A stretch of DNA of 64,000 nucleotides. It comes from Nocardioides cavernaquae (GTDB lineage: Bacteria > Actinomycetota > Actinomycetes > Propionibacteriales > Nocardioidaceae). The notes under the pieces are model-generated. The model had not been told where the DNA came from and searched no databases. It saw only the letters and a program-made list of their open reading frames with translations. How positions within the stretch are numbered: position 1 is the first letter of the stretch; every line of letters starts with the position of its first letter. The stretch is from assembly GCF_003600895.1 (NCBI RefSeq), contig NZ_QYRP01000002.1, positions 2,480,001 through 2,544,000 on the forward strand, read 5' to 3'. The translations under genes were made by a program, and so were the position numbers. Below, in pieces: positions 1 to 64,000 of the stretch.

Positions 1-1
1 C

Positions 2-475
2 CTCGACGGCGCGCTGGTGGCCGTCGGGATTCCTGGTGGCACCGGGCTGCTGGCCACGGGCTCGGTGGTGGCGATCCTGTGTGCCTACGCGGTCCGGTTC
101 CTCGGCCCGGCCTTCCAGGCGGTCGACGCGTCGTACGCGAAGCTGCCGGTGTCGGTGACCCAGAGTGCGCTGAGTCTCGGATCCGGCCCGATGCGGCTGT
201 TCGGCCGTGTGCACATGCCGCTCATCCGCCCGGGGGTGGCGGTTGCCCTGGTGCTGGTCGCGATCGATGCGATCAAGGAGCTGCCGATCGTGCTGATGCT
301 GCGCCCGATCGGCTTCGACACGGTGTCGGCGTGGGTGCACCGCCTGGCGACCGAGAACCTCTGGGGCCTGGCCGCGGCCCCCGCCCTGGTCATCGTCGGG
401 CTGGCCGTCGTGCCGGTCGCTATCCTCGGCCGGCAGGTCCGCGCCGCGGACCGCAGGGAAGGAGGCCGACGGTGA
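2..475 (+). CDS. ABC transporter permease, ferric/thiamine type (5' partial)
   Basis: C-terminal part (about 157 residues) of an integral membrane permease cut by the window edge; the reading frame is open to the first base. The visible chain has several hydrophobic helices and the cytoplasmic EAA-type loop (LGSGPMRLFGRVHMPLIRPG) that docks on the ATPase. This loop form is typical of Fe(III)/thiamine/putrescine importers of the binding-protein-dependent class. Its stop overlaps the GTG of the next gene (GTGA), so permease and ATPase are translationally coupled. Substrate is inferred from family resemblance only; the binding protein gene would lie upstream, outside the window. Confidence 0.8.
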   Translation, partial: LDGALVAVGIPGGTGLLATGSVVAILCAYAVRFLGPAFQAVDASYAKLPVSVTQSALSLGSGPMRLFGRVHMPLIRPGVAVALVLVAIDAIKELPIVLMLRPIGFDTVSAWVHRLATENLWGLAAAPALVIVGLAVVPVAILGRQVRAADRREGGRR

Positions 476-1584
476 AGCGCCCCGACGAACCCGCAACTCC
501 TGCCCTCGTGCTCTCCGCGGTCTCGCGCTCCTACGGCGACGTCGGCGCTGCCCGCGGCCTGGACCTCGTCGTCCAGCCCGGAGAGCTGGTCACACTGATC
601 GGCCCGTCGGGGTGCGGGAAGTCGACCGCCCTGCGCCTGATCGCGGGCCTGGAGCGCCCGGATGCCGGCCGGATCGAGATCGCCGGCGAGGTGGTCGCCG
701 ACGGCAGCACCTTCCGCCAGCCCGAGAAGCGGCGGGTCGGACTGGTCTTCCAGGACCACGCGCTGTTCCCCCACCTGAGCGTCGCGGCCAACGTCGGTTT
801 CGGCCTGAACAAGCTTCCGCGTGCCGAGCGTGCGGCCCGGGTCGCTGAGGTGCTCGACCTGGTCCGGCTCGGCGACCATGCCAGGCGGTTCCCTCACGAG
901 CTCTCCGGCGGCGAGCAGCAGCGGGTCGCACTCGCCCGAGCCCTCGCGCCCAGGCCGGCCGTCGTGCTCCTCGACGAGCCGTTCTCCTCCCTCGACGAGA
1001 ACCTCCGTGGCCACGTGCGCGCCGAGCTGGTCGGCGTACTCCGCACCACCGGCACGACCGCCGTCTTCGTCACGCACGACCAGACCGAGGCACTCGCGAT
1101 CGGCGACCGCGTGGTCGTGATGCAGGGCGGCCGGATCGATCAGGCCGACACCCCGCAGCGGGTCTTCGAGCAACCGGCGACGCGGTTCGTCGCCTCGTTC
1201 ATGGGCGACGCCGATTTCCTGCGTGCCCACGTGCACAACGCTTTGCTGACCTGCGAGATCGGCGTCGTCTCCACGGTCCCCGGCTGGGGCAACTCGGACG
1301 TCGACGTCGACGTCGTGCTGCGCCCGCACGAGGTGGACCTGCGCCCCGACCACGGCCGCACCGAGCCCGGTCCCGAGGTGATCGCCGTGGAGTATCACGG
1401 TGCCTTCGTCCTGCACACCGTCCGGCTGCTCTCGGGGCAGACCCTGCGCTCGTGGCAGCCGCACACCGTGAGGCACCCGGTCGGCACTCCCGTGGCGGTC
1501 AGTGTCGTCCTGGGAGTGACCCCGACCCTGCTGATCGGCGATCGCGCCGTGGTGGAGCCTCCCGCTGGAATCACCGTCGCCTGA
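472..1584 (+). CDS. ABC transporter ATP-binding protein, Fe(III)/spermidine-type
   Basis: ATPase (370 aa) that powers import together with the permease just upstream. Walker A GPSGCGKST at residues 44-52, Q-loop in FQDHALFPH, signature LSGGEQQ from 144, Walker B VVLLDEP around 164-170 and H-loop His202 are all intact. The C-terminal 130 residues look like the regulatory/TOBE-type extension seen in FbpC and PotA subunits. The GTG start overlaps the permease stop by 4 bases; a longer upstream open frame is only the permease gene read out of frame. The ligand could be ferric iron, thiamine or another small solute; sequence alone does not decide. Confidence 0.88.
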   Translation: MKRPDEPATPALVLSAVSRSYGDVGAARGLDLVVQPGELVTLIGPSGCGKSTALRLIAGLERPDAGRIEIAGEVVADGSTFRQPEKRRVGLVFQDHALFPHLSVAANVGFGLNKLPRAERAARVAEVLDLVRLGDHARRFPHELSGGEQQRVALARALAPRPAVVLLDEPFSSLDENLRGHVRAELVGVLRTTGTTAVFVTHDQTEALAIGDRVVVMQGGRIDQADTPQRVFEQPATRFVASFMGDADFLRAHVHNALLTCEIGVVSTVPGWGNSDVDVDVVLRPHEVDLRPDHGRTEPGPEVIAVEYHGAFVLHTVRLLSGQTLRSWQPHTVRHPVGTPVAVSVVLGVTPTLLIGDRAVVEPPAGITVA

Positions 1585-1596
1585 CATGATCGCGGC

Positions 1597-2898
1597 GTGG
1601 CTCTCCTGACCCCCTCGCCCGCCGCTGCTCCTGGCCCGACCGGCCCGTCCGGTCCGCTGGTCGACTCGGCAGCGGACGCCGAACGTCGCACGGCGCTGCG
1701 CCGCATGCGCGCCGTCGCACTGTCCCTGCTGGTCCTCGCCGCCATCGTGTACGCCGTGACGCTCGGCCAGGACGGCTTCCTCGGGTTCGTCAACGCTGGA
1801 GCCGAGGCGAGCATGGTCGGTGCCATCGCTGACTGGTTCGCGGTGACGGCGCTGTTCCGGCACCCGCTCGGGCTGCCGATCCCGCACACGGCCCTGATCC
1901 CGAAGCGCAAGGACGACCTCGGTCGTGGCCTGGAGGACTTCGTCGGCGAGAACTTCCTGCAGGAGGCCGTGATCCGCGACCGGGTCGGAGCGGCCGATCT
2001 CAGCCGCCGAGTCGGGGTGTGGGCCTCCGAGCCGGAGAACGCCCGCAAGGTGGTCCACGAGGTCATGGACGTGGCAGCGATCGCGGTCACGAAGGTCAAG
2101 GACCACCACATCGTCGAGGTCGTCGAGACGGTGCTCGTGCCGCGGTTCCGTGAGGAGCCGATCGCCCCGATCCTCGGCACGTTCGTCGTCGAGGCGGTCC
2201 GCGACGACCTGCACCACGGGCTGGTCGACCTGGCGCTCGAGGAGCTGCACGGGTGGCTGGCCCACAACCAGGAGACCTTCGCCGAGGTGCTCATCGAGCG
2301 GGCGCCCTGGTGGGCCCCCGACCGGGTCAACGAGATGGTCACCGAGCGGCTCCACGTCGAGGCGCTGCGCTGGCTCAACGACATCCGCAACGACCCGCGG
2401 CACCGGGCGCGCAAGGCCCTCGACTCGATGCTGGCACGGCTCGGCCAGGACCTGCTGACCAACGAGTCCACGCAGACCCGCGCCGAGAGCTTCAAGCTCC
2501 GCATGCTCGAGCACCCGCAGTTCGCGGCCACCACTGTCTCCCTGTGGAAGGCGTTCCGCAACGCGCTCCTGGAGGCCCTGCGTGACAAGGACGGCCTCCT
2601 CGCGCAGCGGCTCGAGCAGGAGCTCGTCGCGTTTGCCCACCGGCTCCTGGTCGACCACGAGCTGCGCGCGAAGCTCGACGGTCTCGCCGCCGATGCGGCT
2701 GTGTTCGCCGTCAGCCGCTACGGCTCGGAGCTCACCGCGGTCATCACCCACACCATCGAGAAGTGGGACGGCAAGGAGGCCTCCGACCGCATCGAGCTGC
2801 ACGTGGGTCGCGACCTGCAGTTCATCCGGATCAACGGAACGATCGTCGGTGGCCTGGTCGGTGTGCTCATTCATGCGGCCACCGTCCTCGTGCACTGA
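1597..2898 (+). CDS. DUF445 family membrane protein
   Basis: 433 aa protein of the DUF445 (YjiN-like) family; function unknown. A hydrophobic segment near residues 40-58 (LSLLVLAAIVYAVTLG) is followed by the conserved motif around GFVNAGAEASMVGAIADWFAV, which together with ALFRHPLGLPIPHTALIP is the family hallmark. A long helical middle follows, and a final hydrophobic segment near the C terminus (GTIVGGLVGVLIHAATVLV). This suggests an envelope protein with a soluble helical body anchored at both ends. GTG start 12 bases after the ABC ATPase stop; it may be co-transcribed, but the function seems unrelated. Confidence 0.85.
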   Translation: MALLTPSPAAAPGPTGPSGPLVDSAADAERRTALRRMRAVALSLLVLAAIVYAVTLGQDGFLGFVNAGAEASMVGAIADWFAVTALFRHPLGLPIPHTALIPKRKDDLGRGLEDFVGENFLQEAVIRDRVGAADLSRRVGVWASEPENARKVVHEVMDVAAIAVTKVKDHHIVEVVETVLVPRFREEPIAPILGTFVVEAVRDDLHHGLVDLALEELHGWLAHNQETFAEVLIERAPWWAPDRVNEMVTERLHVEALRWLNDIRNDPRHRARKALDSMLARLGQDLLTNESTQTRAESFKLRMLEHPQFAATTVSLWKAFRNALLEALRDKDGLLAQRLEQELVAFAHRLLVDHELRAKLDGLAADAAVFAVSRYGSELTAVITHTIEKWDGKEASDRIELHVGRDLQFIRINGTIVGGLVGVLIHAATVLVH

Positions 2899-2919
2899 CA
2901 CCCGGGGGACAATGTGTCC

Positions 2920-3264
2920 ATGAGCAGCAACCTCCCGGCACAGGGACCCAAGCGTCCCCGCCACCTGATGGATCCCAACGCCCCGGTCCGGGCGGCCAGC
3001 AACCAGTCCGTCACCGGCGTCCAGCGCTGGGTCATGACCGCACTGGCCATGACCGTCGCGTTCCTGCTGGCCGGCGGCTGGGTCGTGATCGCTGCCGAGA
3101 TCGTGACCAAGCAGTCGGGTCAGATCATCCTGCTGGTGAACTCCGCTGCCTTCGGGGTCGCCGGCGTGGTCGCCGCCCTCGTCATCCACCAGAAGTCGCC
3201 ACTCAGCCCCTGGCTGCTGGTCGGCTTCATCCCGGCCGTCGTCGGCGCCTTCGTGGTGCTGTGA
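2920..3264 (+). CDS. Small membrane protein, unknown function
   Basis: About 114 aa with a polar N terminus (MSSNLPAQGPKRPRHLMDP) and three predicted membrane helices (WVMTALAMTVAFLLAGGWVVIA, IILLVNSAAFGVAGVVAALVI, PWLLVGFIPAVVGAFVVL). I do not recognise the family. ATG is chosen because GGGGGAC sits about nine bases upstream; an in-frame GTG six bases earlier is too close to that site. Its stop overlaps the ATG of the S4 protein gene by one base (TGATG), so the two are probably co-translated. Confidence 0.7.
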   Translation: MSSNLPAQGPKRPRHLMDPNAPVRAASNQSVTGVQRWVMTALAMTVAFLLAGGWVVIAAEIVTKQSGQIILLVNSAAFGVAGVVAALVIHQKSPLSPWLLVGFIPAVVGAFVVL

Positions 3265-3575
3265 TGTCCCTCTTCAAGCGCGGTGGCCTCAAGCGGGGCG
3301 GCGCCTCCCCGCAGGAGCCGCAGGGACCCGTGCCCGTCGACGTACCTGTGCGCGACGAGATGATCCGGCTCGGTCAGTTCCTGAAGCTGGCCAACCTGAT
3401 CGAGACCGGCGCCGAGGCCAAGGAGGTCTGCCCCGCGGGCCTGGTCAAGGTCAACGGCGAGGTGGACGTCCGCCGCGGCCGGCAGCTGCACCACGGCGAT
3501 GTCGTCGAGCTGCGGGGCATGGCCGCGCGCGTAGCCGAGGACACCTTCGGCGCCCCCGACGGCCTGCCCTGGTGA
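3264..3575 (+). CDS. S4-domain RNA-binding protein
   Basis: 103 aa. After a basic tail (MSLFKRGGLKRGGA), a single S4 fold occupies roughly residues 35-95, with IRLGQFLKLANLIETGAEAKE and VKVNGEVDVRRGRQLHHGDVV matching the conserved S4 core seen in YbcJ/YaaA-like proteins. Such stand-alone S4 proteins bind structured RNA, mostly rRNA; the target is unknown here. It is the last gene of a small operon and is followed by a strong bidirectional hairpin terminator shared with the converging FKBP gene. Confidence 0.85.
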   Translation: MSLFKRGGLKRGGASPQEPQGPVPVDVPVRDEMIRLGQFLKLANLIETGAEAKEVCPAGLVKVNGEVDVRRGRQLHHGDVVELRGMAARVAEDTFGAPDGLPW

Positions 3576-3655
3576 GAGCCGCTGGACCAACATGGCCGGG
3601 GGAAGCGATGCAGCAGAAGGCAGTGGCACTCGACGTCGCACCGCGCCCGAAATGC

Positions 3656-3706
3656 AACGACGGGTGGGATCGCAGTCAGCCAGTGACCGCGATCCCACCC
3701 GTTGTT
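3656..3706. terminator. Bidirectional hairpin terminator
   Basis: Near-perfect 18-bp stem (core CGGGTGGGATCGC / GCGATCCCACCCG, extended by A-T and one G-T wobble pair) with a 15-base loop between two converging genes (S4 protein on +, FKBP on -). T-rich on the + exit side (TTGTTCGTT). Confidence 0.8.
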
Positions 3707-3722
3707 CGTTGCCGGGTCTGAG

Positions 3723-4091
3723 TCAGCTCACGCCGAGCAGGTCGACCACGAAGATGAGCGTCTCGCCGGGCTTGATGACGCCACCAGCACCGCGGCTGCC
3801 GTAGCCGAGGTGCGGCGGGATGACCAGCTGGCGGCGGCCGCCGACCTTCATGCCCTGCACGCCGGTGTCCCAGCCGGCGATGACCTGGCCGACGCCGAGG
3901 CGGAACTGCAGCGGGGTCCCGCGGTTGTACGACGCGTCGAACTCCTCGCCGGTCGAGTGGGCCACGCCCACGTAGTGGACGGAGACGGTCTGCCCGGCCT
4001 TGGCCTCGTCGCCATCACCCACGGTGATGTCGGTGATGACGAGCTCGGACGGCGGCTCGGGGTCGAAGAAGTCGATTTCAGGCTTGTTCAT
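3723..4091 (-). CDS. FKBP-type peptidyl-prolyl cis-trans isomerase
   Basis: 122 aa, a single cytosolic FKBP domain with no signal peptide. The family core is clear: GQTVSVHYVGV, the FDASYNRGTPLQFRLG stretch, VIAGWDTGVQGMKVGGRRQLVIPP and GYG..AGGVIKPGETLIFVVDLL. The hydrophobic active-site residues (Tyr, Phe, Asp in FDASYNRG, Trp in GWD) are kept. It catalyses proline isomerisation during protein folding. Monocistronic; it ends at the hairpin shared with the S4 gene. Confidence 0.93.
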   Translation of the reverse strand: MNKPEIDFFDPEPPSELVITDITVGDGDEAKAGQTVSVHYVGVAHSTGEEFDASYNRGTPLQFRLGVGQVIAGWDTGVQGMKVGGRRQLVIPPHLGYGSRGAGGVIKPGETLIFVVDLLGVS

Positions 4092-4127
4092 GGCGCTGAG
4101 TTTGCCACGGCGGCCATGGCCCGAGGA

Positions 4128-6695
4128 CTACGGGCCGTCGGACGGATTGCTCGCGCAGTCGACGTCGGGGTGGCTGGTGCCGCCGAGCTCGGAGTCGGCA
4201 CGGTTCCGGCCGAAGTTCCATTCCAGCCAGTCGCCGTCCGATGGCCGCCGGGTCGCGAGCGCACAGGGTGCGGACTCGCCCTCGACCTCCGCCAGGACCG
4301 GGACTGCGTCCTCCGAGAGCCCCTGCAGGTACCACCAGTCGACCTTGCCGGTCGCGGCGTACCGGTCGAGGTTGTGGCGCGCGATCCAGGCGTCGGGGTT
4401 CACCAGTGCCAGTGCGAGGACCAGGCCGGCACCGGTGAGCAGGGCGGTGCGGGGGAGCCACGCGGCCCGCAGCGTGACCCCTGCGGCGGCGACGGCCAGC
4501 ACCAGGAAGCCCAGCCAGCCCTCGAAGACGTCGACCAGCAGTCGCAGGCGGGTGAAGCCGTAGGCCTCCTGGTAGAGGTGCATCCGGTAGAGCGCCGATG
4601 CCACGACGATCAGCGTCGCGACGCACAGCAGGCCGAGTGAGGCGCGGATCCAGGCCCGGTCAGCGCTGGTCTCCTTCGACGCCTTCCGGGCTGCCGCCCA
4701 GACCACGAGCAGCGTGAGCACGGTGGCCACGGTGAGCTGACCGAAGCCCTGGTGGACGTACTCGGCGTACGTCAGACCGGTTGTGCGCTGGAGGTAGTCG
4801 TCGCCGCCGAAGACGACGGTCGCCTGGGCGATCAGGAAGAGCACGAAGACGGCATCGACCAGCAGCACCGGTGCCAGCCACTCGAAGCGGTGCGCCACGG
4901 GGCGAGGAGCGGCTCCGGAGCGCTCGAGGTGGGGCGGGTTGATCGCGAGGTACGCCGCGGCGAGGGTCACGCCGCCGACGGCACAGGTCACGAAGGCACG
5001 GGCCACGACCATGTCGACGTGGAGGTCGGGGACGAGGGCACCCATCCAGGTGGCGAACAGGGCGTCAGCCGAGGCGAAGAGCAGGCCGAACACGAGCAGC
5101 CCGAGCAGGGACCAGACCGCGGTGCGCAGGATGGCGGTGCCGTGGTTGAGCCGTCCGAGTGCGCCCAGGGACCGGCCGAGCCAGGGGAGACCGCGCAGCG
5201 CGGCGAGCGGCCACGAGATCCCGGCGAGGACGAAGGACGGCAGCGTGCGGCCGTGGGCCAGGCCTGCCATGCAGGTGGCGATGCCTGCCAGCACGGAGAG
5301 GACGGCGATCCACTCGGCATCACGGATGGACGGGACGATCGCGAGCAGGGCACAGAGTGCGGCGCAGGCCAGCGTGAACGGCGAGCGACGGTGACGGCTG
5401 AAGGAGAGGATGACTCCACCGCAGCTGAGCAGGACCAGGGTCGTGCCGATGCCGAAGTCGCGCTCGGGAAGGACCAGTCCGGCGAGCAGACCGACCAGCA
5501 GGCTCGCGACGACCGCCCGGACGCTGCCGGGCACGCCTGCATCGGGCCAGAACCGTCCGAAGAGCGTGTCGAGGCTCAGCGGCTCGACGGCCAGTGGTGG
5601 GAGTGGTGCCGGCACGGGCGCCGGGGAGACAACGGGGGTGTCCATGCGGACCTCCTGAGGAGATGGGGAAGACAGGGAGGACGGGGCGGCGAGGGAGGAG
5701 GGCAGGTCGACGCGCGCACGGGCGCCGCCTGTGCCGGGAGCGGGTTCGACGAAGCCGATCGAGCCGCCGTGCAGGTCGGTCACCCAACGGGCGATGGCGA
5801 GGCCCAATCCCGTGCCCCCGCCTCCCGCGGAGTCCGCGAGCGTGCCGAAGCGTTCGAAGACTCGCTCGCGGTCGTCGGGGGTGATGCCGGGGCCCTCGTC
5901 GGCGACCTCGAGCCGCCAGCCGTCGGTGGTTGCTGTCGCAAGGACGTGCACGGAGGCGCCGGCAGGGCTGTGTCGCGAGGCGTTGTCGAGGAGGTTGGCC
6001 ACGAGCTGACGGAGTCGGGCCGGATCTGCCCGGACCTGCAGGTCGTCGGGGATGACCGAGACGACGAACCCGACATCCCGGCCGGTGAACCGTGCCTCAC
6101 CCACGGCCCTGCTCAGCAGGTCGCCGACGGCCATCGGCTCGACCGCGAGGGGGGCCTTGCCTGCGTCCACGCGCGAGAGGTCGAGCAGGTCTGCGACCAG
6201 GGCCGTCAGCCGTTCCGCCTGGTCGAGCGCGGCGCGCAGGCTCGCGGGATCCGGAGCGGCGACTCCGTCGGCGAGGTTCTCCAGCAGCGCGCAGAGCGCG
6301 GCCAGCGGCGTACGCAGCTCGTGGCTGACGTTGGCGACGAGCTCGCGGCGCTGCCGGTCCACGCCGGCAAGGTCCTCGGCCATGCGATTGAAGGCGCGGG
6401 CGAGCTGGCCGATCTCGTCGCTGGACGTCGCGGTGACACGGACGCCGTAGTCCCCGCGTGCCATGCTCCGGGCAGCCGTCGTCATCTCGCGCAGAGGCGA
6501 GGTCATGCCGACCGCGAGCAGCTGCGTGACGGCGAGCGCGAGCGCGACCGTGACCGGGAGGGTGAGCCAGAAGGAGACGTCCGATCGCGTGCCGAGGCTC
6601 GCCACCACCGTCGCGACCAGGACGCTGATCGCGACCAGGAGCCCGAGCTTGACCTTGACGGAGCTGACCGGGTCGAGGGTGCGTGGCGCGCTCAT
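4128..6695 (-). CDS. Sensor histidine kinase fused in frame to DUF4173/DUF4153-like membrane protein
   Basis: 855 aa. Residues 1-350 are a HAMP sensor kinase: helices at about 16-33 and 43-63, HAMP, phospho-His125 in [14 protein letters not shown] box VANLLDNASRHS, G1 DEGPGI and G2 GGGTGLGLAIA. Its start overlaps the regulator stop (ATGA). Residues 351-855 are a polytopic membrane protein with the FASADALFA motif of the DUF4153/DUF4173 group, ending in a soluble tail. No stop separates the halves, yet an AGGAGG site 5 bases before ATG at 5645 would let the membrane part be made alone. Usually these are two genes; a true fusion, dual products or a lost stop are all possible. Kinase call is firm, fusion meaning is inference. 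Confidence 0.82.
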   Translation of the reverse strand: MSAPRTLDPVSSVKVKLGLLVAISVLVATVVASLGTRSDVSFWLTLPVTVALALAVTQLLAVGMTSPLREMTTAARSMARGDYGVRVTATSSDEIGQLARAFNRMAEDLAGVDRQRRELVANVSHELRTPLAALCALLENLADGVAAPDPASLRAALDQAERLTALVADLLDLSRVDAGKAPLAVEPMAVGDLLSRAVGEARFTGRDVGFVVSVIPDDLQVRADPARLRQLVANLLDNASRHSPAGASVHVLATATTDGWRLEVADEGPGITPDDRERVFERFGTLADSAGGGGTGLGLAIARWVTDLHGGSIGFVEPAPGTGGARARVDLPSSLAAPSSLSSPSPQEVRMDTPVVSPAPVPAPLPPLAVEPLSLDTLFGRFWPDAGVPGSVRAVVASLLVGLLAGLVLPERDFGIGTTLVLLSCGGVILSFSRHRRSPFTLACAALCALLAIVPSIRDAEWIAVLSVLAGIATCMAGLAHGRTLPSFVLAGISWPLAALRGLPWLGRSLGALGRLNHGTAILRTAVWSLLGLLVFGLLFASADALFATWMGALVPDLHVDMVVARAFVTCAVGGVTLAAAYLAINPPHLERSGAAPRPVAHRFEWLAPVLLVDAVFVLFLIAQATVVFGGDDYLQRTTGLTYAEYVHQGFGQLTVATVLTLLVVWAAARKASKETSADRAWIRASLGLLCVATLIVVASALYRMHLYQEAYGFTRLRLLVDVFEGWLGFLVLAVAAAGVTLRAAWLPRTALLTGAGLVLALALVNPDAWIARHNLDRYAATGKVDWWYLQGLSEDAVPVLAEVEGESAPCALATRRPSDGDWLEWNFGRNRADSELGGTSHPDVDCASNPSDGP
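5643..5656 (-). promoter_or_regulatory. Internal Shine-Dalgarno and ATG within the kinase-DUF4173 frame
   Basis: On the minus strand AGGAGG is followed by TCCGC and ATG. This is one of the strongest ribosome binding sites in the window, and it lies inside an uninterrupted open frame exactly at the kinase/membrane-domain junction. Confidence 0.65.
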
Positions 6696-7387
6696 GAGGA
6701 GGCGACCGGTTCGAAGGCGTAGCCGACCCCGTGGACGGTGCGCACGCGCTCCGCCCCGATCTTCGCGCGCAGGGCCTTCACATGGCTGTCGACCGTGCGG
6801 GTGCCCGAGGCACCGGGCCAGCCCCACACCTCGGCCAGCAGGCGCTCGCGCGTCAACACCTCGCGCGGGGAGGAGGCCAGGCAGACGAGAAGGTCGAACT
6901 CGGTCGGGGTGAGGTGCTGCTCCTCACCTGCCACCGAGACCCGCCGCGCCGCGGTGTCGAGCACCAGGTCGCCGAGGTCAGGGTCGGCGGTCGAGGCGAG
7001 GGATGCGGCCCGCTCGACGCGACGCAGCAGCGCGGAGATCCGGGCCACCAGCTCGCGCATCCGGAACGGTTTGGTGAGGTAGTCGTCCGCGCCGACGCCG
7101 AGGCCGACGAGCACGTCCTCCTCCGCGTCCCGCGCGGTCAGCATCAGCACCGGGACGTAGCGAACAGCCTGGATCCGGCGGCACACCTCGTGCCCGTCGA
7201 AGCCGGGCAGCATCACGTCGAGTACGACGAGATCGGGTGTCGTCTCGGCGAAGACGTCGACCGCTCCCGGTCCGTCCCACGCGCGCACGACGTCGTACCC
7301 CTCGGCGGCGAGCCGGTCGGTGACCGCTTGGTTGATGACGGGTTCGTCCTCGACCACGAGGATGCGCCGGGCGTTGCTGGAAGGCAT
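6692..7387 (-). CDS. OmpR/PhoB-family response regulator
   Basis: 231 aa. An N-terminal receiver has the acidic pair in VEDEP, phosphoacceptor Asp in VVLDVMLPG, Thr in MLTARD and Lys in YLTKPF. A C-terminal winged helix (LTPTEFDLLVCLASSP, VWGWPG..GTRTVDSHVKALRAKI, VRTVHGVGYAFEP) binds DNA. It partners with the kinase immediately downstream, which it overlaps by 4 bases. TACGCT lies six bases before the ATG with no clear Shine-Dalgarno, so the mRNA may be leaderless. The longer in-frame upstream extension is not family-like and is excluded. Confidence 0.93.
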   Translation of the reverse strand: MPSSNARRILVVEDEPVINQAVTDRLAAEGYDVVRAWDGPGAVDVFAETTPDLVVLDVMLPGFDGHEVCRRIQAVRYVPVLMLTARDAEEDVLVGLGVGADDYLTKPFRMRELVARISALLRRVERAASLASTADPDLGDLVLDTAARRVSVAGEEQHLTPTEFDLLVCLASSPREVLTRERLLAEVWGWPGASGTRTVDSHVKALRAKIGAERVRTVHGVGYAFEPVASS

Positions 7388-7475
7388 GCTCCGAGCGTAG
7401 GAGTCAGACCGCGCAGTAGGTGCGGACGACTCGTGAAGGTCCTGTGCAGATCGTCGGGGGAGATCCGCAGGCGGT

Positions 7476-7907
7476 TCAGCCCTGGTGCAGGTAGTGATCC
7501 AGCTGGTCACGCTCGAACTCGAGCTGGTCGATGCGGCCCTTGACGACGTCGCCGATCGAGATGATGCCGACCAGGCGGCCCTCATCGACCACGGGCACGT
7601 GGCGGAACCGGTGCTCGGTCATCAGCTGCATCAGGTCGTCCACGGGTGTGCTCGACTCGCAACTGCGCACGGAGCGGGTCATGATCGCGCTGACGGGGCC
7701 GTCGAGGACCCGCTCGTCGGTGCCAAGCCGGCGGACGACGTCCCGCTCGGAGACGATGCCGTCGAGCCTGCTGCCGTCGTCGCTGACGATGACCGCGCCG
7801 ATGTTGTGCTCGGCCAGCAAGGACAGCAACTCCCGGACGCCGGCACCGGGCCGGATGGTCACCACGCCGCTCTCGGTCTTGCCGCGGAGCAGGTCCTGAA
7901 TGCGCAT
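7476..7907 (-). CDS. Tandem CBS-domain protein
   Basis: 143 aa made almost entirely of two CBS motifs (about residues 10-60 and 73-125: VVTIRPGAGVRELLSLLAEH, AVIVSDDGSRLDGIVSERDVV; then PVSAIMTRSV, HVPVVDEGRLVGIISIGDVV). Such pairs form a Bateman module that binds adenine nucleotides (AMP, ATP) and senses energy state; the partner is unknown. GAAGGAG lies 7 bases upstream of the chosen ATG. The C-terminal helix (IDQLEFERDQLDHYLHQG) is typical of stand-alone actinobacterial members. Single gene. Confidence 0.88.
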   Translation of the reverse strand: MRIQDLLRGKTESGVVTIRPGAGVRELLSLLAEHNIGAVIVSDDGSRLDGIVSERDVVRRLGTDERVLDGPVSAIMTRSVRSCESSTPVDDLMQLMTEHRFRHVPVVDEGRLVGIISIGDVVKGRIDQLEFERDQLDHYLHQG

Positions 7908-8007
7908 GTGGCTCTCCTTCTGTCTCTCTTGCCACGCTAGTCCTGCGTGGCCCCGGCGAACAGAGGAAAGATCGCGACGCGCCGGTCGGCCCACCCGCGA
8001 GCGTCAG

Positions 8008-8907
8008 TCAGCCGAGCGGGGGCTCGTCCGGATCGGCCGGGGTGCGCCGTCGCGAGCGGAGCTCCGAGAGGGAACCTCGAGGAGCCGGCGCCTCGTCGGG
8101 ATCGTCGCTGTCCTGGACCGATCCGAGGAACGCGAGGGCTGCCTCGTGCAGGTGGCCGTTGCTGGCGACGGCATTGCCGCCCCACGGACCCGGGGTGCCG
8201 TCGAGCGAGGTGAACTGGCCGCCTGCCTCGCGCACGATGATGTCGAGCGCAGCCATGTCGTAGAGCTCGAGCTCGGGCTCGGCAGCGATGTCGACAGCGC
8301 CCTCGGCCAGCAGCATGTAGCTCCAGAAGTCGCCGTAGGCGCGTGTGCGCCAGACCCGGCGCGAGAGCGACAGGAAGTCGTCGAGCTGGCCGCGCTGCTC
8401 CCAGCCGGTGAGCGAGGAGTACGACATCGAAGCGTCCTCCAGGCGGCGTACGTCGGAGGTGTGGATCTGTGTCGACTTCATCAGGCTCTTGCCGGTGAAG
8501 GCGCCGCCGCCCTTGACCGCCCACCAGCGGCGCTGCAGCTGCGGTGCGGACACGACCCCCATCACCACCTCGCCGTCGACCTCGAGGGCGATGAGCGTGG
8601 CCCAGACGGGCACGCCGCGGACGAAGTTCTTGGTGCCGTCGATCGGGTCGACGATCCAGCGTCGCTGGCTGTGGCCGGTGGAGCCCTGCTCCTCGCCGAG
8701 GACGGCGTCGCGAGAGCGGGCGCGGGCCAGCGTGCGGCGGATCGCTTCCTCGACGGCACGGTCGGCATCGGTCACGGGCGTCAGGTCCGGCTTGCTCATG
8801 ACGTGCAGGTCCATCGCCTTGAACCGGTCCTGCGTCAGCGAGTCGGCGTCGTCGGCCATCACATGGGCGAGGCGGAGGTCATCGGTGTAGTCGGGCATGC
8901 TCGGCAC
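8008..8907 (-). CDS. hisN: Inositol monophosphatase-family histidinol-phosphatase (HisN)
   Basis: 299 aa. IMPase metal-site motifs are present: GEE at 71-73, DPIDGT at 87-92 and the C-terminal [19 protein letters not shown], equivalent to the WDxAAG motif. In actinobacteria this subgroup hydrolyses histidinol phosphate to histidinol in histidine synthesis, and it commonly neighbours rsgA and aroA as here; activity on inositol phosphate cannot be excluded. GTG chosen because a TAGGGT -10 element sits seven bases upstream (leaderless); ATG three codons later is the alternative. The C-terminal tail ([13 protein letters not shown]...) is disordered and acidic/basic. Confidence 0.82.
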
Positions 8908-8974
8908 GGCCCCCACCCTAGGGGATCCATCTCCCGTCCCCCCGCGCACCGCGAACGGTGGCTAATCTCGGTCC

Positions 8975-9439
8975 ATGAGCATCGACGGCCTGCCGATCCA
9001 TCCGCTCGTTGTCCACGCCGCTGTCATGTTGACGCCCGTGGCAGCCCTCCTCGCCATCGTGTACGCCGCGGTGCCGCGCTGGCGCCGTCTCCTGCGGCAT
9101 CCCCTGGCGCTGGCGGCGCTCGGTGCGGCCGGTGCGGTCGAGGTGGCGTTCCTCTCGGGCCGCGCGTTCATCGAGGACGTCCCGGCACTGGCGGACGCGG
9201 TCGACGTGCACGCCGTGTGGGGCGAGCGGCTGCTGTGGTGCGCCTGGGTGCTGGCGGTCGTGTCGGTCCTGGCCTGGTGGGCGCTGCCGGTGCCCGGGGG
9301 CCGTGGCGGCAAGGGTGCAGCGGTGGACGTGGCTGTCCGCGTGGCGCTCGTGGTCGCCGCCCTCGTCGTCCTCGTCGTGGTCGTGCGGACCGGGCACTCG
9401 GGCTCGACCGCCGTCTGGGGCGGGATCCTCGGCCAGTAG
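8975..9439 (+). CDS. DUF2231 family membrane protein
   Basis: 154 aa with four hydrophobic helices. It begins with the DUF2231 signature IDGLPIHPLVVHAAVMLTP and carries His residues in helix 1 and in the middle (AVDVHAVWGE), and the C-terminal HSG typical of the family. These proteins are membrane proteins of unknown function, often suspected to bind metal or haem through the conserved histidines (inference). TAATCT is centred in the divergent promoter region six bases before the ATG, suggesting a leaderless transcript divergent from hisN. Confidence 0.82.
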   Translation: MSIDGLPIHPLVVHAAVMLTPVAALLAIVYAAVPRWRRLLRHPLALAALGAAGAVEVAFLSGRAFIEDVPALADAVDVHAVWGERLLWCAWVLAVVSVLAWWALPVPGGRGGKGAAVDVAVRVALVVAALVVLVVVVRTGHSGSTAVWGGILGQ

Positions 9440-9455
9440 TCCGGCCCGGTCAGGA

Positions 9456-10448
9456 CTAGTAGTCCGGGCTGCCCTCGCGCGCCGTGAGCAGTCGGCGGAA
9501 GGACTCGACGCGGTCGGGGTCGGCCTCGCCGGCGATCACCGCTGCATCGAGGCCGCACTCGGGCGTGCCTTCGCCGTGGGTGCAGCCGCGCGGGCAGTCC
9601 TCGGTCATCTCGTCGAGGTCGGGGAACGCGCCGATCAGGTCGGACGGGTCGACGTGCGCGAGGCCGAACGAGCGGATGCCCGGGGTGTCGATGATCCAGC
9701 CGGTGTCGTCTGGCAGCGCCAGCATGTAGGCGCTGGTCGAGGTGTGCCGGCCGCGTCCGGTGACGGCGTTGACGTGACCGACCTCGCGATGCGCGGCGGG
9801 CACGAGGGCGTTGACCAGCGTCGACTTGCCGACCCCGCTGTGGCCGACCAGCACGCTGACATGGCCCTTGAGCACTGCGCGCACCTCGTCGAGGGGCCCG
9901 CCGCGCTCGGTGACGACGTACGGGACGCCGAGGGAGCGGTAGGTCGAGAGCAGCGTCTCGGGGTCGGCCAGGTCCGCCTTGGTGAGGCAGAGGACCGGCT
10001 TCATGCCCGATGCGTACGCCGCGACGAGGGCGCGGTCGATCAGCCGCGGGCGCGGCTCGGGGTCGGCCAGGGCAGCGACCACGACGAGCTGGTCGGCGTT
10101 GGAGACGATGACGCGCTCGACGGGGTCGTCGTCATCGGCGGTGCGGCGCAGGGTGGTGGTGCGCTCGACGACCTCGACGATGCGGGCCAGGGACCCGTCG
10201 TTGCCCGTGACGTCACCGACGACGCGGACCCGGTCGCCGACGACGACTCCCTTGCGGCCGAGCGGACGCGACTTCATCGCCATGACGATCGTGCCGTTGA
10301 GCAGAAGCGTGTAGCGGCCGCGGTCGACGGTGACGACGACCCCCTCGACGGCATCGTCGTACGTCGGGCGGTCCTTGGTGCGGGGACGGGTCCTCCGACG
10401 CGGGCGCTCGTAGTGCTCCTGGTCGTGGTCGGAGTACCGGTTGCTCAC
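9456..10448 (-). CDS. rsgA: Ribosome small-subunit-dependent GTPase RsgA
   Basis: 330 aa circularly permuted GTPase acting late in 30S maturation. An N-terminal OB-like domain (about 35-95) precedes the permuted G domain: G4 TKAD at 156-159, G1 P-loop GHSGVGKST at 202-210, G2 around [10 protein letters not shown]3 DTPG. The C-terminal zinc knuckle ([14 protein letters not shown]) is intact. An N-terminal basic/acidic extension ([19 protein letters not shown]) is typical of actinobacteria. GTG overlaps the aroA stop by 4 bases, so it is the downstream cistron of an aroA-rsgA operon. Confidence 0.95.
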
Positions 10449-11707
10449 AGCAGACCGCTCCAGAAGTCGGCGAAGTGGGGAAAGGTCTTGGAGGTGGTCT
10501 CGACGTTCTCCACGAGGACGCCGTCGATCGCCGCGCCGATGATGACACCGGCGTGCGCCATGCGGTGGTCGGCGTAGGTGTGGAACACCCCGCCGCTCAG
10601 CGTCGCCGGCCGGATCTCGAGTCCGTCGGGAAGCTCGGTGACGTCAGCCCCGAGAGAAGTCAGCTCGGTGGCGAGAGCGGCCAGCCGGTCGGTCTCGTGG
10701 GCCCGGATGTGGGCGACTCCGGTGAGCCGCGACGGCGTCTCGGCGAGGGCGCAGAGAGCGGCGATCGCGGGGGTCAGCTCGCCGACATCATGGAGGTCGA
10801 GCTCGACACCCTGGAGCGGACCGTTGCCGGTGACGGCCAGGCCGTCGTCGACGAACTCGACGGTGCAACCCATCCGGGTCAGGATCTCGCGCAGAGCGTC
10901 GCCGGCCTGGGTCGTGCGCTCGGGCCAGTCGCGGACGGTGACCGTCCCGCCCGAGACCGCAGCCAGCGCGAGGAACGGCGCGGCGTTGGAGAGGTCGGGC
11001 TCGATCGCGCGGTCGACCGCGTGGATCGGTCCGGGCAGGACCTTCCAGCGGTCCTTCTGCGAGTCGTCGACCGTGATGCCCTGCTCACGCAGCATCTCCA
11101 CGGTCATCTCGATGTGGGGGAGCGACGGCACCGGCGGGCCCTCGTGGCGCACGTCGACGCCGTCGTCGTAGCGGGCTCCGGCGAGCAGCAGTGCGGAGAT
11201 GAACTGGGACGACGCCGACGCGTCGACGACGACGGTGCCGCCTCGGACATGGCCCGCGCCCGACACCGTGAACGGCAGCCGGTCGCCGGCCGAGATGTCC
11301 ATCCGCAGCGTCCGGAGTGCGTGCAGGACCTCGCCCACGGGCCGGTTGCGCATGTGGGGGTCGCCGTCGAAATCGATCTTCCCGGTCGACAGCCCGGCCA
11401 CCGGGGGCACGAACCGCATGACCGTGCCGGCGAGGCCGCAGTCGATCTCCGCGTCGGCGTCGAACGGGCCGGGCGTGACGGTCCAGTCCTCACCGGAGGT
11501 GTCTACGGTCGAACCGAGGGCCGTGAGCGCGTCGGCCATCAGCAACGTGTCGCGCGACCGCAGGGCGCGGCGTACGACGGACGGGCCGTCCGCGATCGCG
11601 GCCAGCAGCAGCGCGCGGTTGGTGAGCGACTTCGATCCGGGAAGCGAGACAGTGGCGTCGACGGGTACGACGGCGCGCGGCGCCGGCCAGGGATCGAGAG
11701 GGGTCAC
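10445..11707 (-). CDS. aroA: 3-phosphoshikimate 1-carboxyvinyltransferase (EPSP synthase)
   Basis: 420 aa. It joins PEP to shikimate-3-phosphate in the aromatic amino-acid pathway. Motifs: substrate-binding [19 protein letters not shown] loop [19 protein letters not shown], the SSQF stretch, catalytic PDLSNAAPF region, HETDRLAAL and ADHRMAHA. The typical length supports a start at GTG 11707; an in-frame TTG 11 codons earlier overlaps the sigma-factor stop and has no ribosome site. GATAAC nine bases upstream could be the -10 of a leaderless message. Heads an operon with rsgA. Confidence 0.95.
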
Positions 11708-11736
11708 GAGGAGAAGGTTATCGACCCTGCCCGGGG

Positions 11737-13647
11737 TCAATGCGGCCAGACGTCGTTGGACGGATTGCTGTCCGCCGCGGCGTAGCCCGCGGAGGTGGGG
11801 TCACCCTCGACCTCGATCCGGAAGGTCGGGTCTCCGGTGAGAAGCCCCTTCTTGATCTCGAACATGTAGCTGCCGTCCGTGATGCCCGTGCACTCGACGG
11901 ACGTGCCGAGCAAAGGCCATGGGTCGCTGCATCCGTCGGGCGCGGTGACGGGGGTCCAGATACCACCCACGTTCATCGTGAGGGCCCCGGTGAAGCCTGT
12001 CGGGAGGCCGGCGACCACAGCGGTCCACTTGCCCGAGTTGCCGTTCTCGCTGGCGGTCACCGACACGTCGTACGGCGTGGGCTCGGCGGCTGCGGGCTGG
12101 AGCGTCACGGTGCGGGAGTTGTCGCTGCGGTCGGTGTCGTTGATGCCTGCGGAGGGGACCAGGGTGATCCTCAGCTGCTGCGGCTGGTCTCCGAGGACCG
12201 TCGCGGTGAGGGTCAGGGTGCTTCGGGTCGAGGTGAGGGTGCAGTCGGCGGCCGAGCAGGTGACCTCGACACCGGACACGGCAGCCGACGCCGCGCGGGC
12301 GAAGGACTGCCGCGGAGCGCCTGACCCGCTGGACCAGGTGACCTCGACGCTCTCGCCGGCAGGGATGCCGCTGACCGCGATGGCGATCGTGGAGGTGCCG
12401 TCCGCGCCCGGCGAGGGCGTGACGACGAGCGGTGCGTCGAACCCGACCGGCTCGTCCGTCGGGGTGGAGGTGGGTGTCGTCGTGGGAGCGGTCGTCGGCG
12501 CCGTCGTCGGAGCGGTGGTGGGCGCGGTCGTCGGTGCCGTTGTCGGCGCGACACTCGGGGCGACCGTCGGGCTGTCGACTGTCGGGCTGTCGGCCGGAGG
12601 AACCACGGGGGAGTCGGTCGGCGGTGCATCATCCGGCGGAGTGTCGGCCGGCGGTGCCACGGGAGCAGTGGCTCCCGGACGGGCGATGCCAGCCTCCGGC
12701 GGGCCTGCGGGTGCCCGGTCGCCGGCCTGGAGTGCGAAGACGGCGGTCGCGGCGATGACGCCGGCGGCGGCCACGCCGACGCCGGCGGTGGCCGGGCCGT
12801 TGGAGGTGACAGCGTCCTTGGCCCGGTCGAGGAAGAGCAGGAACGCGCCCTTGGTCGCTGCGCCCGCGGAGGCGAGGTAGCCGATGCCCGCGCTGCCCAG
12901 CAGCAGGGGAGCGAGGATGCCGGCGAGGTTGCTGTTGACCTCGCTCAGCTCGAGGTAGATCGCCATGCACTTGCGGCACTCGTCGATGTGCTTCTCGACC
13001 TTGCCGGCGTCGCGCTTGCTGATGCCGTCGCGGATGTAGCCACCGAGGTGCTGGTGCGTCCAGCCGCAGGCGTCGTCCTCGACGTCCATGGCGTGGGAGT
13101 TCAGGAACGCCTGACGCAGTCCTTCCCGGGCCCGGTAGGCGAGCGCGGAGACCGAGTTGGGGGTCATGCCGAGGATCTCGGCGACCTCGGCGGGCTTCTG
13201 CCCCTCGACCTCGGTGTGCCACAGGACGGCCTGCCAACGCTCGGGCAGGGAAGCGAACGCCTTGGCGGCCGCGGCGCTCTCGAAGCCTTCGACCGCGGTG
13301 TCGCGGAACGGCACACCCGGGTCGAACATCTCGAGGTTGTCGGTGGTGTGCAGCTTGGAGTTGGCGCGGATCTTGTCGACGTGCAGCCGACGGACGGCGG
13401 TCAGCAGGTAGGCGCGGAACGCGACATCCGGGCCCCCGCCGTTCTGCAGGACGCGGAGCACCTTGGCGAAGGCGTCCGAGACCAGGTCGTCAGCGTCGGC
13501 GGCACCGACCAGCTGGCGGGCCAGGCGACGGGCCGCCTCGACGTGGCGCTCGAAGAGCGGGCCGTATGCGGACACGTCTCCACCACGGACGGCCGAGATG
13601 AGCTCGGCGTCGCCCGGTCCCTCGAGGCGGGGAAGAGTGTCGGTCAC
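11737..13647 (-). CDS. Membrane-anchored ECF sigma factor with fused zinc-finger anti-sigma and extracellular domain
   Basis: 636 aa single chain. Residues 1-185 are an ECF sigma factor (region 2 [15 protein letters not shown]; region 4 helix-turn-helix [22 protein letters not shown]). At 216-230 an anti-sigma zinc knuckle, H220xxxC224xxC227, follows. Hydrophobic segments lie at about 243-272 and 286-307. A Pro/Thr stalk (six APTT units) then links to roughly 240 residues of beta-rich extracellular sequence with Cys pairs and CARDB-like patterns. This resembles the actinobacterial ECF groups with C-terminal fusion; it would couple an outside signal to sigma release, perhaps by proteolysis (inference). 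Start GTG 13647, 29 bases ahead of aroA at its end. Confidence 0.85.
12479..12550 (-). repeat. Six 12-bp in-frame repeats encoding APTT
   Basis: Six degenerate 12-bp units (GTCGTCGGCGCC-like on +) encode consecutive Ala-Pro-Thr-Thr blocks in the membrane-anchored sigma factor. This is a stiff, probably glycosylatable stalk; copy number could vary between strains. Confidence 0.8.
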
Positions 13648-13712
13648 ATGCCCTCAACGATCGACTGTCTGAATGATGACGCCATCCTAGTCGCCGAACC
13701 TGTCCCGGAGGC

Positions 13713-13737
13713 TGGGAAAAATATCTGCACATTCCCA
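13713..13737. promoter_or_regulatory. Inverted repeat in the divergent sigma/GGDEF-like intergenic region
   Basis: TGGGAA and TTCCCA arms separated by 13 AT-rich bases, in the 207-base gap between two divergent genes. AT-richness stands out from the surroundings. A possible operator or promoter element; ATCCTA at 13684-13689 could be the -10 (TAGGAT) of the sigma gene. No experimental support. Confidence 0.35.
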
Positions 13738-13854
13738 CCAGAACCCGCGTCATGACCCCAGTCCTTGCCCGTTTCATCCATGTTCGAGGCCCGCTTGACG
13801 GGGGCGGGTCTCGCCGTCTTCGTGTGGAGCACGACAAAACCGAGGGGAGCAACC

Positions 13855-14601
13855 GTGGGACTGTTCGCGACCAAGACGCGCAATCATCCTGCGGACCGAC
13901 CCGAGGCAGGGCGTGAGCTGCCCGAGCAGGTCAGGGCCCTCGTGCCCCGACAGTTCGAGGCAGTGGGGGAAGCCCTTGCCTCGGGGTCGGGCTCGCTCGA
14001 GGCGTGCGATGTCGCCGGGCGCCGGATGGCCCAGGACGGCGCCGCCCTCGACGAGGTCCTCGACGGGCTCCGCGCCACCACCCGGCTCGTGACCGGCTCC
14101 GACCCGTCGTACGACGCGGTCCGCGCCGTCAGCGTGGCCTGGAGCGAGGCGACGCTCGCCTACCTCCACCAGATCTCCTGCGAGGACCCGCTGACCGGGC
14201 TCGCCAGCCTGGCGCACGTGCGCGCCCGGATCGCAGATGTCTACCGGGCCCAGGCCCGCACCGGCATCGACGTGCGCGGCACGCATGCGCTGGTCGTGGT
14301 GGACCTTCCCTACGATCGGCCCGGGGCCGGCACCGTGGATGACGGATTCTCCCGGACCCTCCGTCTTGCTCGTGTCGGCCAGTCCACCCGGACTGTCTTT
14401 GATGGCAGCGAGACGATCGGCCGGCTCGGCACCAACCGGGTCGTGGCCGTGGTCGAGCGCGATGAGCAGCTCGGCCGAAGGGTGGCGCTGCTGCACACCC
14501 TCCTCAGCTCCACGTCGTTCCCCACCAGGGTCTGGATCGAGGGCCTTCCCGGGAGCGACGTCGGTGCCGCGCACCTCCTCGACGAGTTGGCGCGGGCGTA
14601 G
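13855..14601 (+). CDS. Degenerate GGDEF-fold protein
   Basis: 248 aa, no membrane helix. An alpha-helical N-terminal half (about 1-115) precedes a region beginning CEDPLTGLASLAHVRARIADVYR, which matches the DxLTGL opening of GGDEF diguanylate cyclases. Where the catalytic GGDEF loop should be, the chain reads IGRLGTNRVVAVV: the fold pattern is kept but the catalytic Gly-Gly-Asp/Glu-Glu-Phe is lost. It is therefore unlikely to make c-di-GMP and may be a binding or scaffold protein (inference). GAGGGGAG lies five bases before the chosen GTG. Divergent from the membrane-anchored sigma gene, with which it may share regulation. Confidence 0.65.
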   Translation: MGLFATKTRNHPADRPEAGRELPEQVRALVPRQFEAVGEALASGSGSLEACDVAGRRMAQDGAALDEVLDGLRATTRLVTGSDPSYDAVRAVSVAWSEATLAYLHQISCEDPLTGLASLAHVRARIADVYRAQARTGIDVRGTHALVVVDLPYDRPGAGTVDDGFSRTLRLARVGQSTRTVFDGSETIGRLGTNRVVAVVERDEQLGRRVALLHTLLSSTSFPTRVWIEGLPGSDVGAAHLLDELARA

Positions 14602-14612
14602 ATCTCGGGGGT

Positions 14613-14659
14613 GACTCAGGCTAGCCGCGACGGGAGGGAGGTCGCGGCTAGCCTGAGTC
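14613..14659. terminator. Perfect 19-bp inverted repeat abutting the SRAP start
   Basis: Arms GACTCAGGCTAGCCGCGAC and GTCGCGGCTAGCCTGAGTC with a 9-base loop begin 11 bases after the upstream stop and end two bases before the next ATG. It could terminate the GGDEF-like gene, but there is no T-run. The right arm also contains TAGCCT (14649-14654), a good -10 for a leaderless SRAP message, so the hairpin may be an operator instead. Confidence 0.6.
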
Positions 14660-14661
14660 GC

Positions 14662-15405
14662 ATGTGCGGTCGATATGCGTCGTCCCGGCGGCCCGAGGAC
14701 CTGATCGACGAGTTCGAGGTCACCTCGAGCCGGATCGCTGCGCCTCTCGAGGCCGACTTCAACGTCGCTCCGACCAAGGAGGTGTACGCCGTCGTCGAGC
14801 GACCCCGCGCCAAGCAGGAGCCGGTCGAGCGACAGCTCCGGGTGCTCACGTGGGGTCTGGTCCCGTCCTGGGCCAAGGAGGCGTCGATCGGCAGCAGGCT
14901 GATCAACGCGCGCATGGAGACGGTCGCCGACAAGCCCGCCTTCAAGCGCGCCTTCGCCGCACGCCGCTGCCTCCTGCCCGCCGACGGCTACTACGAGTGG
15001 TACGAGACGGCCGAGCTCACGCGGGCCGGCAAGCCGAAGAAGCAGCCGTTCTACATCCACCCGGCCGACGGGGGAGTGCTGGCGATGGCGGGTCTCTACG
15101 AGATCTGGAAGGACCCGACGAAGGTGGAGGACGACCCGGATCTCTTCCGGTGGAGCTGCACGGTGATCACGACCGATGCGACCGATGACCTCGGCCGCAT
15201 CCACGACCGCATGCCACTGGTGGTCTCGCCCGAGCACCGCGCGGCCTGGCTGGACCCGACGGCGGCGGATCCACGTGAGCTGCTCGACCTGCTCGAGCCC
15301 GCGATGCCCGGCCGTCTCGAGGCCTATCCCGTGTCGACCGCCGTCGGCAACGTGCAGAACAACGGGCCTGAGTTGATCAAACCCCTGCCCGTGCAGGCAG
15401 GATGA
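14662..15405 (+). CDS. SRAP-family abasic-site processing protein (YedK/HMCES)
   Basis: 247 aa. The chain starts MCGRY; after Met removal Cys2 becomes the N-terminal nucleophile that forms a thiazolidine crosslink with abasic sites in single-stranded DNA. Other catalytic-pocket residues are present: Asn82 in INARMET, Glu112 in GYYEWYE and His181 in IHDRMP. It protects abasic sites during replication. Only this ATG gives the obligatory Cys2. No Shine-Dalgarno; TAGCCT is 7 bases upstream inside a perfect hairpin. Followed after 4 bases by a hydrolase gene, probably one transcript. Confidence 0.93.
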   Translation: MCGRYASSRRPEDLIDEFEVTSSRIAAPLEADFNVAPTKEVYAVVERPRAKQEPVERQLRVLTWGLVPSWAKEASIGSRLINARMETVADKPAFKRAFAARRCLLPADGYYEWYETAELTRAGKPKKQPFYIHPADGGVLAMAGLYEIWKDPTKVEDDPDLFRWSCTVITTDATDDLGRIHDRMPLVVSPEHRAAWLDPTAADPRELLDLLEPAMPGRLEAYPVSTAVGNVQNNGPELIKPLPVQAG

Positions 15406-15409
15406 CATC

Positions 15410-16045
15410 GTGAGCGAGACCCGCACGATGACCACACCGCTCGGTGACGCACGGCTGGTGTCGCACCGGTCGCGGCACCCGATCGCCACCCTGTTGCTCA
15501 GCCACGGAGCCGGCGGTGGCATCGAGGCGCAGGACCTGCAGGCACTTGCGAAGCACCTGCCCGGTCAGGGCATCAGCGTGCACCTGCTCGAGCAGCCCTG
15601 GCGTGTTGCCGGGCGCAAGCTCGCGGGCGCGCCCGCCACGCTCGACACCGGGCTGAGGGCCGTCGTGGACCAGATCCGTCCTCGCACCCCTCTGATCGTC
15701 GGTGGCCGGTCCGCTGGCGCGCGATCCGCCGCCCGTTGCGCCCGCGACCTCGGAGCCAGCGCGTGTCTGGCGCTTGCCTTTCCGCTGCACCCGCCGGGTC
15801 ATCCGGAGAAGACGCGCGTCGGAGAGCTCCGCAACACGCGCGTCGCGACCCTCGTGGTGCAGGGGGAGCGAGATCCATTCGGCCGCCCGGAGGAGTTCCC
15901 CTCCGGCACCGAGATGGCGGTGATCCCTGCGGCCGACCACGCGTTCAAGGTGCCCAAGTCGGGCCCGCTGAGTCAGGCCGAGGCGCTCTCGGTGCTGGTC
16001 GAGGCAGTGCTCGAGTGGACCGTGCGCGAGGTCGGACGGGACTGA
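15410..16045 (+). CDS. Alpha/beta hydrolase of the KANL3/Tex30-like group
   Basis: 211 aa soluble hydrolase. Oxyanion/Gly motif LLSHGAGGG near the N terminus, nucleophile elbow GGRSAGARSA, strand-end LVVQGERDPFG supplying the acid, and His in PAADHAFKVP make a complete Ser-Asp-His triad. Members of this group are small dienelactone-hydrolase-like enzymes without known substrate. It starts with GTG 4 bases after the SRAP stop, suggesting co-transcription and perhaps a stress link, which is not proven. Confidence 0.8.
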   Translation: MSETRTMTTPLGDARLVSHRSRHPIATLLLSHGAGGGIEAQDLQALAKHLPGQGISVHLLEQPWRVAGRKLAGAPATLDTGLRAVVDQIRPRTPLIVGGRSAGARSAARCARDLGASACLALAFPLHPPGHPEKTRVGELRNTRVATLVVQGERDPFGRPEEFPSGTEMAVIPAADHAFKVPKSGPLSQAEALSVLVEAVLEWTVREVGRD

Positions 16046-16080
16046 CCGGCCCGGCCTGATGACCGGGCAACGCGCGGCGC

Positions 16081-16107
16081 GGGAAGAATTCGGACACCGG
16101 CACCGTT
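16081..16107 (+). promoter_or_regulatory. Candidate SigR-dependent promoter of sigR
   Basis: GGGAAG followed after exactly 18 bases by GTT, close to the GGAAT-N18-GTT consensus known for SigR/SigH promoters (one mismatch). Lies about 70 bases before the sigR ATG and would give the autoregulation known in Streptomyces and mycobacteria. A second candidate, TATTCT at 16164-16169, could serve a leaderless housekeeping transcript. Confidence 0.55.
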
Positions 16108-16177
16108 GAGCATCGACGTGACCGCCGTACTCGCCTCCGCCGCAGACTCCACTGCCGCTGACCTATTCTGGGGAGCG

Positions 16178-16785
<608 letters not shown>

Positions 16786-16789
<4 letters not shown>

Positions 16790-17082
16790 CTGCTCCCCAG
16801 AACGATTCAGGCCAGAACGATTCGGGCGAGAGCCCGAAGGGTGACTGTGCCGACTACCTCGAGCGCATCGTCTTCTTCCTCGACAACGAGCTCGACGAGG
16901 CCGACTGCAGCGCGGTCCGGCACCACCTCGACGAGTGTGGTCCCTGTCTGCGCAAGTACGACCTCGAGCGCACGGTCAAGCAGGTCGTCGCGCGCTCGTG
17001 CCACGAGTCGGCTCCCGAGGGCCTGCGCGCGCGGGTTCTCGTGCAGCTGCGCGAGGTCCACATCAAGATCACGGAAGTCTGA
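16786..17082 (+). CDS. rsrA: Redox-sensing zinc anti-sigma factor RsrA/RshA
   Basis: 98 aa ZAS-family anti-sigma. Cys21, His47, Cys51 and Cys54 reproduce the spacing of the zinc/thiol site of Streptomyces RsrA (C11, H37, C41, C44: 26, 30 and 33 residues apart). Oxidation to a disulfide ejects zinc and frees SigR. The N-terminal 18 residues are a Ser/Asn/Gly-rich tail with a repeated QNDSG. GTG overlaps the sigR stop (GTGA), ensuring stoichiometric synthesis. Confidence 0.95.
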
Positions 17083-17151
17083 GCGGACCCGATTCGCCAA
17101 TGTCGTCCTCTTTTGGGAGGATGAGCCGTTCGTCGATCCAGGAGGATGACC

Positions 17152-17226
17152 ATGGGCAAGACCGGTCGTAAGCGCCGCGCTCGCAAGAAGAAGGGCGCGA
17201 ACCACGGCAAGCGCCCCAACGCCTGA
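17152..17226 (+). CDS. 50S ribosomal protein bL37
   Basis: 24 residues: MGKTGRKRRARKKK then GANHGKRPNA. The highly basic chain ending ANHGKRPN matches the actinobacterial-specific ribosomal protein bL37 seen in mycobacterial 50S structures. Strong GGAGGA five bases upstream of the ATG; a hairpin terminator follows 16 bases after the stop. Sits 69 bases downstream of rsrA, so it may be transcribed with the SigR operon. Confidence 0.9.
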   Translation: MGKTGRKRRARKKKGANHGKRPNA

Positions 17227-17242
17227 TTTTCAGGCCAGCGCC

Positions 17243-17271
17243 CGAACCCCCAGCAATCTGCCGGGGGTTCG
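17243..17271 (+). terminator. Hairpin terminator after sigR-rsrA-bL37
   Basis: CGAACCCCC and GGGGGTTCG form a 9-bp stem with an 11-base loop between the convergent bL37 gene and the minus-strand DUF2785-like gene; it may serve both. Confidence 0.75.
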
Positions 17272-17278
17272 TCGCATT

Positions 17279-18088
17279 TCAGGACGCGCGCAGCTCGCGG
17301 TTGGTCTCGCGGAGCGCCTCGACGAGCACCAGCAGCAGATCACTGCGGACGCCGGGGCGCCCTGACCCCGGAGTGCCCAGCGTGACCTGCAGGTGCAGCG
17401 CGCGCAGGTAGTTCTGGGTGTTGAACGACCGGCAGGCCGCCTGTCCTGCGGGGTCGATCGCGATGGCGCCGTTGGCGAGACGCGCCACCCACGGCTCGAG
17501 GATGCTCATCGGCACGATGTCGCGTCCCAGGATGGCGATCGTCGCGCGTGCCAGCCGGTCCGGCTCGCCGGAAACCAGGCGGGTGCCGGTCGGGAGCAGC
17601 GTGCGGTCGGCGAGGACGTCGAGCAGGACGGTCAGCTCGGGCAGTCCGAAGTGCTGCGAGACGGCGAGCTCGGCGATCGCGTCGGCGCCGTGGGACAGCG
17701 CGAGCGCGGGCCCCTTGCCCTCGACGTGGCCGCGCAGGTCGCCCTCGCGAACGAACCAGGTGGCCACCCGGTCGCCCCACACGAGCAGCTGGCGGGCCGG
17801 CAGCACGCGGATGGCGTTCTCGCGGGCCACGCAGTCCGCCATGAGACGGGCCGACCAGCTGCGCCGGAAGACCGTGTCGGTCCCGGTTTCGCCGAGTCCG
17901 ACCTCGAGTCCGGCGGACATCCCGTCGCCCAGACCGGCCAGGAGCTCGTCGTAGACGCCGGTGCGGATCCAGCGTGCCAGCTCGCCGTAGGCCTGGTCGG
18001 TGCGCTCGAGCGGGTCGATGCTTCCGAGGAGGGCGGTGAGTTCGGCGGTGACGTCGTCGAGCGGTCGATCCGTCGGCATGGGCGTCAT
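17279..18088 (-). CDS. DUF2785-like protein
   Basis: 269 aa soluble, helix-rich protein. RTDQAYGELARWIRTGVYDELLAGLGDGM and the central KGPALALSHGADAIAELAVSQHFG resemble the DUF2785 family, whose function is unknown. No catalytic motif is evident. ATG at 18088 has a CACGAT element six bases upstream (leaderless); a second ATG three codons on has a GAGG site and is equally possible. Stands alone, divergent from the PdtaS kinase gene with a 60-base gap. Confidence 0.65.
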   Translation of the reverse strand: MTPMPTDRPLDDVTAELTALLGSIDPLERTDQAYGELARWIRTGVYDELLAGLGDGMSAGLEVGLGETGTDTVFRRSWSARLMADCVARENAIRVLPARQLLVWGDRVATWFVREGDLRGHVEGKGPALALSHGADAIAELAVSQHFGLPELTVLLDVLADRTLLPTGTRLVSGEPDRLARATIAILGRDIVPMSILEPWVARLANGAIAIDPAGQAACRSFNTQNYLRALHLQVTLGTPGSGRPGVRSDLLLVLVEALRETNRELRAS

Positions 18089-18148
18089 GCCTCAATCGTG
18101 CCAGTGGAGTGGGTGAGGTTCCCAATTGGATTCCACTACTGTCGGGCC

Positions 18149-19621
18149 ATGCCGACCCTGGACGAGATCGCCAGTGCACACACGGATCTGGATGCCGACG
18201 AGCTCGCCTGGCTCCATCTCCTCGTTGCGGACTGGCAGATCATCGCCGACCTGTCGTTCGCGGACCTCGTGCTGTGGCTCCCGGACCGGGAGGGACGCGG
18301 TTTCTGGGCCGGCGCGCAGCAGCGCCCCACCACCGGCCCGACCGCCCTTCTCGACGACGTCGCCGGCACGTTCATCCCCATCGGTCGCCGCGCCATGCTG
18401 GACATGGCGTTCAGCCAGGGCCGCGTCGTGCGCGAGGGGGACCCGGAGTGGGTCTACGACGTGCCCGTGCGGGTGGAGACCATCCCTGTGCGCCGCGGTG
18501 AGCGTGTGCTGGCCGTCGTCGCCCGCAACACGAACTTGCTCGGCGTGCGCACACCCAGCCTCCTCGAGCTCAGCTACATCCAGGCCGCCAGCGACCTGAC
18601 CCGAATGATCACGCACGGGCTGTTTCCGGTCCCGGGTCAGCGCAGCGATCACGCCGACACCCCGAGGGTCGGTGACGGCTTCATCCGCCTCGACGCCGCC
18701 GGGAGGGTCGTCTACGCCTCGCCGAACGCCCTGTCGGTCTACCGCCGGCTCGGCCTCACCGGTGACCTGGTCGGCAACCAGCTCGTGGAGCTGACCCGGC
18801 AGCTGGTGCCGCCGCGCAACCGGCCCGACGAGGAGACGATCAGCGCCGTGCTCGGTGGGCAGGTCGCGCGCGACACGGAGTTCGCCTCGGACGGTGTCGC
18901 GCTGATCCTGCGCTCGCTGCCGCTGCGCCCGATGGGGGAGCTGGTCGGTGGCCTGATCCTGCTCCGCGACGTGACCGACCTGCGCCGGCGTGACCGCGAG
19001 CTGGTCACCAAGGACGCCACCATCCGGGAGATCCACCACCGGGTGAAGAACAACCTGCAGACAGTGGCTGCGCTGCTCCGCCTCCAGGCGCGGCGCATGG
19101 ACAACCCGGATGCGCGGGCCGCGCTTGAGGAGGCCGTACGCCGGGTCGGGTCGATCGCCATCGTCCACGAAACGCTCAGCCAGGCAGTCGAGGAGCACGT
19201 CCCGTTCGACGAGATCGCTGACCGGCTGGGTCGCATGGTCACCGATGTCGGCGGGCTCGGCGACGCCGTCGAGGTACGCCGCGAGGGCAGCTTCGGCGTC
19301 CTCGTCTCCGAGGTCGCGACTCCGCTGGCGATGGTGCTCACCGAGGTCCTCCAGAACGCCGTCGAGCACGCCTACTCCGTGGGGAACGGTGGCCGCATCC
19401 GCGTCGAGGCGCGCCGACTCGTCGGACGGCTCCACGTCACCGTCGAGGACGATGGCGCAGGGCTGCCCGAAGGGTTCGACCTGGACGCATCGAGCAGCCT
19501 GGGGCTGTCGATCGTGCGCACCCTGGTCGAGTCGGAGCTCGACGGTCAGCTCTCACTGGGGCCGGCGCATGCTCCGCTCACCGGCGGAACGCGGGTCGAG
19601 ATCGACGTGCCGGTGTCGTGA
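18149..19621 (+). CDS. pdtaS: Sensor histidine kinase PdtaS (HisKA_2, GAF-PAS)
   Basis: 490 aa cytosolic kinase. A GAF-like N-terminal half (about 1-150) and a PAS domain (about 170-280, VGDGFIRLDAAGRVVYASPNALSVYRR) are followed by the HisKA_2 box IREIHHRVKNNLQTVAALLRLQ (phospho-His at 296 or 297) and an ATPase domain with LTEVLQNAVEHAYS (N box), DDGAGLP and SSLGLSIVRTL. In mycobacteria PdtaS signals to the ANTAR antiterminator PdtaR and responds to copper/NO and c-di-GMP. TACTGT is 6 bases before the ATG (leaderless). PdtaR is not adjacent here. Confidence 0.9.
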   Translation: MPTLDEIASAHTDLDADELAWLHLLVADWQIIADLSFADLVLWLPDREGRGFWAGAQQRPTTGPTALLDDVAGTFIPIGRRAMLDMAFSQGRVVREGDPEWVYDVPVRVETIPVRRGERVLAVVARNTNLLGVRTPSLLELSYIQAASDLTRMITHGLFPVPGQRSDHADTPRVGDGFIRLDAAGRVVYASPNALSVYRRLGLTGDLVGNQLVELTRQLVPPRNRPDEETISAVLGGQVARDTEFASDGVALILRSLPLRPMGELVGGLILLRDVTDLRRRDRELVTKDATIREIHHRVKNNLQTVAALLRLQARRMDNPDARAALEEAVRRVGSIAIVHETLSQAVEEHVPFDEIADRLGRMVTDVGGLGDAVEVRREGSFGVLVSEVATPLAMVLTEVLQNAVEHAYSVGNGGRIRVEARRLVGRLHVTVEDDGAGLPEGFDLDASSSLGLSIVRTLVESELDGQLSLGPAHAPLTGGTRVEIDVPVS

Positions 19622-19654
19622 GGTCGCTCGATGCCGGCCCGGTGCAGGGGTCGG

Positions 19655-19906
19655 TCAGGCGGTGCGGACGCGGGCCCGGGCGTTGCGGCGCTTCAGCGCA
19701 CGACGCTCGTCCTCGCTGAGTCCTCCCCAGACGCCGTGGTCCTGTCCCGCCTCCAACGCCCACGCGAGACACTGCTCGCGCACGTCGCAGCGACGGCACA
19801 CCTGCTTGGCCTCCTCGATCTGGAGGATGGCCGGACCGGTGTTGCCGATCGGGAAGAACAGCTCCGGATCCTCGTCGAGGCATGCAGAGCGATGGCGCCA
19901 ATCCAC
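19655..19906 (-). CDS. whiB1: WhiB1-type iron-sulfur transcription factor
   Basis: 83 aa. Cys9, Cys37, Cys40 and Cys46 hold the [4Fe-4S] cluster; GVWGG (58-62) and the basic tail RRALKRRNARARVR bind sigma region 4 and DNA. In mycobacteria WhiB1 is essential and reacts with nitric oxide. Adjacent to pdtaS and converging with it, an order conserved in mycobacteria. Start is GTG (MDWRHRSACL); GGGAG lies about ten bases upstream. The 170-base upstream gap contains its promoter but no obvious consensus. Confidence 0.93.
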   Translation of the reverse strand: MDWRHRSACLDEDPELFFPIGNTGPAILQIEEAKQVCRRCDVREQCLAWALEAGQDHGVWGGLSEDERRALKRRNARARVRTA

Positions 19907-20076
19907 GGCTGGGGAACTCCCTCTATCGTCAGTTCACGCGTCCGGGTCTTTGAGAGCCGTCGCGAAAGTAAGTGGCGTTGTGAACGAGTTCACGAGCGCA
20001 TCAGCAAGGTTCGCAAGAGTTGAGGCATAGGACAACCCCTGACAACCGTCACTTTGATCACAGATAGATTGGCAAC

Positions 20077-20469
20077 GTGCCCGCCTCATCTGTGATTCCC
20101 GCTCCGCTGCGTGTCGCTGCGGCCTTCACTGCCCTGCAGGCGGTGGTCCTCGTGGTCTTGTCGATTGTCCAGATAGTGAACTTCTCGGGCGATCGAGTGG
20201 CCATGAACCTGACCACGATCGCGTTCTTCCTGCTCTGCGCGGTCGGCCTGGCTCTCTGCGCCCGGGCCCTGGTCCTCGGACACTCGTGGGCCCGCAGCCC
20301 GATCGTGCTCGCCCAGCTGATCCAGCTCGGCCTCGCCTGGAGCTTCGTGCAGGGAGGGGCGGGCAGCGGCGACAAGGCGGTGGCCTGGGTGCTCGCTGCC
20401 CTCGCACTGACCGTCCTGGTCGGCATCTTCCACCCGCGGAGCCTCGAGCACCTCGCCGACGAGGCCTGA
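20077..20469 (+). CDS. Four-helix small membrane protein, unknown
   Basis: 130 aa with four hydrophobic helices (LRVAAAFTALQAVVLVVLSIVQ, LTTIAFFLLCAVGLALCARALV, SPIVLAQLIQLGLAWSFV, KAVAWVLAALALTVLVGIF) and a conserved-looking FHPRS near the end. Similar small membrane proteins occur widely in actinobacteria without assigned role. TAGATT lies six bases upstream of the GTG and there is no ribosome site, suggesting a leaderless message. Ends seven bases from the converging sigma-factor stop. Confidence 0.75.
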   Translation: MPASSVIPAPLRVAAAFTALQAVVLVVLSIVQIVNFSGDRVAMNLTTIAFFLLCAVGLALCARALVLGHSWARSPIVLAQLIQLGLAWSFVQGGAGSGDKAVAWVLAALALTVLVGIFHPRSLEHLADEA

Positions 20470-20476
20470 CTCCGCG

Positions 20477-21163
20477 TCAGGTGCGGCTCAGGCGGTGCCG
20501 TAGTCGCGCCAGCGCTCGCGCCTGCACCCGAGACACCTGCATCTGGCTGATCCCGAGCTCGGTCGCGACCTGCTCCTGGGTCAGCTCCTGCAAGAACCGG
20601 AGGACCAGCACCGTGCGCTCGGTCGGTGGCATCACGGCCAGATGTGCGTGCAGGTCGGTGCGGAGCTCGACGTCCTCGAAGCCCCCATCAGTGACTTCCC
20701 CGTCGACCCCCTCGTCGATCGGCACGGTGGACTGGGGATCGAGTGCGGTGGCCACTCGCCGCCGCGGCGCAGCCAGCCGCTCGGCGACCTCGTCGACGCG
20801 TGGTGTGCGCCCGAACTCCTGGGCGAGCGCCGCGGCCGCCGCAAGCGCCCTGGGACGCAGCTCGTGGACGTCACGGGGGAGACGGACGGTGCTCGCCCGG
20901 TCGCGCAGGTGGCGGCGCATCTCGCCGACGATCGTGGGAATCGCGTAGCCCACGAACGGGACTCCCCGCTCTGCGTCGTACCGGTCGATGGCGTGGATCA
21001 GCCCGATCGTGCCGACCTGGACCAGGTCCTCGAGTGGCTCACCGCGGTCCCGGAACCGCCACGCGCAGCGCTGCACGAGCGGCAGGTGCTGGTCCAGCAG
21101 CTCGTCGCGGGAGGTCGGATCGGCCATGGCTCCATCGAACGCTCCCGCCGCCGACCGCGCCAC
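20477..21163 (-). CDS. SigF/SigB-type alternative sigma factor
   Basis: 228 aa group 3 sigma factor. Region 2: HLPLVQRCAWRFRDRGEPLEDLVQVGTIGLIHAIDRYD and PFVGYAIPTIVGEMRRHLRDRAST; region 3: ELRPRALAAAAALAQEFGRTP; region 4: ERTVLVLRFLQELTQEQVATELGISQMQVSRVQARALARLR. This is the general-stress/developmental SigF-SigB class, normally held by an anti-sigma RsbW-like kinase that is not encoded next to it. GTG 21163 has GGAG five bases upstream; ATG 21127 is the alternative but its GGAG is only two bases away. Confidence 0.88.
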   Translation of the reverse strand: MARSAAGAFDGAMADPTSRDELLDQHLPLVQRCAWRFRDRGEPLEDLVQVGTIGLIHAIDRYDAERGVPFVGYAIPTIVGEMRRHLRDRASTVRLPRDVHELRPRALAAAAALAQEFGRTPRVDEVAERLAAPRRRVATALDPQSTVPIDEGVDGEVTDGGFEDVELRTDLHAHLAVMPPTERTVLVLRFLQELTQEQVATELGISQMQVSRVQARALARLRHRLSRT

Positions 21164-21214
21164 CTGCTCTCCACAGGCAGCGGATCAGCGCTGAGTGACC
21201 CGGGGGAGATGCAA

Positions 21215-21248
21215 CAGGGCCCGGTCCGCCGAAGCGGACCGGGCCCTG
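21215..21248 (-). terminator. Perfect 15-bp hairpin terminator of sodN
   Basis: CAGGGCCCGGTCCGC and GCGGACCGGGCCCTG with a CGAA tetraloop, 12 bases beyond the sodN stop. Very stable GC stem without a T-run, as is common in actinobacteria. Confidence 0.8.
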
Positions 21249-21260
21249 CAGAGAAGAACG

Positions 21261-21662
21261 TCAGGCCTTCTTGGTCTCCCAGAAGATGGCCGCGATCTCG
21301 TCGATCTTGGCGAGCAGCTCGTCAGCGACGCCCGCGTCGAGGGTGCCCTTGGTGCCACCCGCGCCGGCCAGCTTGGTGGCCTCGTTGATCAGGGTGTGCA
21401 GGTTGGGGTACTTCTCGAAGTGCGGGGGCTTGAAGTAGTCGGTCCACAGCACCCACAGGTGCTCCTTGACCAGCGTGGAGCGCTGCTCCTTGATGAGGAT
21501 CGCGCGGGTGCGGAAGTCCGGGTCATCGGAGTCGGCGACCTTGGCGATGAGCGCCTTGATCGACTCGGCCTCGATGCGGGCCTGGGCGGGGTCGTAGACA
21601 CCACAGGGCAGGTCGCAGTGGGCCTGGACCTCGACGGTGGGGGCGAACAGTCGCTCAAGCAT
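21261..21662 (-). CDS. sodN: Nickel superoxide dismutase
   Basis: 133 aa precursor. A 14-residue leader ends before H15-CDLPCGVYDP, the nickel hook in which the new N-terminal His1, Cys2 and Cys6 bind nickel after cleavage. The remainder (ARIEAESIKALIAKV, TRAILIKEQRSTLVKEHLWVLWTDYFKPPH) is the four-helix NiSOD body; the hexameric enzyme dismutates superoxide. The processing protease gene sodX lies divergently 66 bases away. AGGAG precedes the ATG by about nine bases. Nickel-responsive control (Nur) is known in Streptomyces; I see no confident operator. Confidence 0.96.
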   Translation of the reverse strand: MLERLFAPTVEVQAHCDLPCGVYDPAQARIEAESIKALIAKVADSDDPDFRTRAILIKEQRSTLVKEHLWVLWTDYFKPPHFEKYPNLHTLINEATKLAGAGGTKGTLDAGVADELLAKIDEIAAIFWETKKA

Positions 21663-21728
21663 GCTCGGCGTCTCCTGTCAGTTCGGATCAAAAGTTGGGG
21701 GCATAGGTGCGACTGCGAGACTACCCCC

Positions 21729-22148
21729 ATGCACAGCGAGCGCGAGGGGCACCCGGGGGTGGACTCGGGGGTGGGCTCGGGGGTGGGCTCGAGGGTGAGG
21801 CGCCGCTGGGGCTGGGCCATCGTCCGCGGACGCTCCATGGAGCAGGGTCTGCGCGATGGTGACCGCCTCCTGGTGCGCTGGGGTGCGTCGCCGCAGATCG
21901 GCGACGTGGTGGTGGCGCGGTTCCCCGACGGCACCCTCGCCGTCAAGCGTGCCGCCGAACGGCGTACGACGCGCACCGGCGCCCCGGGCTGGTGGCTGTT
22001 GAGCGACAACCCGGGCGAGGGAGTGGACTCGCGCCATCGGGGCGTCGTACCTGCGGAGGACGTGCTCGCCGTCGCCCGCAGGCTGGTCCGCAGGTGCCGG
22101 ATACGTCACATTCCCAGTCCGGCCTCGTCCGTGGCGCCACCGGTGTGA
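21729..22148 (+). CDS. sodX: NiSOD maturation protease SodX (signal-peptidase-like)
   Basis: 139 aa signal-peptidase-I-like serine protease. Ser36 in VRGRSMEQGLRDGDRLLV and Lys73 in GTLAVKRAA form the Ser/Lys dyad; WWLLSDNPGEGVDSRHRGVVP is the conserved box III-IV region. It removes the SodN leader to create the nickel-binding N terminus. Residues 11-22 (VDSGVGSGVGSR) come from short GTGGGCTCGGGG-like DNA repeats. Unlike signal peptidases it has no membrane helix. Divergent from sodN, as is the rule for this pair. Confidence 0.88.
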   Translation: MHSEREGHPGVDSGVGSGVGSRVRRRWGWAIVRGRSMEQGLRDGDRLLVRWGASPQIGDVVVARFPDGTLAVKRAAERRTTRTGAPGWWLLSDNPGEGVDSRHRGVVPAEDVLAVARRLVRRCRIRHIPSPASSVAPPV

Positions 22149-22205
22149 AAGGATGGCCGTGAGGGAGAACCCCCGGTCGACCGGCTCCGCGACACACCAT
22201 TCGCG

Positions 22206-22234
22206 TTGAGCCGGACCCATCCGAAACTTACGAT
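22206..22234 (+). promoter_or_regulatory. Predicted SigA-type promoter of malic enzyme
   Basis: TTGAGC (-35), 17-base spacer, TACGAT (-10). Predicted start of transcription near 22241, just at the GGAAAG ribosome site of the ATG at 22257. This also argues against translation starting at the TTG that forms the -35 box. Confidence 0.55.
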
Positions 22235-22256
22235 TCCCGTGGAAAGTCTTGCCGAA

Positions 22257-23465
22257 ATGGCCCAGATGAACGAGCTCGAGTCCACCGACCTTCCCGCGGT
22301 GCACCCGCTCGCTGGCGACCCGGTATTCGACCTTCACCTCGGCGGCAAGATGGAGATCCGCTCCTCGGTCGAGCTGGCCGGTGCCGAGGAGCTGTCGCTC
22401 GCCTACACCCCGGGCGTTGCCCGCGTGTGCGAAGCGATCGCCGCTGACCCCGAGATGACGCAGTACTACACCTGGGTCCCCAACACCGTCGCGGTCGTCA
22501 CCGACGGCACCGCGGTGCTCGGACTCGGTGACATCGGCCCGGCCGCAGCCATGCCCGTGATGGAGGGCAAGGCGGTCCTGTTCAAGCAGTTCGGTGGCGT
22601 GGACGCCATCCCGATCTGCCTGGACACCACCGACGCCGACGAGATCGTCGAGACCGTCGTGCGCCTGGCGCCCAGCTTCGGCGGCATCAACCTCGAGGAC
22701 ATCTCCGCGCCGCGCTGCTTCGAGATCGAGGCGCGGCTCAAGGAGCGCCTCAACATCCCTGTCTTCCATGACGACCAGCACGGCACCGCCGTGGTCGCTC
22801 TGGCCGCCCTCAAGAACGCCCTGAAGGTCACCGGGCGCGAGCCCGGCGCCACCCGGGTCGTCATCTCGGGTGCTGGCGCTGCCGGTGTGGCCATCGCGAA
22901 GATCCTGCTGGGTGCGGGCATCACCGACATCGCGGTCATCGACCGCCGTGGTGTGGTGAGCTCCGACCGCTCCGACCTCACTCCGGTCAAGCGCGAGCTC
23001 GCCGCGCTCACCGCCGACCGCAACGGCCGCAAGGGCACGCTCGCCGACGCGATGAACGGCGCTGACGTCTACCTCGGCGTCTCCGGCGGCACCGTGCCCG
23101 AGGAGATCGTGGCCAGCATGGCCGCCGACGCGATCATCTTCGCCATGGCCAACCCCGACCCTGAGGTCCACCCCGACCTGGCGCACAAGTACGCCCGCGT
23201 CGTCGCCACCGGGCGCTCCGACTTCCCGAACCAGATCAACAACGTGCTGGCCTTCCCTGGCATCTTCCGCGGTGCCTTCGACGTCCGGGCCACCGCGATC
23301 ACGGAGGGCATGAAGCTCGCCGCAGCCGACGCCCTTGCCGAGCTCGTGGGCGACGCGCTGTCCGAGGACATGGTCATCCCCGGTCCGTTCGACCCGCGCG
23401 TGGGTCCTGCGGTCTCCGCTGCCGTCTCCGCGGCCGCGCGTCGCGACGGCGTCGCCCGCGCCTGA
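22257..23465 (+). CDS. NAD(P)-dependent malic enzyme
   Basis: 402 aa. It decarboxylates malate to pyruvate, feeding NAD(P)H and anaplerosis control. Seen: [10 protein letters not shown], catalytic Tyr in [11 protein letters not shown], Lys in [17 protein letters not shown], metal ligands in [14 protein letters not shown] and [11 protein letters not shown], and the Rossmann motif [17 protein letters not shown]. Short bacterial class without the PTA domain. ATG 22257 is preceded by GGAAAG at a 10-base spacing; an in-frame TTG 17 codons upstream coincides with the -35 box. Monocistronic. Confidence 0.93.
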
Positions 23466-23537
23466 GCGCCGCCGGACGTCCTACGAATGGTGGCCTCTGT
23501 GGCGCCGACCGTATGACGTCCCGATAGCGTTGCCCTT

Positions 23538-24506
23538 ATGTTCGCCGTGTACGCCGAGTCCTTCTCGACCGAAGATCCACTGTCCGGCCTCGTGGTCGGG
23601 GAGCGCCCCGATCCGGTGGCCCCCGACGGCTGGACCACCGTCACCGTCAAGGCCGCCTCGATCAACCACCACGACGTCTGGTCGCTCAAGGGCGTGGGCC
23701 TCAAGGCCGACCGGCTGCCGATGATCCTCGGCTGCGACGCAGCCGGCTACGACGAGGACGGCAACGAGGTCCTCGTCCACGCCGTGATCTCCTCGCCCGA
23801 CTGGATCGGCGACGAGACGCTCGACCCGAAGCGCTCGCTGCTCTCCGAGCTGCACCAGGGCACCTTCGCGGACAAGGTCATCGTCCCGAAGCGCAACGTG
23901 ATCGCGAAGCCGGCGTCGATGAGCTTCGCCGAGGCAGCGTGCCTGCCGACGGCGTGGCTCACGGCGTACCGGATGCTCTTCACCCAGGGCGGCCTCAAGG
24001 CCGGCGACTCGGTGCTGGTGCAGGGTGCCGGTGGTGGCGTCGCGACCGCGCTCATCGTGCTTGCGCGCGCCGGCGGCCTGAAGGTCTACGCCACCAGCCG
24101 CGACGAGGAGAAGGGCAAGCGGGCGCTCGAGATCGGTGCCCACGAGGTCTTCGGGTCCAACGAGCGGCTGCCGTTCAAGGTCGATGCCGTGATGGAGACG
24201 ATCGGCCGCGCGACGTGGGAGCACTCGATCCGTTCGCTGCGCCCCGGCGGCAAACTGGTCACCTCGGGCAACACCTCGGGCCCGAACCTCGACAACGCGA
24301 TGCTGCCGCACATCTTCTTCCTGCAGCTGCAGGTGATCGGCTCCACCATGGGCACGCGTGGCGAGCTCGCGGCGCTCACTCAGATGCTCGACGCAACCGG
24401 CAAGCGTCCGCTGATCGACCGCGAGATCCCCATGACCGATGCCCGCGAGGGTCTGGCGGCAGTGGCCTCCGGCGACGTCTTCGGCAAGATCATCCTGACC
24501 CGCTGA
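23538..24506 (+). CDS. MDR-family zinc-binding-dehydrogenase-like/quinone oxidoreductase
   Basis: 322 aa medium-chain reductase. An N-terminal GroES-like domain (SINHHDVWSLKGVGLKADRLPMILGCDAAGY) is followed by a NADPH-binding Rossmann domain (VLVQGAGGGVATALIVLARAGGLKVYATSR). The zinc ligands of alcohol dehydrogenases are not kept, so a zinc-independent quinone or enal reductase is more likely. TAGCGT seven bases before the ATG points to a leaderless transcript. Its stop overlaps the SDR start (TGATG), so the two oxidoreductases form one unit. Confidence 0.88.
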   Translation: MFAVYAESFSTEDPLSGLVVGERPDPVAPDGWTTVTVKAASINHHDVWSLKGVGLKADRLPMILGCDAAGYDEDGNEVLVHAVISSPDWIGDETLDPKRSLLSELHQGTFADKVIVPKRNVIAKPASMSFAEAACLPTAWLTAYRMLFTQGGLKAGDSVLVQGAGGGVATALIVLARAGGLKVYATSRDEEKGKRALEIGAHEVFGSNERLPFKVDAVMETIGRATWEHSIRSLRPGGKLVTSGNTSGPNLDNAMLPHIFFLQLQVIGSTMGTRGELAALTQMLDATGKRPLIDREIPMTDAREGLAAVASGDVFGKIILTR

Positions 24507-25207
24507 TGACCACTCACCAGGTTCACCTCGTCACCGGTGCCGGCTCCGGCATCGGCGCAGCCGTGGCCACCGCACTCCACGAGCGCGGCGACGAGCTGGT
24601 GCTTCTCGCGCGCTCGCAGCCGCGGGCCCACGAGCTCCGGCAGCAGTACGACGGAGCACGCGTCGTCGTCGCGGACCTGGCCGATCCCGGGCACCTCGAG
24701 CACGCACTGGCCGACGCCAACCTGCCGCCCCGGCTCGACTCGGTCCTCCACATCGCGGGCGTGGTCGACCTCAGCCCGGTCGCGGACCTGCCCTACGAGC
24801 AGATCCGCTCGCAGCTCGACGTGAACCTCGTTGCCCCGATGGTGCTCACCCGCGCCTGCCTGCCTGCGCTCCGCGCCGCTCACGGCCTGGTGCTGCTCGT
24901 GAACTCAGGAGCGGGGCTCACCGCACACGCGGGCTGGGGTGCCTACGCGGCCTCGAAGTTCGGTCTGCGCGCGTTCGCCGACTCGCTGCGTGCGGAGGAG
25001 GCTGCCCACGGGGTGCGAGTCACGAGCGTCTTCCCGGGCCGGACCGCCACCCCGATGCAGGAGAAGGTCCACGAGCAGGAGTCCGCGGACTACGAGGCGG
25101 GGAAGTGGATCCAGGCGTCGACCGTGGCCTCGACGATCCTCCACGTGCTCGACCTGCCGCGCGACGCGGTCGTGCCCGAGGTCAGCGTCCGCCCGGGTCC
25201 GCGCTGA
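24506..25207 (+). CDS. Short-chain dehydrogenase/reductase
   Basis: 233 aa classical SDR. TGAGSGIGAAVA cofactor loop near residue 10, NAG-equivalent HIAGVVD, catalytic Ser in LLVNSGAG and Tyr-Lys in YAASKFGLRAFADSLRAE, then the PGRTATPMQ substrate loop. Substrate unknown. Coupled to the MDR gene by a one-base overlap. Its 3' end overlaps the converging DUF309 gene by 26 bases, so the two messages are antisense at their tails. Confidence 0.92.
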   Translation: MTTHQVHLVTGAGSGIGAAVATALHERGDELVLLARSQPRAHELRQQYDGARVVVADLADPGHLEHALADANLPPRLDSVLHIAGVVDLSPVADLPYEQIRSQLDVNLVAPMVLTRACLPALRAAHGLVLLVNSGAGLTAHAGWGAYAASKFGLRAFADSLRAEEAAHGVRVTSVFPGRTATPMQEKVHEQESADYEAGKWIQASTVASTILHVLDLPRDAVVPEVSVRPGPR

Positions 25208-25622
25208 CGCGGTTGCGCGCACAGCTGACCACCTCGGCGAGGTCCAGGCCGTAGGCAGGGCCGTCGGTCGCGGCGTACTCCGCGAGGCGGCCGGCGCCGC
25301 GCTCGACGAGTCGGGCCGCACCGGTCTGGTTGCCGCGGGCCGCGTGGGTCAGCCCGACGCAGAGCTGGGCGAGCCCCTGCCACAGCGAGCGTTCACTGTC
25401 AGGGCTGGCCTTCCAGCGGGCCTCCAGAACTTCGTGTGCGGAGAACGGCCGACCTTCAGCGAGCAGCTCGCGTGCCCGGTCGAGGGTCTCGGCCGGTGGC
25501 AACGGCTCCTCGGAGACCGGCTCGACACCGCTCGTGCTCCCGTAGGGGAGTGGCCGCCCGAGCGCATCGCGGGGGCGTGCCTGCCGAGCGCGGCCCTCGT
25601 CGTCGCGGTCCCGGTCAGCCAT
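25182..25622 (-). CDS. DUF309 family protein
   Basis: 146 aa. An N-terminal polar stretch (MADRDRDDEGRARQARPRD) precedes a compact helical DUF309 domain with the signature FSAHEVLEARWK, the Trp in SLWQGLAQLCVGLTHAARGN and GAARLVERGAGRL. The family is widespread, small and uncharacterised; the conserved His-Glu and Trp residues suggest a ligand pocket. ATG at 25622; an open frame extending hundreds of bases further upstream runs antisense through the exporter gene and is not used. Confidence 0.82.
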   Translation of the reverse strand: MADRDRDDEGRARQARPRDALGRPLPYGSTSGVEPVSEEPLPPAETLDRARELLAEGRPFSAHEVLEARWKASPDSERSLWQGLAQLCVGLTHAARGNQTGAARLVERGAGRLAEYAATDGPAYGLDLAEVVSCARNRVSADPGGR

Positions 25623-25733
25623 GGGTGCCAGATTACGTGTGGCCGCCGGGAATTCGTTGGCGCGTGCACGTGTTGGGGCCTCAGTATCGACACGCGCGCC
25701 TTTTTTCCGCGCACCTGTCGGATCGGGCCAGGC

Positions 25734-25756
25734 CCGTTCGTGGAGTAGACGAACGG
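25734..25756 (+). promoter_or_regulatory. Possible operator upstream of the MFS exporter
   Basis: CCGTTCG and CGAACGG, a perfect 7-bp inverted repeat with a 9-base centre, 42 bases before the exporter ATG. TetR/MarR-type repressors often use such sites, but no regulator gene is adjacent. Confidence 0.4.
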
Positions 25757-25797
25757 CGGCCACCCGGCCACCCGTATTCCTTCTGAAAGGCCTGGCC

Positions 25798-27300
25798 ATG
25801 ACTGCGCCCCTCGACACAGACGACCTCGCCCTCCCTGAGTCGGCGCTGCCCGATCCCGCGCTGGGCGCCGAGTCCGAAGCTGCGACAGCCGGCCGCACGC
25901 CGCTCGTGGTCAAGCTGCTGGTCCTCGCCACGTTCGTGGTGATCCTCAACGAGACGATCATGATCAACGCGGTGCCGCGTCTGATGGCCGACTTCGGTAT
26001 CGACGAGCGCGCCGGACAGTGGATCTCCACCGTCTTCATGCTCACGATGGCGGCCGTCATCCCCGTGACTGGCTGGTTCCTGCAGCGAGTCAGCACCCGC
26101 TCTGCGTACGCCGTCGCGATGATCACCTTCAGCATCGGCACGCTGATCGGCGCCCTCGCCCCGACGTACGGCGTCCTGCTCGGTGGGCGCGTCATCCAGG
26201 CCGCGGGCACCGCGGTCATGATGCCGCTGCTGATGACCACCCTGATGACTGTTGTGGCCGAGCGTGACCGCGGCCGCGTCATGGGCAACGTGACGCTGGC
26301 GATCTCGGTCGCCCCGGCCCTGGGCCCGGCCGTGTCCGGCGTCCTGCTCTCGTTCGGCTCGTGGCGCCTGATCTTCTTCGCCGTCCTGCCGATCGCGGTC
26401 GTGGTCGGTGTGCTCGGCTTCCGCTCGATCCCCAACGTCGGAGAGCCGAAGAAGAGCCCGGTCAGCTGGATCAGCGTTGCTCTCGCCGCCCTGGGCTTCA
26501 GCAGCCTGGTCTTCGGGCTGAGCAAGTTCGGCACCGGAAGCTGGGTCTCACCGCTGGCGTTCACCCTCGTCGGCATCGCTCTCGTGGCGGCCTTCGCGGT
26601 CTACCAGCTGGTCCTGCAGCGCACCGGAGCACCGCTCCTCGACCTGCGCGCACTGACCCACCGCACGTACGCCGTCTCCCTGCTGCTCATGGCCGCTGCG
26701 TTCATGGCCTTCCTCGGCTCGATGATCCTGCTGCCGCTCTACCTGCAGAGCGAGGACGTCCGTGGCCTGAGCGCGTTGCAGACCGGCTTCATGGTGATGC
26801 CCGGCGGCCTGGCGATGGGGCTGCTCGGGCCTCAGGTCGGCAAGCTCTACGACCGCTTCGGTTCGCGCCCGCTGGTGATCCCCGGATCCATCGGCATGGT
26901 CGCGGCGCTGGCTGTCCTGAGCCGCATCCAGGTGGACACGCCGTACTGGCAGATCGTGGTCACCCACGTCGTGCTCATGGCCTGCCTGGCGGCGATCTTC
27001 ACGCCCGTGTTCACCATCGGGCTCGGTGCGCTGCCGCCGCACCTGTACTCCCACGGAAGCTCCATCCTGGGCACGCTGCAGCAGGTCGCCGGCGCGGTCG
27101 GCACGGCCCTGCTCGTCGTCATCATGAAGAACCGGTCGGCCTCGTTGGCGGAGGCCGGTGCCGACAAGGCTGAGGCCTTCGTAGGCGGTCTGCAGTGGGC
27201 GTTCGTGGCCGGTGCGGTCTTCGGCGTCGCCGTGATCGTCTGCTCGCTGTTCCTGCCGGCCCGCATCGACTCGCCGGAGGGCGCACCCGCGCACCACTGA
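25798..27300 (+). CDS. MFS multidrug exporter, DHA2 (EmrB/QacA) family
   Basis: 500 aa with about 14 membrane helices after a 36-residue acidic N terminus. Motif ILNETIMINAVPRLMADF in helix 1, motif A-like QRVSTRSAYAVAM, motif C-type ALGPAVSGVLLSFGSWRLIFF and the second-half YDRFGSRPLVIPG identify a proton-coupled DHA2 drug exporter. GAAAGG is seven bases upstream of the ATG. A longer open frame upstream is not needed and has no ribosome site. Substrate unknown; a nearby inverted repeat suggests regulation. Confidence 0.9.
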   Translation: MTAPLDTDDLALPESALPDPALGAESEAATAGRTPLVVKLLVLATFVVILNETIMINAVPRLMADFGIDERAGQWISTVFMLTMAAVIPVTGWFLQRVSTRSAYAVAMITFSIGTLIGALAPTYGVLLGGRVIQAAGTAVMMPLLMTTLMTVVAERDRGRVMGNVTLAISVAPALGPAVSGVLLSFGSWRLIFFAVLPIAVVVGVLGFRSIPNVGEPKKSPVSWISVALAALGFSSLVFGLSKFGTGSWVSPLAFTLVGIALVAAFAVYQLVLQRTGAPLLDLRALTHRTYAVSLLLMAAAFMAFLGSMILLPLYLQSEDVRGLSALQTGFMVMPGGLAMGLLGPQVGKLYDRFGSRPLVIPGSIGMVAALAVLSRIQVDTPYWQIVVTHVVLMACLAAIFTPVFTIGLGALPPHLYSHGSSILGTLQQVAGAVGTALLVVIMKNRSASLAEAGADKAEAFVGGLQWAFVAGAVFGVAVIVCSLFLPARIDSPEGAPAHH

Positions 27301-27381
27301 TCGCAGTCTGATCCGCAAGAAGGCGTCCGCGCTGGTCGGGACTGTCGGTGGCGGGGCATAGAGTCACGGAGTGATCCGACG

Positions 27382-27645
27382 ATGAGCAAGATGGACAACC
27401 TGCGCGCGATGCGCGAAGCCCGCTTCGAGGCAGCCCAGAAGGCGGCCAAGCCCGCAGCGCCGCGAAAGGCCCCGGTCGCCCCGGTGGCGCCGGCTGCGGC
27501 AAAGGACGCCGCCGTGACTGATGCTCCCGAGCCGGCTGACGCTGCGGAGCCGACTGAGGCCGGCAACTGTGGGCACCAGTCCATGAACGGTCGCCGCTGC
27601 ACGCGCGAGGCCGGGCATGCAGCGAAGAGCCACCGCTACTCCTGA
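27382..27645 (+). CDS. Small protein with C-terminal Cys/His motif
   Basis: 87 aa. The N-terminal 60 residues are low-complexity, Ala/Pro/Lys-rich and probably disordered. The last 25 carry a CGHxSMNGRRCTREAGH..SHRY motif with Cys63, His65, Cys73, His79 and His84, arranged like a small metal site. I know similar tails from other actinobacterial hypotheticals but no function. TAGAGT lies 17 bases upstream of the ATG as a possible -10. Confidence 0.7.
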   Translation: MSKMDNLRAMREARFEAAQKAAKPAAPRKAPVAPVAPAAAKDAAVTDAPEPADAAEPTEAGNCGHQSMNGRRCTREAGHAAKSHRYS

Positions 27646-27674
27646 CTGTCGGTCCTCGGCGCTAGCGTGGCGGG

Positions 27675-28253
27675 ATGAGCATCGAGGTGCTGCCCGCCAC
27701 TGCTGACCGGTTCGACGACGTGGCGACGATGCTGGGTCCGAAGAACCCGACGTCGTCGGTCTGCTGGTGCCTGAGCCACCGCATTGACGCGAAGCGCAAC
27801 CGGTCGATGGCCGGACCCGAGCGAGGCGAGTTCGTCCGCGACCTCTGCGGCCGTGACGTGTCTCCGGGTGTCCTCGCCTATGCGGACGGGGAAGTAGTCG
27901 GCTGGGCCGCTGTCGCGCCACGCTCGGAGCTGCCGTTCGCGCGCTCACGCAAGATCCCGCACGTCGACGACCTTCCGGTCTGGTCGATCTGGTGCATCCG
28001 GGTCCGCCCGGGACATCGCGGTCAGGGGATCTCGCATGCCCTGCTGGAAGGCGCGGTTTCCTATGCGCGATCCCATGGCGCTCCGGTGGTCGAGGGCTAT
28101 CCGACCGACAACGCGGGGGAGAAGGTCGACCTGACCATGGCCTACGTCGGCACCCGGCGACTCTTCGAGGCTGCCGGGTTCACCAAGGCGGCGGACACCG
28201 ACGCGGTCTCCGGCGGCTTTCCCCGCGTGATCATGCGCCTCGACCTGCGCTGA
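27675..28253 (+). CDS. GNAT-family N-acetyltransferase
   Basis: 192 aa. The acetyl-CoA loop is recognisable as CIRVRPGHRGQGISHALLEGAVSYAR (R/Q-x-x-G-x-G/A), with preceding strands VGWAAVAPRS and following YPTDNAG. The N-terminal part has CWCLSHRID, typical of a large uncharacterised actinobacterial GNAT subgroup. Substrate unknown. TAGCGT six bases before the ATG suggests a leaderless message. Confidence 0.85.
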   Translation: MSIEVLPATADRFDDVATMLGPKNPTSSVCWCLSHRIDAKRNRSMAGPERGEFVRDLCGRDVSPGVLAYADGEVVGWAAVAPRSELPFARSRKIPHVDDLPVWSIWCIRVRPGHRGQGISHALLEGAVSYARSHGAPVVEGYPTDNAGEKVDLTMAYVGTRRLFEAAGFTKAADTDAVSGGFPRVIMRLDLR

Positions 28254-28264
28254 ACCTGGGCGGC

Positions 28265-29407
28265 TCAGACCTCCGCGAGGAACGCGTCGAGGTGCTTCCA
28301 GGCCCGGTCGCGAGCATCGACGCCGGCGACGAGGCCGAGGTGCGAGAGGCCGTCAGCCGCGGCGTACCGGGCGCCGGGGACCGAGCGGGTGCCGGCCTCG
28401 ACCGCAGGGCCGTTGGCGATCGCGTCGGTGCGGCTGCCGACGAACAGGACGCGGGTGCGGATCGCGGAGAGGCGTACGGCGCGGGAGCGGGTCAGGTTGA
28501 TGACGCCGCTGAAGAGCTCGTTCTTGGTGACCAGCCGGGTGTGCAGCTGGTTGTAGAAGCGGCCCGGGTAGCCCGGCATGCTGGCGATGAACTGGTCGAT
28601 CGCCTCCGTGCGGGCGAGCACCTCGGTGTCGAGGATGTTGCGCGCGAGGAACCACGGCTTCGTGATCTCGCGAACCGGTGCCATCGCCCGGAAGCTGGCT
28701 CGGGTGAGGTGGCGCGGCACGCCGCCCATGAGCGCGGTGCCAGCGGTCATCAGGGTGCTGCCGAGCACGCGGTCGGCGTAGCGCAGCAGCTGCACTGCGG
28801 GGATGAGGCGGTAGTCGATCGGCGTGCCGAAGGCGGTGATCGAGGCGATCGGCAGCGTCGGGTGGGCCGCTGCGGTGAGCAGGCTGACCGTGCCACCGAG
28901 TGACCACGCGACGACGTCCACCGGCGCTCCGTCGTGCAGCGCGGAGACGCGCGCGATCGCGGTCGGGAGGATGTCGTCGATCCAGTCCTCGAAGCCCATG
29001 TTGCGGTCAGCGAAGGTGATGTCGCCGTAGTCGACCACGTAGGTCTCGTGGCCCTGCTCGAGCAGGTGCTCGGCGAGGCTCTGGCCCGGACGCAGGTCGT
29101 AGCAGTTGGTGGCGACGGCCAGTGGCGGGACCAGGAGCACCGGCCGGGCCGTGGTGGCCGGGGTGCTGCGCAGGTAGCGGCGCAGCTGGCGGTGCGGCTC
29201 GTCGTGCAGGACCTCCGCGGGGAGGCCGTCGTACTTCTCGATGCCCTCGCCGAACGGCGAGATGGCCCATGCGTTGCGCGCGGCCGCGGCAATCGTGGTC
29301 AGCCGGCTCGGCGCCGCGGAAACGGGGACGAGAGCAGCGCTGGAGGCGCCCGAGGGAACGACGTCTGTCGTCGCGGCAACCTCGGTGGGCGTCGTCATGG
29401 AAGGCAT
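28265..29407 (-). CDS. Alpha/beta hydrolase, PhaC-like
   Basis: About 380 aa resembling the catalytic domain of polyhydroxyalkanoate synthases: RPVLLVPPLAVATNCYDLRPGQSLAEHLLEQGHETYVVDYGD and FEDWIDDILPTAI are PhaC-type. The nucleophile elbow, however, is AWSLGGT with Ser instead of the Cys of true synthases. Asp in VGSRTDAIA and His in GLSHLGLV complete the triad. A lipase/esterase or depolymerase-like role is likelier than polymerisation. ATG 29407 is preceded by GAGGA; ATG 29398 and TTG 29437 are alternatives. Sits beside the TetR/desaturase lipid locus. Confidence 0.8.
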   Translation of the reverse strand: MPSMTTPTEVAATTDVVPSGASSAALVPVSAAPSRLTTIAAAARNAWAISPFGEGIEKYDGLPAEVLHDEPHRQLRRYLRSTPATTARPVLLVPPLAVATNCYDLRPGQSLAEHLLEQGHETYVVDYGDITFADRNMGFEDWIDDILPTAIARVSALHDGAPVDVVAWSLGGTVSLLTAAAHPTLPIASITAFGTPIDYRLIPAVQLLRYADRVLGSTLMTAGTALMGGVPRHLTRASFRAMAPVREITKPWFLARNILDTEVLARTEAIDQFIASMPGYPGRFYNQLHTRLVTKNELFSGVINLTRSRAVRLSAIRTRVLFVGSRTDAIANGPAVEAGTRSVPGARYAAADGLSHLGLVAGVDARDRAWKHLDAFLAEV

Positions 29408-29465
29408 GGTCCTCAGGGTGGGGTCGGTTTCGGGCAAAGTCCATCAAAGGTGATGGGAATGACGC

Positions 29466-30116
29466 TCAGCGGGAGGAGTCCCAGCGCAGCGCGCCGATCA
29501 GCACCATGTGGAGCTGGCGACGGGCCCTCGCCGCGATCTGGCGCACCTCGTCGGTGCGTCCGCCTGCGCGGGCGAGCTCCTCGGCCTGCGCGAGCATCGC
29601 GTTGACGATCAGGTCCGCCAGGACGAGCAGGTCCTCCGATGACCAGCGGGTCACGCCGGGCACCCGGCCGATGTCAGCGGCCAGCTCGCTCTCGACGAGC
29701 TGGAGCTGGTGACGGACCGCGTCGCGGATGACCGTCGGGCCGGCGATGCGCTCGCGCGAGATGAAGCGCAGGTGCCGGTCGCTGTGGCGCGCGTGTGTCA
29801 CGAGGGCCTCGAGCGACCTGTCGACGACGGCCAGGAAGAGCTCCCGGTCATCGGCGATCGGACCGCGGACCTCACGCGCGTCGCGCAGCATCGCGCGGAG
29901 CGCGTCGAAGGACTCCTCGACCAGGGTCAGGCCCAGCTCCTCGATGCCGGCGAAGTGCCGGTAGAAGGCGGTCGGCACGATGCCGATCTCCTTGGCGATC
30001 TGGCGCAGTGAGATCGCGGCCAGTCCGCCCTCCTCGGCGAGCGAGAGCGCCGCATCGAGGATCGCACGACGGGTGCGCTCCTTCTGCTCGGTGCGGGACA
30101 CCCCTGGGCTCGACAT
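29466..30116 (-). CDS. TetR-family repressor of the desaturase operon
   Basis: 216 aa. N-terminal helix-turn-helix (RTRRAILDAALSLAEEGGLAAISLRQIAKEIGIVPTAFYRHFAGIEELG) and a ligand-binding C-terminal domain with RERIAGPTVIRDAVRHQLQLVESEL. Divergent from the ferredoxin reductase-desaturase genes. The intergenic region holds three related palindromes; one overlaps its own promoter (TACACT seven bases before the ATG), so autorepression is expected. By analogy with DesT/FasR-like regulators the ligand may be an acyl-CoA (inference). Confidence 0.88.
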   Translation of the reverse strand: MSSPGVSRTEQKERTRRAILDAALSLAEEGGLAAISLRQIAKEIGIVPTAFYRHFAGIEELGLTLVEESFDALRAMLRDAREVRGPIADDRELFLAVVDRSLEALVTHARHSDRHLRFISRERIAGPTVIRDAVRHQLQLVESELAADIGRVPGVTRWSSEDLLVLADLIVNAMLAQAEELARAGGRTDEVRQIAARARRQLHMVLIGALRWDSSR

Positions 30117-30123
30117 GGCACCC

Positions 30124-30152
30124 AGTGTACCCAGAGTGAACACTTGTTCACT
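30124..30152 (-). promoter_or_regulatory. tetR promoter with operator O1
   Basis: TACACT (-10 on the minus strand, 30129-30124) lies seven bases before the tetR ATG. Immediately upstream is AGTGAACACTTGTTCACT (30135-30152), a perfect 8-bp inverted repeat with a 2-base centre covering the spacer and -35 region: the geometry of an autorepressing TetR operator. Confidence 0.7.
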
Positions 30153-30180
30153 GAAGTGGTCAGGGTCACGGCGGATCCGG

Positions 30181-30250
30181 TTGACCGGCCCTCACGCGGC
30201 CGGTCATAGTTTCAGTGCACGATCGTTCACCGAGAGAACGGCCGTTCACC
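30181..30250 (+). promoter_or_regulatory. Desaturase-operon promoter with operators O2 and O3
   Basis: TTGACC (-35, 30181-30186), 18-base spacer and CATAGT (-10, 30205-30210). O2 at 30214-30231 (AGTGCACGATCGTTCACC) matches O1 at 13 of 18 positions, and O3 at 30233-30250 (AGAGAACGGCCGTTCACC) at 12 of 18; they sit 19 bp apart, on and just downstream of the predicted transcription start, ideal for repression. Confidence 0.65.
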
Positions 30251-30268
30251 GAATCGAAAGGAGGGGCA

Positions 30269-31342
30269 ATGAGCCTCGCAACGACCATCCTCCGGTCCCG
30301 AGCCGTCTCTGCCCTGACCTCCCCGCACGGCGTCGACCGCTACCTCGAGCTGGTGAACCCCATGTGGGCCGCCAACGAGGTCCGCGCCCGCCTGGTGGAC
30401 ATCGACCTTGAGGTCGACGTCCCGGGTGCCGCCCGCGTCGCCACGCTCACGTTCCAGCCCACCAGCACCTGGCGCGGCCACCGCGCCGGTCAGTACGTCC
30501 AGCTGGGCGTCGAGCTGCCGGGTGGTCGCCGCACCACGCGCTGCTTCACCGTCTCGAGCCCCGACTCCAAGCCGGGCGACCGGTTCACGGTCACCATGCG
30601 GGCCAACCCCGACGGCCAGGTCTCCCAGCACCTGGTCGAGCACGCCAAGCGGGGCACGATCGTCCACCTCTCGCAGGCCGAGGGCGACTTCGTCCTGCCG
30701 GACCACGTGCCCGACCACATCCTCTTCATCACCGGTGGCTCCGGCATCACCCCCGCCATGTCGATGCTGCGCAGCCTGCAGCGCCGCACGCACCGCGGCC
30801 GGATCACCTTCCTGCACTACGCCCAGTCCGAGGACCACCAGATCTTCAAGGACGAGCTCGCCGAGATCTCCCAGCAGGGCTACGGCATCGACCTGCACCT
30901 GGTCTACCCCGAGGCCGGCGGTCGCAACTTCTCCCCGATGGAGCTGGAGCGCATCGTTCCCGGCTTCCGCGACGTGGACACCTGGCTCTGTGGCCCGGCC
31001 GGTCTCGTCAACGCCGTCACCCCGGCGTACGAGGGCTCGGACAAGCTCCGGGTCGAGTACTTCAAGCCGCCGACGTTCAGCGGAGTTGCCGGTGGCGAGG
31101 TCAGCTTCGCGAAGTCCGGCGTCGCTGCCGAGAACTCTGGCGACAACATCCTCGAGCAGGCCGAGGCCGCGGGTCTGGCCCCTGCCTTCGGCTGCCGCAT
31201 GGGCATCTGCTTCGGCTGTGTCGCGATCAAGAAGGAGGGCACCGTCCGCAACGTGCTGACCGGTGAGACCTCCTCCCTCCCCGACGAACAAATCCGCATC
31301 TGTGTGAGCACGCCTGAGGGCGACTGCTCCGTGGAACTCTGA
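30269..31342 (+). CDS. Ferredoxin-NADP reductase-like electron donor with [2Fe-2S] domain
   Basis: 357 aa. FAD domain (RAGQYVQLGVELPGGRRTTRCFTVSS), NAD(P) domain (FITGGSGITPAMSMLRSL, CGPAGLV) and a C-terminal plant-type ferredoxin domain with Cys309, Cys314, Cys317 and Cys345 (C-x4-C-x2-C-x27-C). It shuttles electrons from NAD(P)H to the acyl desaturase encoded next, as the homologous pair Rv3230c-DesA3 does in mycobacteria. AAGGAGG precedes the ATG by four bases. Likely repressed by the divergent TetR protein. Confidence 0.92.
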   Translation: MSLATTILRSRAVSALTSPHGVDRYLELVNPMWAANEVRARLVDIDLEVDVPGAARVATLTFQPTSTWRGHRAGQYVQLGVELPGGRRTTRCFTVSSPDSKPGDRFTVTMRANPDGQVSQHLVEHAKRGTIVHLSQAEGDFVLPDHVPDHILFITGGSGITPAMSMLRSLQRRTHRGRITFLHYAQSEDHQIFKDELAEISQQGYGIDLHLVYPEAGGRNFSPMELERIVPGFRDVDTWLCGPAGLVNAVTPAYEGSDKLRVEYFKPPTFSGVAGGEVSFAKSGVAAENSGDNILEQAEAAGLAPAFGCRMGICFGCVAIKKEGTVRNVLTGETSSLPDEQIRICVSTPEGDCSVEL

Positions 31343-31353
31343 AAGGAACTGAC

Positions 31354-32520
31354 ATGACTGTCACCCTGGACGCACCCGAGACGACTCCGGTCAAGCCCGC
31401 CAAGGGCCACAACGCCAGCAAGATCCCGCTCACGCCCGAGCAGCTCGACGCCTTCGGTGCCGAGATGGACGCGATCCGCCAGCGGACCGTCGCCAAGCTC
31501 GGCGACGAGGACGCGGCGTACATCCGCAAGATCGTGAAGTGGCAGCGCGGCCTCGAGGTCGCGGGCCGTGTGGGCTTCTACGTCCCGCCGCTGTGGCCCG
31601 CCGCCGTCGCCTCGCTCGGCGTCTCCAAGATCCTCGACAACATGGAGATCGGGCACAACGTCATGCACGGCCAGTACGACTGGATGGGCGACCCCGGTCT
31701 GAACTCCCGCGTCTTCGACTGGGACACGATGGCCCCGGCCGAGAACTGGAAGCACGGCCACAACTACGTGCACCACACGTACACCAACATCGTGGGCAAG
31801 GACCGCGACGTGGGCTACGGCATCCTGCGCATGGACCCGGACCAGAAGTGGCACCCGTACTACCTCGGCAACACGATCTACGCGTTCCTGCTGATGGTCT
31901 TCTTCGAGTGGGGCGTCATGGCGCACGACCTGGAGGCCGAAGAGGTCTTCGCCGGTCGTCGCAGCATGTTCCGCGGCGAGAACGCCCCGGTCTGGCGCAA
32001 GATCCGCAAGAAGGTCAGCAAGCAGGTCCTCAAGGACTACGTCGTGTTCCCGCTGCTGACCGGCCCGTTCTTCCTGACCACGCTGGCCGGCAACGCGATC
32101 GCCAACCTGATCCGCAACGTCTGGACCTTCAGCATCATCTTCTGCGGCCACTTCCCGGCCGGCGTCGCGTCGTTCTCCATCGAGGAGTGCGAGGACGAGT
32201 CCCGCGGCCACTGGTACTACCGCCAGCTGCTCGGCTCGGCCAACATCACCGGCGGCAAGCTCTTCCACGTGATGAGCGGCAACCTGTCGCACCAGATCGA
32301 GCACCACCTGTTCCCGGACGTCCCGGCCCGCCGGTACCCGGAGATGGCAGTCGAGGTCCGCGAGGTCTGCAACCGCTACGGCCTGCAGTACAACCAGGGC
32401 TCGCTCTTCAAGCAGCTGGCCACGGTCTACGGCAAGATCTTCCGCCTCAGCTTCCCGAACCGCACCAAGAAGGCCGACGTCGCCGCCACCTCGGTGGCAC
32501 AGCAGGCGGTGGCGGCATGA
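31354..32520 (+). CDS. Membrane acyl-CoA/fatty acid desaturase (DesA3-like)
   Basis: 388 aa. Three histidine boxes bind the di-iron centre: HNVMH at 101-105, HGHNYVHH at 134-141 and HQIEHH at 313-318. Hydrophobic segments (PLWPAAVASLGVS, YAFLLMVFFEWGVMAH, LLTGPFFLTTLAGNAIANLI) anchor it in the membrane. It most likely introduces a delta-9 double bond into C16/C18 acyl chains, adjusting membrane fluidity, using electrons from the upstream reductase. Eleven bases after that gene, and its stop overlaps the start of the cyclic-nucleotide-binding protein. Confidence 0.93.
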   Translation: MTVTLDAPETTPVKPAKGHNASKIPLTPEQLDAFGAEMDAIRQRTVAKLGDEDAAYIRKIVKWQRGLEVAGRVGFYVPPLWPAAVASLGVSKILDNMEIGHNVMHGQYDWMGDPGLNSRVFDWDTMAPAENWKHGHNYVHHTYTNIVGKDRDVGYGILRMDPDQKWHPYYLGNTIYAFLLMVFFEWGVMAHDLEAEEVFAGRRSMFRGENAPVWRKIRKKVSKQVLKDYVVFPLLTGPFFLTTLAGNAIANLIRNVWTFSIIFCGHFPAGVASFSIEECEDESRGHWYYRQLLGSANITGGKLFHVMSGNLSHQIEHHLFPDVPARRYPEMAVEVREVCNRYGLQYNQGSLFKQLATVYGKIFRLSFPNRTKKADVAATSVAQQAVAA

Positions 32521-32912
32521 GCCCGGACCAGGTGGTCCAGAGCCTCGCTCGCCTGAACACGTTCTGCGACGCCAGCGAGACCGAGCTACGCACGATCGCC
32601 GAGGCCGGAAGCATCGTGACGGTGCCGCAGGGCTGGTCGCTGATCTGGGAGAAGACGGGCGCCGACAAGGCCTACGTCGTCCTCGCCGGGGACCTCGACG
32701 TACGCCGTGGCAAGGAGGTCGTCGGGCACCTCACCGCTGGCGACGTCGTCGGTGAGGTCGCGATCGTCCGCCGCCGCCTGCGCACCGCAACGGTCGTCGC
32801 CGCCACGCCCCTCGAGGTCCTGCACTTCACCCGCGAGGCCGTCGAGCGCCTGTACGCCGAGGTGCCTGCCTTCCGCGCCAGCCTCGACCGTGCCGTCATC
32901 GAGCACGCCTGA
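32517..32912 (+). CDS. Stand-alone cyclic nucleotide-binding domain protein
   Basis: 131 aa, essentially one Crp-like beta-roll (about 12-120) with no DNA-binding or enzymatic domain. The phosphate-binding cassette GDVVGEVAIVRRRLRTATV keeps the key Glu80 and Arg89-Thr90-Ala91, so cAMP or cGMP binding is plausible. The ATG overlaps the desaturase stop (ATGA), implying stoichiometric co-production. It may regulate the desaturase or its reductase post-translationally; this is inference, no such complex is known to me. Confidence 0.85.
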   Translation: MSPDQVVQSLARLNTFCDASETELRTIAEAGSIVTVPQGWSLIWEKTGADKAYVVLAGDLDVRRGKEVVGHLTAGDVVGEVAIVRRRLRTATVVAATPLEVLHFTREAVERLYAEVPAFRASLDRAVIEHA

Positions 32913-32974
32913 GCCCGTGGCTTGAGACTGGCCTCACGTTGCCCGATCACTCTCAGGACAGGACACTGGATTCC

Positions 32975-33202
32975 ATGACCGAGAAGTTGAGCAAGTCCGA
33001 GATCCGCAAGGACCAGATCCAGGACTCGGTGGAGGCCGCCACCCATGCTGTCGGCCAGGTCTCCAACGTGGTGATCGGCGCCGTCGGCGACGTGGTCAAG
33101 GCCGTTGGCGGTTTCGCCACCGACCTCTTCGAGATCCGCGAGGCTGCGAAGAACGCCCGCAAGGACCAAGGCGTGGAGGATGGCTCGGACGACGAGGACT
33201 GA
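32975..33202 (+). CDS. Small helical protein, unknown
   Basis: 75 aa. A charged N terminus (MTEKLSKSEIRKDQIQDSVEAA) leads into an amphipathic glycine/valine-rich segment (VGQVSNVVIGAVGDVVKAVGGFATDLFEI) and an acidic tail (GVEDGSDDED). No family recognised. It lies 62 bases after the cNMP-binding protein and before a clear terminator, so it closes the desaturase transcription unit. ATG chosen over an upstream TTG because the intervening residues look like leader. Confidence 0.65.
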   Translation: MTEKLSKSEIRKDQIQDSVEAATHAVGQVSNVVIGAVGDVVKAVGGFATDLFEIREAAKNARKDQGVEDGSDDED

Positions 33203-33224
33203 CCTCCGCCAGCCCCACCAGCAG

Positions 33225-33256
33225 AAATCACCCCCGACGCGAGTCGGGGGTGATTT
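33225..33256 (+). terminator. Rho-independent terminator of the desaturase unit
   Basis: AAATCACCCCCGAC and GTCGGGGGTGATTT form a 14-bp perfect stem with a GCGA loop; the downstream arm ends in TTTTCGTT. The clearest intrinsic terminator in the window. Confidence 0.9.
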
Positions 33257-33293
33257 TCGTTGGTGGCGGCGTTCTCGGCGCTACGTTGAGCCC

Positions 33294-33740
33294 ATGGCGC
33301 GCAAGAGCAAGGGTGTCGCCCGCCGCATGATCGGAGCCGCGATCAGCGCCGGGCTCCAGGGCGACGAGGTCGGTGGCAGCACGCTGCGCGACGTGCGGCT
33401 CTGGGTGGATGTCGCCCGCAACCAGGTGTTGGGGGAGTTCCTCGAGCTGGAGGCGCGACCGGCAGGCCTGCGCTGCGACGTCGTGGTGACCGGCGAGCTG
33501 GTCGTGCCGCGCCGGGTCCGTCAACCGCGCGCCGTGCACCTCAGGCCGCTGGCGGTCGAGCTTGCTCCGCTGCGCAAGGTGACGTTGCAGCTCGAGGTGC
33601 CCGAGGCCGGACGCAAGGCGGCCGGTCGGGCGCTCGGCAGGGGAGAGGCAGTCACCGCAACGGTGACGTTGAAGGCGACCGACGCGCGCGGGCACGCCGC
33701 GAGTGTCGAACGCACGATCCTGCTCAGCCTCGCGCAGTAG
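33294..33740 (+). CDS. Hypothetical protein, beta-rich
   Basis: 148 aa with a basic N terminus (MARKSKGVARRMIGAAISAG) and alternating hydrophobic strands (VRLWVDVARNQVLGEFLELEARPAG, KVTLQLEVPEAG, VTATVTLKATDARGHAASVERTILLSL), consistent with an Ig-like or jelly-roll fold. No family recognised and no signal peptide. TACGTT lies six bases before the ATG, with TTGGTG 16 bases further up: a leaderless promoter. Ends three bases from the converging 58-residue gene. Confidence 0.65.
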   Translation: MARKSKGVARRMIGAAISAGLQGDEVGGSTLRDVRLWVDVARNQVLGEFLELEARPAGLRCDVVVTGELVVPRRVRQPRAVHLRPLAVELAPLRKVTLQLEVPEAGRKAAGRALGRGEAVTATVTLKATDARGHAASVERTILLSLAQ

Positions 33741-33743
33741 CGG

Positions 33744-33920
33744 TCAGTCGTCGGGATCGTCGAGACGCGCCAGCCAGGTGGCGAAGCGCTCTATCGGGAT
33801 CTCGAACTCGGGGAACGTGTCCACGAACTCCTGCATGCGGTCAGCGACCCACGCAAGGGTGACTTCCTCGTCACCCCTGCGCTTCTCGAGCTCTTCGAGC
33901 CCGCGATCGGTGAAGTACAT
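33744..33920 (-). CDS. 58-residue DUF6104-like protein linked to kgd
   Basis: 58 aa, acidic, helical: MYFTDRGLEELEKRRGDEEV, then TLAWVADRMQEFVDTFPEFE, then IPIERFATWLARLDDPDD. Small proteins of this type follow kgd/sucA in many actinobacteria; I recall the family as DUF6104. Its ATG lies four bases after the kgd stop with no good ribosome site, so translation is probably coupled to Kgd. A role in binding or regulating the 2-oxoglutarate complex is an inference from this linkage. Confidence 0.78.
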   Translation of the reverse strand: MYFTDRGLEELEKRRGDEEVTLAWVADRMQEFVDTFPEFEIPIERFATWLARLDDPDD

Positions 33921-33924
33921 GCCG

Positions 33925-36900
33925 TCAGGAGAACGCGCGGCCGAGGAGCTCTGCGTTCTCGACCTGGTGGCGCTTCGCCGTGCCCACCGCGGTGGTCGAC
34001 GACGACGGACGCGTGATCGGCTGGACCGGACGGCCGAGCTCGTGCACCACGTTCAGCACGTACGACGGCCACGGGCCCTGGTTGAACGGCTCGTCCTGGA
34101 CCCACTTGACGGTGGCGTCGGGGTACTTGGCCAGCTCGGCCTTGATCTCCTCGATCGGCCAGGGGTAGAGCTGCTCGACCCGGACGATCGCGACGTCCTC
34201 CCGCGCGAGCTTCTTGCGCTCCACGACGAGGTCCCAGGTGAGGCGACCGGACACGAGCAGGACCGTCTTGACCTTGGCGGCGTCCACCGAGTCGTCACCG
34301 ATGACCGGCAGGAACGTGCCGTTGGTGAAGTCGGCCGGCTGGGAGGCGGCCTCCTTGCGCTTGAGCATCGACTTCGGGGTGAAGACGATCAGCGGCTTGT
34401 GCTCGCCGCCGAGCGAGTGGCGACGGAGCAGGTGGAAGTGCGACGCCGGGGTTGACGGCTGGGCAACGACCATGGCCTCGTCGGCACAGAGCGTGAGGAA
34501 CCGCTCGATGCGCGCGGAGGAGTGGTCGGCGCCCTGGCCCTCGTAGCCGTGCGGCAGCAGCATCACGACACCGGAGTCCTGACCCCACTTGGTCTTGCCC
34601 GCGGAGATGTACTCGTCGATGACCGACTGCGCGCCGTTGACGAAGTCTCCGAACTGGGCCTCCCACAGGACGAGAGCGTCCGGGCGGGCGACCGAGTAGC
34701 CGTACTCGAAGCCGAGCGCGGCGTACTCCGAGAGCAGCGAGTCGTAGCAGAAGAACTTCGCCTGGTCCTCGGTGAGGTTGGACAGCGGGGTCCACTCGTC
34801 GGCGTTGTGGCGGTCGATGATCGTCGCGAAGCGCTGCACGAACGTGCCACGACGCGAGTCCTGGCCGGCCAGGCGGACCGGACGGCCCTCCATGAGCAGC
34901 GAGCCGAAGGCGAGGATCTCGCCCGTGCCCCAGTCGATCGGGCCGTCGGTGATCGCTGCGGCGCGACGCTGGAGCTGCGGCATGACCTTCGGGTGGACCG
35001 TGAAGCCCTCCGGCGGGGTGATGTAGGCGTCGGAGATCCGCTTGAGCACCTCGGAGGTGACTGCCGTGGTGGTCACGCCGGCGAGCTTCTCCGGGTAGTC
35101 CGGGACGGTCGTCCACTCGTCGGGCTTGGCGTCGGCGTCGCGCACGTCGGTGAAGACCCGCTCGAGCTGCGCCTGGTACTGGCGGAGGACCTCCTCGGCC
35201 TCCTCGATCGTGATGTCGCCACGACCGATGAGCGACTCGGTGTAGAGCTTGCGCACCGAGCGCTTCTGCTCGATGAGGTCATACATCAGCGGCTGCGTGT
35301 ACGACGGGTCGTCGCCCTCGTTGTGACCGCGACGGCGGTAGCAGACGAGGTCGATGACGACGTCCTTGTTGAACGCCTGGCGGTACTCGAACGCGAGCCG
35401 GGCGACCCGGATACAGGCCTCGGGGTCATCGCCGTTCACGTGGAAGATCGGCGCCTGAACCATGCGGGCGACGTCGGTGCAGTAGAGCGACGAGCGCGAG
35501 GAACCGGGGGAGGTGGTGAAGCCGACCTGGTTGTTGATGACCAGGTGGATCGTGCCGCCCGTGCGGTAACCACGCAGCTGCGAGAGGTTGAGCGTCTCTG
35601 CGACGACACCCTGGCCGGCGAAGGCCGCGTCACCGTGGAGGAGGAGCGGCAGCACCGGGAACTCGTTGCCGCGGTCGAGCACGTCCTGCTTCGCGCGGGC
35701 GATGCCGGTGAGCACCGGGTCGACGGTCTCGAGGTGCGAGGGGTTCGCCGCGACGGAGACCTTGATCTTGTCGCCGCTGCCGGCGACGAACTCGCCGTCC
35801 GCGCCGAGGTGGTACTTCACGTCGCCCGAGCCCTGGACCGTGCGCGGGTCGATGTTGCCCTCGAACTCGCGGAAGATCTGGGTGTAGGACTTGCCGACGA
35901 TGTTGGCCAGCACGTTGAGGCGGCCACGGTGGGCCATGCCGATCGCGACCTCGTCGAGGCCGGCCTGGGCGGCTGCCTCGCAGATCTCGTCGACGACGGG
36001 GACCGTGGTCTCGCCGCCCTCGAGGGAGAAGCGCTTCTGACCGACGAACTTGGTCTGCAGGAAGGTCTCGAAGGCCTCGGCCTGGTTGAGCTTCTGCAGG
36101 ATCCGGAGCTGCTCCTCGCGGGACTCCTTGTCGTAGGGCTTCTCGACGCGCTCCTGGATCCAGCGGCGCTGCTCGGGATCCATGATGTGCATGTACTCGA
36201 TGCCGGTGGTGCGGCAGTAGGAGTCACGCAGGATGCCGAGGATGCCGCGGAGCTTCATGAAGCGGCCGGAGCCACCGAACGAGCCGGTCGCGAACTCGCG
36301 GTCGAGGTCCCACAGCGTGAGGCCGTGCTGCTCGATCTCGAGGTCGGGGTGGCTGCGCTGCTTGTACTCGAGCGGGTCGGTGTCCGCCATCAGGTGGCCA
36401 CGCACGCGGTAGGCGTGGATCAGCTCGAGGATGCGGGCCGGCTTCGAGATCTGGTCGTCGTGCGACGTCGCGATGTCGTTGGCCCAGCGGATCGGCTGGT
36501 AGGGGATGCGCAGCGAGCGGAAGATCTCGTCGTAGAAGCCGTCCTCGCCGAGGAGCAGCTGGTGCACGCGACGCAGGAACTCGCCGGACTGCGCGCCCTG
36601 GATGACGCGGTGGTCGTAGGTCGAGGTCATGGTCATGATCCGCGAGACCGCGTTGCGGGTCAGGGTCTCCTCGGAGGCACCCTGGAACTCCGGCGGGTAG
36701 TCCATGGAGCCGACGCCGACGATGGCAGCCTGGCCCTGCATGAGGCGCGGGACCGAGTTGTTGGTGCCGAGGCCACCGACGTTGGTCAGCGAGACCGTGG
36801 TGCCGGCGTAGTCGTCCATGCCGAGCTTGTTGTTCTTGGCCTTGCGGACGATCTCCTCGTACGCCGTCCAGAAGCCGGCGAAGTCCATCGACTCGCAGCC

Positions 36901-37611
36901 CTTGATGGACGGGGCCACCAGCTGGCGGGTGCCGTCAGCCTTCTGCTGGTCGATGGCGAGGCCCAGGTTGATGTGGGCCGGCGTGACCATGGTCGGCTTG
37001 CCGTCGACCACGGCGTACGTGTTGTTGTACTCGGGGTTGGCCTTGATGGCCTTGATGATCGCGTAGCCGATGAGGTGCGTGAACGACACCTTGCCGCCGC
37101 GTGCGCGCTTGAGGTGGTTGTTGATGACCGTGCGGTTGTCCCACAGCAGCTTCACCGGGATGTTGCGGACCGACGTGGCCGTCGGCACCGCCAGCGAGAT
37201 GTCCATGTTCTTCGCGGTCGCGAGCGGGATGCCCTTGAGCGGCGCGTAGGTGGGGTCGTCCTTGGTCGTGACCGGAGCCGTCGGCTTCGGGTCACGCGGC
37301 GCAGGGGAGGTGGTGCCCTTGGCCGGCTCGGCGGCCTTGGTGTTGTCCGGCCGCGGCTTGGCGACCGGGATCGGCGCCGTCACCGGCGCGGCGGCGGGGG
37401 CCGCTGCAGCGGGGGCGGCCGGGGCCGCGGCGGCGGCCGTGACAGCAGCCGCTGCGGGCGTGCCGTTCGTCCCGTTTCGTCCGGCGAAATAAGCAGCCCA
37501 CTCGGCTCCGACACTCGCCGGATCCTTCTGGTACTGCTCGAACATCTCGTCGACGAGCCACTCGTTGGCTCCGAAGTCGGAGGTGGGGTTCTGCTGCGAA
37601 GATTCAGCCAC
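33925..37611 (-). CDS. kgd: Multifunctional 2-oxoglutarate decarboxylase/dehydrogenase E1-E2 (Kgd)
   Basis: 1228 aa, matching mycobacterial Kgd (about 1230). A short N-terminal E1 segment (SDFGANEWLVDEMFEQYQKDP) and Ala/Pro linker precede an E2 acyltransferase domain with catalytic His334 in YDHRVIQGA, then the E1 thiamine-diphosphate domain (HRGRLNVLANI, GDAAFAGQGVVAETLNLSQL, HVNGDDPEA, MLLPHGYEGQGADHSSAR). It lacks a lipoyl domain and works with a pyruvate/2-oxoglutarate supercomplex; GarA/FHA proteins inhibit the family. GTG 37611 gives the usual SQQNPTSDFG start; ATG 37680 would add 23 residues. Confidence 0.94.
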   Translation of the reverse strand: MAESSQQNPTSDFGANEWLVDEMFEQYQKDPASVGAEWAAYFAGRNGTNGTPAAAAVTAAAAAPAAPAAAAPAAAPVTAPIPVAKPRPDNTKAAEPAKGTTSPAPRDPKPTAPVTTKDDPTYAPLKGIPLATAKNMDISLAVPTATSVRNIPVKLLWDNRTVINNHLKRARGGKVSFTHLIGYAIIKAIKANPEYNNTYAVVDGKPTMVTPAHINLGLAIDQQKADGTRQLVAPSIKGCESMDFAGFWTAYEEIVRKAKNNKLGMDDYAGTTVSLTNVGGLGTNNSVPRLMQGQAAIVGVGSMDYPPEFQGASEETLTRNAVSRIMTMTSTYDHRVIQGAQSGEFLRRVHQLLLGEDGFYDEIFRSLRIPYQPIRWANDIATSHDDQISKPARILELIHAYRVRGHLMADTDPLEYKQRSHPDLEIEQHGLTLWDLDREFATGSFGGSGRFMKLRGILGILRDSYCRTTGIEYMHIMDPEQRRWIQERVEKPYDKESREEQLRILQKLNQAEAFETFLQTKFVGQKRFSLEGGETTVPVVDEICEAAAQAGLDEVAIGMAHRGRLNVLANIVGKSYTQIFREFEGNIDPRTVQGSGDVKYHLGADGEFVAGSGDKIKVSVAANPSHLETVDPVLTGIARAKQDVLDRGNEFPVLPLLLHGDAAFAGQGVVAETLNLSQLRGYRTGGTIHLVINNQVGFTTSPGSSRSSLYCTDVARMVQAPIFHVNGDDPEACIRVARLAFEYRQAFNKDVVIDLVCYRRRGHNEGDDPSYTQPLMYDLIEQKRSVRKLYTESLIGRGDITIEEAEEVLRQYQAQLERVFTDVRDADAKPDEWTTVPDYPEKLAGVTTTAVTSEVLKRISDAYITPPEGFTVHPKVMPQLQRRAAAITDGPIDWGTGEILAFGSLLMEGRPVRLAGQDSRRGTFVQRFATIIDRHNADEWTPLSNLTEDQAKFFCYDSLLSEYAALGFEYGYSVARPDALVLWEAQFGDFVNGAQSVIDEYISAGKTKWGQDSGVVMLLPHGYEGQGADHSSARIERFLTLCADEAMVVAQPSTPASHFHLLRRHSLGGEHKPLIVFTPKSMLKRKEAASQPADFTNGTFLPVIGDDSVDAAKVKTVLLVSGRLTWDLVVERKKLAREDVAIVRVEQLYPWPIEEIKAELAKYPDATVKWVQDEPFNQGPWPSYVLNVVHELGRPVQPITRPSSSTTAVGTAKRHQVENAELLGRAFS

Positions 37612-37754
37612 GGCTTGAATCGCCTCTTCCGGTGCGGCTACTGCTGGTGAGAACAACACGCCAAGGCTAGACCCACCCATGGGGAAATGTGGCAGGTGGG
37701 ACCACCTATCGGGCAGGGTGAACGAAGACCCGACCCGGAGGGGAGCGCAACCTG

Positions 37755-39167
37755 ATGCGCACTCGCTTGAAAGTCCATCCAAACCTCACAATTTCACAGT
37801 CCGGCCCGCAGCCCGGCCCGCAGCCCGGCCGCCGGCTCGTCCCGCTGCTCCTGTCGACGGTCCTCGTCGCCGGTTGCAGCAGCTCCGAGCCGTCGTCAGA
37901 CAAGCCCGAACCAGAGACTGGTACGCCGAGCAGCGCCGCGCCGCGCGCAGCGATCGGCGCCGGGGTGACGGTCGGCCGGGTTGCTCCACCGGCGCGGGCT
38001 GCCGCGGTCAAGTCAGTGGGCGCGGTGGTCCAGCGCTGGGTGGACGCGGCGTACCTCACGCCGTCCGGTGACGTCGCCGCGGCGTTCCCCGGGTTCACGC
38101 CCGGGGCGGCAGAGCTCGCCGCCCGCGACCGGGGAGTCACGACGTTCGGCGGCACAGCCGATGCCGAGCTGGTCCCCGATGCCTCGTCGATCAAGGTCGA
38201 CCTGCTCGGCACGGAGGGCAAGGCCCGAGGAGCGACCGCTCGTGTAGCGCTGACCCTGGACCCCGAGGGGGAGGACAAGGGAGCGACGAAGATCTCGGGC
38301 CGGCTGACGCTGGTCCCCGAGGGACCCGGCTGGCGGATCTTCGGCTACGAGCTCCAGCGTCAGTCACCCGACACCCGGAGCCGCCGGGTGATGGCGGGCG
38401 ACGTCGGCAAGGAGACGGTCTGGATCCTTGCGGTCGGCTCGGACGCCCGTCGCGGGCAGCCGGTCCTGCGCAGCCGCGGGGACGCCATCCAGATGGTCGG
38501 CCTCAACACACGAACCGGTGCGGCGACGACGATCGGCGTGCCGCGCGACTCCTGGGTGTCGATCCCCGGCTACGGCTCCAACCGGATCAACGCCGCCCTC
38601 TACTTCGGCGGGCCGAAGGCGATGGGCCGCACCGTCGGCAACCTCGTCGGGGTCCAGCCCGACCACGTCATCGTCGCCAGCTTCTGGGGGTTGAGCGAGA
38701 CCGTCGACGCGATCGGCAGGATCGTCGTGAACTCGAAGCGCGCGTTCTCCGACCAGTACCTCCAGCCGGGCTTCCGCAAGGGACGCAACCGGATCAACGG
38801 CCCCAGTGCCGTCAACTTCTCGCGGATCCGCAAGTCGCTGCCGGGCGGTGACTTCGACCGGTCGGCCAATCAGCAGGAGACCCTGCGTGCGATCCAGGCC
38901 GCCATTGGCCTCGGCATCGCCAAGCCGGGCTTCCTCGAGACCGGAGCGTTCGCGGCGCACCGCAAGCTGGAGACCGGCATGTCGATCACCGAGGTCTTCC
39001 GGATCGCCCAGGCGGTTGCGTCGATCGACCCGCGCAAGACCAGCGGCTGCGTCGTGCAGGGGAGCATCGGCAACGTGAATGGCGCGAGCATCGTGTTTCC
39101 GAACACAGCGGCTGCGCGGCGCTACGGCGATGACGCCCGCAAGGACGCCCAGATCAAGAGGTGCTGA
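37755..39167 (+). CDS. LCP (LytR-CpsA-Psr)-family lipoprotein
   Basis: 470 aa. A basic start and hydrophobic stretch end in the lipobox LVAGC with Cys41 as lipid anchor; a Ser/Pro linker follows. Residues about 75-215 look like an NTF2/Mce-like domain, then the LCP catalytic domain: WILAVGSDARRG, GDAIQMVGLNTRTG, IGVPRDSWVSIPGYG, RINAALYFGG, and the Arg-rich VNFSRIRKSLPGGDFDRSANQQETL. LCP enzymes attach polymers such as arabinogalactan or teichoic acid to peptidoglycan. A lipid anchor in place of the usual membrane helix is unusual. AGGGGAG precedes the ATG. Confidence 0.85.
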   Translation: MRTRLKVHPNLTISQSGPQPGPQPGRRLVPLLLSTVLVAGCSSSEPSSDKPEPETGTPSSAAPRAAIGAGVTVGRVAPPARAAAVKSVGAVVQRWVDAAYLTPSGDVAAAFPGFTPGAAELAARDRGVTTFGGTADAELVPDASSIKVDLLGTEGKARGATARVALTLDPEGEDKGATKISGRLTLVPEGPGWRIFGYELQRQSPDTRSRRVMAGDVGKETVWILAVGSDARRGQPVLRSRGDAIQMVGLNTRTGAATTIGVPRDSWVSIPGYGSNRINAALYFGGPKAMGRTVGNLVGVQPDHVIVASFWGLSETVDAIGRIVVNSKRAFSDQYLQPGFRKGRNRINGPSAVNFSRIRKSLPGGDFDRSANQQETLRAIQAAIGLGIAKPGFLETGAFAAHRKLETGMSITEVFRIAQAVASIDPRKTSGCVVQGSIGNVNGASIVFPNTAAARRYGDDARKDAQIKRC

Positions 39168-39183
39168 TCCGGAAAACTGAAAG

Positions 39184-39256
39184 TGCCCCCGGCAGGATTC
39201 GAACCTGCGGCACCCGGTACCGGAAACCGGTGCTCTATCCCCTGAGCTACGGAGGC
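39184..39256 (-). tRNA. tRNA-Arg (anticodon CCG)
   Basis: 73-nt cloverleaf on the minus strand. Acceptor GCCTCCG pairs with CGGGGGC (one G-T), D arm GCTC/GAGC, anticodon stem CCGGT/ACCGG with loop TTCCGGT (anticodon CCG, reads CGG), T arm GCAGG-TTCGAAT-CCTGC, discriminator A. CCA is not encoded. Lies just upstream of argS in divergent orientation. Confidence 0.97.
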
Positions 39257-39327
39257 ATGCGCCACTCAGCGGCGCAGACAGGAGACTAGCGGGCGATATC
39301 GGTGCAAGAGAAACCGGTGCCCGCCGA

Positions 39328-39333
39328 TAGGCT
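39328..39333 (+). promoter_or_regulatory. -10 element of leaderless argS
   Basis: TAGGCT ends six bases before the argS GTG and there is no Shine-Dalgarno; this is the probable promoter of the argS-lysA-hom-thrC-thrB operon. Confidence 0.5.
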
Positions 39334-39339
39334 TGGCTG

Positions 39340-41028
39340 GTGACTCCCGAGGAACTTTCCAGCACCATCGTCGACGTCCTGACCGCTCTTGTGGCCCAGG
39401 GCGCTGTCACGCTGCCTGACGGCGCGCCCACGACGGTGACGGTGGAGCGACCCCGGCAGAAGGGCCACGGCGACTACGCGACCAACGTCGCGCTCCAGCT
39501 CTCCAAGAAGGCCGGCATGAACCCGCGCGAGTTCGCCGGCCTGCTGGCCGCCGGCCTCGAGGCGAGCGCCGGCATCGCCGCGGTGGAGATTGCCGGTCCC
39601 GGCTTCCTCAACATCACCGTCGAGGCGGGAGCGCAGGGTGCCGTTGCCGGGCAGATCGTCGCTGCCGGCGCGGCGTACGGCGAGACCGCGACGCTCGCGG
39701 GCCAGCGGATCAACGTCGAGTTCATCTCGGCCAACCCGACCGGTCCGCTGCACCTGGGCCACACCCGCTGGGCGGTCCTCGGTGACGCGATCGGCCGTGT
39801 GCTGGCTGCTGCGGGCGCCGAGGTGACCCGAGAGTTCTACATCAACGACCGCGGCGTCCAGATGAACAAGTTCGCCGCGTCGATCATCGCCGCCGCGCTG
39901 GGGGAGCCGACCCCCGAGGACGGCTACGCCGGTGCCTACATCGACGACCTGGCGAAGGCCGTCGAGGCCGCCAGCCCGGGCATCTTCGACCTGCCCGCCG
40001 ACGAGCGCGTGATCGCGGTGCGGGCCAAGGGCTACGAGATCCAGCTCCAGGAGCAGCAGGAGCAGCTCGCCGGGTTCAACACGCACTTCGACGTGTGGTT
40101 CTCCGAGCTCTCGCTGCACGAGGAGGGCCAGGAGACCGGTGGCGTGCCCAACACGCTCGTGCGGCTCAAGGACCTCGGTCACGTCTACGAGGAGGGTGGC
40201 GCGCTGTGGATGCGCACCACCGACTTCGGTGACGACAAGGACCGCGTGCTGATCAAGTCCGACGGCGAGCTGACCTACTTCGCCTCCGACACGGCGTACT
40301 ACCTCAACAAGCGGGCCCGCGGCTTCGACCACTGCATCTACCTGCTCGGTGCCGACCACCACGGCTATGTCGGCCGGCTCAAGGCAATGGCCGCCTGCGT
40401 CGGGGACGACCCGGCGCAGACCCTCGACGTGCTGATCGGCCAGCTGGTCAAGATCCTGCGCGACGGCGAGGAGCTCAAGCTGTCCAAGCGCGCCGGCACC
40501 ATCGTCACGCTCAACGAGCTGGCGGAGGAGATCGGCGTCGACGCGCTGCGCTACTCGCTCGCGCGCTACCCCGCCGACAGCCCGCTCGTGCTCGACGTCG
40601 CGGAGATCACCAAGGCCTCCAACGACAACCCGGTCTACTACGTGCAGTACGCCCACGCGCGCACTTGCCGGATGAAGGCCAACGCTGCTGACCTCGGCAT
40701 GTCCATCGACGCCGCGCGGGTCGCCTTCGACCCCGCGCTGCTCGACCACGAGCGCGACGGCGACCTGGTGCGGGCCCTCGCGGAGTACCCCCGCGTTGTC
40801 GCCGCGGCCGCGGAGCTGCGCGAGCCGCACCGCGTCGCGCGCTACCTCGAGGACACCGCCTCGGTCTTCAACCGCTGGTACGACACGAAGGAGTGCCGCA
40901 TGCTCCCGCAGGGTGACGAGCCCGTCCGGCCTGCCAACCTCGCCCGCCTCGTGCTGGTCGAGGCGACGCAGACCGTGATCGCCAACGGCCTCGGCCTGCT
41001 CGGTGTCTCGGCTCCGGAGCGCATGTGA
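39340..41028 (+). CDS. argS: Arginyl-tRNA synthetase
   Basis: 562 aa class I synthetase. N-terminal Add1 domain (about 1-100), HIGH-type HLGH at 138-141 after ISANPTGPL, the catalytic YFASDTAYYLNKR region, KMSKS-equivalent KLSKR at 380-384, and the DALR anticodon-binding domain at the C terminus (AHARTCRMKA, LVRALAEYPRVVAAAAEL, RWYDTKECRML). It charges tRNA-Arg; one acceptor gene is located next door. GTG start, leaderless promoter. The stop overlaps the lysA ATG by one base. Confidence 0.97.
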   Translation: MTPEELSSTIVDVLTALVAQGAVTLPDGAPTTVTVERPRQKGHGDYATNVALQLSKKAGMNPREFAGLLAAGLEASAGIAAVEIAGPGFLNITVEAGAQGAVAGQIVAAGAAYGETATLAGQRINVEFISANPTGPLHLGHTRWAVLGDAIGRVLAAAGAEVTREFYINDRGVQMNKFAASIIAAALGEPTPEDGYAGAYIDDLAKAVEAASPGIFDLPADERVIAVRAKGYEIQLQEQQEQLAGFNTHFDVWFSELSLHEEGQETGGVPNTLVRLKDLGHVYEEGGALWMRTTDFGDDKDRVLIKSDGELTYFASDTAYYLNKRARGFDHCIYLLGADHHGYVGRLKAMAACVGDDPAQTLDVLIGQLVKILRDGEELKLSKRAGTIVTLNELAEEIGVDALRYSLARYPADSPLVLDVAEITKASNDNPVYYVQYAHARTCRMKANAADLGMSIDAARVAFDPALLDHERDGDLVRALAEYPRVVAAAAELREPHRVARYLEDTASVFNRWYDTKECRMLPQGDEPVRPANLARLVLVEATQTVIANGLGLLGVSAPERM

Positions 41029-42425
41029 TGGCCGGCCGCGTCCCGCCCGGTGACTTCACCGGCACCTCGCCCGTCTGGCTGCGCGAGCCCGCGGACCCCA
41101 ATGCCCTCGTCCCGGTCCTGTGGTCGCAGACCGCGCGCAAGGACGAGTCCGGTGTGCTGCACGTGGGCGGCATCGCGATCCCGGACCTGGTCGCCGACGT
41201 CAACACCCCGGCGTACGTTCTCGACGAGGCGGACTTCCGTGCTCGTGCGGCGGCCTTCCGTGACGGGTTCGCTGGTTACGACGTCTACTACGCCGGCAAG
41301 GCGTTCCTGTCCGTCGCCGTGGCGAAGTGGGTCGCGGAGGAGGGGCTCTGCCTCGACGTGTGCAGCAACGGCGAGCTGACGGTCGCCCTGCGCGCTGGTG
41401 TCGACCCGGCGCGGATCGGCTACCACGGCAACAACAAGACCCCCATGGAGCTGCGTCGCGCGGTCGTCGCCGGCGTAGGCCGCATCGTCGTCGACTCCTT
41501 CCACGAGATCGAGCGGGTTGCGGCGATCACCGCCGAGCTCGGGGTCACGCAGGGCGTGATGATCCGGGTCACCGCCGGTGTCGAGGCGCACACGCACGAG
41601 TTCATCGCGACCGCCCACGAGGACCAGAAGTTCGGGTTCTCGATCTCGGCGGGTTCCGCCTTCGAGGCCGCGAAGGCGGTCGTCGCGGCTCCCGGCCTGG
41701 ACCTGCGTGGCCTGCACAGCCACATCGGCAGCCAGATCTTCGACACCTCCGGGTGGGAGGTCGCGGCCCGTCGCGTGCTGGCGCTCCACGCCCGTGTCGC
41801 CGAGGAGCTGGGCCACGTCATGCCCGAGCTCGACCTGGGTGGCGGCTTCGGCATCGCCTACACGACCCAGGACGACCCGGCGGACCCGGCGGACCTCGCG
41901 GAGCGGATCACCAAGATCGTCGCGGGGGAGTGCGCCGCGCTCCAGATCGCCCAGCCGCACCTCTCCATCGAGCCGGGCCGCGCGATCGTCGGCCCGGCCA
42001 TGTGCACCGTCTACACCGTCGGCACGGTCAAGACCGTTGCTCTCGACGGCGGGGCGAGCCGCACCTACGTCTCCGTCGACGGCGGGATGAGCGACAACAT
42101 CCGCCCCGCCCTGTACGACGCCGACTACTCCTGCACCCTGGCTTCCCGTTCCTCGACGGCTGCCCCGGTGCTGGCCCGGGTGGTCGGCAAGCACTGCGAG
42201 TCGGGCGACATCGTGGTCAAGGACGAGTTCCTTCCCGGCGACATCGCACCCGGTGACCTGATCGCGGTGCCCGGCACGGGTGCCTATGGTCGTTCGATGG
42301 CCTCCAACTACAACCACGCCCTTCGCCCGCCGGTGGTCGCTGTGCGGGACGGCGCCGCGCGCGTCGTCGTACGGCGGGAGACTGAGGACGACCTCTTGGC
42401 AACAGATATGGGAGCAGACGCGTGA
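41028..42425 (+). CDS. lysA: Diaminopimelate decarboxylase
   Basis: 465 aa fold-type III PLP enzyme converting meso-diaminopimelate to lysine. PLP-binding Lys91 in VYYAGKAFL, HSHIGSQIF, phosphate-binding LGGGFGIAY, EPGRAIVGPA, and the substrate-contact CESGD (from the partner subunit) are intact. TGATG overlap with argS and a 4-base overlap with hom place it inside the amino-acid operon, typical of actinobacteria. Confidence 0.97.
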   Translation: MAGRVPPGDFTGTSPVWLREPADPNALVPVLWSQTARKDESGVLHVGGIAIPDLVADVNTPAYVLDEADFRARAAAFRDGFAGYDVYYAGKAFLSVAVAKWVAEEGLCLDVCSNGELTVALRAGVDPARIGYHGNNKTPMELRRAVVAGVGRIVVDSFHEIERVAAITAELGVTQGVMIRVTAGVEAHTHEFIATAHEDQKFGFSISAGSAFEAAKAVVAAPGLDLRGLHSHIGSQIFDTSGWEVAARRVLALHARVAEELGHVMPELDLGGGFGIAYTTQDDPADPADLAERITKIVAGECAALQIAQPHLSIEPGRAIVGPAMCTVYTVGTVKTVALDGGASRTYVSVDGGMSDNIRPALYDADYSCTLASRSSTAAPVLARVVGKHCESGDIVVKDEFLPGDIAPGDLIAVPGTGAYGRSMASNYNHALRPPVVAVRDGAARVVVRRETEDDLLATDMGADA

Positions 42426-43711
42426 ACACGAAACCGCTGAAGGTGGCGGTCCTGGGCTGCGGCTCCGTCGGTTCGCAGGTGGTCCGGCTGCTCGGTGAGC
42501 AGGCAGGGGACCTGGCGGCCCGGGTGGGTGCGCCGATCGAGCTCGCCGGCGTCGCCGTGCGCCGCCTGGACGCTCCGCGCGAGATCGACCTGCCCGCCGA
42601 CCTGCTGACCACCGACGCGCTCGGCCTGGTCACGCGCGGCGACATCGACCTGGTCATCGAGGTGATCGGTGGCATCGAGCCCGCCCGGTCGCTGATCCTC
42701 GCTGCCCTCGAGAACGGCGCCTCCGTCGTCACCGCCAACAAGGCGCTGCTCGCGGAGGACGGTCCGACCCTCTTCGAGGCGGCGGCCAAGGCCGGTCGTG
42801 ACCTCTACTACGAGGCGGCTGTTGCCGGCGCGATCCCGATCCTGCGCCCGCTGCGCGAGTCGCTGGCCGGTGACAAGGTCACCCGCGTGCTCGGCATCGT
42901 CAACGGCACCACGAACTTCATCCTCGACAAGATGGACACCTCCGGTGCCGGCTTCGAGGAGGCGCTCCAGGAGGCCCAGGCGCTGGGCTACGCCGAAGCC
43001 GACCCGACCGCTGACGTCGAGGGCTTCGATGCCGCCGCCAAGGCTGCGATCCTCGCCTCGCTCGCGTTCCACTCCCGCGTGACCGCCGCCGACGTCTACC
43101 GCGAGGGCATCGCCGATGTCACCGCTGGTGATGTCGCCTCCGCGCGCGAGATGAACTGCGTCGTCAAGCTGCTCGCGATCTGCGAGCTGCGCGGCGACGC
43201 CGTGTCGGTGCGCGTGCACCCGGCGATGATCCCGGCATCGCACCCGCTGGCCTCGGTCCGCGGTGCCTACAACGCGGTCTTCGTCGAGTCCGAGGCTGCG
43301 GGCCAGCTCATGTTCTACGGCCCGGGCGCCGGCGGTGCGCCGACCGCGTCCGCCGTCCTTGGTGACCTCGTCACCGTTGCCCGCAACAAGCTCGCGGGCA
43401 CCCGTGGCGTCGGCGAGTCGTCGTACGCCGCGCGGGAGGTCCTCCCGATGGGGGAGACCGTCACCAGCTACCACGTCCAGCTCGACGTCGACGACCGCGC
43501 AGGCGTGCTCGCCTCCGTGGCGACCGCGTTCTCCGAGCAGGGTGTGTCGATCCAGACCGTCCGCCAGGAAGGCCGTGGCGCCGACGCGCAGCTCGTCGTC
43601 GTCTCGCACCCCGCAACCGACGCGCAGCTCGCTGCGACCGTCGAGCACCTGCGTGGCATGGACAGCGTCCGCGCCGTCACCTCGGTGATGCGCGTAGAAG
43701 GAGGAGAGTGA
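42422..43711 (+). CDS. hom: Homoserine dehydrogenase
   Basis: 429 aa. NAD(P)-binding VAVLGCGSVGSQVVRLL at the N terminus; catalytic domain with GIVNGTTNFILDKM, EADPTADVEGFDAAAKAAILASLAFH and MIPASHPLASVRGAYNAVF; C-terminal ACT domain (about 350-425, SYHVQLDVDDRAGVLASVATAF) that mediates threonine feedback. It reduces aspartate semialdehyde to homoserine. Coupled to lysA and thrC by GTGA overlaps. Confidence 0.97.
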   Translation: MNTKPLKVAVLGCGSVGSQVVRLLGEQAGDLAARVGAPIELAGVAVRRLDAPREIDLPADLLTTDALGLVTRGDIDLVIEVIGGIEPARSLILAALENGASVVTANKALLAEDGPTLFEAAAKAGRDLYYEAAVAGAIPILRPLRESLAGDKVTRVLGIVNGTTNFILDKMDTSGAGFEEALQEAQALGYAEADPTADVEGFDAAAKAAILASLAFHSRVTAADVYREGIADVTAGDVASAREMNCVVKLLAICELRGDAVSVRVHPAMIPASHPLASVRGAYNAVFVESEAAGQLMFYGPGAGGAPTASAVLGDLVTVARNKLAGTRGVGESSYAAREVLPMGETVTSYHVQLDVDDRAGVLASVATAFSEQGVSIQTVRQEGRGADAQLVVVSHPATDAQLAATVEHLRGMDSVRAVTSVMRVEGGE

Positions 43712-44781
43712 TGGCCCACCAGTGGAAGGGCGTCATCGAGGAGTACCGCGAGCTGCTGGACATCCCGGCAGGCACCCCGGCGGTCACGCTCGGTGAAGGC
43801 GGCACCCCGCTGGTCTCGTCGGCCTGGCTCTCCGAGATCGCTGGCGGAGGCGCCCGGGTCTTCCTGAAGGTCGAGGGCATGAACCCGACCGGTTCCTTCA
43901 AGGACCGCGGCATGACCACGGCCCTGTCTGTGGCCGTCCACGAGGGTGCGCGCGCTGTGGTCTGTGCGTCGACCGGCAACACGTCGGCGTCCATGGCTGC
44001 CTACGCCGCCAAGGCGCGGGTGACCCCGATCGTGCTGGTCCCGGCGGGCAAGATCTCTGCGGCCAAGATGGCCCAGGCGGTCCTGCACGGCGCCAAGGTG
44101 ATCATGGTCCGCGGCAACTTCGACGACTGCCTCAAGATCTCCCGCGGCCTGGCCGAGCACTATCCGGTCGCCCTGGTGAACTCGGTCAACCCGCATCGTC
44201 TCGAGGGCCAGAAGACGGCCTCGTTCGAGGTCGTCGACGCGCTCGGCGACGCCCCTGACTACCACCTGCTGCCCGTGGGCAACGCCGGCAACATCTCGGC
44301 GTACTGGCTCGGCTACAAGCAGTACGCCGACCTGGGTCGCGCCACGCGGCGCCCCGTCATGCGTGCCTACCAGGCCGAGGGAGCAGCTCCGCTGGTGACC
44401 GGCCAGGTCTTCCCGAATCCGGAGACCAAGGCGACCGCGATCCGCATCGGCAACCCGGCCTCGTGGAAGCTCGCGGAGGCCGCTGCTGCTGAGTCGGGCG
44501 GCCGTTTCGCCTCCCTGTCGGACGACCAGATCCTGTCGGCGCAGCGTGAGCTGGCTTCTCAGGACGGGGTGTTCGTCGAGCCGGCGTCCGCTGCTGGTGT
44601 CGCGGGCTTCCTCCAGGACATCTCGCGTGGGGACTCCTATGCGGGCGCGACCGTCGTCATCACGGTGACCGGTCACGGCCTCAAGGACACCGCCACCGCG
44701 CTCGAGGGCTTCGGCGACCTCGTCGAGACCATCGTCGATGCCGAGGTCGACGCTGCTGCGGCGGCTGCCGGCCTGATCTGA
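43711..44781 (+). CDS. thrC: Threonine synthase
   Basis: 356 aa PLP enzyme making threonine from O-phosphohomoserine. PLP Lys64 in NPTGSFKDRGMT, SNTSASMAAYAAKA-type loop (STGNTSASMAAYA), the phosphate loop LLPVGNAGNISAYW and the C-terminal ITVTGHGLKD are present. Short class without the N-terminal SAM domain. GAAGGAGG precedes the ATG, which overlaps the hom stop by one base (TGATG). Confidence 0.97.
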   Translation: MAHQWKGVIEEYRELLDIPAGTPAVTLGEGGTPLVSSAWLSEIAGGGARVFLKVEGMNPTGSFKDRGMTTALSVAVHEGARAVVCASTGNTSASMAAYAAKARVTPIVLVPAGKISAAKMAQAVLHGAKVIMVRGNFDDCLKISRGLAEHYPVALVNSVNPHRLEGQKTASFEVVDALGDAPDYHLLPVGNAGNISAYWLGYKQYADLGRATRRPVMRAYQAEGAAPLVTGQVFPNPETKATAIRIGNPASWKLAEAAAAESGGRFASLSDDQILSAQRELASQDGVFVEPASAAGVAGFLQDISRGDSYAGATVVITVTGHGLKDTATALEGFGDLVETIVDAEVDAAAAAAGLI

Positions 44782-44794
44782 TCGGCTGCTTCTG

Positions 44795-45694
44795 ATGGCT
44801 CTCGTCTCCGGTCCGGTCCGCGTCACGGTCCCTGCGACCTCGGCCAACCTGGGTCCGGGCTTTGACGCCCTCGGTCTCGCGCTGTCGATGCGCGACACCC
44901 TGTCGGCGGAGGTGCTGCCGTCGGGCCTGGTCGTCGAGGTGACCGGTGCCGGGGCCTCCGACGTACCTCGCGATGAGTCGCATCTCGTCGTCCGCTGCAT
45001 CCGGGCGGCGCTCGCGCGGCTGGGGGAGTCTGCTCCTGGCCTGCGCTTGACCTGCGAGAACGTGATCCCGCACTCGCGCGGTCTCGGCTCGTCCTCGGCC
45101 GCGATCGTCGCTGGCCTCGGTCTCGGGCGGGCGCTGGTCGTCCATGGTGCCGAGCAGTTGTCGGACGATGAGCTGTTCCGCATGGCTGCAGACATCGAGG
45201 GTCACCCCGACAACGTCGCCCCGGCTCTCTTCGGCGGCTTCACGATCTCCGGTCACGAGCCGTCGGGCTTCTTCTCGGTCAACTCGCCGGTCTCTCCCGT
45301 GGTGTCCGCGGTCGTCTTCGTGCCTCCGACGCCGGTCGAGACCAGGGTCGCGCGCGGACTGCTCCCGTCGACCGTCCCGCACGCCGACGCTGCGGCAAAC
45401 TCCGGTCGCGCTGCGCTGCTCGTCGCGGCTCTCGCCGGCGATCCGTCGCTGCTGCTGCCGGCCACCCGCGAGTGGTTGCACCAGGACTACCGCGAGCCGG
45501 CCATGCCGGAGTCGCTCGCGCTCGTCCGCTCGCTGCGGGCTCTGGGCTTTGCCGCGATCGTTTCTGGTGCTGGGCCGACGGTGCTCGCCTTCGCGACCTC
45601 TGCGGACGCGCGGGCCGAGCTCCTCACTCGTATGCCCGAGGGCTGGGCGTCCCACGCGCTCGAGGTCGACCACGACGGCCTGATCGTCGGCTGA
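44795..45694 (+). CDS. thrB: Homoserine kinase
   Basis: 299 aa GHMP kinase phosphorylating homoserine for ThrC. N-terminal VTVPATSANLGPGFDALGLAL, ATP loop VIPHSRGLGSSSAAIVAGLGL, and the C-terminal GAGPTVLAF motif are canonical. Last gene of the operon; its 3' end overlaps by 71 bases a minus-strand Cys-rich ORF. Downstream the usual neighbour rho is displaced by about 4 kb of accessory DNA. Confidence 0.96.
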   Translation: MALVSGPVRVTVPATSANLGPGFDALGLALSMRDTLSAEVLPSGLVVEVTGAGASDVPRDESHLVVRCIRAALARLGESAPGLRLTCENVIPHSRGLGSSSAAIVAGLGLGRALVVHGAEQLSDDELFRMAADIEGHPDNVAPALFGGFTISGHEPSGFFSVNSPVSPVVSAVVFVPPTPVETRVARGLLPSTVPHADAAANSGRAALLVAALAGDPSLLLPATREWLHQDYREPAMPESLALVRSLRALGFAAIVSGAGPTVLAFATSADARAELLTRMPEGWASHALEVDHDGLIVG

Positions 45695-45836
45695 CTGGGC
45701 TCGTGGCGCGGCCGCGATCATCGCGGCCGCAGCGACAGCGCTGGCCGCAGCGACACCGCGGCCAGTCTTCGAAGTCGTCGCAACAGTGGTCGAGCACCTC
45801 GAGCTCGTTGGGCGTTGGCATGCGGCGTGTTGTCAT
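45624..45836 (-). CDS. Cysteine-rich microprotein (candidate)
   Basis: 70 aa: MTTRRMPTPNELEVLDHCCD is followed by a cluster reading WPRCRCGQRCRCG, six Cys in 23 residues, then a basic Arg/Ser tail. Could bind metal or a cluster. A good GGGAG ribosome site is six bases before the ATG, which supports expression. Its tail runs antisense into thrB, so the last 24 codons may be constrained by that gene. No family recognised; moderate confidence that it is a real gene. Confidence 0.45.
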   Translation of the reverse strand: MTTRRMPTPNELEVLDHCCDDFEDWPRCRCGQRCRCGRDDRGRATSPVSRRSGRRGRPRARGTPSPRAYE

Positions 45837-46050
45837 GGTCGTCTCCCTTTCGATTGGTGTGACTGACACGCTGTTGGTGGCCACCGAGATGTCCGGAGTG
45901 CCTGACTGGAGTTGTCCACAGGCTGCCGCCGACAGTCCTGACGATCGCCCGAATGGGTCATCGAAACCGTTACCTCTTCGTGATCCACAGGGTCTCTGAT
46001 CAGCGCCTTTCCGGCCGGATGTTGTCGGTGGGTGGTGCTTGAGTGGGTGC

Positions 46051-47706
46051 ATGGCCAACTCGGGCACGCGGTTCTCGGAGCTGTCGCGGAGGGATCTCCT
46101 CGACAGTGCTTCTGCGCGTGAGCAGGCCCGTCGCCGGGCCGACATCGACTTGTTGTTGATCGCGCGGGAGTGGGCCATCGCCAACGGCCCCGATGTTGTG
46201 CATCTGACGAGGGCCGGCAAGCCGGGTCGTGTCCGGCTGCGGGAGTACGGCGCGACCGGCACGCCGCTGGTGGCGTCCACCGCGGGTGCTCAGCTCGCCG
46301 CGAGGATGGGCCGGTCCACCGGCACCGGGGATCGGTGGATCGCGGACGTGGTCGACATCGAGCACCGCCTCCCGAGCATCTGGACCCGCACCCTGGCCGG
46401 TGCCGTGATGCCCTCCTATGCCCGCCACGTCGCCACCCAGACCCGGGCCCTGTCGGTCGAGGCCGCAGCCTACGTCGATGCCCGCGTCGCCGAGTCGGTC
46501 GATGGGCGGATCCCGTGGGGACGGTTCGAGGCCCTGGTGGCGGCCGCGGTCACCGCCGCCGACCCCGCGGCCGCGTCGGCGCGTGAGGAAGCGAACCGCA
46601 AGGCCCGCTACGCCCACAAGCACCTGTCGAATGAGGCTGGGATGGGCATCTTCACCATCCGCACAGACGCGTTCGGGATCGCGAAGATCGACGCCACCGT
46701 CGACTACCTCGCCCGCATCCTCAAGGACCTCGGCTCCACCGACGGTGAGGACGACCGCCGTGCCACCGCCGCCGAGCTGCTCGCCGACCCCGCAGCCGTG
46801 GTCAAGCTTCTGGCGGCGTACGCCGGATGGCGCGACCGACCCACCGATGATGCCGACGACGCACTCGCTCTGGCCTCCGATCGTGGTGGACGCGACCAGG
46901 ACGACCGCACCGTCCTCGGCGACGCCGACGCCGACCCTGCCGGTGAGTCCCGCGGCATCGTCGACGCCGCCATCAAGCTGTGGGACCAGACCCACAACAG
47001 GCCCGACGACGGGCCCACTGACAACCCCAGCGACGGGTCCGGCGACGGGCCCACCGGCGGCGCCTGCGACGGCTCGTCTGGCGGCGGCAAGCCGGTCATC
47101 GACTGGTCGCGGTTGCTGCCGACGCTGACGATCTTTGTGCACCTCTACGGCGGCCGTATCACCCAGACCCCCGACAGGACCGGCAGCGGCCGCGCCGACG
47201 GGAGCACCGGAGGACGCACTGTGGTCGGTGCCGACCGCGACGGCTCGCCGGACCTGGTGCGTATCGAGGGCATCGGGGTGGTGACGGAGGCGTGGTTGCG
47301 GGGGCACTTCAGCCTGCACCCGCATCAGAAGGTGCGGTTGACTCCGGTGCTCGACATCGAAGGCCAGGCCCCGGTCGACGCCTGGGAGATCCCTGATCGA
47401 CATCGCCAGGCCGTGCGCCTGATGACGCCGGCCGACAGCTTCCCGTGGGGATCCAGCAGCACCAACCGGTCTGATGGATGGCGAAGCATGCAGATCGACC
47501 ACAACACCCCTTGGACCCCCGACGTCCCCGGGTTGTCCACGATCGGCAACTACGGCCCCCTGACCCAGTTTCACCACAACCTCAAAACCCACTGCGGGTG
47601 GGAAGTCCAGCAACCCTTCCCCGGCATCTACCTGTGGCGCGACCCCCACGGCGCCTACTACCTCGTGGACCACACCGGCACCCGCGCACTCGGCAACACC
47701 GGCTGA
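46051..47706 (+). CDS. DUF222-HNH endonuclease (13E12 repeat type)
   Basis: 551 aa. N-terminal DUF222 helical region (about 1-240, RRADIDLLLIAREWAI, LPSIWTRTLAGAVMPSYARHVAT), a Gly/Asp-rich linker (GPTDNPSDGSGDGPTGG) and a C-terminal HNH domain: MQIDHNTPWTP, GPLTQFHHNLKTH and a final GAYYLVD. His and Asn metal/catalytic positions appear kept. Such proteins are multicopy and variable in actinobacterial genomes and associated with mobile DNA; the true role is unknown. First large gene of the accessory insertion between thrB and rho. ATG preferred over a TTG four codons upstream. Confidence 0.88.
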   Translation: MANSGTRFSELSRRDLLDSASAREQARRRADIDLLLIAREWAIANGPDVVHLTRAGKPGRVRLREYGATGTPLVASTAGAQLAARMGRSTGTGDRWIADVVDIEHRLPSIWTRTLAGAVMPSYARHVATQTRALSVEAAAYVDARVAESVDGRIPWGRFEALVAAAVTAADPAAASAREEANRKARYAHKHLSNEAGMGIFTIRTDAFGIAKIDATVDYLARILKDLGSTDGEDDRRATAAELLADPAAVVKLLAAYAGWRDRPTDDADDALALASDRGGRDQDDRTVLGDADADPAGESRGIVDAAIKLWDQTHNRPDDGPTDNPSDGSGDGPTGGACDGSSGGGKPVIDWSRLLPTLTIFVHLYGGRITQTPDRTGSGRADGSTGGRTVVGADRDGSPDLVRIEGIGVVTEAWLRGHFSLHPHQKVRLTPVLDIEGQAPVDAWEIPDRHRQAVRLMTPADSFPWGSSSTNRSDGWRSMQIDHNTPWTPDVPGLSTIGNYGPLTQFHHNLKTHCGWEVQQPFPGIYLWRDPHGAYYLVDHTGTRALGNTG

Positions 47707-47795
47707 ACGATGCGCGCACGACCATGCCGAGTTCCGTGCGCAAGAGTTCGTGCAGTTGGACGGCGGGCGCGGAGCGCGTGACGCATACTGATTGA

Positions 47796-47897
47796 GTGCA
47801 GGACCGAGCCATGCGGGATCAGAAGACGCTTGCGATTGTGACCAGCGTTGGGGTCTTCGTGCTTCTCGTTGCCCTACCCTGGCTGCGCTGTGGCTGA
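47796..47897 (+). CDS. Tiny membrane ORF, first of a -1 pair
   Basis: 33 aa with one membrane helix (MQDRAMRDQK, then TLAIVTSVGVFVLLVALPWL). CATACT lies six bases before the GTG, a leaderless-type promoter. Its TGA overlaps the ATG of the next ORF by one base (TGATG) in the -1 frame. Read with a -1 shift, the two become one continuous two-helix protein of about 70 residues, so this is either a coupled peptide pair or a single gene broken by a frameshift or sequence error. Confidence 0.4.
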   Translation: MQDRAMRDQKTLAIVTSVGVFVLLVALPWLRCG

Positions 47898-48013
47898 TGG
47901 TGTCGATCTCTGACCTCGACAGGGACGTCATCAATTCAGGCTTTCGTCTGATCGTGGTTTTCGCTGCTGTGATCGCTGCCGTCCACCTCAAGTGGTCCTC
48001 TCGCCCGCGCTGA
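47897..48013 (+). CDS. Tiny membrane ORF, second of a -1 pair
   Basis: 38 aa: MVSISDLDRDVINSG followed by a helix FRLIVVFAAVIAAVHLKW and a basic tail. The open frame extends upstream past the ATG with hydrophobic residues (LAALWLM) that would continue the helix of the preceding ORF, favouring an originally single gene. No ribosome site of its own; translation would depend on coupling. Confidence 0.4.
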   Translation: MVSISDLDRDVINSGFRLIVVFAAVIAAVHLKWSSRPR

Positions 48014-48070
48014 GGCGAGCATCCGCACGCACATGCCGCGGTCCGAGTGGAAGATCCCGCTACTCCAGCA

Positions 48071-48115
48071 ACAACGCTCCGTTAAACAACGCTCCGTTAA
48101 ACAACGCTCCGTTAG
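48071..48115 (+). repeat. Three tandem 15-bp repeats
   Basis: ACAACGCTCCGTTAA occurs three times head to tail (the last base of copy 3 is G). Each unit contains the small inverted repeat AACG-CTC-CGTT. AT-richer than its surroundings, 28 bases before the next small ORF. Could be operator iterons or a slippage repeat. Confidence 0.85.
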
Positions 48116-48142
48116 CGGTCGCTATGCGCGATATTTGGTTGC

Positions 48143-48283
48143 ATGAAGCCGCGCCTGATCGCTGAACACGGGTGGCTGCTGTTGGTGGTCTACCTTCTGG
48201 TGGCCGTCGACGTGGCGGGCATGGCGGATGGTGATGTCCTATCCGCCGAGGCACTCGCTGCCCTAGTGGGGTTGTGCTCCTAG
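48143..48283 (+). CDS. Small membrane ORF, first of a second -1 pair
   Basis: 46 aa: MKPRLIAEHG, a helix WLLLVVYLLVAVDVAGMA and the start of a second helix (AEALAALVGL) that ends abruptly at CS-stop. The next ORF continues in the -1 frame with LLAAAVILRSDW, which would complete that helix. Preceded by AT-rich sequence and the three 15-bp repeats. Probably the 5' half of a four-helix protein of about 110 residues interrupted by a frameshift. Confidence 0.4.
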   Translation: MKPRLIAEHGWLLLVVYLLVAVDVAGMADGDVLSAEALAALVGLCS

Positions 48284-48477
48284 CTGCCGCAGTGATCCTG
48301 CGATCTGACTGGTACGAGGTGTGCCTGGTGCTGGGCTTCGCAGTGATTGCGGTGCCGTTCCTTCTGGATACCTGGGTCCCGACCTCGTCGCCGTTGGCAC
48401 GGGTGTTGCTCTGGGCGTTTGCGCCGGCTATCTCGCAACTCGGACGAGTAGGACCGGCCGCTCGCGGCAGTCAATAG
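48274..48477 (+). CDS. Small membrane ORF, second of a second -1 pair
   Basis: 67 aa with two or three hydrophobic segments (MLLAAAVILRSDW, EVCLVLGFAVIAVPFLLDTWV, ARVLLWAFAPAISQL). Overlaps the preceding ORF by 10 bases in the -1 frame; GTG start without its own ribosome site. Interpreted as the 3' half of a broken or recoded membrane protein gene. Confidence 0.42.
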   Translation: MLLAAAVILRSDWYEVCLVLGFAVIAVPFLLDTWVPTSSPLARVLLWAFAPAISQLGRVGPAARGSQ

Positions 48478-48593
48478 CCGACTAGGCGAACTTCGTTCGA
48501 CGTCGTGGGGCGGAGTGACCCGCCCGCTCTTGCCGCGTTGGGTGCGGTGCTGCCGAGTCGACCGCGTCTCCAACTGAACTGCGATGACGCGGC

Positions 48594-48830
48594 TCAGGAG
48601 TCCTTTGCCGTCGCGATGGCCTTCTCAACGAACACGCAGACCACGATGTAGATGGGCAGGACGACAATCAACTTGAACATCACTCCCATCAACTCGACAA
48701 GGCCACCGTCCGGGTCACCTCCTGGAGCCGGAACCGGCTCCGGCAGGTAGAGCCGCCGAAGGACGAACGCCATCACGACGATTCCAATGCCGCCTAGGAT
48801 CTCGATAGCGATGCGGGTGTCGCGGTCCAT
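48594..48830 (-). CDS. Two-helix small membrane protein
   Basis: 78 aa with helices IAIEILGGIGIVVMAFVLRRLY and VMFKLIVVLPIYIVVCVFVEKA around a Pro/Gly loop (LPEPVPAPGGDPDGG). No family recognised. GGAGG seven bases before the ATG supports expression. Part of the accessory segment; base composition is less GC-biased than the flanking core genes. Confidence 0.6.
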   Translation of the reverse strand: MDRDTRIAIEILGGIGIVVMAFVLRRLYLPEPVPAPGGDPDGGLVELMGVMFKLIVVLPIYIVVCVFVEKAIATAKDS

Positions 48831-48926
48831 AAGGCGTCCTCCGTCACGGCGGGATCTGATGCGACTCGTCCGGATCCAGAATTGCACTCATCTGCTCCGA
48901 ACGGAGCGCGCTGGTAGATAGCCGGG

Positions 48927-49349
48927 TCAGTGCTGGTGAATCGCCAGCCGCCATCGGCCAAGCCGTTCCATGAGGTGCCAACGCAACTCGGCGAGGCCCA
49001 GGAGAAGAAGACTCGCCGCAAGGAGGATGTCGCGTGCGCTCCCAACCGAAACAGCGAACAGCAGAGCGCCGAACATGGCGAAGCGAACCCACCGCAGTCG
49101 TACGAACCGACGTTCGTTGAGTTTGGCACCGTCACGGAGCCATCGCTTTGCCAGCGCTCCCGTCGGGTACCACCCTGCCAAGAAGGCCAGAATTGCCAAC
49201 TTGTCGCCGTAGTCGGCCGTGCTCAACGCCACGACCACAAACGCGCCGATGAGGTAGATCGACAGCGGCGCGCTTTGCGCCAAGGCAACGGACTCGGGGG
49301 ACGGCGCCGTGCGGCGCTCCCATTCCTCGAAAGTCTCGGGCGGGTTCAC
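48927..49349 (-). CDS. Multi-helix membrane protein, unknown
   Basis: 140 aa: polar N terminus MNPPETFEEWERRTAPSPES, helices PLSIYLIGAFVVVALSTA, KLAILAFLAGWYPTGALA and a long one VRFAMFGALLFAVSVG..DILLAASLLLLGLAEL, with a basic loop KLNERRFVRLRW. No family recognised. The start is GTG with TATAGC about 8 bases upstream and no ribosome site. Last gene of the accessory segment before rho. Confidence 0.62.
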   Translation of the reverse strand: MNPPETFEEWERRTAPSPESVALAQSAPLSIYLIGAFVVVALSTADYGDKLAILAFLAGWYPTGALAKRWLRDGAKLNERRFVRLRWVRFAMFGALLFAVSVGSARDILLAASLLLLGLAELRWHLMERLGRWRLAIHQH

Positions 49350-49715
49350 GGTACGACGCTATAGCGGCTGGCCCGGGGGCGCGGGGCTAACGAGCAACGA
49401 TCTGCCCAACCCTTTCGAAGGGCGACCTAGGGCCAATCATCCGAGAGTCGTTCCCACTGGTATTCCGAACCGTGACCGAGCGCCGCCGTCGGGGAGCGGC
49501 CAACACCTGTGCACTACCGCACATCGGAAACCGCCGGTGTTAGGCTGGCAACGCGTCCCGGATCTGTGGACGCCGCCCACCCGGCCGCTTAGGCCGGAGG
49601 CACTCCTCCCTCACGCTGCCAGCGTCTATCGACGCCTGCGCGCGGGGAGGGCAACACGAGATAGCCGCCGGCATTCGAGCCTGAGCGGCACTGCGATCCG
49701 TGGGAAGGACCTCAC
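49350..49715 (+). promoter_or_regulatory. rho upstream region and structured leader
   Basis: 366 bases without a gene. TAGGCT at 49541-49546 is the best -10, giving a leader of about 160 bases. The leader holds CCGGCC-GCTTA-GGCCGG (49581-49597) and the partly competing GGAGG-CACT-CCTCC (49596-49609). Upstream, CCCTT-TCG-AAGGG sits at 49410-49422. Long leaders allow rho autoregulation in several bacteria; here it is inference. Confidence 0.45.
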
Positions 49716-51656
<1,941 letters not shown>

Positions 51657-51700
51657 TCGGATGACCCCTCCGGGGTCACTGGACAGGTACGGTTTTCGCC

Positions 51701-52069
51701 GTGGCGAAGATCGTGGTTGCGGACGACGACGCGGACATCCGCGACCTCGTGGCCTTCAAGCTCGCCCAGGTGGGTCACGAGGTGACGGTGGTGGCGGATG
51801 GCTCAGCGGCGGTCGACGCCTGCCGGGAGGTCGGGGCAGACCTTGCCCTGCTCGACCTGATGATGCCGGGCATGGGTGGCCTCGATGCCTGCCGGGCGCT
51901 CCGGCTCGATCCCGCGCTGGAATCGATCCGGATCATCCTGCTCACCGCACGGGCGCAGGAGAGCGACATCGAGCAGGGTTTCGCCGCCGGTGCCGACGAC
52001 TACGTCACCAAGCCGTTCAGCCCGCGTGAGCTCAGTGCCCGGGTCAGCGCCGCCCTCGGCCAGCCGTGA
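51701..52069 (+). CDS. Single-domain response regulator (CheY-like receiver)
   Basis: 122 aa. Acidic pocket in VVADDDADIRD, phosphoacceptor Asp in LALLDLMMPGMGG, Thr in ILLTARA and Lys in DDYVTKPFSP; no output domain. It likely relays phosphate or acts by protein contact. TACGGT seven bases before the GTG indicates a leaderless transcript. Its stop overlaps the sensor kinase start (GTGA). The pair is inserted between rho and rpmE, which are neighbours in mycobacteria. Confidence 0.9.
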   Translation: MAKIVVADDDADIRDLVAFKLAQVGHEVTVVADGSAAVDACREVGADLALLDLMMPGMGGLDACRALRLDPALESIRIILLTARAQESDIEQGFAAGADDYVTKPFSPRELSARVSAALGQP

Positions 52070-53574
52070 CCGCGGGTCCTGTCCCGGACACCAGCGTCCG
52101 GCGCCGCCTCGTCTCGGTGCTCACGCTGATCCTCGTCCTGCTCTTCGCGACCGGCGGCCTCGGCCTGTTGAGTGCCTTCCTGTCGTTCCGAGCGGTGCAC
52201 CACCTGACCACCGTCGTCCAGCCCGCGTCCTCCGCGAACGCGGCGATCCTGCAGGACCTGACCGACGCCGAGACCGGTGTCCGGGCCTGGGGTCTCAGCG
52301 GCGAAGCCAGTGCGCTGGAGCCCTACCGCACGGCCCTCGTCCGGCTGCCCGAGGACGAACGGGACCTGGCGAGGCACCTTCCGGAACGGCCCGGCCTGCG
52401 AGCCCTCGCGGACGAGCAGGAGCGACTCGCCCAGCGGTGGTTGACCGAGTACGCCGAGTTGCGCGTCTCCCGCCCGGGCGGATCGGACAACTACGACCCG
52501 GAACTCTTCTTCCACGGCAAGGAACTCTTCGACGAGCTGCGCACGATCCACGGACAGATCCAGTCGATCCTGGACGCCGACGTGTCGGATGCCCGCGAAA
52601 TGGCCGTGAAGCGTGTGCGCAGGACCGGCATCGCGATCGCCGCGTTCACGCTGCTCGGACTCACCCTCGCAGCCTCGTCGGGCCGGCGCCTGCTCCGCGA
52701 GATCCGTGATCCCCTGGCCGAGCTCGAGGGAGTGGTGCAGCGACTGGCGCTCGGCGAGCTGGGTGCCCGTGCCCGGGTCCGTGGCCCGCGCGAGGTGCGT
52801 CTCGTGGCGCGCGCCCTCAATGCGCTGGCTGACGAGAGTGAGCGCAGCCGGGCCGCCGAGGCCTCGTTCACCTCGGATGTGCGCGCGCTGGACACCGCGC
52901 GAGGCGACTTCGTCTCCAACGTCAGCCACGAGCTCCGCACCCCGTTGACCGTCCTCTCCGGCTACCTCGAGATCGTCGAGGACGAGTTCTCGGGCGACGT
53001 GAGCGAGCACCACCAGCGGATGATCGACGCGTCGCGACGCAACGTTGACCGCCTGAGTGCGCTCATCGACGACCTGCTCACCCTCTCCCGTACCGAGAAC
53101 CGGTCGACCGATCTCGAGCAGGTCGACCTGCGCCTGCTGGTCCGTGACGCTGTTCAGGACCTGCGCATGGCGTCGGGCAGGCGGGAGGTGGTGCTGACGA
53201 AGCAGCTGCCGGACGACGTGGTCCCCGTGCTGGCCGACCGGGGTCAGCTGGCTCGCGCGATCGTGAACGTCGTCGGCAACGCCGTGAAGTTCAGCCCTGC
53301 GGGTTCGGAGGTCCTGGTGCGCGTGGAGTCCACCGCGGATGAGGCCGTCCTGGTCGTCGTCGATCACGGCATCGGCATCCCGGCACGGGAGATCGGTGCC
53401 CTCGGCACCCGCTTCTTCCGCGCGTCGAATGCGATGGCGGCCGAGGTCCCCGGCACAGGGCTGGGGCTGCGAATCGTCCAGTCGATCGTCGACAACCACG
53501 CGGGTTCGGTGAAGGTGGACTCGGTCGAGGGTGAGGGCACGACCGTCACGATCCGGCTGCCGATTACCGGATGA
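52066..53574 (+). CDS. CHASE3-like membrane sensor histidine kinase
   Basis: 502 aa. Helix 1 (about 15-40), an extracellular helical domain with [23 protein letters not shown], characteristic of CHASE3, helix 2 (about 185-205), HAMP, phospho-His in [22 protein letters not shown] box [14 protein letters not shown]1 DHGIGIP and G2 [12 protein letters not shown]. It pairs with the receiver immediately upstream (4-base overlap). The signal is unknown; CHASE3 kinases often sense stress or membrane cues. Confidence 0.92.
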
Positions 53575-53668
53575 TGCCCTCCGAGTGGCAGAATTCTCTG
53601 CTGGCTCCGGTTCACGTGCGTCCACTCCGGACGGGCGACCCGGCACCCTTGACTCCCAGGAGAAAACC

Positions 53669-53875
53669 GTGAAGAAGGACATTCACCCGACGTACGTCCT
53701 CACCGACGTCACCTGCACCTGCGGCGCGTCGTTCCAGACCCGCAGCACGCTGAGCTCCGGCAAGATCCACTCCGACGTCTGCTCGCAGTGCCACCCGTTC
53801 TACACGGGCAAGCAGAAGATCCTCGACACCGGCGGCCGCGTTGCCCGCTTCGAGGCTCGCTACGGCAAGAAGTAG
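53669..53875 (+). CDS. rpmE: 50S ribosomal protein L31 (zinc form)
   Basis: 68 aa. The zinc ligands are present as CTCG near 16-19 and [13 protein letters not shown], so this is the C+ form, replaced by a Cys-free paralogue under zinc limitation in many actinobacteria (paralogue not in this window). AGGAG precedes the GTG by six bases. A clear hairpin terminator follows. Confidence 0.95.
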
Positions 53876-53887
53876 CACCTCACCGGC

Positions 53888-53918
53888 GCCGACCCCCGCG
53901 TTCTCGCGGAGGGTCGGC
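53888..53918 (+). terminator. Hairpin terminator after rpmE
   Basis: GCCGACCC-CCGCG, TTCT loop, CGCGG-A-GGGTCGGC: a 13-bp stem with one bulged A, 12 bases beyond the rpmE stop. Confidence 0.8.
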
Positions 53919-53977
53919 GTTCGGCATTTCTCGCCCGTCACATCTGGCTACACCCTCGCCCCAGGAGGCGGATTCTC

Positions 53978-55048
53978 GTGTTCGAGGCCGTTGAAGGACT
54001 CGCCGCGGAGCAGCTCGAGCTCGAGCAGCGGCTCGCTGAGCCGGCGACGCACGCCGACCAGGTGCTCGCGAAGCGCCTGAACCAGCGGTATGCCGAGCTC
54101 ACCTCCATCGTGCGCACCTGGCGCGAGTGGCAATCCCTCGGGGACGACATCGAGGCTGCCCGCGAGCTCGCTGCCGAGGACCCGGAGTTCGCCCTCGAGG
54201 CGGAAGCCGCCGCGGCGGCCCGCGCAGCGACGGCCGAGAAGCTCCAGCAGCTGCTCGTCCCGCGCGACGCCAGCGACTCCAAGGACGCGATCCTCGAGGT
54301 GAAGTCGGGGGAGGGCGGCGAGGAGTCCGCTCTCTTCGCCGGCGACCTGCTCCGCATGTACACCCGGTACGCCGAGCAGCGCGGCTGGCGAACCGAGGTC
54401 CTGGACTCCACTCCGTCGGACATGGGCGGCTACAAGTCCGTGACCATGGCAGTCAAGGCCAAGGGCACTCCCGAGCCGGGCGAGGCGCCGTTCGCGCTGC
54501 TCAAGTTCGAGGGTGGCGTCCACCGCGTGCAGCGGGTCCCCGTGACCGAGTCCCAGGGTCGCGTCCACACCAGCGCCGCCGGCGTACTCGTGATGCCCGA
54601 GGCCGAGCAGGTCGACCTGGTCATCGACGACAACGACCTGCGCATCGACGTCTACCGCTCCAGCGGCCCCGGTGGCCAGAGCGTCAACACGACCGATTCG
54701 GCCGTGCGGATCACCCACGTGCCGACCGGCATCGTGGCGTCGTGCCAGAACGAGAAGTCCCAGCTGCAGAACAAGGAGTCGGCGATGCGCATCCTGCGGG
54801 CCCGGCTGCTCGCCGCAGCCGAGGAGGAGGCCAACGCCGTTGCCAGCGCCGCGCGCAAGAGCCAGATCCGCACGGTCGACCGCTCCGAGCGGATCCGCAC
54901 CTACAACTTCCCGGAGAACCGCATCTCCGACCACCGCACCGGCTACAAGTCCTACAACCTCGACACCGTCCTCGACGGCGAGCTGGGCCCAGTCATCGAC
55001 AGCTGCGTGCAGGCCGATCTGGCGTCGCGACTCGAGGCCCTCGATTGA
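53978..55048 (+). CDS. prfA: Peptide chain release factor 1
   Basis: 356 aa, reads UAA/UAG. Domain 1 helices at the N terminus, anticodon-like recognition region, and the catalytic GGQ at 232-234 ([16 protein letters not shown]) whose Gln is methylated by PrmC, encoded next. [22 protein letters not shown] and [13 protein letters not shown] are canonical. GTG start; the stop overlaps the prmC TTG (TTGA). Confidence 0.97.
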
Positions 55049-55905
55049 GCGGCGCGATCCGGCAGCTCCTCGCTGACGCCTCTGCCCGCCTCGCCGATGC
55101 CGGCGTCGAGTCCCCGGACAGCGACGCCCGACTGCTCCTTGCCCACGTCCTCCGGGTCAACACCGGCGAGCTGCCGCTCCTCGACCTGACCGGCCGGCTC
55201 CCCGACCCCACCGAGGTCGCGTCCTACGACGCGTTGCTGGTGCGGCGCGAGAAGCGTGAGCCCTTGCAGCACCTGACCGGCGTGGCCCACTTCCGCCACA
55301 TCGAGCTGGAGGTCGGTCCCGGAGTCTTCACCCCGCGTCCCGAGACCGAGCTGCTGGCCGGCTGGGCCATCGACAATGCCCGGGCAGCGGGGGAGAGCCC
55401 CGTCGTGGTCGACCTGTGCACCGGCTCGGGTGCCATCGCGAAGGCGATCGCCGACGAGGTGCCCGACGCCCGCGTCCACGCCGTCGAGCTGGACGAGCAC
55501 GCGCACGGCTGGGCCGAGCGCAACCTGGCCGGCACCGGTGTCGACCTGCGCCAGGGCGACATGGGCACGGCGTTCGACGAGCTGGCCGGCGCCGTCGACG
55601 TGGTGGTCTGCAACCCGCCCTACATCCCGCTGGAGGCGTGGGAGTCCGTGGCCCCCGAGGCCCGCGACCACGACCCGCACCTGGCGCTCTTCTCCGGCGA
55701 CGACGGACTGGTCGCGATGCGCGTGCTCGAGGCCCGCGCGGCGTTCCTGCTCAAGCCGGGCGGTGTCGTGGGTGCCGAGCACGCCGACGTGCAGGGGGAG
55801 TCCGCTCCGGCGGTCTTCGCGGCGACCGGACGCTGGACCGAAGTCCGCGACCACCGGGATCTGGCAGGTCGTGCGCGCTACCTGACCGCGCGACTGGCAC
55901 GATGA
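55045..55905 (+). CDS. prmC: Release factor glutamine methyltransferase
   Basis: 286 aa. N-terminal helical domain ([31 protein letters not shown]) and SAM-dependent fold: [16 protein letters not shown] motif I and substrate-Gln motif NPPY at 190-193. Methylates the GGQ Gln of release factors. Rare TTG start overlapping the prfA stop; the lack of another start nearby and 4-base coupling support it. Overlaps the next ATG by 4 bases. Confidence 0.95.
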
Positions 55906-56567
55906 GCCCCGTGAAGAGGTTCCCGGCCGACGATCCTGCCCAGCGCGAGGAGGCCCTCGAGGCGGCCACGCTCGCGGTCCGCCGCGGCGAGCTCGTGGTG
56001 CTGCCCACCGACACCGTCTACGGGCTGGGTGCCGACGCCTTCGACCCCGCCGCCGTACGCCGCCTGCTCGCGGCCAAGGGCCGTGGCCGGGAGATGCCGC
56101 CGCCGGTCCTCGTGGGCGCTGTGTCCACGGTCGACGCCCTCGCGGTGGAGATCCCGGACTGGGCACGGGCGCTGATCGAGGCGCACTGGCCGGGCCCGCT
56201 CACGATCGTCCTCAAGCAGCAGCCGTCGCTCCAGTGGGACCTCGGCGACACCCGCGGCACGGTTGCGGTCCGCATGCCCGACAACGAGATCGCTCTCGCG
56301 ATGCTCGAGCGCACCGGCCCGCTGGCGGTGAGCTCGGCCAACCTGACCGGGCACCCGGCAGCCACCGACGCCGACGCGGCCGAGGAGATGCTCGCCGATG
56401 AGGTGACCGTGATCGTCGACGGCGGACCCACCCCGGGCAACACGCCCTCGACGATCGTGGACGCGACCGGCGCCACTGGCCGGATACTTCGTCCCGGTGC
56501 CCTGTCTCTCGAGTCCCTGAACGCGGTGACCGAGCCACTCGGCGTCACGCTCGTCGACGAGGGCTGA
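55902..56567 (+). CDS. L-threonylcarbamoyladenylate synthase (TsaC/YwlC)
   Basis: 221 aa YrdC-fold enzyme that makes threonylcarbamoyl-AMP for the t6A37 modification of tRNAs reading ANN. GELVVLPTDTVYGLGADAFD, KGRGREMPPPVLV (KxR motif), WPGPLTIVLK and VSSANLTGHPAATDA are conserved. No Sua5 extension. Sits in the conserved prfA-prmC-tsaC-wecA order and overlaps prmC by ATGA. Confidence 0.95.
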   Translation: MSPVKRFPADDPAQREEALEAATLAVRRGELVVLPTDTVYGLGADAFDPAAVRRLLAAKGRGREMPPPVLVGAVSTVDALAVEIPDWARALIEAHWPGPLTIVLKQQPSLQWDLGDTRGTVAVRMPDNEIALAMLERTGPLAVSSANLTGHPAATDADAAEEMLADEVTVIVDGGPTPGNTPSTIVDATGATGRILRPGALSLESLNAVTEPLGVTLVDEG

Positions 56568-56568
56568 C

Positions 56569-57714
56569 GTGCGCGAGTACCTCCTCGTCTTCCTGGTCGC
56601 GGCTTCGGTGACCTACCTGCTCACGGTGATCGCGCGCGAGATCGCGTTGCGCACCGGGGCAGTGGCGCAGGTCCGGTCCCGCGACATGCACGTCATCCCG
56701 ATCCCCTACTTCGGCGGACTGGCGATGCTCGGCGGCATGACCGCGGCGTACTTCGTCGCGCGGCAGCTGCCGTTCCTCTCGCTCAGCACCGAGAACGTCT
56801 TCAGGGATGCGGGCGTCGTGCTCGGCGCAGGAGCCCTGATCTGCATGGTCGGTGTGCTGGACGACCTGCTGGAGCTCGATGCGCTGACCAAGCTGGGTGG
56901 CCAGGTGGTCGCCTCCGGTGTCCTGATCCTCTTCGGTGTGAAGTACCTGTTCCTGTGGGTCCCCGGCGACGTCCAGTTCTCCCTCCAGTCCGACCAGGCT
57001 GCGCTCCTGACCGTGATCACGGTCGTCGCGACGGTCAACGCGGTGAACTTCGTCGACGGTCTCGACGGACTGGCCGCGGGCGTGGTCGGCATCGGCGCCA
57101 GCGCGCTGCTGGTCTTCTGCTACCAGCTCGCCAACCTCAACGGGCAGACGCTCGCGGTGACCGGAGCACTTCTCGGAGCCCTGCTCGCGGGTGCGTGCGC
57201 CGGTTTCCTGTCCCACAACTTCCACCCGGCCAGGCTCTTCATGGGTGACAGCGGATCGATGCTGCTCGGGCTGATGCTGGCGGCCTCGGCGCTCACGCTC
57301 ACCGGGCAGTTCCCGGCCGGTGACGTCTCGCGCGGCGGCGGCGGATCCGATGCCAGCCTGCTGCCGACGCTGCTGCCGATCATCCTGCCGCTGTCGATCC
57401 TGATCGTGCCGTTCGCCGACCTCGTCCTCGCGGTCATCCGGCGCACCCGGCGCGGCCAGATGTTCTACCACCCGGACAAGCAGCACCTGCACCACCGGAT
57501 GCTCGAGATCGGCCACTCGCACCGCCGCGCGGTGCTGATCATCTGGCTCTGGGCCGCACTCGTCGCCTACGGCACCGTGCTGGCCAGCCTCTACTCCGGC
57601 CCGATCGTGCTCACGATCCTCGTGGTCTGGCTCGTGGTCACGGTCGTGCTGACCTTCGCCGTCCCGCGCGCACACCTGCCCCACGTCGACACCGTGCTGG
57701 GGACAGGGGAGTGA
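56569..57714 (+). CDS. wecA: Undecaprenyl-phosphate GlcNAc-1-phosphate transferase (WecA/Rfe-like)
   Basis: 381 aa with about 11 membrane helices. PNPT signatures: HVIPIPYFGGLAM, GVLDDLLELD, NAVNFVDGLDGLAAG, the catalytic FMGDSGSMLLG loop and HLHHRMLEIGHSHR. It starts lipid-linked glycan assembly, in actinobacteria the arabinogalactan or other wall-polymer linkage unit. GTG one base after tsaC; its stop overlaps the next GTG, coupling cell-wall and ATP synthase genes in one cluster as in mycobacteria. Confidence 0.92.
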   Translation: MREYLLVFLVAASVTYLLTVIAREIALRTGAVAQVRSRDMHVIPIPYFGGLAMLGGMTAAYFVARQLPFLSLSTENVFRDAGVVLGAGALICMVGVLDDLLELDALTKLGGQVVASGVLILFGVKYLFLWVPGDVQFSLQSDQAALLTVITVVATVNAVNFVDGLDGLAAGVVGIGASALLVFCYQLANLNGQTLAVTGALLGALLAGACAGFLSHNFHPARLFMGDSGSMLLGLMLAASALTLTGQFPAGDVSRGGGGSDASLLPTLLPIILPLSILIVPFADLVLAVIRRTRRGQMFYHPDKQHLHHRMLEIGHSHRRAVLIIWLWAALVAYGTVLASLYSGPIVLTILVVWLVVTVVLTFAVPRAHLPHVDTVLGTGE

Positions 57715-58136
57715 TCCGCGAGGTCCGGCGCACCGCTGCCCTCGTCGCGGTGCTGCTGCTCGCGGTTCTCGGGGCGGCAGTCCTGGTCGACCGCTCCGCG
57801 GCGTACGGCGCGGCTGTCGGGGCCGCTGTCGTCCTCGGGGTCCTCGGGGGAGGGTCGATGGCCGTCAGCGTCGTGGCGCGCGCCCTGCCGGGCGCCTCGC
57901 TGCTCTTCGCACTCCTCACCTACACGCTCCAGGTGGTCCTGCTGCTGGCCGTCTTCGCCGGCCTCGACGACGCCGGGATCCTCGGCACCCGCATCGATCG
58001 CGAGTGGCTCTCCGGCACCGTCATCGCGGGCACCCTGGCATGGATCCTTGTCCAGATTCTGGTCGCCACGCGAGCGCGAATTCCGGCGTACGACGCGCTG
58101 CCGGAGCCCCATGAAGGTGAACCTAAGGGTGAGTAG
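57711..58136 (+). CDS. Membrane protein preceding the ATP synthase (Rv1303-like)
   Basis: 141 aa, four hydrophobic helices (TAALVAVLLLAVLGAAVLV, AAYGAAVGAAVVLGVLG, SLLFALLTYTLQVVLLLAVFAG, TVIAGTLAWILVQILVATRA) and an acidic tail. Position and topology match the small protein in front of atpB in mycobacteria, sometimes called ATP synthase protein I-like. It may assist c-ring assembly (inference). Overlaps wecA by GTGA. Confidence 0.75.
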   Translation: MIREVRRTAALVAVLLLAVLGAAVLVDRSAAYGAAVGAAVVLGVLGGGSMAVSVVARALPGASLLFALLTYTLQVVLLLAVFAGLDDAGILGTRIDREWLSGTVIAGTLAWILVQILVATRARIPAYDALPEPHEGEPKGE

Positions 58137-58197
58137 TCCGAACAGGCCGATGCGGGGTGCGCACTCACGGCCTCACACTGGTAGGGTCCGTGGCGCG

Positions 58198-58494
58198 ATG
58201 GCTCAGCAGGACAATCCCTCTGCACAACCCACCGAGAAGTCGCCAGGCGACCCCTGGCACGCCTTCGGTTACCTGATGTCCGGCGTGATCCTTTACGGGA
58301 TCATCGGATGGGGCCTGGACCGGTGGGCCGGCACGGACTTCCTGGTGGGAATCGGGATCGTTTTCGGCGCGGTCCTGGGCATCTTCATGACCTGGCGCCG
58401 GTTCCTCCCGGCACCGCATGCGCCCGCCGCACCGAATGAGCCGCAGCACGACCAGCACAGCGACGAAGCAGACGAGACGCAGGAGAAGCAGTGA
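58198..58494 (+). CDS. AtpZ/AtpI-family protein
   Basis: 98 aa with two helices: HAFGYLMSGVILYGIIGWGLDRW and FLVGIGIVFGAVLGIFMTW. This GLDRWAGT-containing helix pair is the AtpZ/AtpI signature; these proteins aid F1Fo assembly or magnesium supply in other bacteria. TAGGGT (58182-58187) lies ten bases before the ATG and may be the -10 of the atp operon. The acidic tail precedes the overlapping atpB GTG (GTGA). Confidence 0.82.
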   Translation: MAQQDNPSAQPTEKSPGDPWHAFGYLMSGVILYGIIGWGLDRWAGTDFLVGIGIVFGAVLGIFMTWRRFLPAPHAPAAPNEPQHDQHSDEADETQEKQ

Positions 58495-59288
58495 GCCTGA
58501 TCGGGATGAACGTGATCGGCGCCCAGGATTTTGTGGCGCCGGGACCGGGCAACTTCGAACTCCCCGGTTTCTTCGAGATCGCGGGTCACCCCGTCACCAA
58601 GCCGATGTTCCAGCTGGTGCTCGCCGCCATCGTGGTCTTCGCGTTCTTCTTCCTGGCCGCGCGCAAGCGCGCCATGGTCCCCGGTCGCCTGCAGTACGCC
58701 GGTGAGGGTGCCTACGGCATGGTCCGCAACTCGGTTGCGCGCGACATCATCGGCAGCCACGACTTCCAGAAGTTCGTGCCCTACCTGGTGACGCTCTTCT
58801 TCTTCATCCTGGTGAACAACCTCTTCGCGTCGTTCCCTGGCATCCAGTTCCCGACGTTCTCGCGTGCCTCGATGGCCTACGCGCTCGCCGGCATGAGTTG
58901 GCTCGTCTACAACTGGGTCGGCGTGCGCAAGCACGGCCTGGTCGGCTACCTCAAGCTGCAGTGCGTGCCGACGGGCGTGAGCCCGATCATGTACCCGCTG
59001 CTGATCCCGCTGGAGTTCTTCTCCAACCTGGTGGTCCGCCCGGTCACGCTGGCCCTCCGTCTCTTCGCCAACATGTTCGCGGGCCACCTGCTCCTCATGC
59101 TGTTCGCGACCGGCGGCCTCCACCTGATCACCGAGGTGGGTGGCATCGGCTACGCCGTCGGCCCGGTCGCCTGGGTGCTCGCGATCCTGATCAGCTTCCT
59201 GGAGCTCCTGGTCCAGTTCCTGCAGGCCTACGTGTTCACGCTGCTGAACGCCATGTACATCTCAGGTGCGCTCGCAGACGAGCACTGA
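58491..59288 (+). CDS. atpB: ATP synthase Fo subunit a
   Basis: 265 aa, five to six helices. The proton half-channel helix carries the essential Arg in [30 protein letters not shown] and [21 protein letters not shown] are conserved. GTG overlaps the AtpZ/I gene stop. Confidence 0.96.
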
Positions 59289-59359
59289 GAGCTGTTTGTC
59301 TCACCGTTCCAAGCACATCTTGCTTCACCTTAAGTAAGAACAACCGAAAGGAAATCGCC

Positions 59360-59563
59360 GTGGACGGCAACCTCAACATGATCGGCTACGGCCTCGCTGC
59401 CATCGGCCCCGGTGTGGGTATCGGTCTGATCTTCGCCGCCTACATCTCCGGTGTCGCCCGCCAGCCCGAGGCGCAGTCGCGTCTCCAGTCGATCGCGATC
59501 CTCGGCTTCGCGCTCGCCGAGGCGCTCGCGATCATCGGTATCGCGCTCGCGTTCGTCCTCTGA
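59360..59563 (+). CDS. atpE: ATP synthase Fo subunit c
   Basis: 67 aa hairpin of two helices ([48 protein letters not shown]) joined by the polar RQPEAQ loop. The proton-carrying Glu lies in FALAEAL; no sodium-site pattern. AAAGGAA precedes the GTG by about 7 bases. Preceded by a 71-base gap containing no clear promoter. Confidence 0.96.
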
Positions 59564-59581
59564 TCGCCTGCCCGTTCCTGA

Positions 59582-60954
<1,373 letters not shown>

Positions 60955-61023
60955 CCATCGGCTAGACAAAACAGAACTTTCAGCAGAACTTTCGAGCAGC
61001 AGACCAAGAGTGAGGAAGACCAA

Positions 61024-62667
61024 ATGACGGAGCTGTCCATCCGTCCGGACGAGATCCGCGACGCACTGCAGCGCTTCGTGTCCGACTACAAGCCCGAGGC
61101 CGCGAGCCGGGAAGAAGTCGGCACCGTAGCCGAGGCCGGAGACGGCATCGCCCGCATCAGCGGCCTCCCGTCGGCCATGGCCAACGAGCTGCTCGAGTTC
61201 GAGGACGGCACGCTCGGCCTCGCGCTGAACCTCGACACCCGCGAGATCGGTGCCGTTGTCCTCGGTGACTTCGACAAGATCGAGGAGGGCCAGCCGGTCC
61301 GTCGCACGGGCGACATCCTCTCGGTCCCCGTCGGCGAGGGCTACCTCGGCCGCGTGGTCGACCCGCTCGGCAAGCCGATCGACGGCCTCGGCGAGATCAC
61401 GGGCATCGAGGGCCGCCGCGCCCTCGAGCTCCAGGCTCCCACCGTCGTGCAGCGCAAGTCGGTCCACGAGCCGCTCGCCACCGGCATCAAGGCCATCGAC
61501 TCGATGACCCCGATCGGCCGTGGCCAGCGTCAGCTGATCATTGGTGACCGCGCCACCGGCAAGACCACGGTTGCGATCGACACGATCATCAACCAGAAGC
61601 AGAACTGGGAGACCGGCGACCCGTCGAAGCAGGTTCGCTGCATCTACGTCGCCATCGGCCAGAAGGGCTCGACCATCGCCTCCGTGCGTGGCGCCCTCGA
61701 AGAGGCCGGCGCCCTGGAGTACACGACGATCGTCGCGGCTCCGGCGTCCGACTCGGCTGGTTTCAAGTACCTCGCTGCGTACACCGGCTCGGCCATCGGC
61801 CAGCACTGGATGTACCAGGGCAAGCACGTCCTCATCGTGTTCGACGACCTGACGAAGCAGGCCGAGGCCTACCGCGCCGTGTCGCTGCTGCTCCGTCGTC
61901 CGCCGGGCCGCGAGGCCTACCCGGGTGACGTCTTCTACCTGCACTCGCGTCTGCTCGAGCGTTGCGCGAAGCTCTCCGACGAGCTCGGCGCTGGCTCGAT
62001 GACCGGTCTGCCGATCATCGAGACGAAGGCCAACGACGTCTCGGCGTTCATCCCGACGAACGTCATCTCGATCACCGACGGACAGATCTTCCTGCAGTCG
62101 GACCTGTTCGCGGCCAACCAGCGCCCGGCCATCGACGTCGGTGTCTCGGTCTCGCGTGTCGGTGGCGCGGCCATGACCAAGGCGATGAAGGCGGTCACCG
62201 GTTCGCTCAAGGTCGACCTCGCGCAGTTCCGCGCGATGGAGGCGTTCGCCATGTTCGCCTCGGACCTCGACGCCGCGTCGAAGCAGCAGCTGGCCCGCGG
62301 TCAGCGCCTCATGGCGCTGCTGAAGCAGCCGGCCTACTCGCCGTACCCGCTGCCGCAGATGACCGTGTCGCTCTGGCTCGGCACGTCGGGTCGCCTCGAC
62401 GCGCTCCCGGTCGAGGACGTCATCAAGTTCGAGCACGAGTTCCTCGACTACCTGGGCCGCAGCCACGAGGGCATCCTCGCGGGCATCCGCGAGACCCAGA
62501 AGTTCGAGGACTCCACCGAGACGCAGCTCATCGCGGCGTACGACGCGTTCCTGGGCCAGTTCGAGACCTCGGCCGGCGGCTCCATCAAGCCGGGCACCGA
62601 GTCTGTCGAGGCCCTCGAGGACGAGAACGTGGCGCAGGAGCAGATCGTCAAGCAGAAGAAGGCCTGA
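61024..62667 (+). CDS. atpA: ATP synthase F1 subunit alpha
   Basis: 547 aa. Non-catalytic nucleotide site with P-loop GDRATGKT at 174-181, the [13 protein letters not shown] region, and the C-terminal helical extension (about 515-547, acidic and Lys-rich) that in mycobacteria limits ATP hydrolysis. Starts with ATG after GAGGAAGACCAA. Confidence 0.97.
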
Positions 62668-62671
62668 ACCA

Positions 62672-63574
62672 ATGGCCGTATCGCTGCGTGAGTACCGCGC
62701 GAAGATCAAGTCGACCCAGTCGATGAAGAAGATCACCCGCGCCATGGAGCTCATTGCTGCGTCCCGCATCATCAAGGCGCAGAACCGGGCACAGGCGGCA
62801 GCGCCGTATGCCCGTGAGCTGACCCGTGCCGTGAGCGCGGTGGCGTCGTTCTCGAACGTCGACCACCCGCTCACGACCGAGCCGACCGACGCCAAGCGCG
62901 CCGCGGTGCTGATCGTGACCAGCGACCGTGGACTGGCGGGCGCCTACGCGAGCAACGTGCTCAAGGAGGCGGACCGCCTGGCGGAGAAGCTGCGGGCCGA
63001 GGGCAAGCAGGTCGACACCTTCATCAGCGGCCGCAAGGGCGAGGCGTACTTCAAGTTCCGCCAGCGTCCGGTGGTCAGGGTCTGGACCGGTTTCTCCGAC
63101 CAGCCGACCTACGACATCGCCGCCGAGATCGGCCAGGCGCTGATCGACACCTTCCTCGATGAGGACGGCGTGGACGAGGTGCACGTCGTGTTCACCCAGT
63201 TCAAGTCGATGCTGCTCCAGGAGCCCCACACCGTTCGACTGCTTCCGCTGGAGGTCGTCGAGGGCACCGAGGCGCCTGAGGCCGACGAGCTCCTGCCGCT
63301 CTACGAGTTCGAGCCCTCTCCCGCAGAGGTGCTGGACTCGCTGCTCCCGAAGTACGTCCAGAGCCGGATCTTCTTCGCCCACCTGCAGGCCGCTGCTTCC
63401 GAGCTGGCTGCCCGTCAGAAGGCGATGAAGTCCGCTACGGACAACGCCGAAGAGCTGATCAAGAAGTACACCCGAATCGCCAACCAGGCCCGCCAGGCCG
63501 GCATTACCCAGGAAATCAGCGAGATCGTCGGTGGCGTCAACGCGCTGGCCGATGCAAACGCCGGGAGTGAGTGA
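62672..63574 (+). CDS. atpG: ATP synthase F1 subunit gamma
   Basis: 300 aa rotor shaft. N-terminal helix [39 protein letters not shown] motif ([16 protein letters not shown]) and C-terminal [35 protein letters not shown]. Four bases after atpA. Confidence 0.97.
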
Positions 63575-63579
63575 GAGAC

Positions 63580-64000
63580 ATGACTGCCACTGTTGAAGAG
63601 ACCACCACCGCGGGCACCGCGGGCGTCGGTCGCGTCGCCCGTGTCATCGGCCCGGTCGTGGACATCGAGTTCCCGGCCGACGCGATGCCTTCCATCTACA
63701 ACGCGCTGAAGACCGACATCACCCTGGGCGACGAGACCACCGAGCTCACGCTCGAGGTCTCGCTGCACATCGGTGACGGCATGGTGCGCGCCATCTCCAT
63801 GAAGTCGACCGACGGCCTGGTCCGTGGCACGCAGGTGCGCGACACCGGTGGCCCGATCACGGTTCCGGTCGGCGACGTCACTCTCGGCAAGGTGTTCAAC
63901 ACCACCGGTGAGTGCATGAACCTGGAGGACGGCGAGACCCTCGACGTCCAGGAGCGCTGGAGCATCCACCGCAAGGCCCCGGCCTTCGACCAGCTCGAGT
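63580..64000 (+). CDS. atpD: ATP synthase F1 subunit beta (3' partial)
   Basis: First 140 codons of the catalytic subunit, cut by the window end. [18 protein letters not shown] and [20 protein letters not shown] form the beta-barrel start; the P-loop lies beyond the edge. Six-base spacer after atpG (stop then GAGAC). AtpC should follow outside. Confidence 0.96.

Follow-up and report, generated by a model that had tools for sequence, protein, structure and literature searches.

The window, that is, the whole stretch of 64,000 nucleotides analysed here, contains a desaturase locus with the following genes and features.

28265..29437, minus strand: alpha/beta hydrolase, PhaC-like, on the far side of the TetR gene (TIGR01836, 96.8 bits, under the cut-off)
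29466..30143, minus strand: TetR-family regulator, FabR/DesT-like, divergent from the reductase gene (PF00440)
30136..30151, no strand: operator-like palindrome GTGAACACTTGTTCAC (pattern GTGnACn4GTnCAC)
30215..30230, no strand: second operator-like palindrome GTGCACGATCGTTCAC (pattern GTGnACn4GTnCAC)
30269..31342, plus strand: ferredoxin/flavin-type reductase (PF00970, PF00175, and PF00111, that is, FAD, NAD, and 2Fe-2S domains)
31354..32520, plus strand: membrane fatty acid desaturase with a Val-Ala-Ala end (PF00487, 110.9 bits)
32517..32912, plus strand: lone cyclic-nucleotide-binding (CNB) protein, 131 aa (PF00027, 54.3 bits)
32975..33202, plus strand: 75-aa protein matching neither Pfam nor NCBIfam

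The unit of reductase, desaturase, CNB, and 75-aa genes named in the preliminary description was recovered entire, with all four genes in place and the families of the first three assigned by Pfam. Features absent from that description are the divergent TetR gene, the palindromes, the Ala-Ala end of the desaturase, and a second CNB gene in the genome. We infer that the four genes form one transcript. The reductase is likely to supply the desaturase with electrons; the 75-aa protein may be an accessory factor. A large minus-strand gene at 33925-37782, named by eye as 2-oxoglutarate dehydrogenase/decarboxylase-like, is convergent to the unit.

We read 78 operons, that of the window included, a set that is not a random sample and comprises the operons found to carry the CNB gene, 60 operons taken mostly by match rank, and the rest from earlier listings (79 operon rows were reduced to 78 operons by dropping L022, a second copy of L115). 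A TetR match lies upstream of the reductase gene on the opposite strand in 79 out of 79 rows, eight of them only partly covered, and is more than 1 kb away from the reductase in L201 and L211; the 75-aa gene is located 3′ of the desaturase gene in 75 out of 78 operons. The 75-aa protein has 51 homologues, and those with the organism named are from Nocardioidaceae. The TetR, reductase, desaturase, and 75-aa genes are a standing core of the locus in Nocardioidaceae. In L167, L169-L172, L174, and L176, a homologue of the PhaC-like gene likewise adjoins the TetR gene, and the gene order is the same.

The pattern GTGnACn4GTnCAC has no matches in the window other than those at 30136 and 30215. It is present between the TetR and reductase genes in 66 out of 68 operons (of the 79 rows, eight short loci, L183, L201, and L211 were left out; nine out of 68 carry the CNB gene), compared with zero out of 68 control stretches of the same length from the reductase genes. 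A divergent TetR gene combined with a palindromic operator gives the locus the organization of a DesT/FabR-type divergon. The regulator scores 106.8 bits against the NCBIfam FabR model, under the equivalog cut-off of 151, and by this score is related to FabR, and is not filed as FabR. As the TetR gene and the operators adjoin the unit and the CNB protein has no effector domain, this protein might be imagined as a local cAMP buffer or as acting on the TetR regulator, so that transcription rather than the enzyme would be affected. We consider this very unlikely, since the operators are equally kept in operons lacking the CNB gene, and a gene within an enzyme operon would better suit an enzyme partner than a role on the DNA side.

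Palindromic operators are also a feature of the DesT-desBC and FabR-desA systems. According to passages of PMC4273635 and PMC8872791, a FabR-like TetR gene is divergent from the desaturase gene in fabR-desA of Shewanella oneidensis, and desT is divergent from the desaturase genes in Pseudomonas aeruginosa, where desB and desC form an operon. The likeness to the window thus consists in a FabR-like TetR gene divergent from the desaturase gene or genes, whereas the window operon begins with the reductase gene, has a regulator scoring under the FabR equivalog cut-off, and contains a CNB gene, which these passages do not mention for either system. By description, the locus also resembles the DesA3-Rv3230c pair of Mycobacterium tuberculosis: DesA3 (Rv3229c) is a membrane desaturase with an Ala-Ala C-terminus and an adjoining oxidoreductase, Rv3230c, and no CNB gene is known there.

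The desaturase belongs to PF00487 and contains the His boxes HNVMH, HNYVHH, and HQIEHH at positions 101, 136, and 313, respectively. Its sole NCBIfam match is the DesB delta-10 model (31.1 bits, far under the cut-off of 500), and a sequence comparison with PDB chains yielded no match; we assume it to be a delta-9 acyl-CoA desaturase. The Ala-Ala C-terminus is found in 74 out of 77 different orthologues (L183 left out), despite the variable tail before it, and is a probable conserved decay signal (degron). In mycobacteria, the LAA end of DesA3 reportedly leads to degradation (Chang and Fox in 2008, who are also said to have studied DesA3 in 2006). On these grounds, one may suggest that the CNB protein sets the lifetime of the desaturase rather than its catalysis, shielding the Ala-Ala end from a Clp-type protease or exposing it, with cAMP setting the half-life. 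Such a role seems quite improbable, as the Ala-Ala end is equally common in operons without the CNB gene, and thus the degron would need no CNB protein.

In the CNB protein, Pfam finds PF00027 and no other domain, in agreement with the preliminary description of a CNB cassette that lacks an effector domain, and the profile match is accompanied by a CNB fold. The residues proposed for the cassette, Glu80 and Arg89-Thr90-Ala91, are indeed located at these positions. The phosphate-binding cassette Gly-Glu ... Arg-x-Ala is complete in all rows compared, with G79, E80, R89, and A91 present in 80 out of 80 rows of the comparison (distant loci L091-L103 left out, some genomes present twice); in particular, E80, R89, and A91 are retained in nine out of nine desaturase-linked and 61 out of 61 cyclase-linked rows. 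At position 90, Thr or Ser predominates.

cAMP is a probable ligand of the 131-aa protein. That the pocket binds another nucleotide (cGMP, cUMP) or nothing appears unlikely: domains with bound cGMP and cUMP are indeed among the fold neighbours, and Thr or Ser at position 90 can favour cGMP in some CNB domains, but the Glu-Arg pair is invariant, and the family adjoins predicted cyclases matching the adenylate cyclase Rv1264. The suggestion of cAMP control, made initially from the desaturase locus, is supported in part, by the cAMP-type pocket, the cyclase partnership of the CNB family, and the recurrence of the desaturase pairing in other genomes.

A member of the lone-CNB family is followed by a class III adenylate cyclase gene in 54 out of 67 loci, a pairing of which we know no description. 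The window genome itself has a second lone CNB gene (G000:C2:1811934-1813383; L002, L107) with a gene for an Rv1264-like adenylate cyclase directly 3′ of it, one base apart if the earliest start codon is considered. Among 22 cyclases encoded 3′ of lone-CNB genes, PF00211 is found in 22 and PF16701 in 15 (E 0.001), seven out of 22 missing the latter. The cyclase of the window genome has both the Ad_Cy_reg domain (34.1, compared with the cut-off of 28.6) and the class III catalytic domain; of the five cyclases scored for Ad_Cy_reg, this one included, one other reached 23.2 and three gave no score. A profile of the 22 cyclases matches Rv1264 over both domains (1y10, E 9e-42; 2ev1, the regulatory domain alone, E 6e-5). 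The regulatory part of the window genome's cyclase alone found no match in PDB, nor was the fold of the cyclase regulatory part matched on its own. Thus, the cyclases beside lone CNB genes resemble the Rv1264/Rv2212-type cyclases in both domains, and differ from them in the seven out of 22 proteins without a PF16701 match; we know of no lone CNB partner for the M. tuberculosis Rv1264 and Rv2212 enzymes.

Several further members of the family were noticed in passing. Lone CNB genes in L053 (50-385), L054 (2875-3231), L072, and L087 have neither a cyclase nor a desaturase gene adjoining them, and those in L053 and L054 are followed by genes that read, by eye, like CoA-ester lyases. In one genus (G078, G053, G084, G104, G110, G113), a genome may contain as many as six lone-CNB-like genes, and a few of these form tandem pairs. 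In a deltaproteobacterial MAG (L093, 6001-6336), a CNB domain and a 2-oxoglutarate-dehydrogenase-like protein share, as judged by eye, one open frame.

The desaturase slot, between the desaturase and 75-aa genes, is occupied by the CNB gene in nine out of 78 operons read and contains no CNB gene in the remaining 69. The carriers are the window, G060, G078, G099, G209 (N. jensenii), G252 (Nocardioides sp. Root140), G256 (Nocardioides sp. Soil797), G272, and G317. With an orthologous desaturase present in 171 out of 341 Nocardioidaceae genomes at E 1e-140, at least nine carriers were found among the matches listed (to about E 1e-40 and about 5e-172). The pairing is not confined to this genome, as the same slot is occupied in eight further ones, and we reject a one-genome accident. 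Co-occurrence across actinobacteria, a check named in the preliminary description, was considered within the order: the pairing recurs in at least nine Nocardioidaceae genomes, the window's included, and was found in zero out of nine desaturase loci from two other families. These nine are among 15 distant desaturases (less than 58% identity, L238-L252), in whose downstream regions of about 1.4 kb a tblastn search for the CNB protein gave no match, and a loose motif gave a few matches, judged by eye to be noise in other frames. Some metagenomic CNB and 75-aa proteins come from contigs of equal size, a hint of more carriers that is too weak to be counted.

The start of the CNB gene inside the desaturase stop codon was a further point of the preliminary description. 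In the window, the start codon ATG at 32517 does overlap the stop codon at 32518-32520 as ATGA, but the overlap is kept in only two out of nine carriers: the distance from the desaturase stop to the CNB start is -4 in the window and -1 in L150, whereas in the remaining seven carriers the CNB gene starts 13 to 23 bp downstream of the stop. We thus reject the idea that the overlap is a conserved means of coupling. In one carrier, G078 (L112), the desaturase match is spread over two frames, so that either the gene is broken or the sequence contains an error.

The CNB frames are intact in nine out of nine carriers. Within the CNB lineage shared by six carriers, pairwise dN/dS of the CNB genes ranges from 0.115 to 0.43, and among the window, G060, and G078, from 0.41 to 0.53; the gene is under purifying selection, of no great strength in the lineage to which the window belongs. 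Between the desaturase-linked and cyclase-linked CNB proteins, four alignment columns differ at the threshold used, all of them mildly; hence, no partner-specific surface is seen on the desaturase-linked proteins, and the idea of a desaturase-specific signature was dropped.

These observations bear on the chief rival of desaturase control, namely that the gene is a hitch-hiker, a duplicated cyclase-partner CNB gene residing in a permissive slot of a well-expressed operon, while its cAMP-related job is elsewhere in the cell; the desaturase would then merely provide transcription. Unrelated genes are found in three out of 74 measured slots (L147, L150, L215; no 75-aa match in L190, L207, and L221, and L183 unusable): in L147 and L150, a gene for a peptidoglycan-binding protein is located between the CNB and 75-aa genes (identified by Pfam on the L028 copy of L147, and by clustering for L150), and in L215 a different short gene stands in place of the CNB gene. 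The slot thus may be permissive rather than reserved. The absence of the CNB gene from most operons, the lack of a clear signature in the desaturase-linked proteins, and the fact that each of the nine carriers retains at least one additional CNB gene of the family are also in line with the hitch-hiker. The intact frames speak against it, and so does the repeated use of one slot described below; on balance, we regard it as possible, and rather doubtful.

In a tree of the desaturase and reductase (76 rows, eight out of nine carriers; L112, with its desaturase match in two frames, and L183 were left out of the operon trees), the carriers are located in three places. Constraining the eight carrier operons to one clade is rejected (p 1.5e-6), and thus a single insertion followed by simple inheritance is rejected as well. 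A clade of the window and G060 operons is also rejected (p 1e-11), and that of the window and the six-genome lineage is rejected at the borderline (p 0.041). In the CNB tree (47 rows), the carriers form two groups, the window with G060 and G078, and the other six, a single group being rejected at the borderline (p 0.046); in a larger, less resolved tree that includes metagenome proteins, they are found in three places.

Since the carrier operons are not monophyletic, the CNB gene probably entered the slot more than once, that is, at least twice, the number of entries being unsure because the joint clade of the window and the six-genome lineage is rejected only at the borderline. One gain of the gene followed by very many losses is a conceivable alternative history. 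Repeated entry into one and the same slot favours a functional link between the CNB protein and the desaturase. The placement of the carriers in three parts of the operon tree and two CNB groups (three in the larger tree), yet in one slot, speaks against the hitch-hiker. We think it likely that the CNB protein is functionally linked to the desaturase step.

We propose that a cAMP-binding CNB protein has been recruited into an operon of the DesT-desBC/DesA3-Rv3230c kind, where it contacts the desaturase–reductase complex and alters the activity or lifetime of the desaturase. To this reading as a whole, based on comparison of sequences, we assign a probability of roughly 0.4. It is weakened by the 69 operons without the gene, by the other genes that the slot accepts, and by the overlap being kept in two out of nine carriers. 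The source of the gene would be the Nocardioidaceae family whose members usually lie beside an Rv1264-like adenylate cyclase gene. The protein, made from the desaturase transcript, would bind cAMP and contact the complex, the exposed Ala-Ala tail being one conceivable region of contact, and the activity or lifetime of the desaturase would change as a consequence. It would thus be a detached counterpart of CNB domains that control in cis the enzymes carrying them: in the cAMP-gated acetyltransferase Mt-Pat/KATmt (Rv0998), the CNB domain is fused to the effector, whereas in the window it is a separate protein. The direct protein contact, already proposed in the preliminary description, is the more tentative component, and we would rather bet against it; the arrangement of the locus nevertheless suggests that cAMP tunes membrane fluidity via the operon CNB protein.

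An extended version of the proposed recruitment is a closed loop. Oleic acid is a typical desaturase product, and 2ev1 is presumably the oleate-bound structure of the Rv1264 regulatory domain. Oleic acid was found bound at this domain in a structure of Rv1264 (PMC12505454). In the loop, oleate made by the desaturase would bind the Rv1264-like cyclase at its regulatory domain and change cAMP, both lone CNB proteins, the one beside the cyclase and its paralogue in the desaturase operon, would read this cAMP, and the one from the operon would dock on the desaturase and set its activity or decay. We consider the complete loop unlikely; if true, lone CNB proteins would be exchangeable cAMP-sensing subunits, plugged into enzymes by gene shuffling.

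What is known of the control of membrane fluidity in bacteria is mainly transcriptional (DesT, FabR, DesK-DesR) and, for mycobacteria, concerns protein decay. Action of a second messenger directly on the desaturase would, if true, add a new layer to this control. No stand-alone CNB protein in a desaturase operon was found described in the open-licence full-text literature. The desaturase operon is of a known kind, and what appears to be new is the stand-alone CNB gene inside it, coming from a cyclase-coupled family. Related species with and without the CNB gene have otherwise alike operons.
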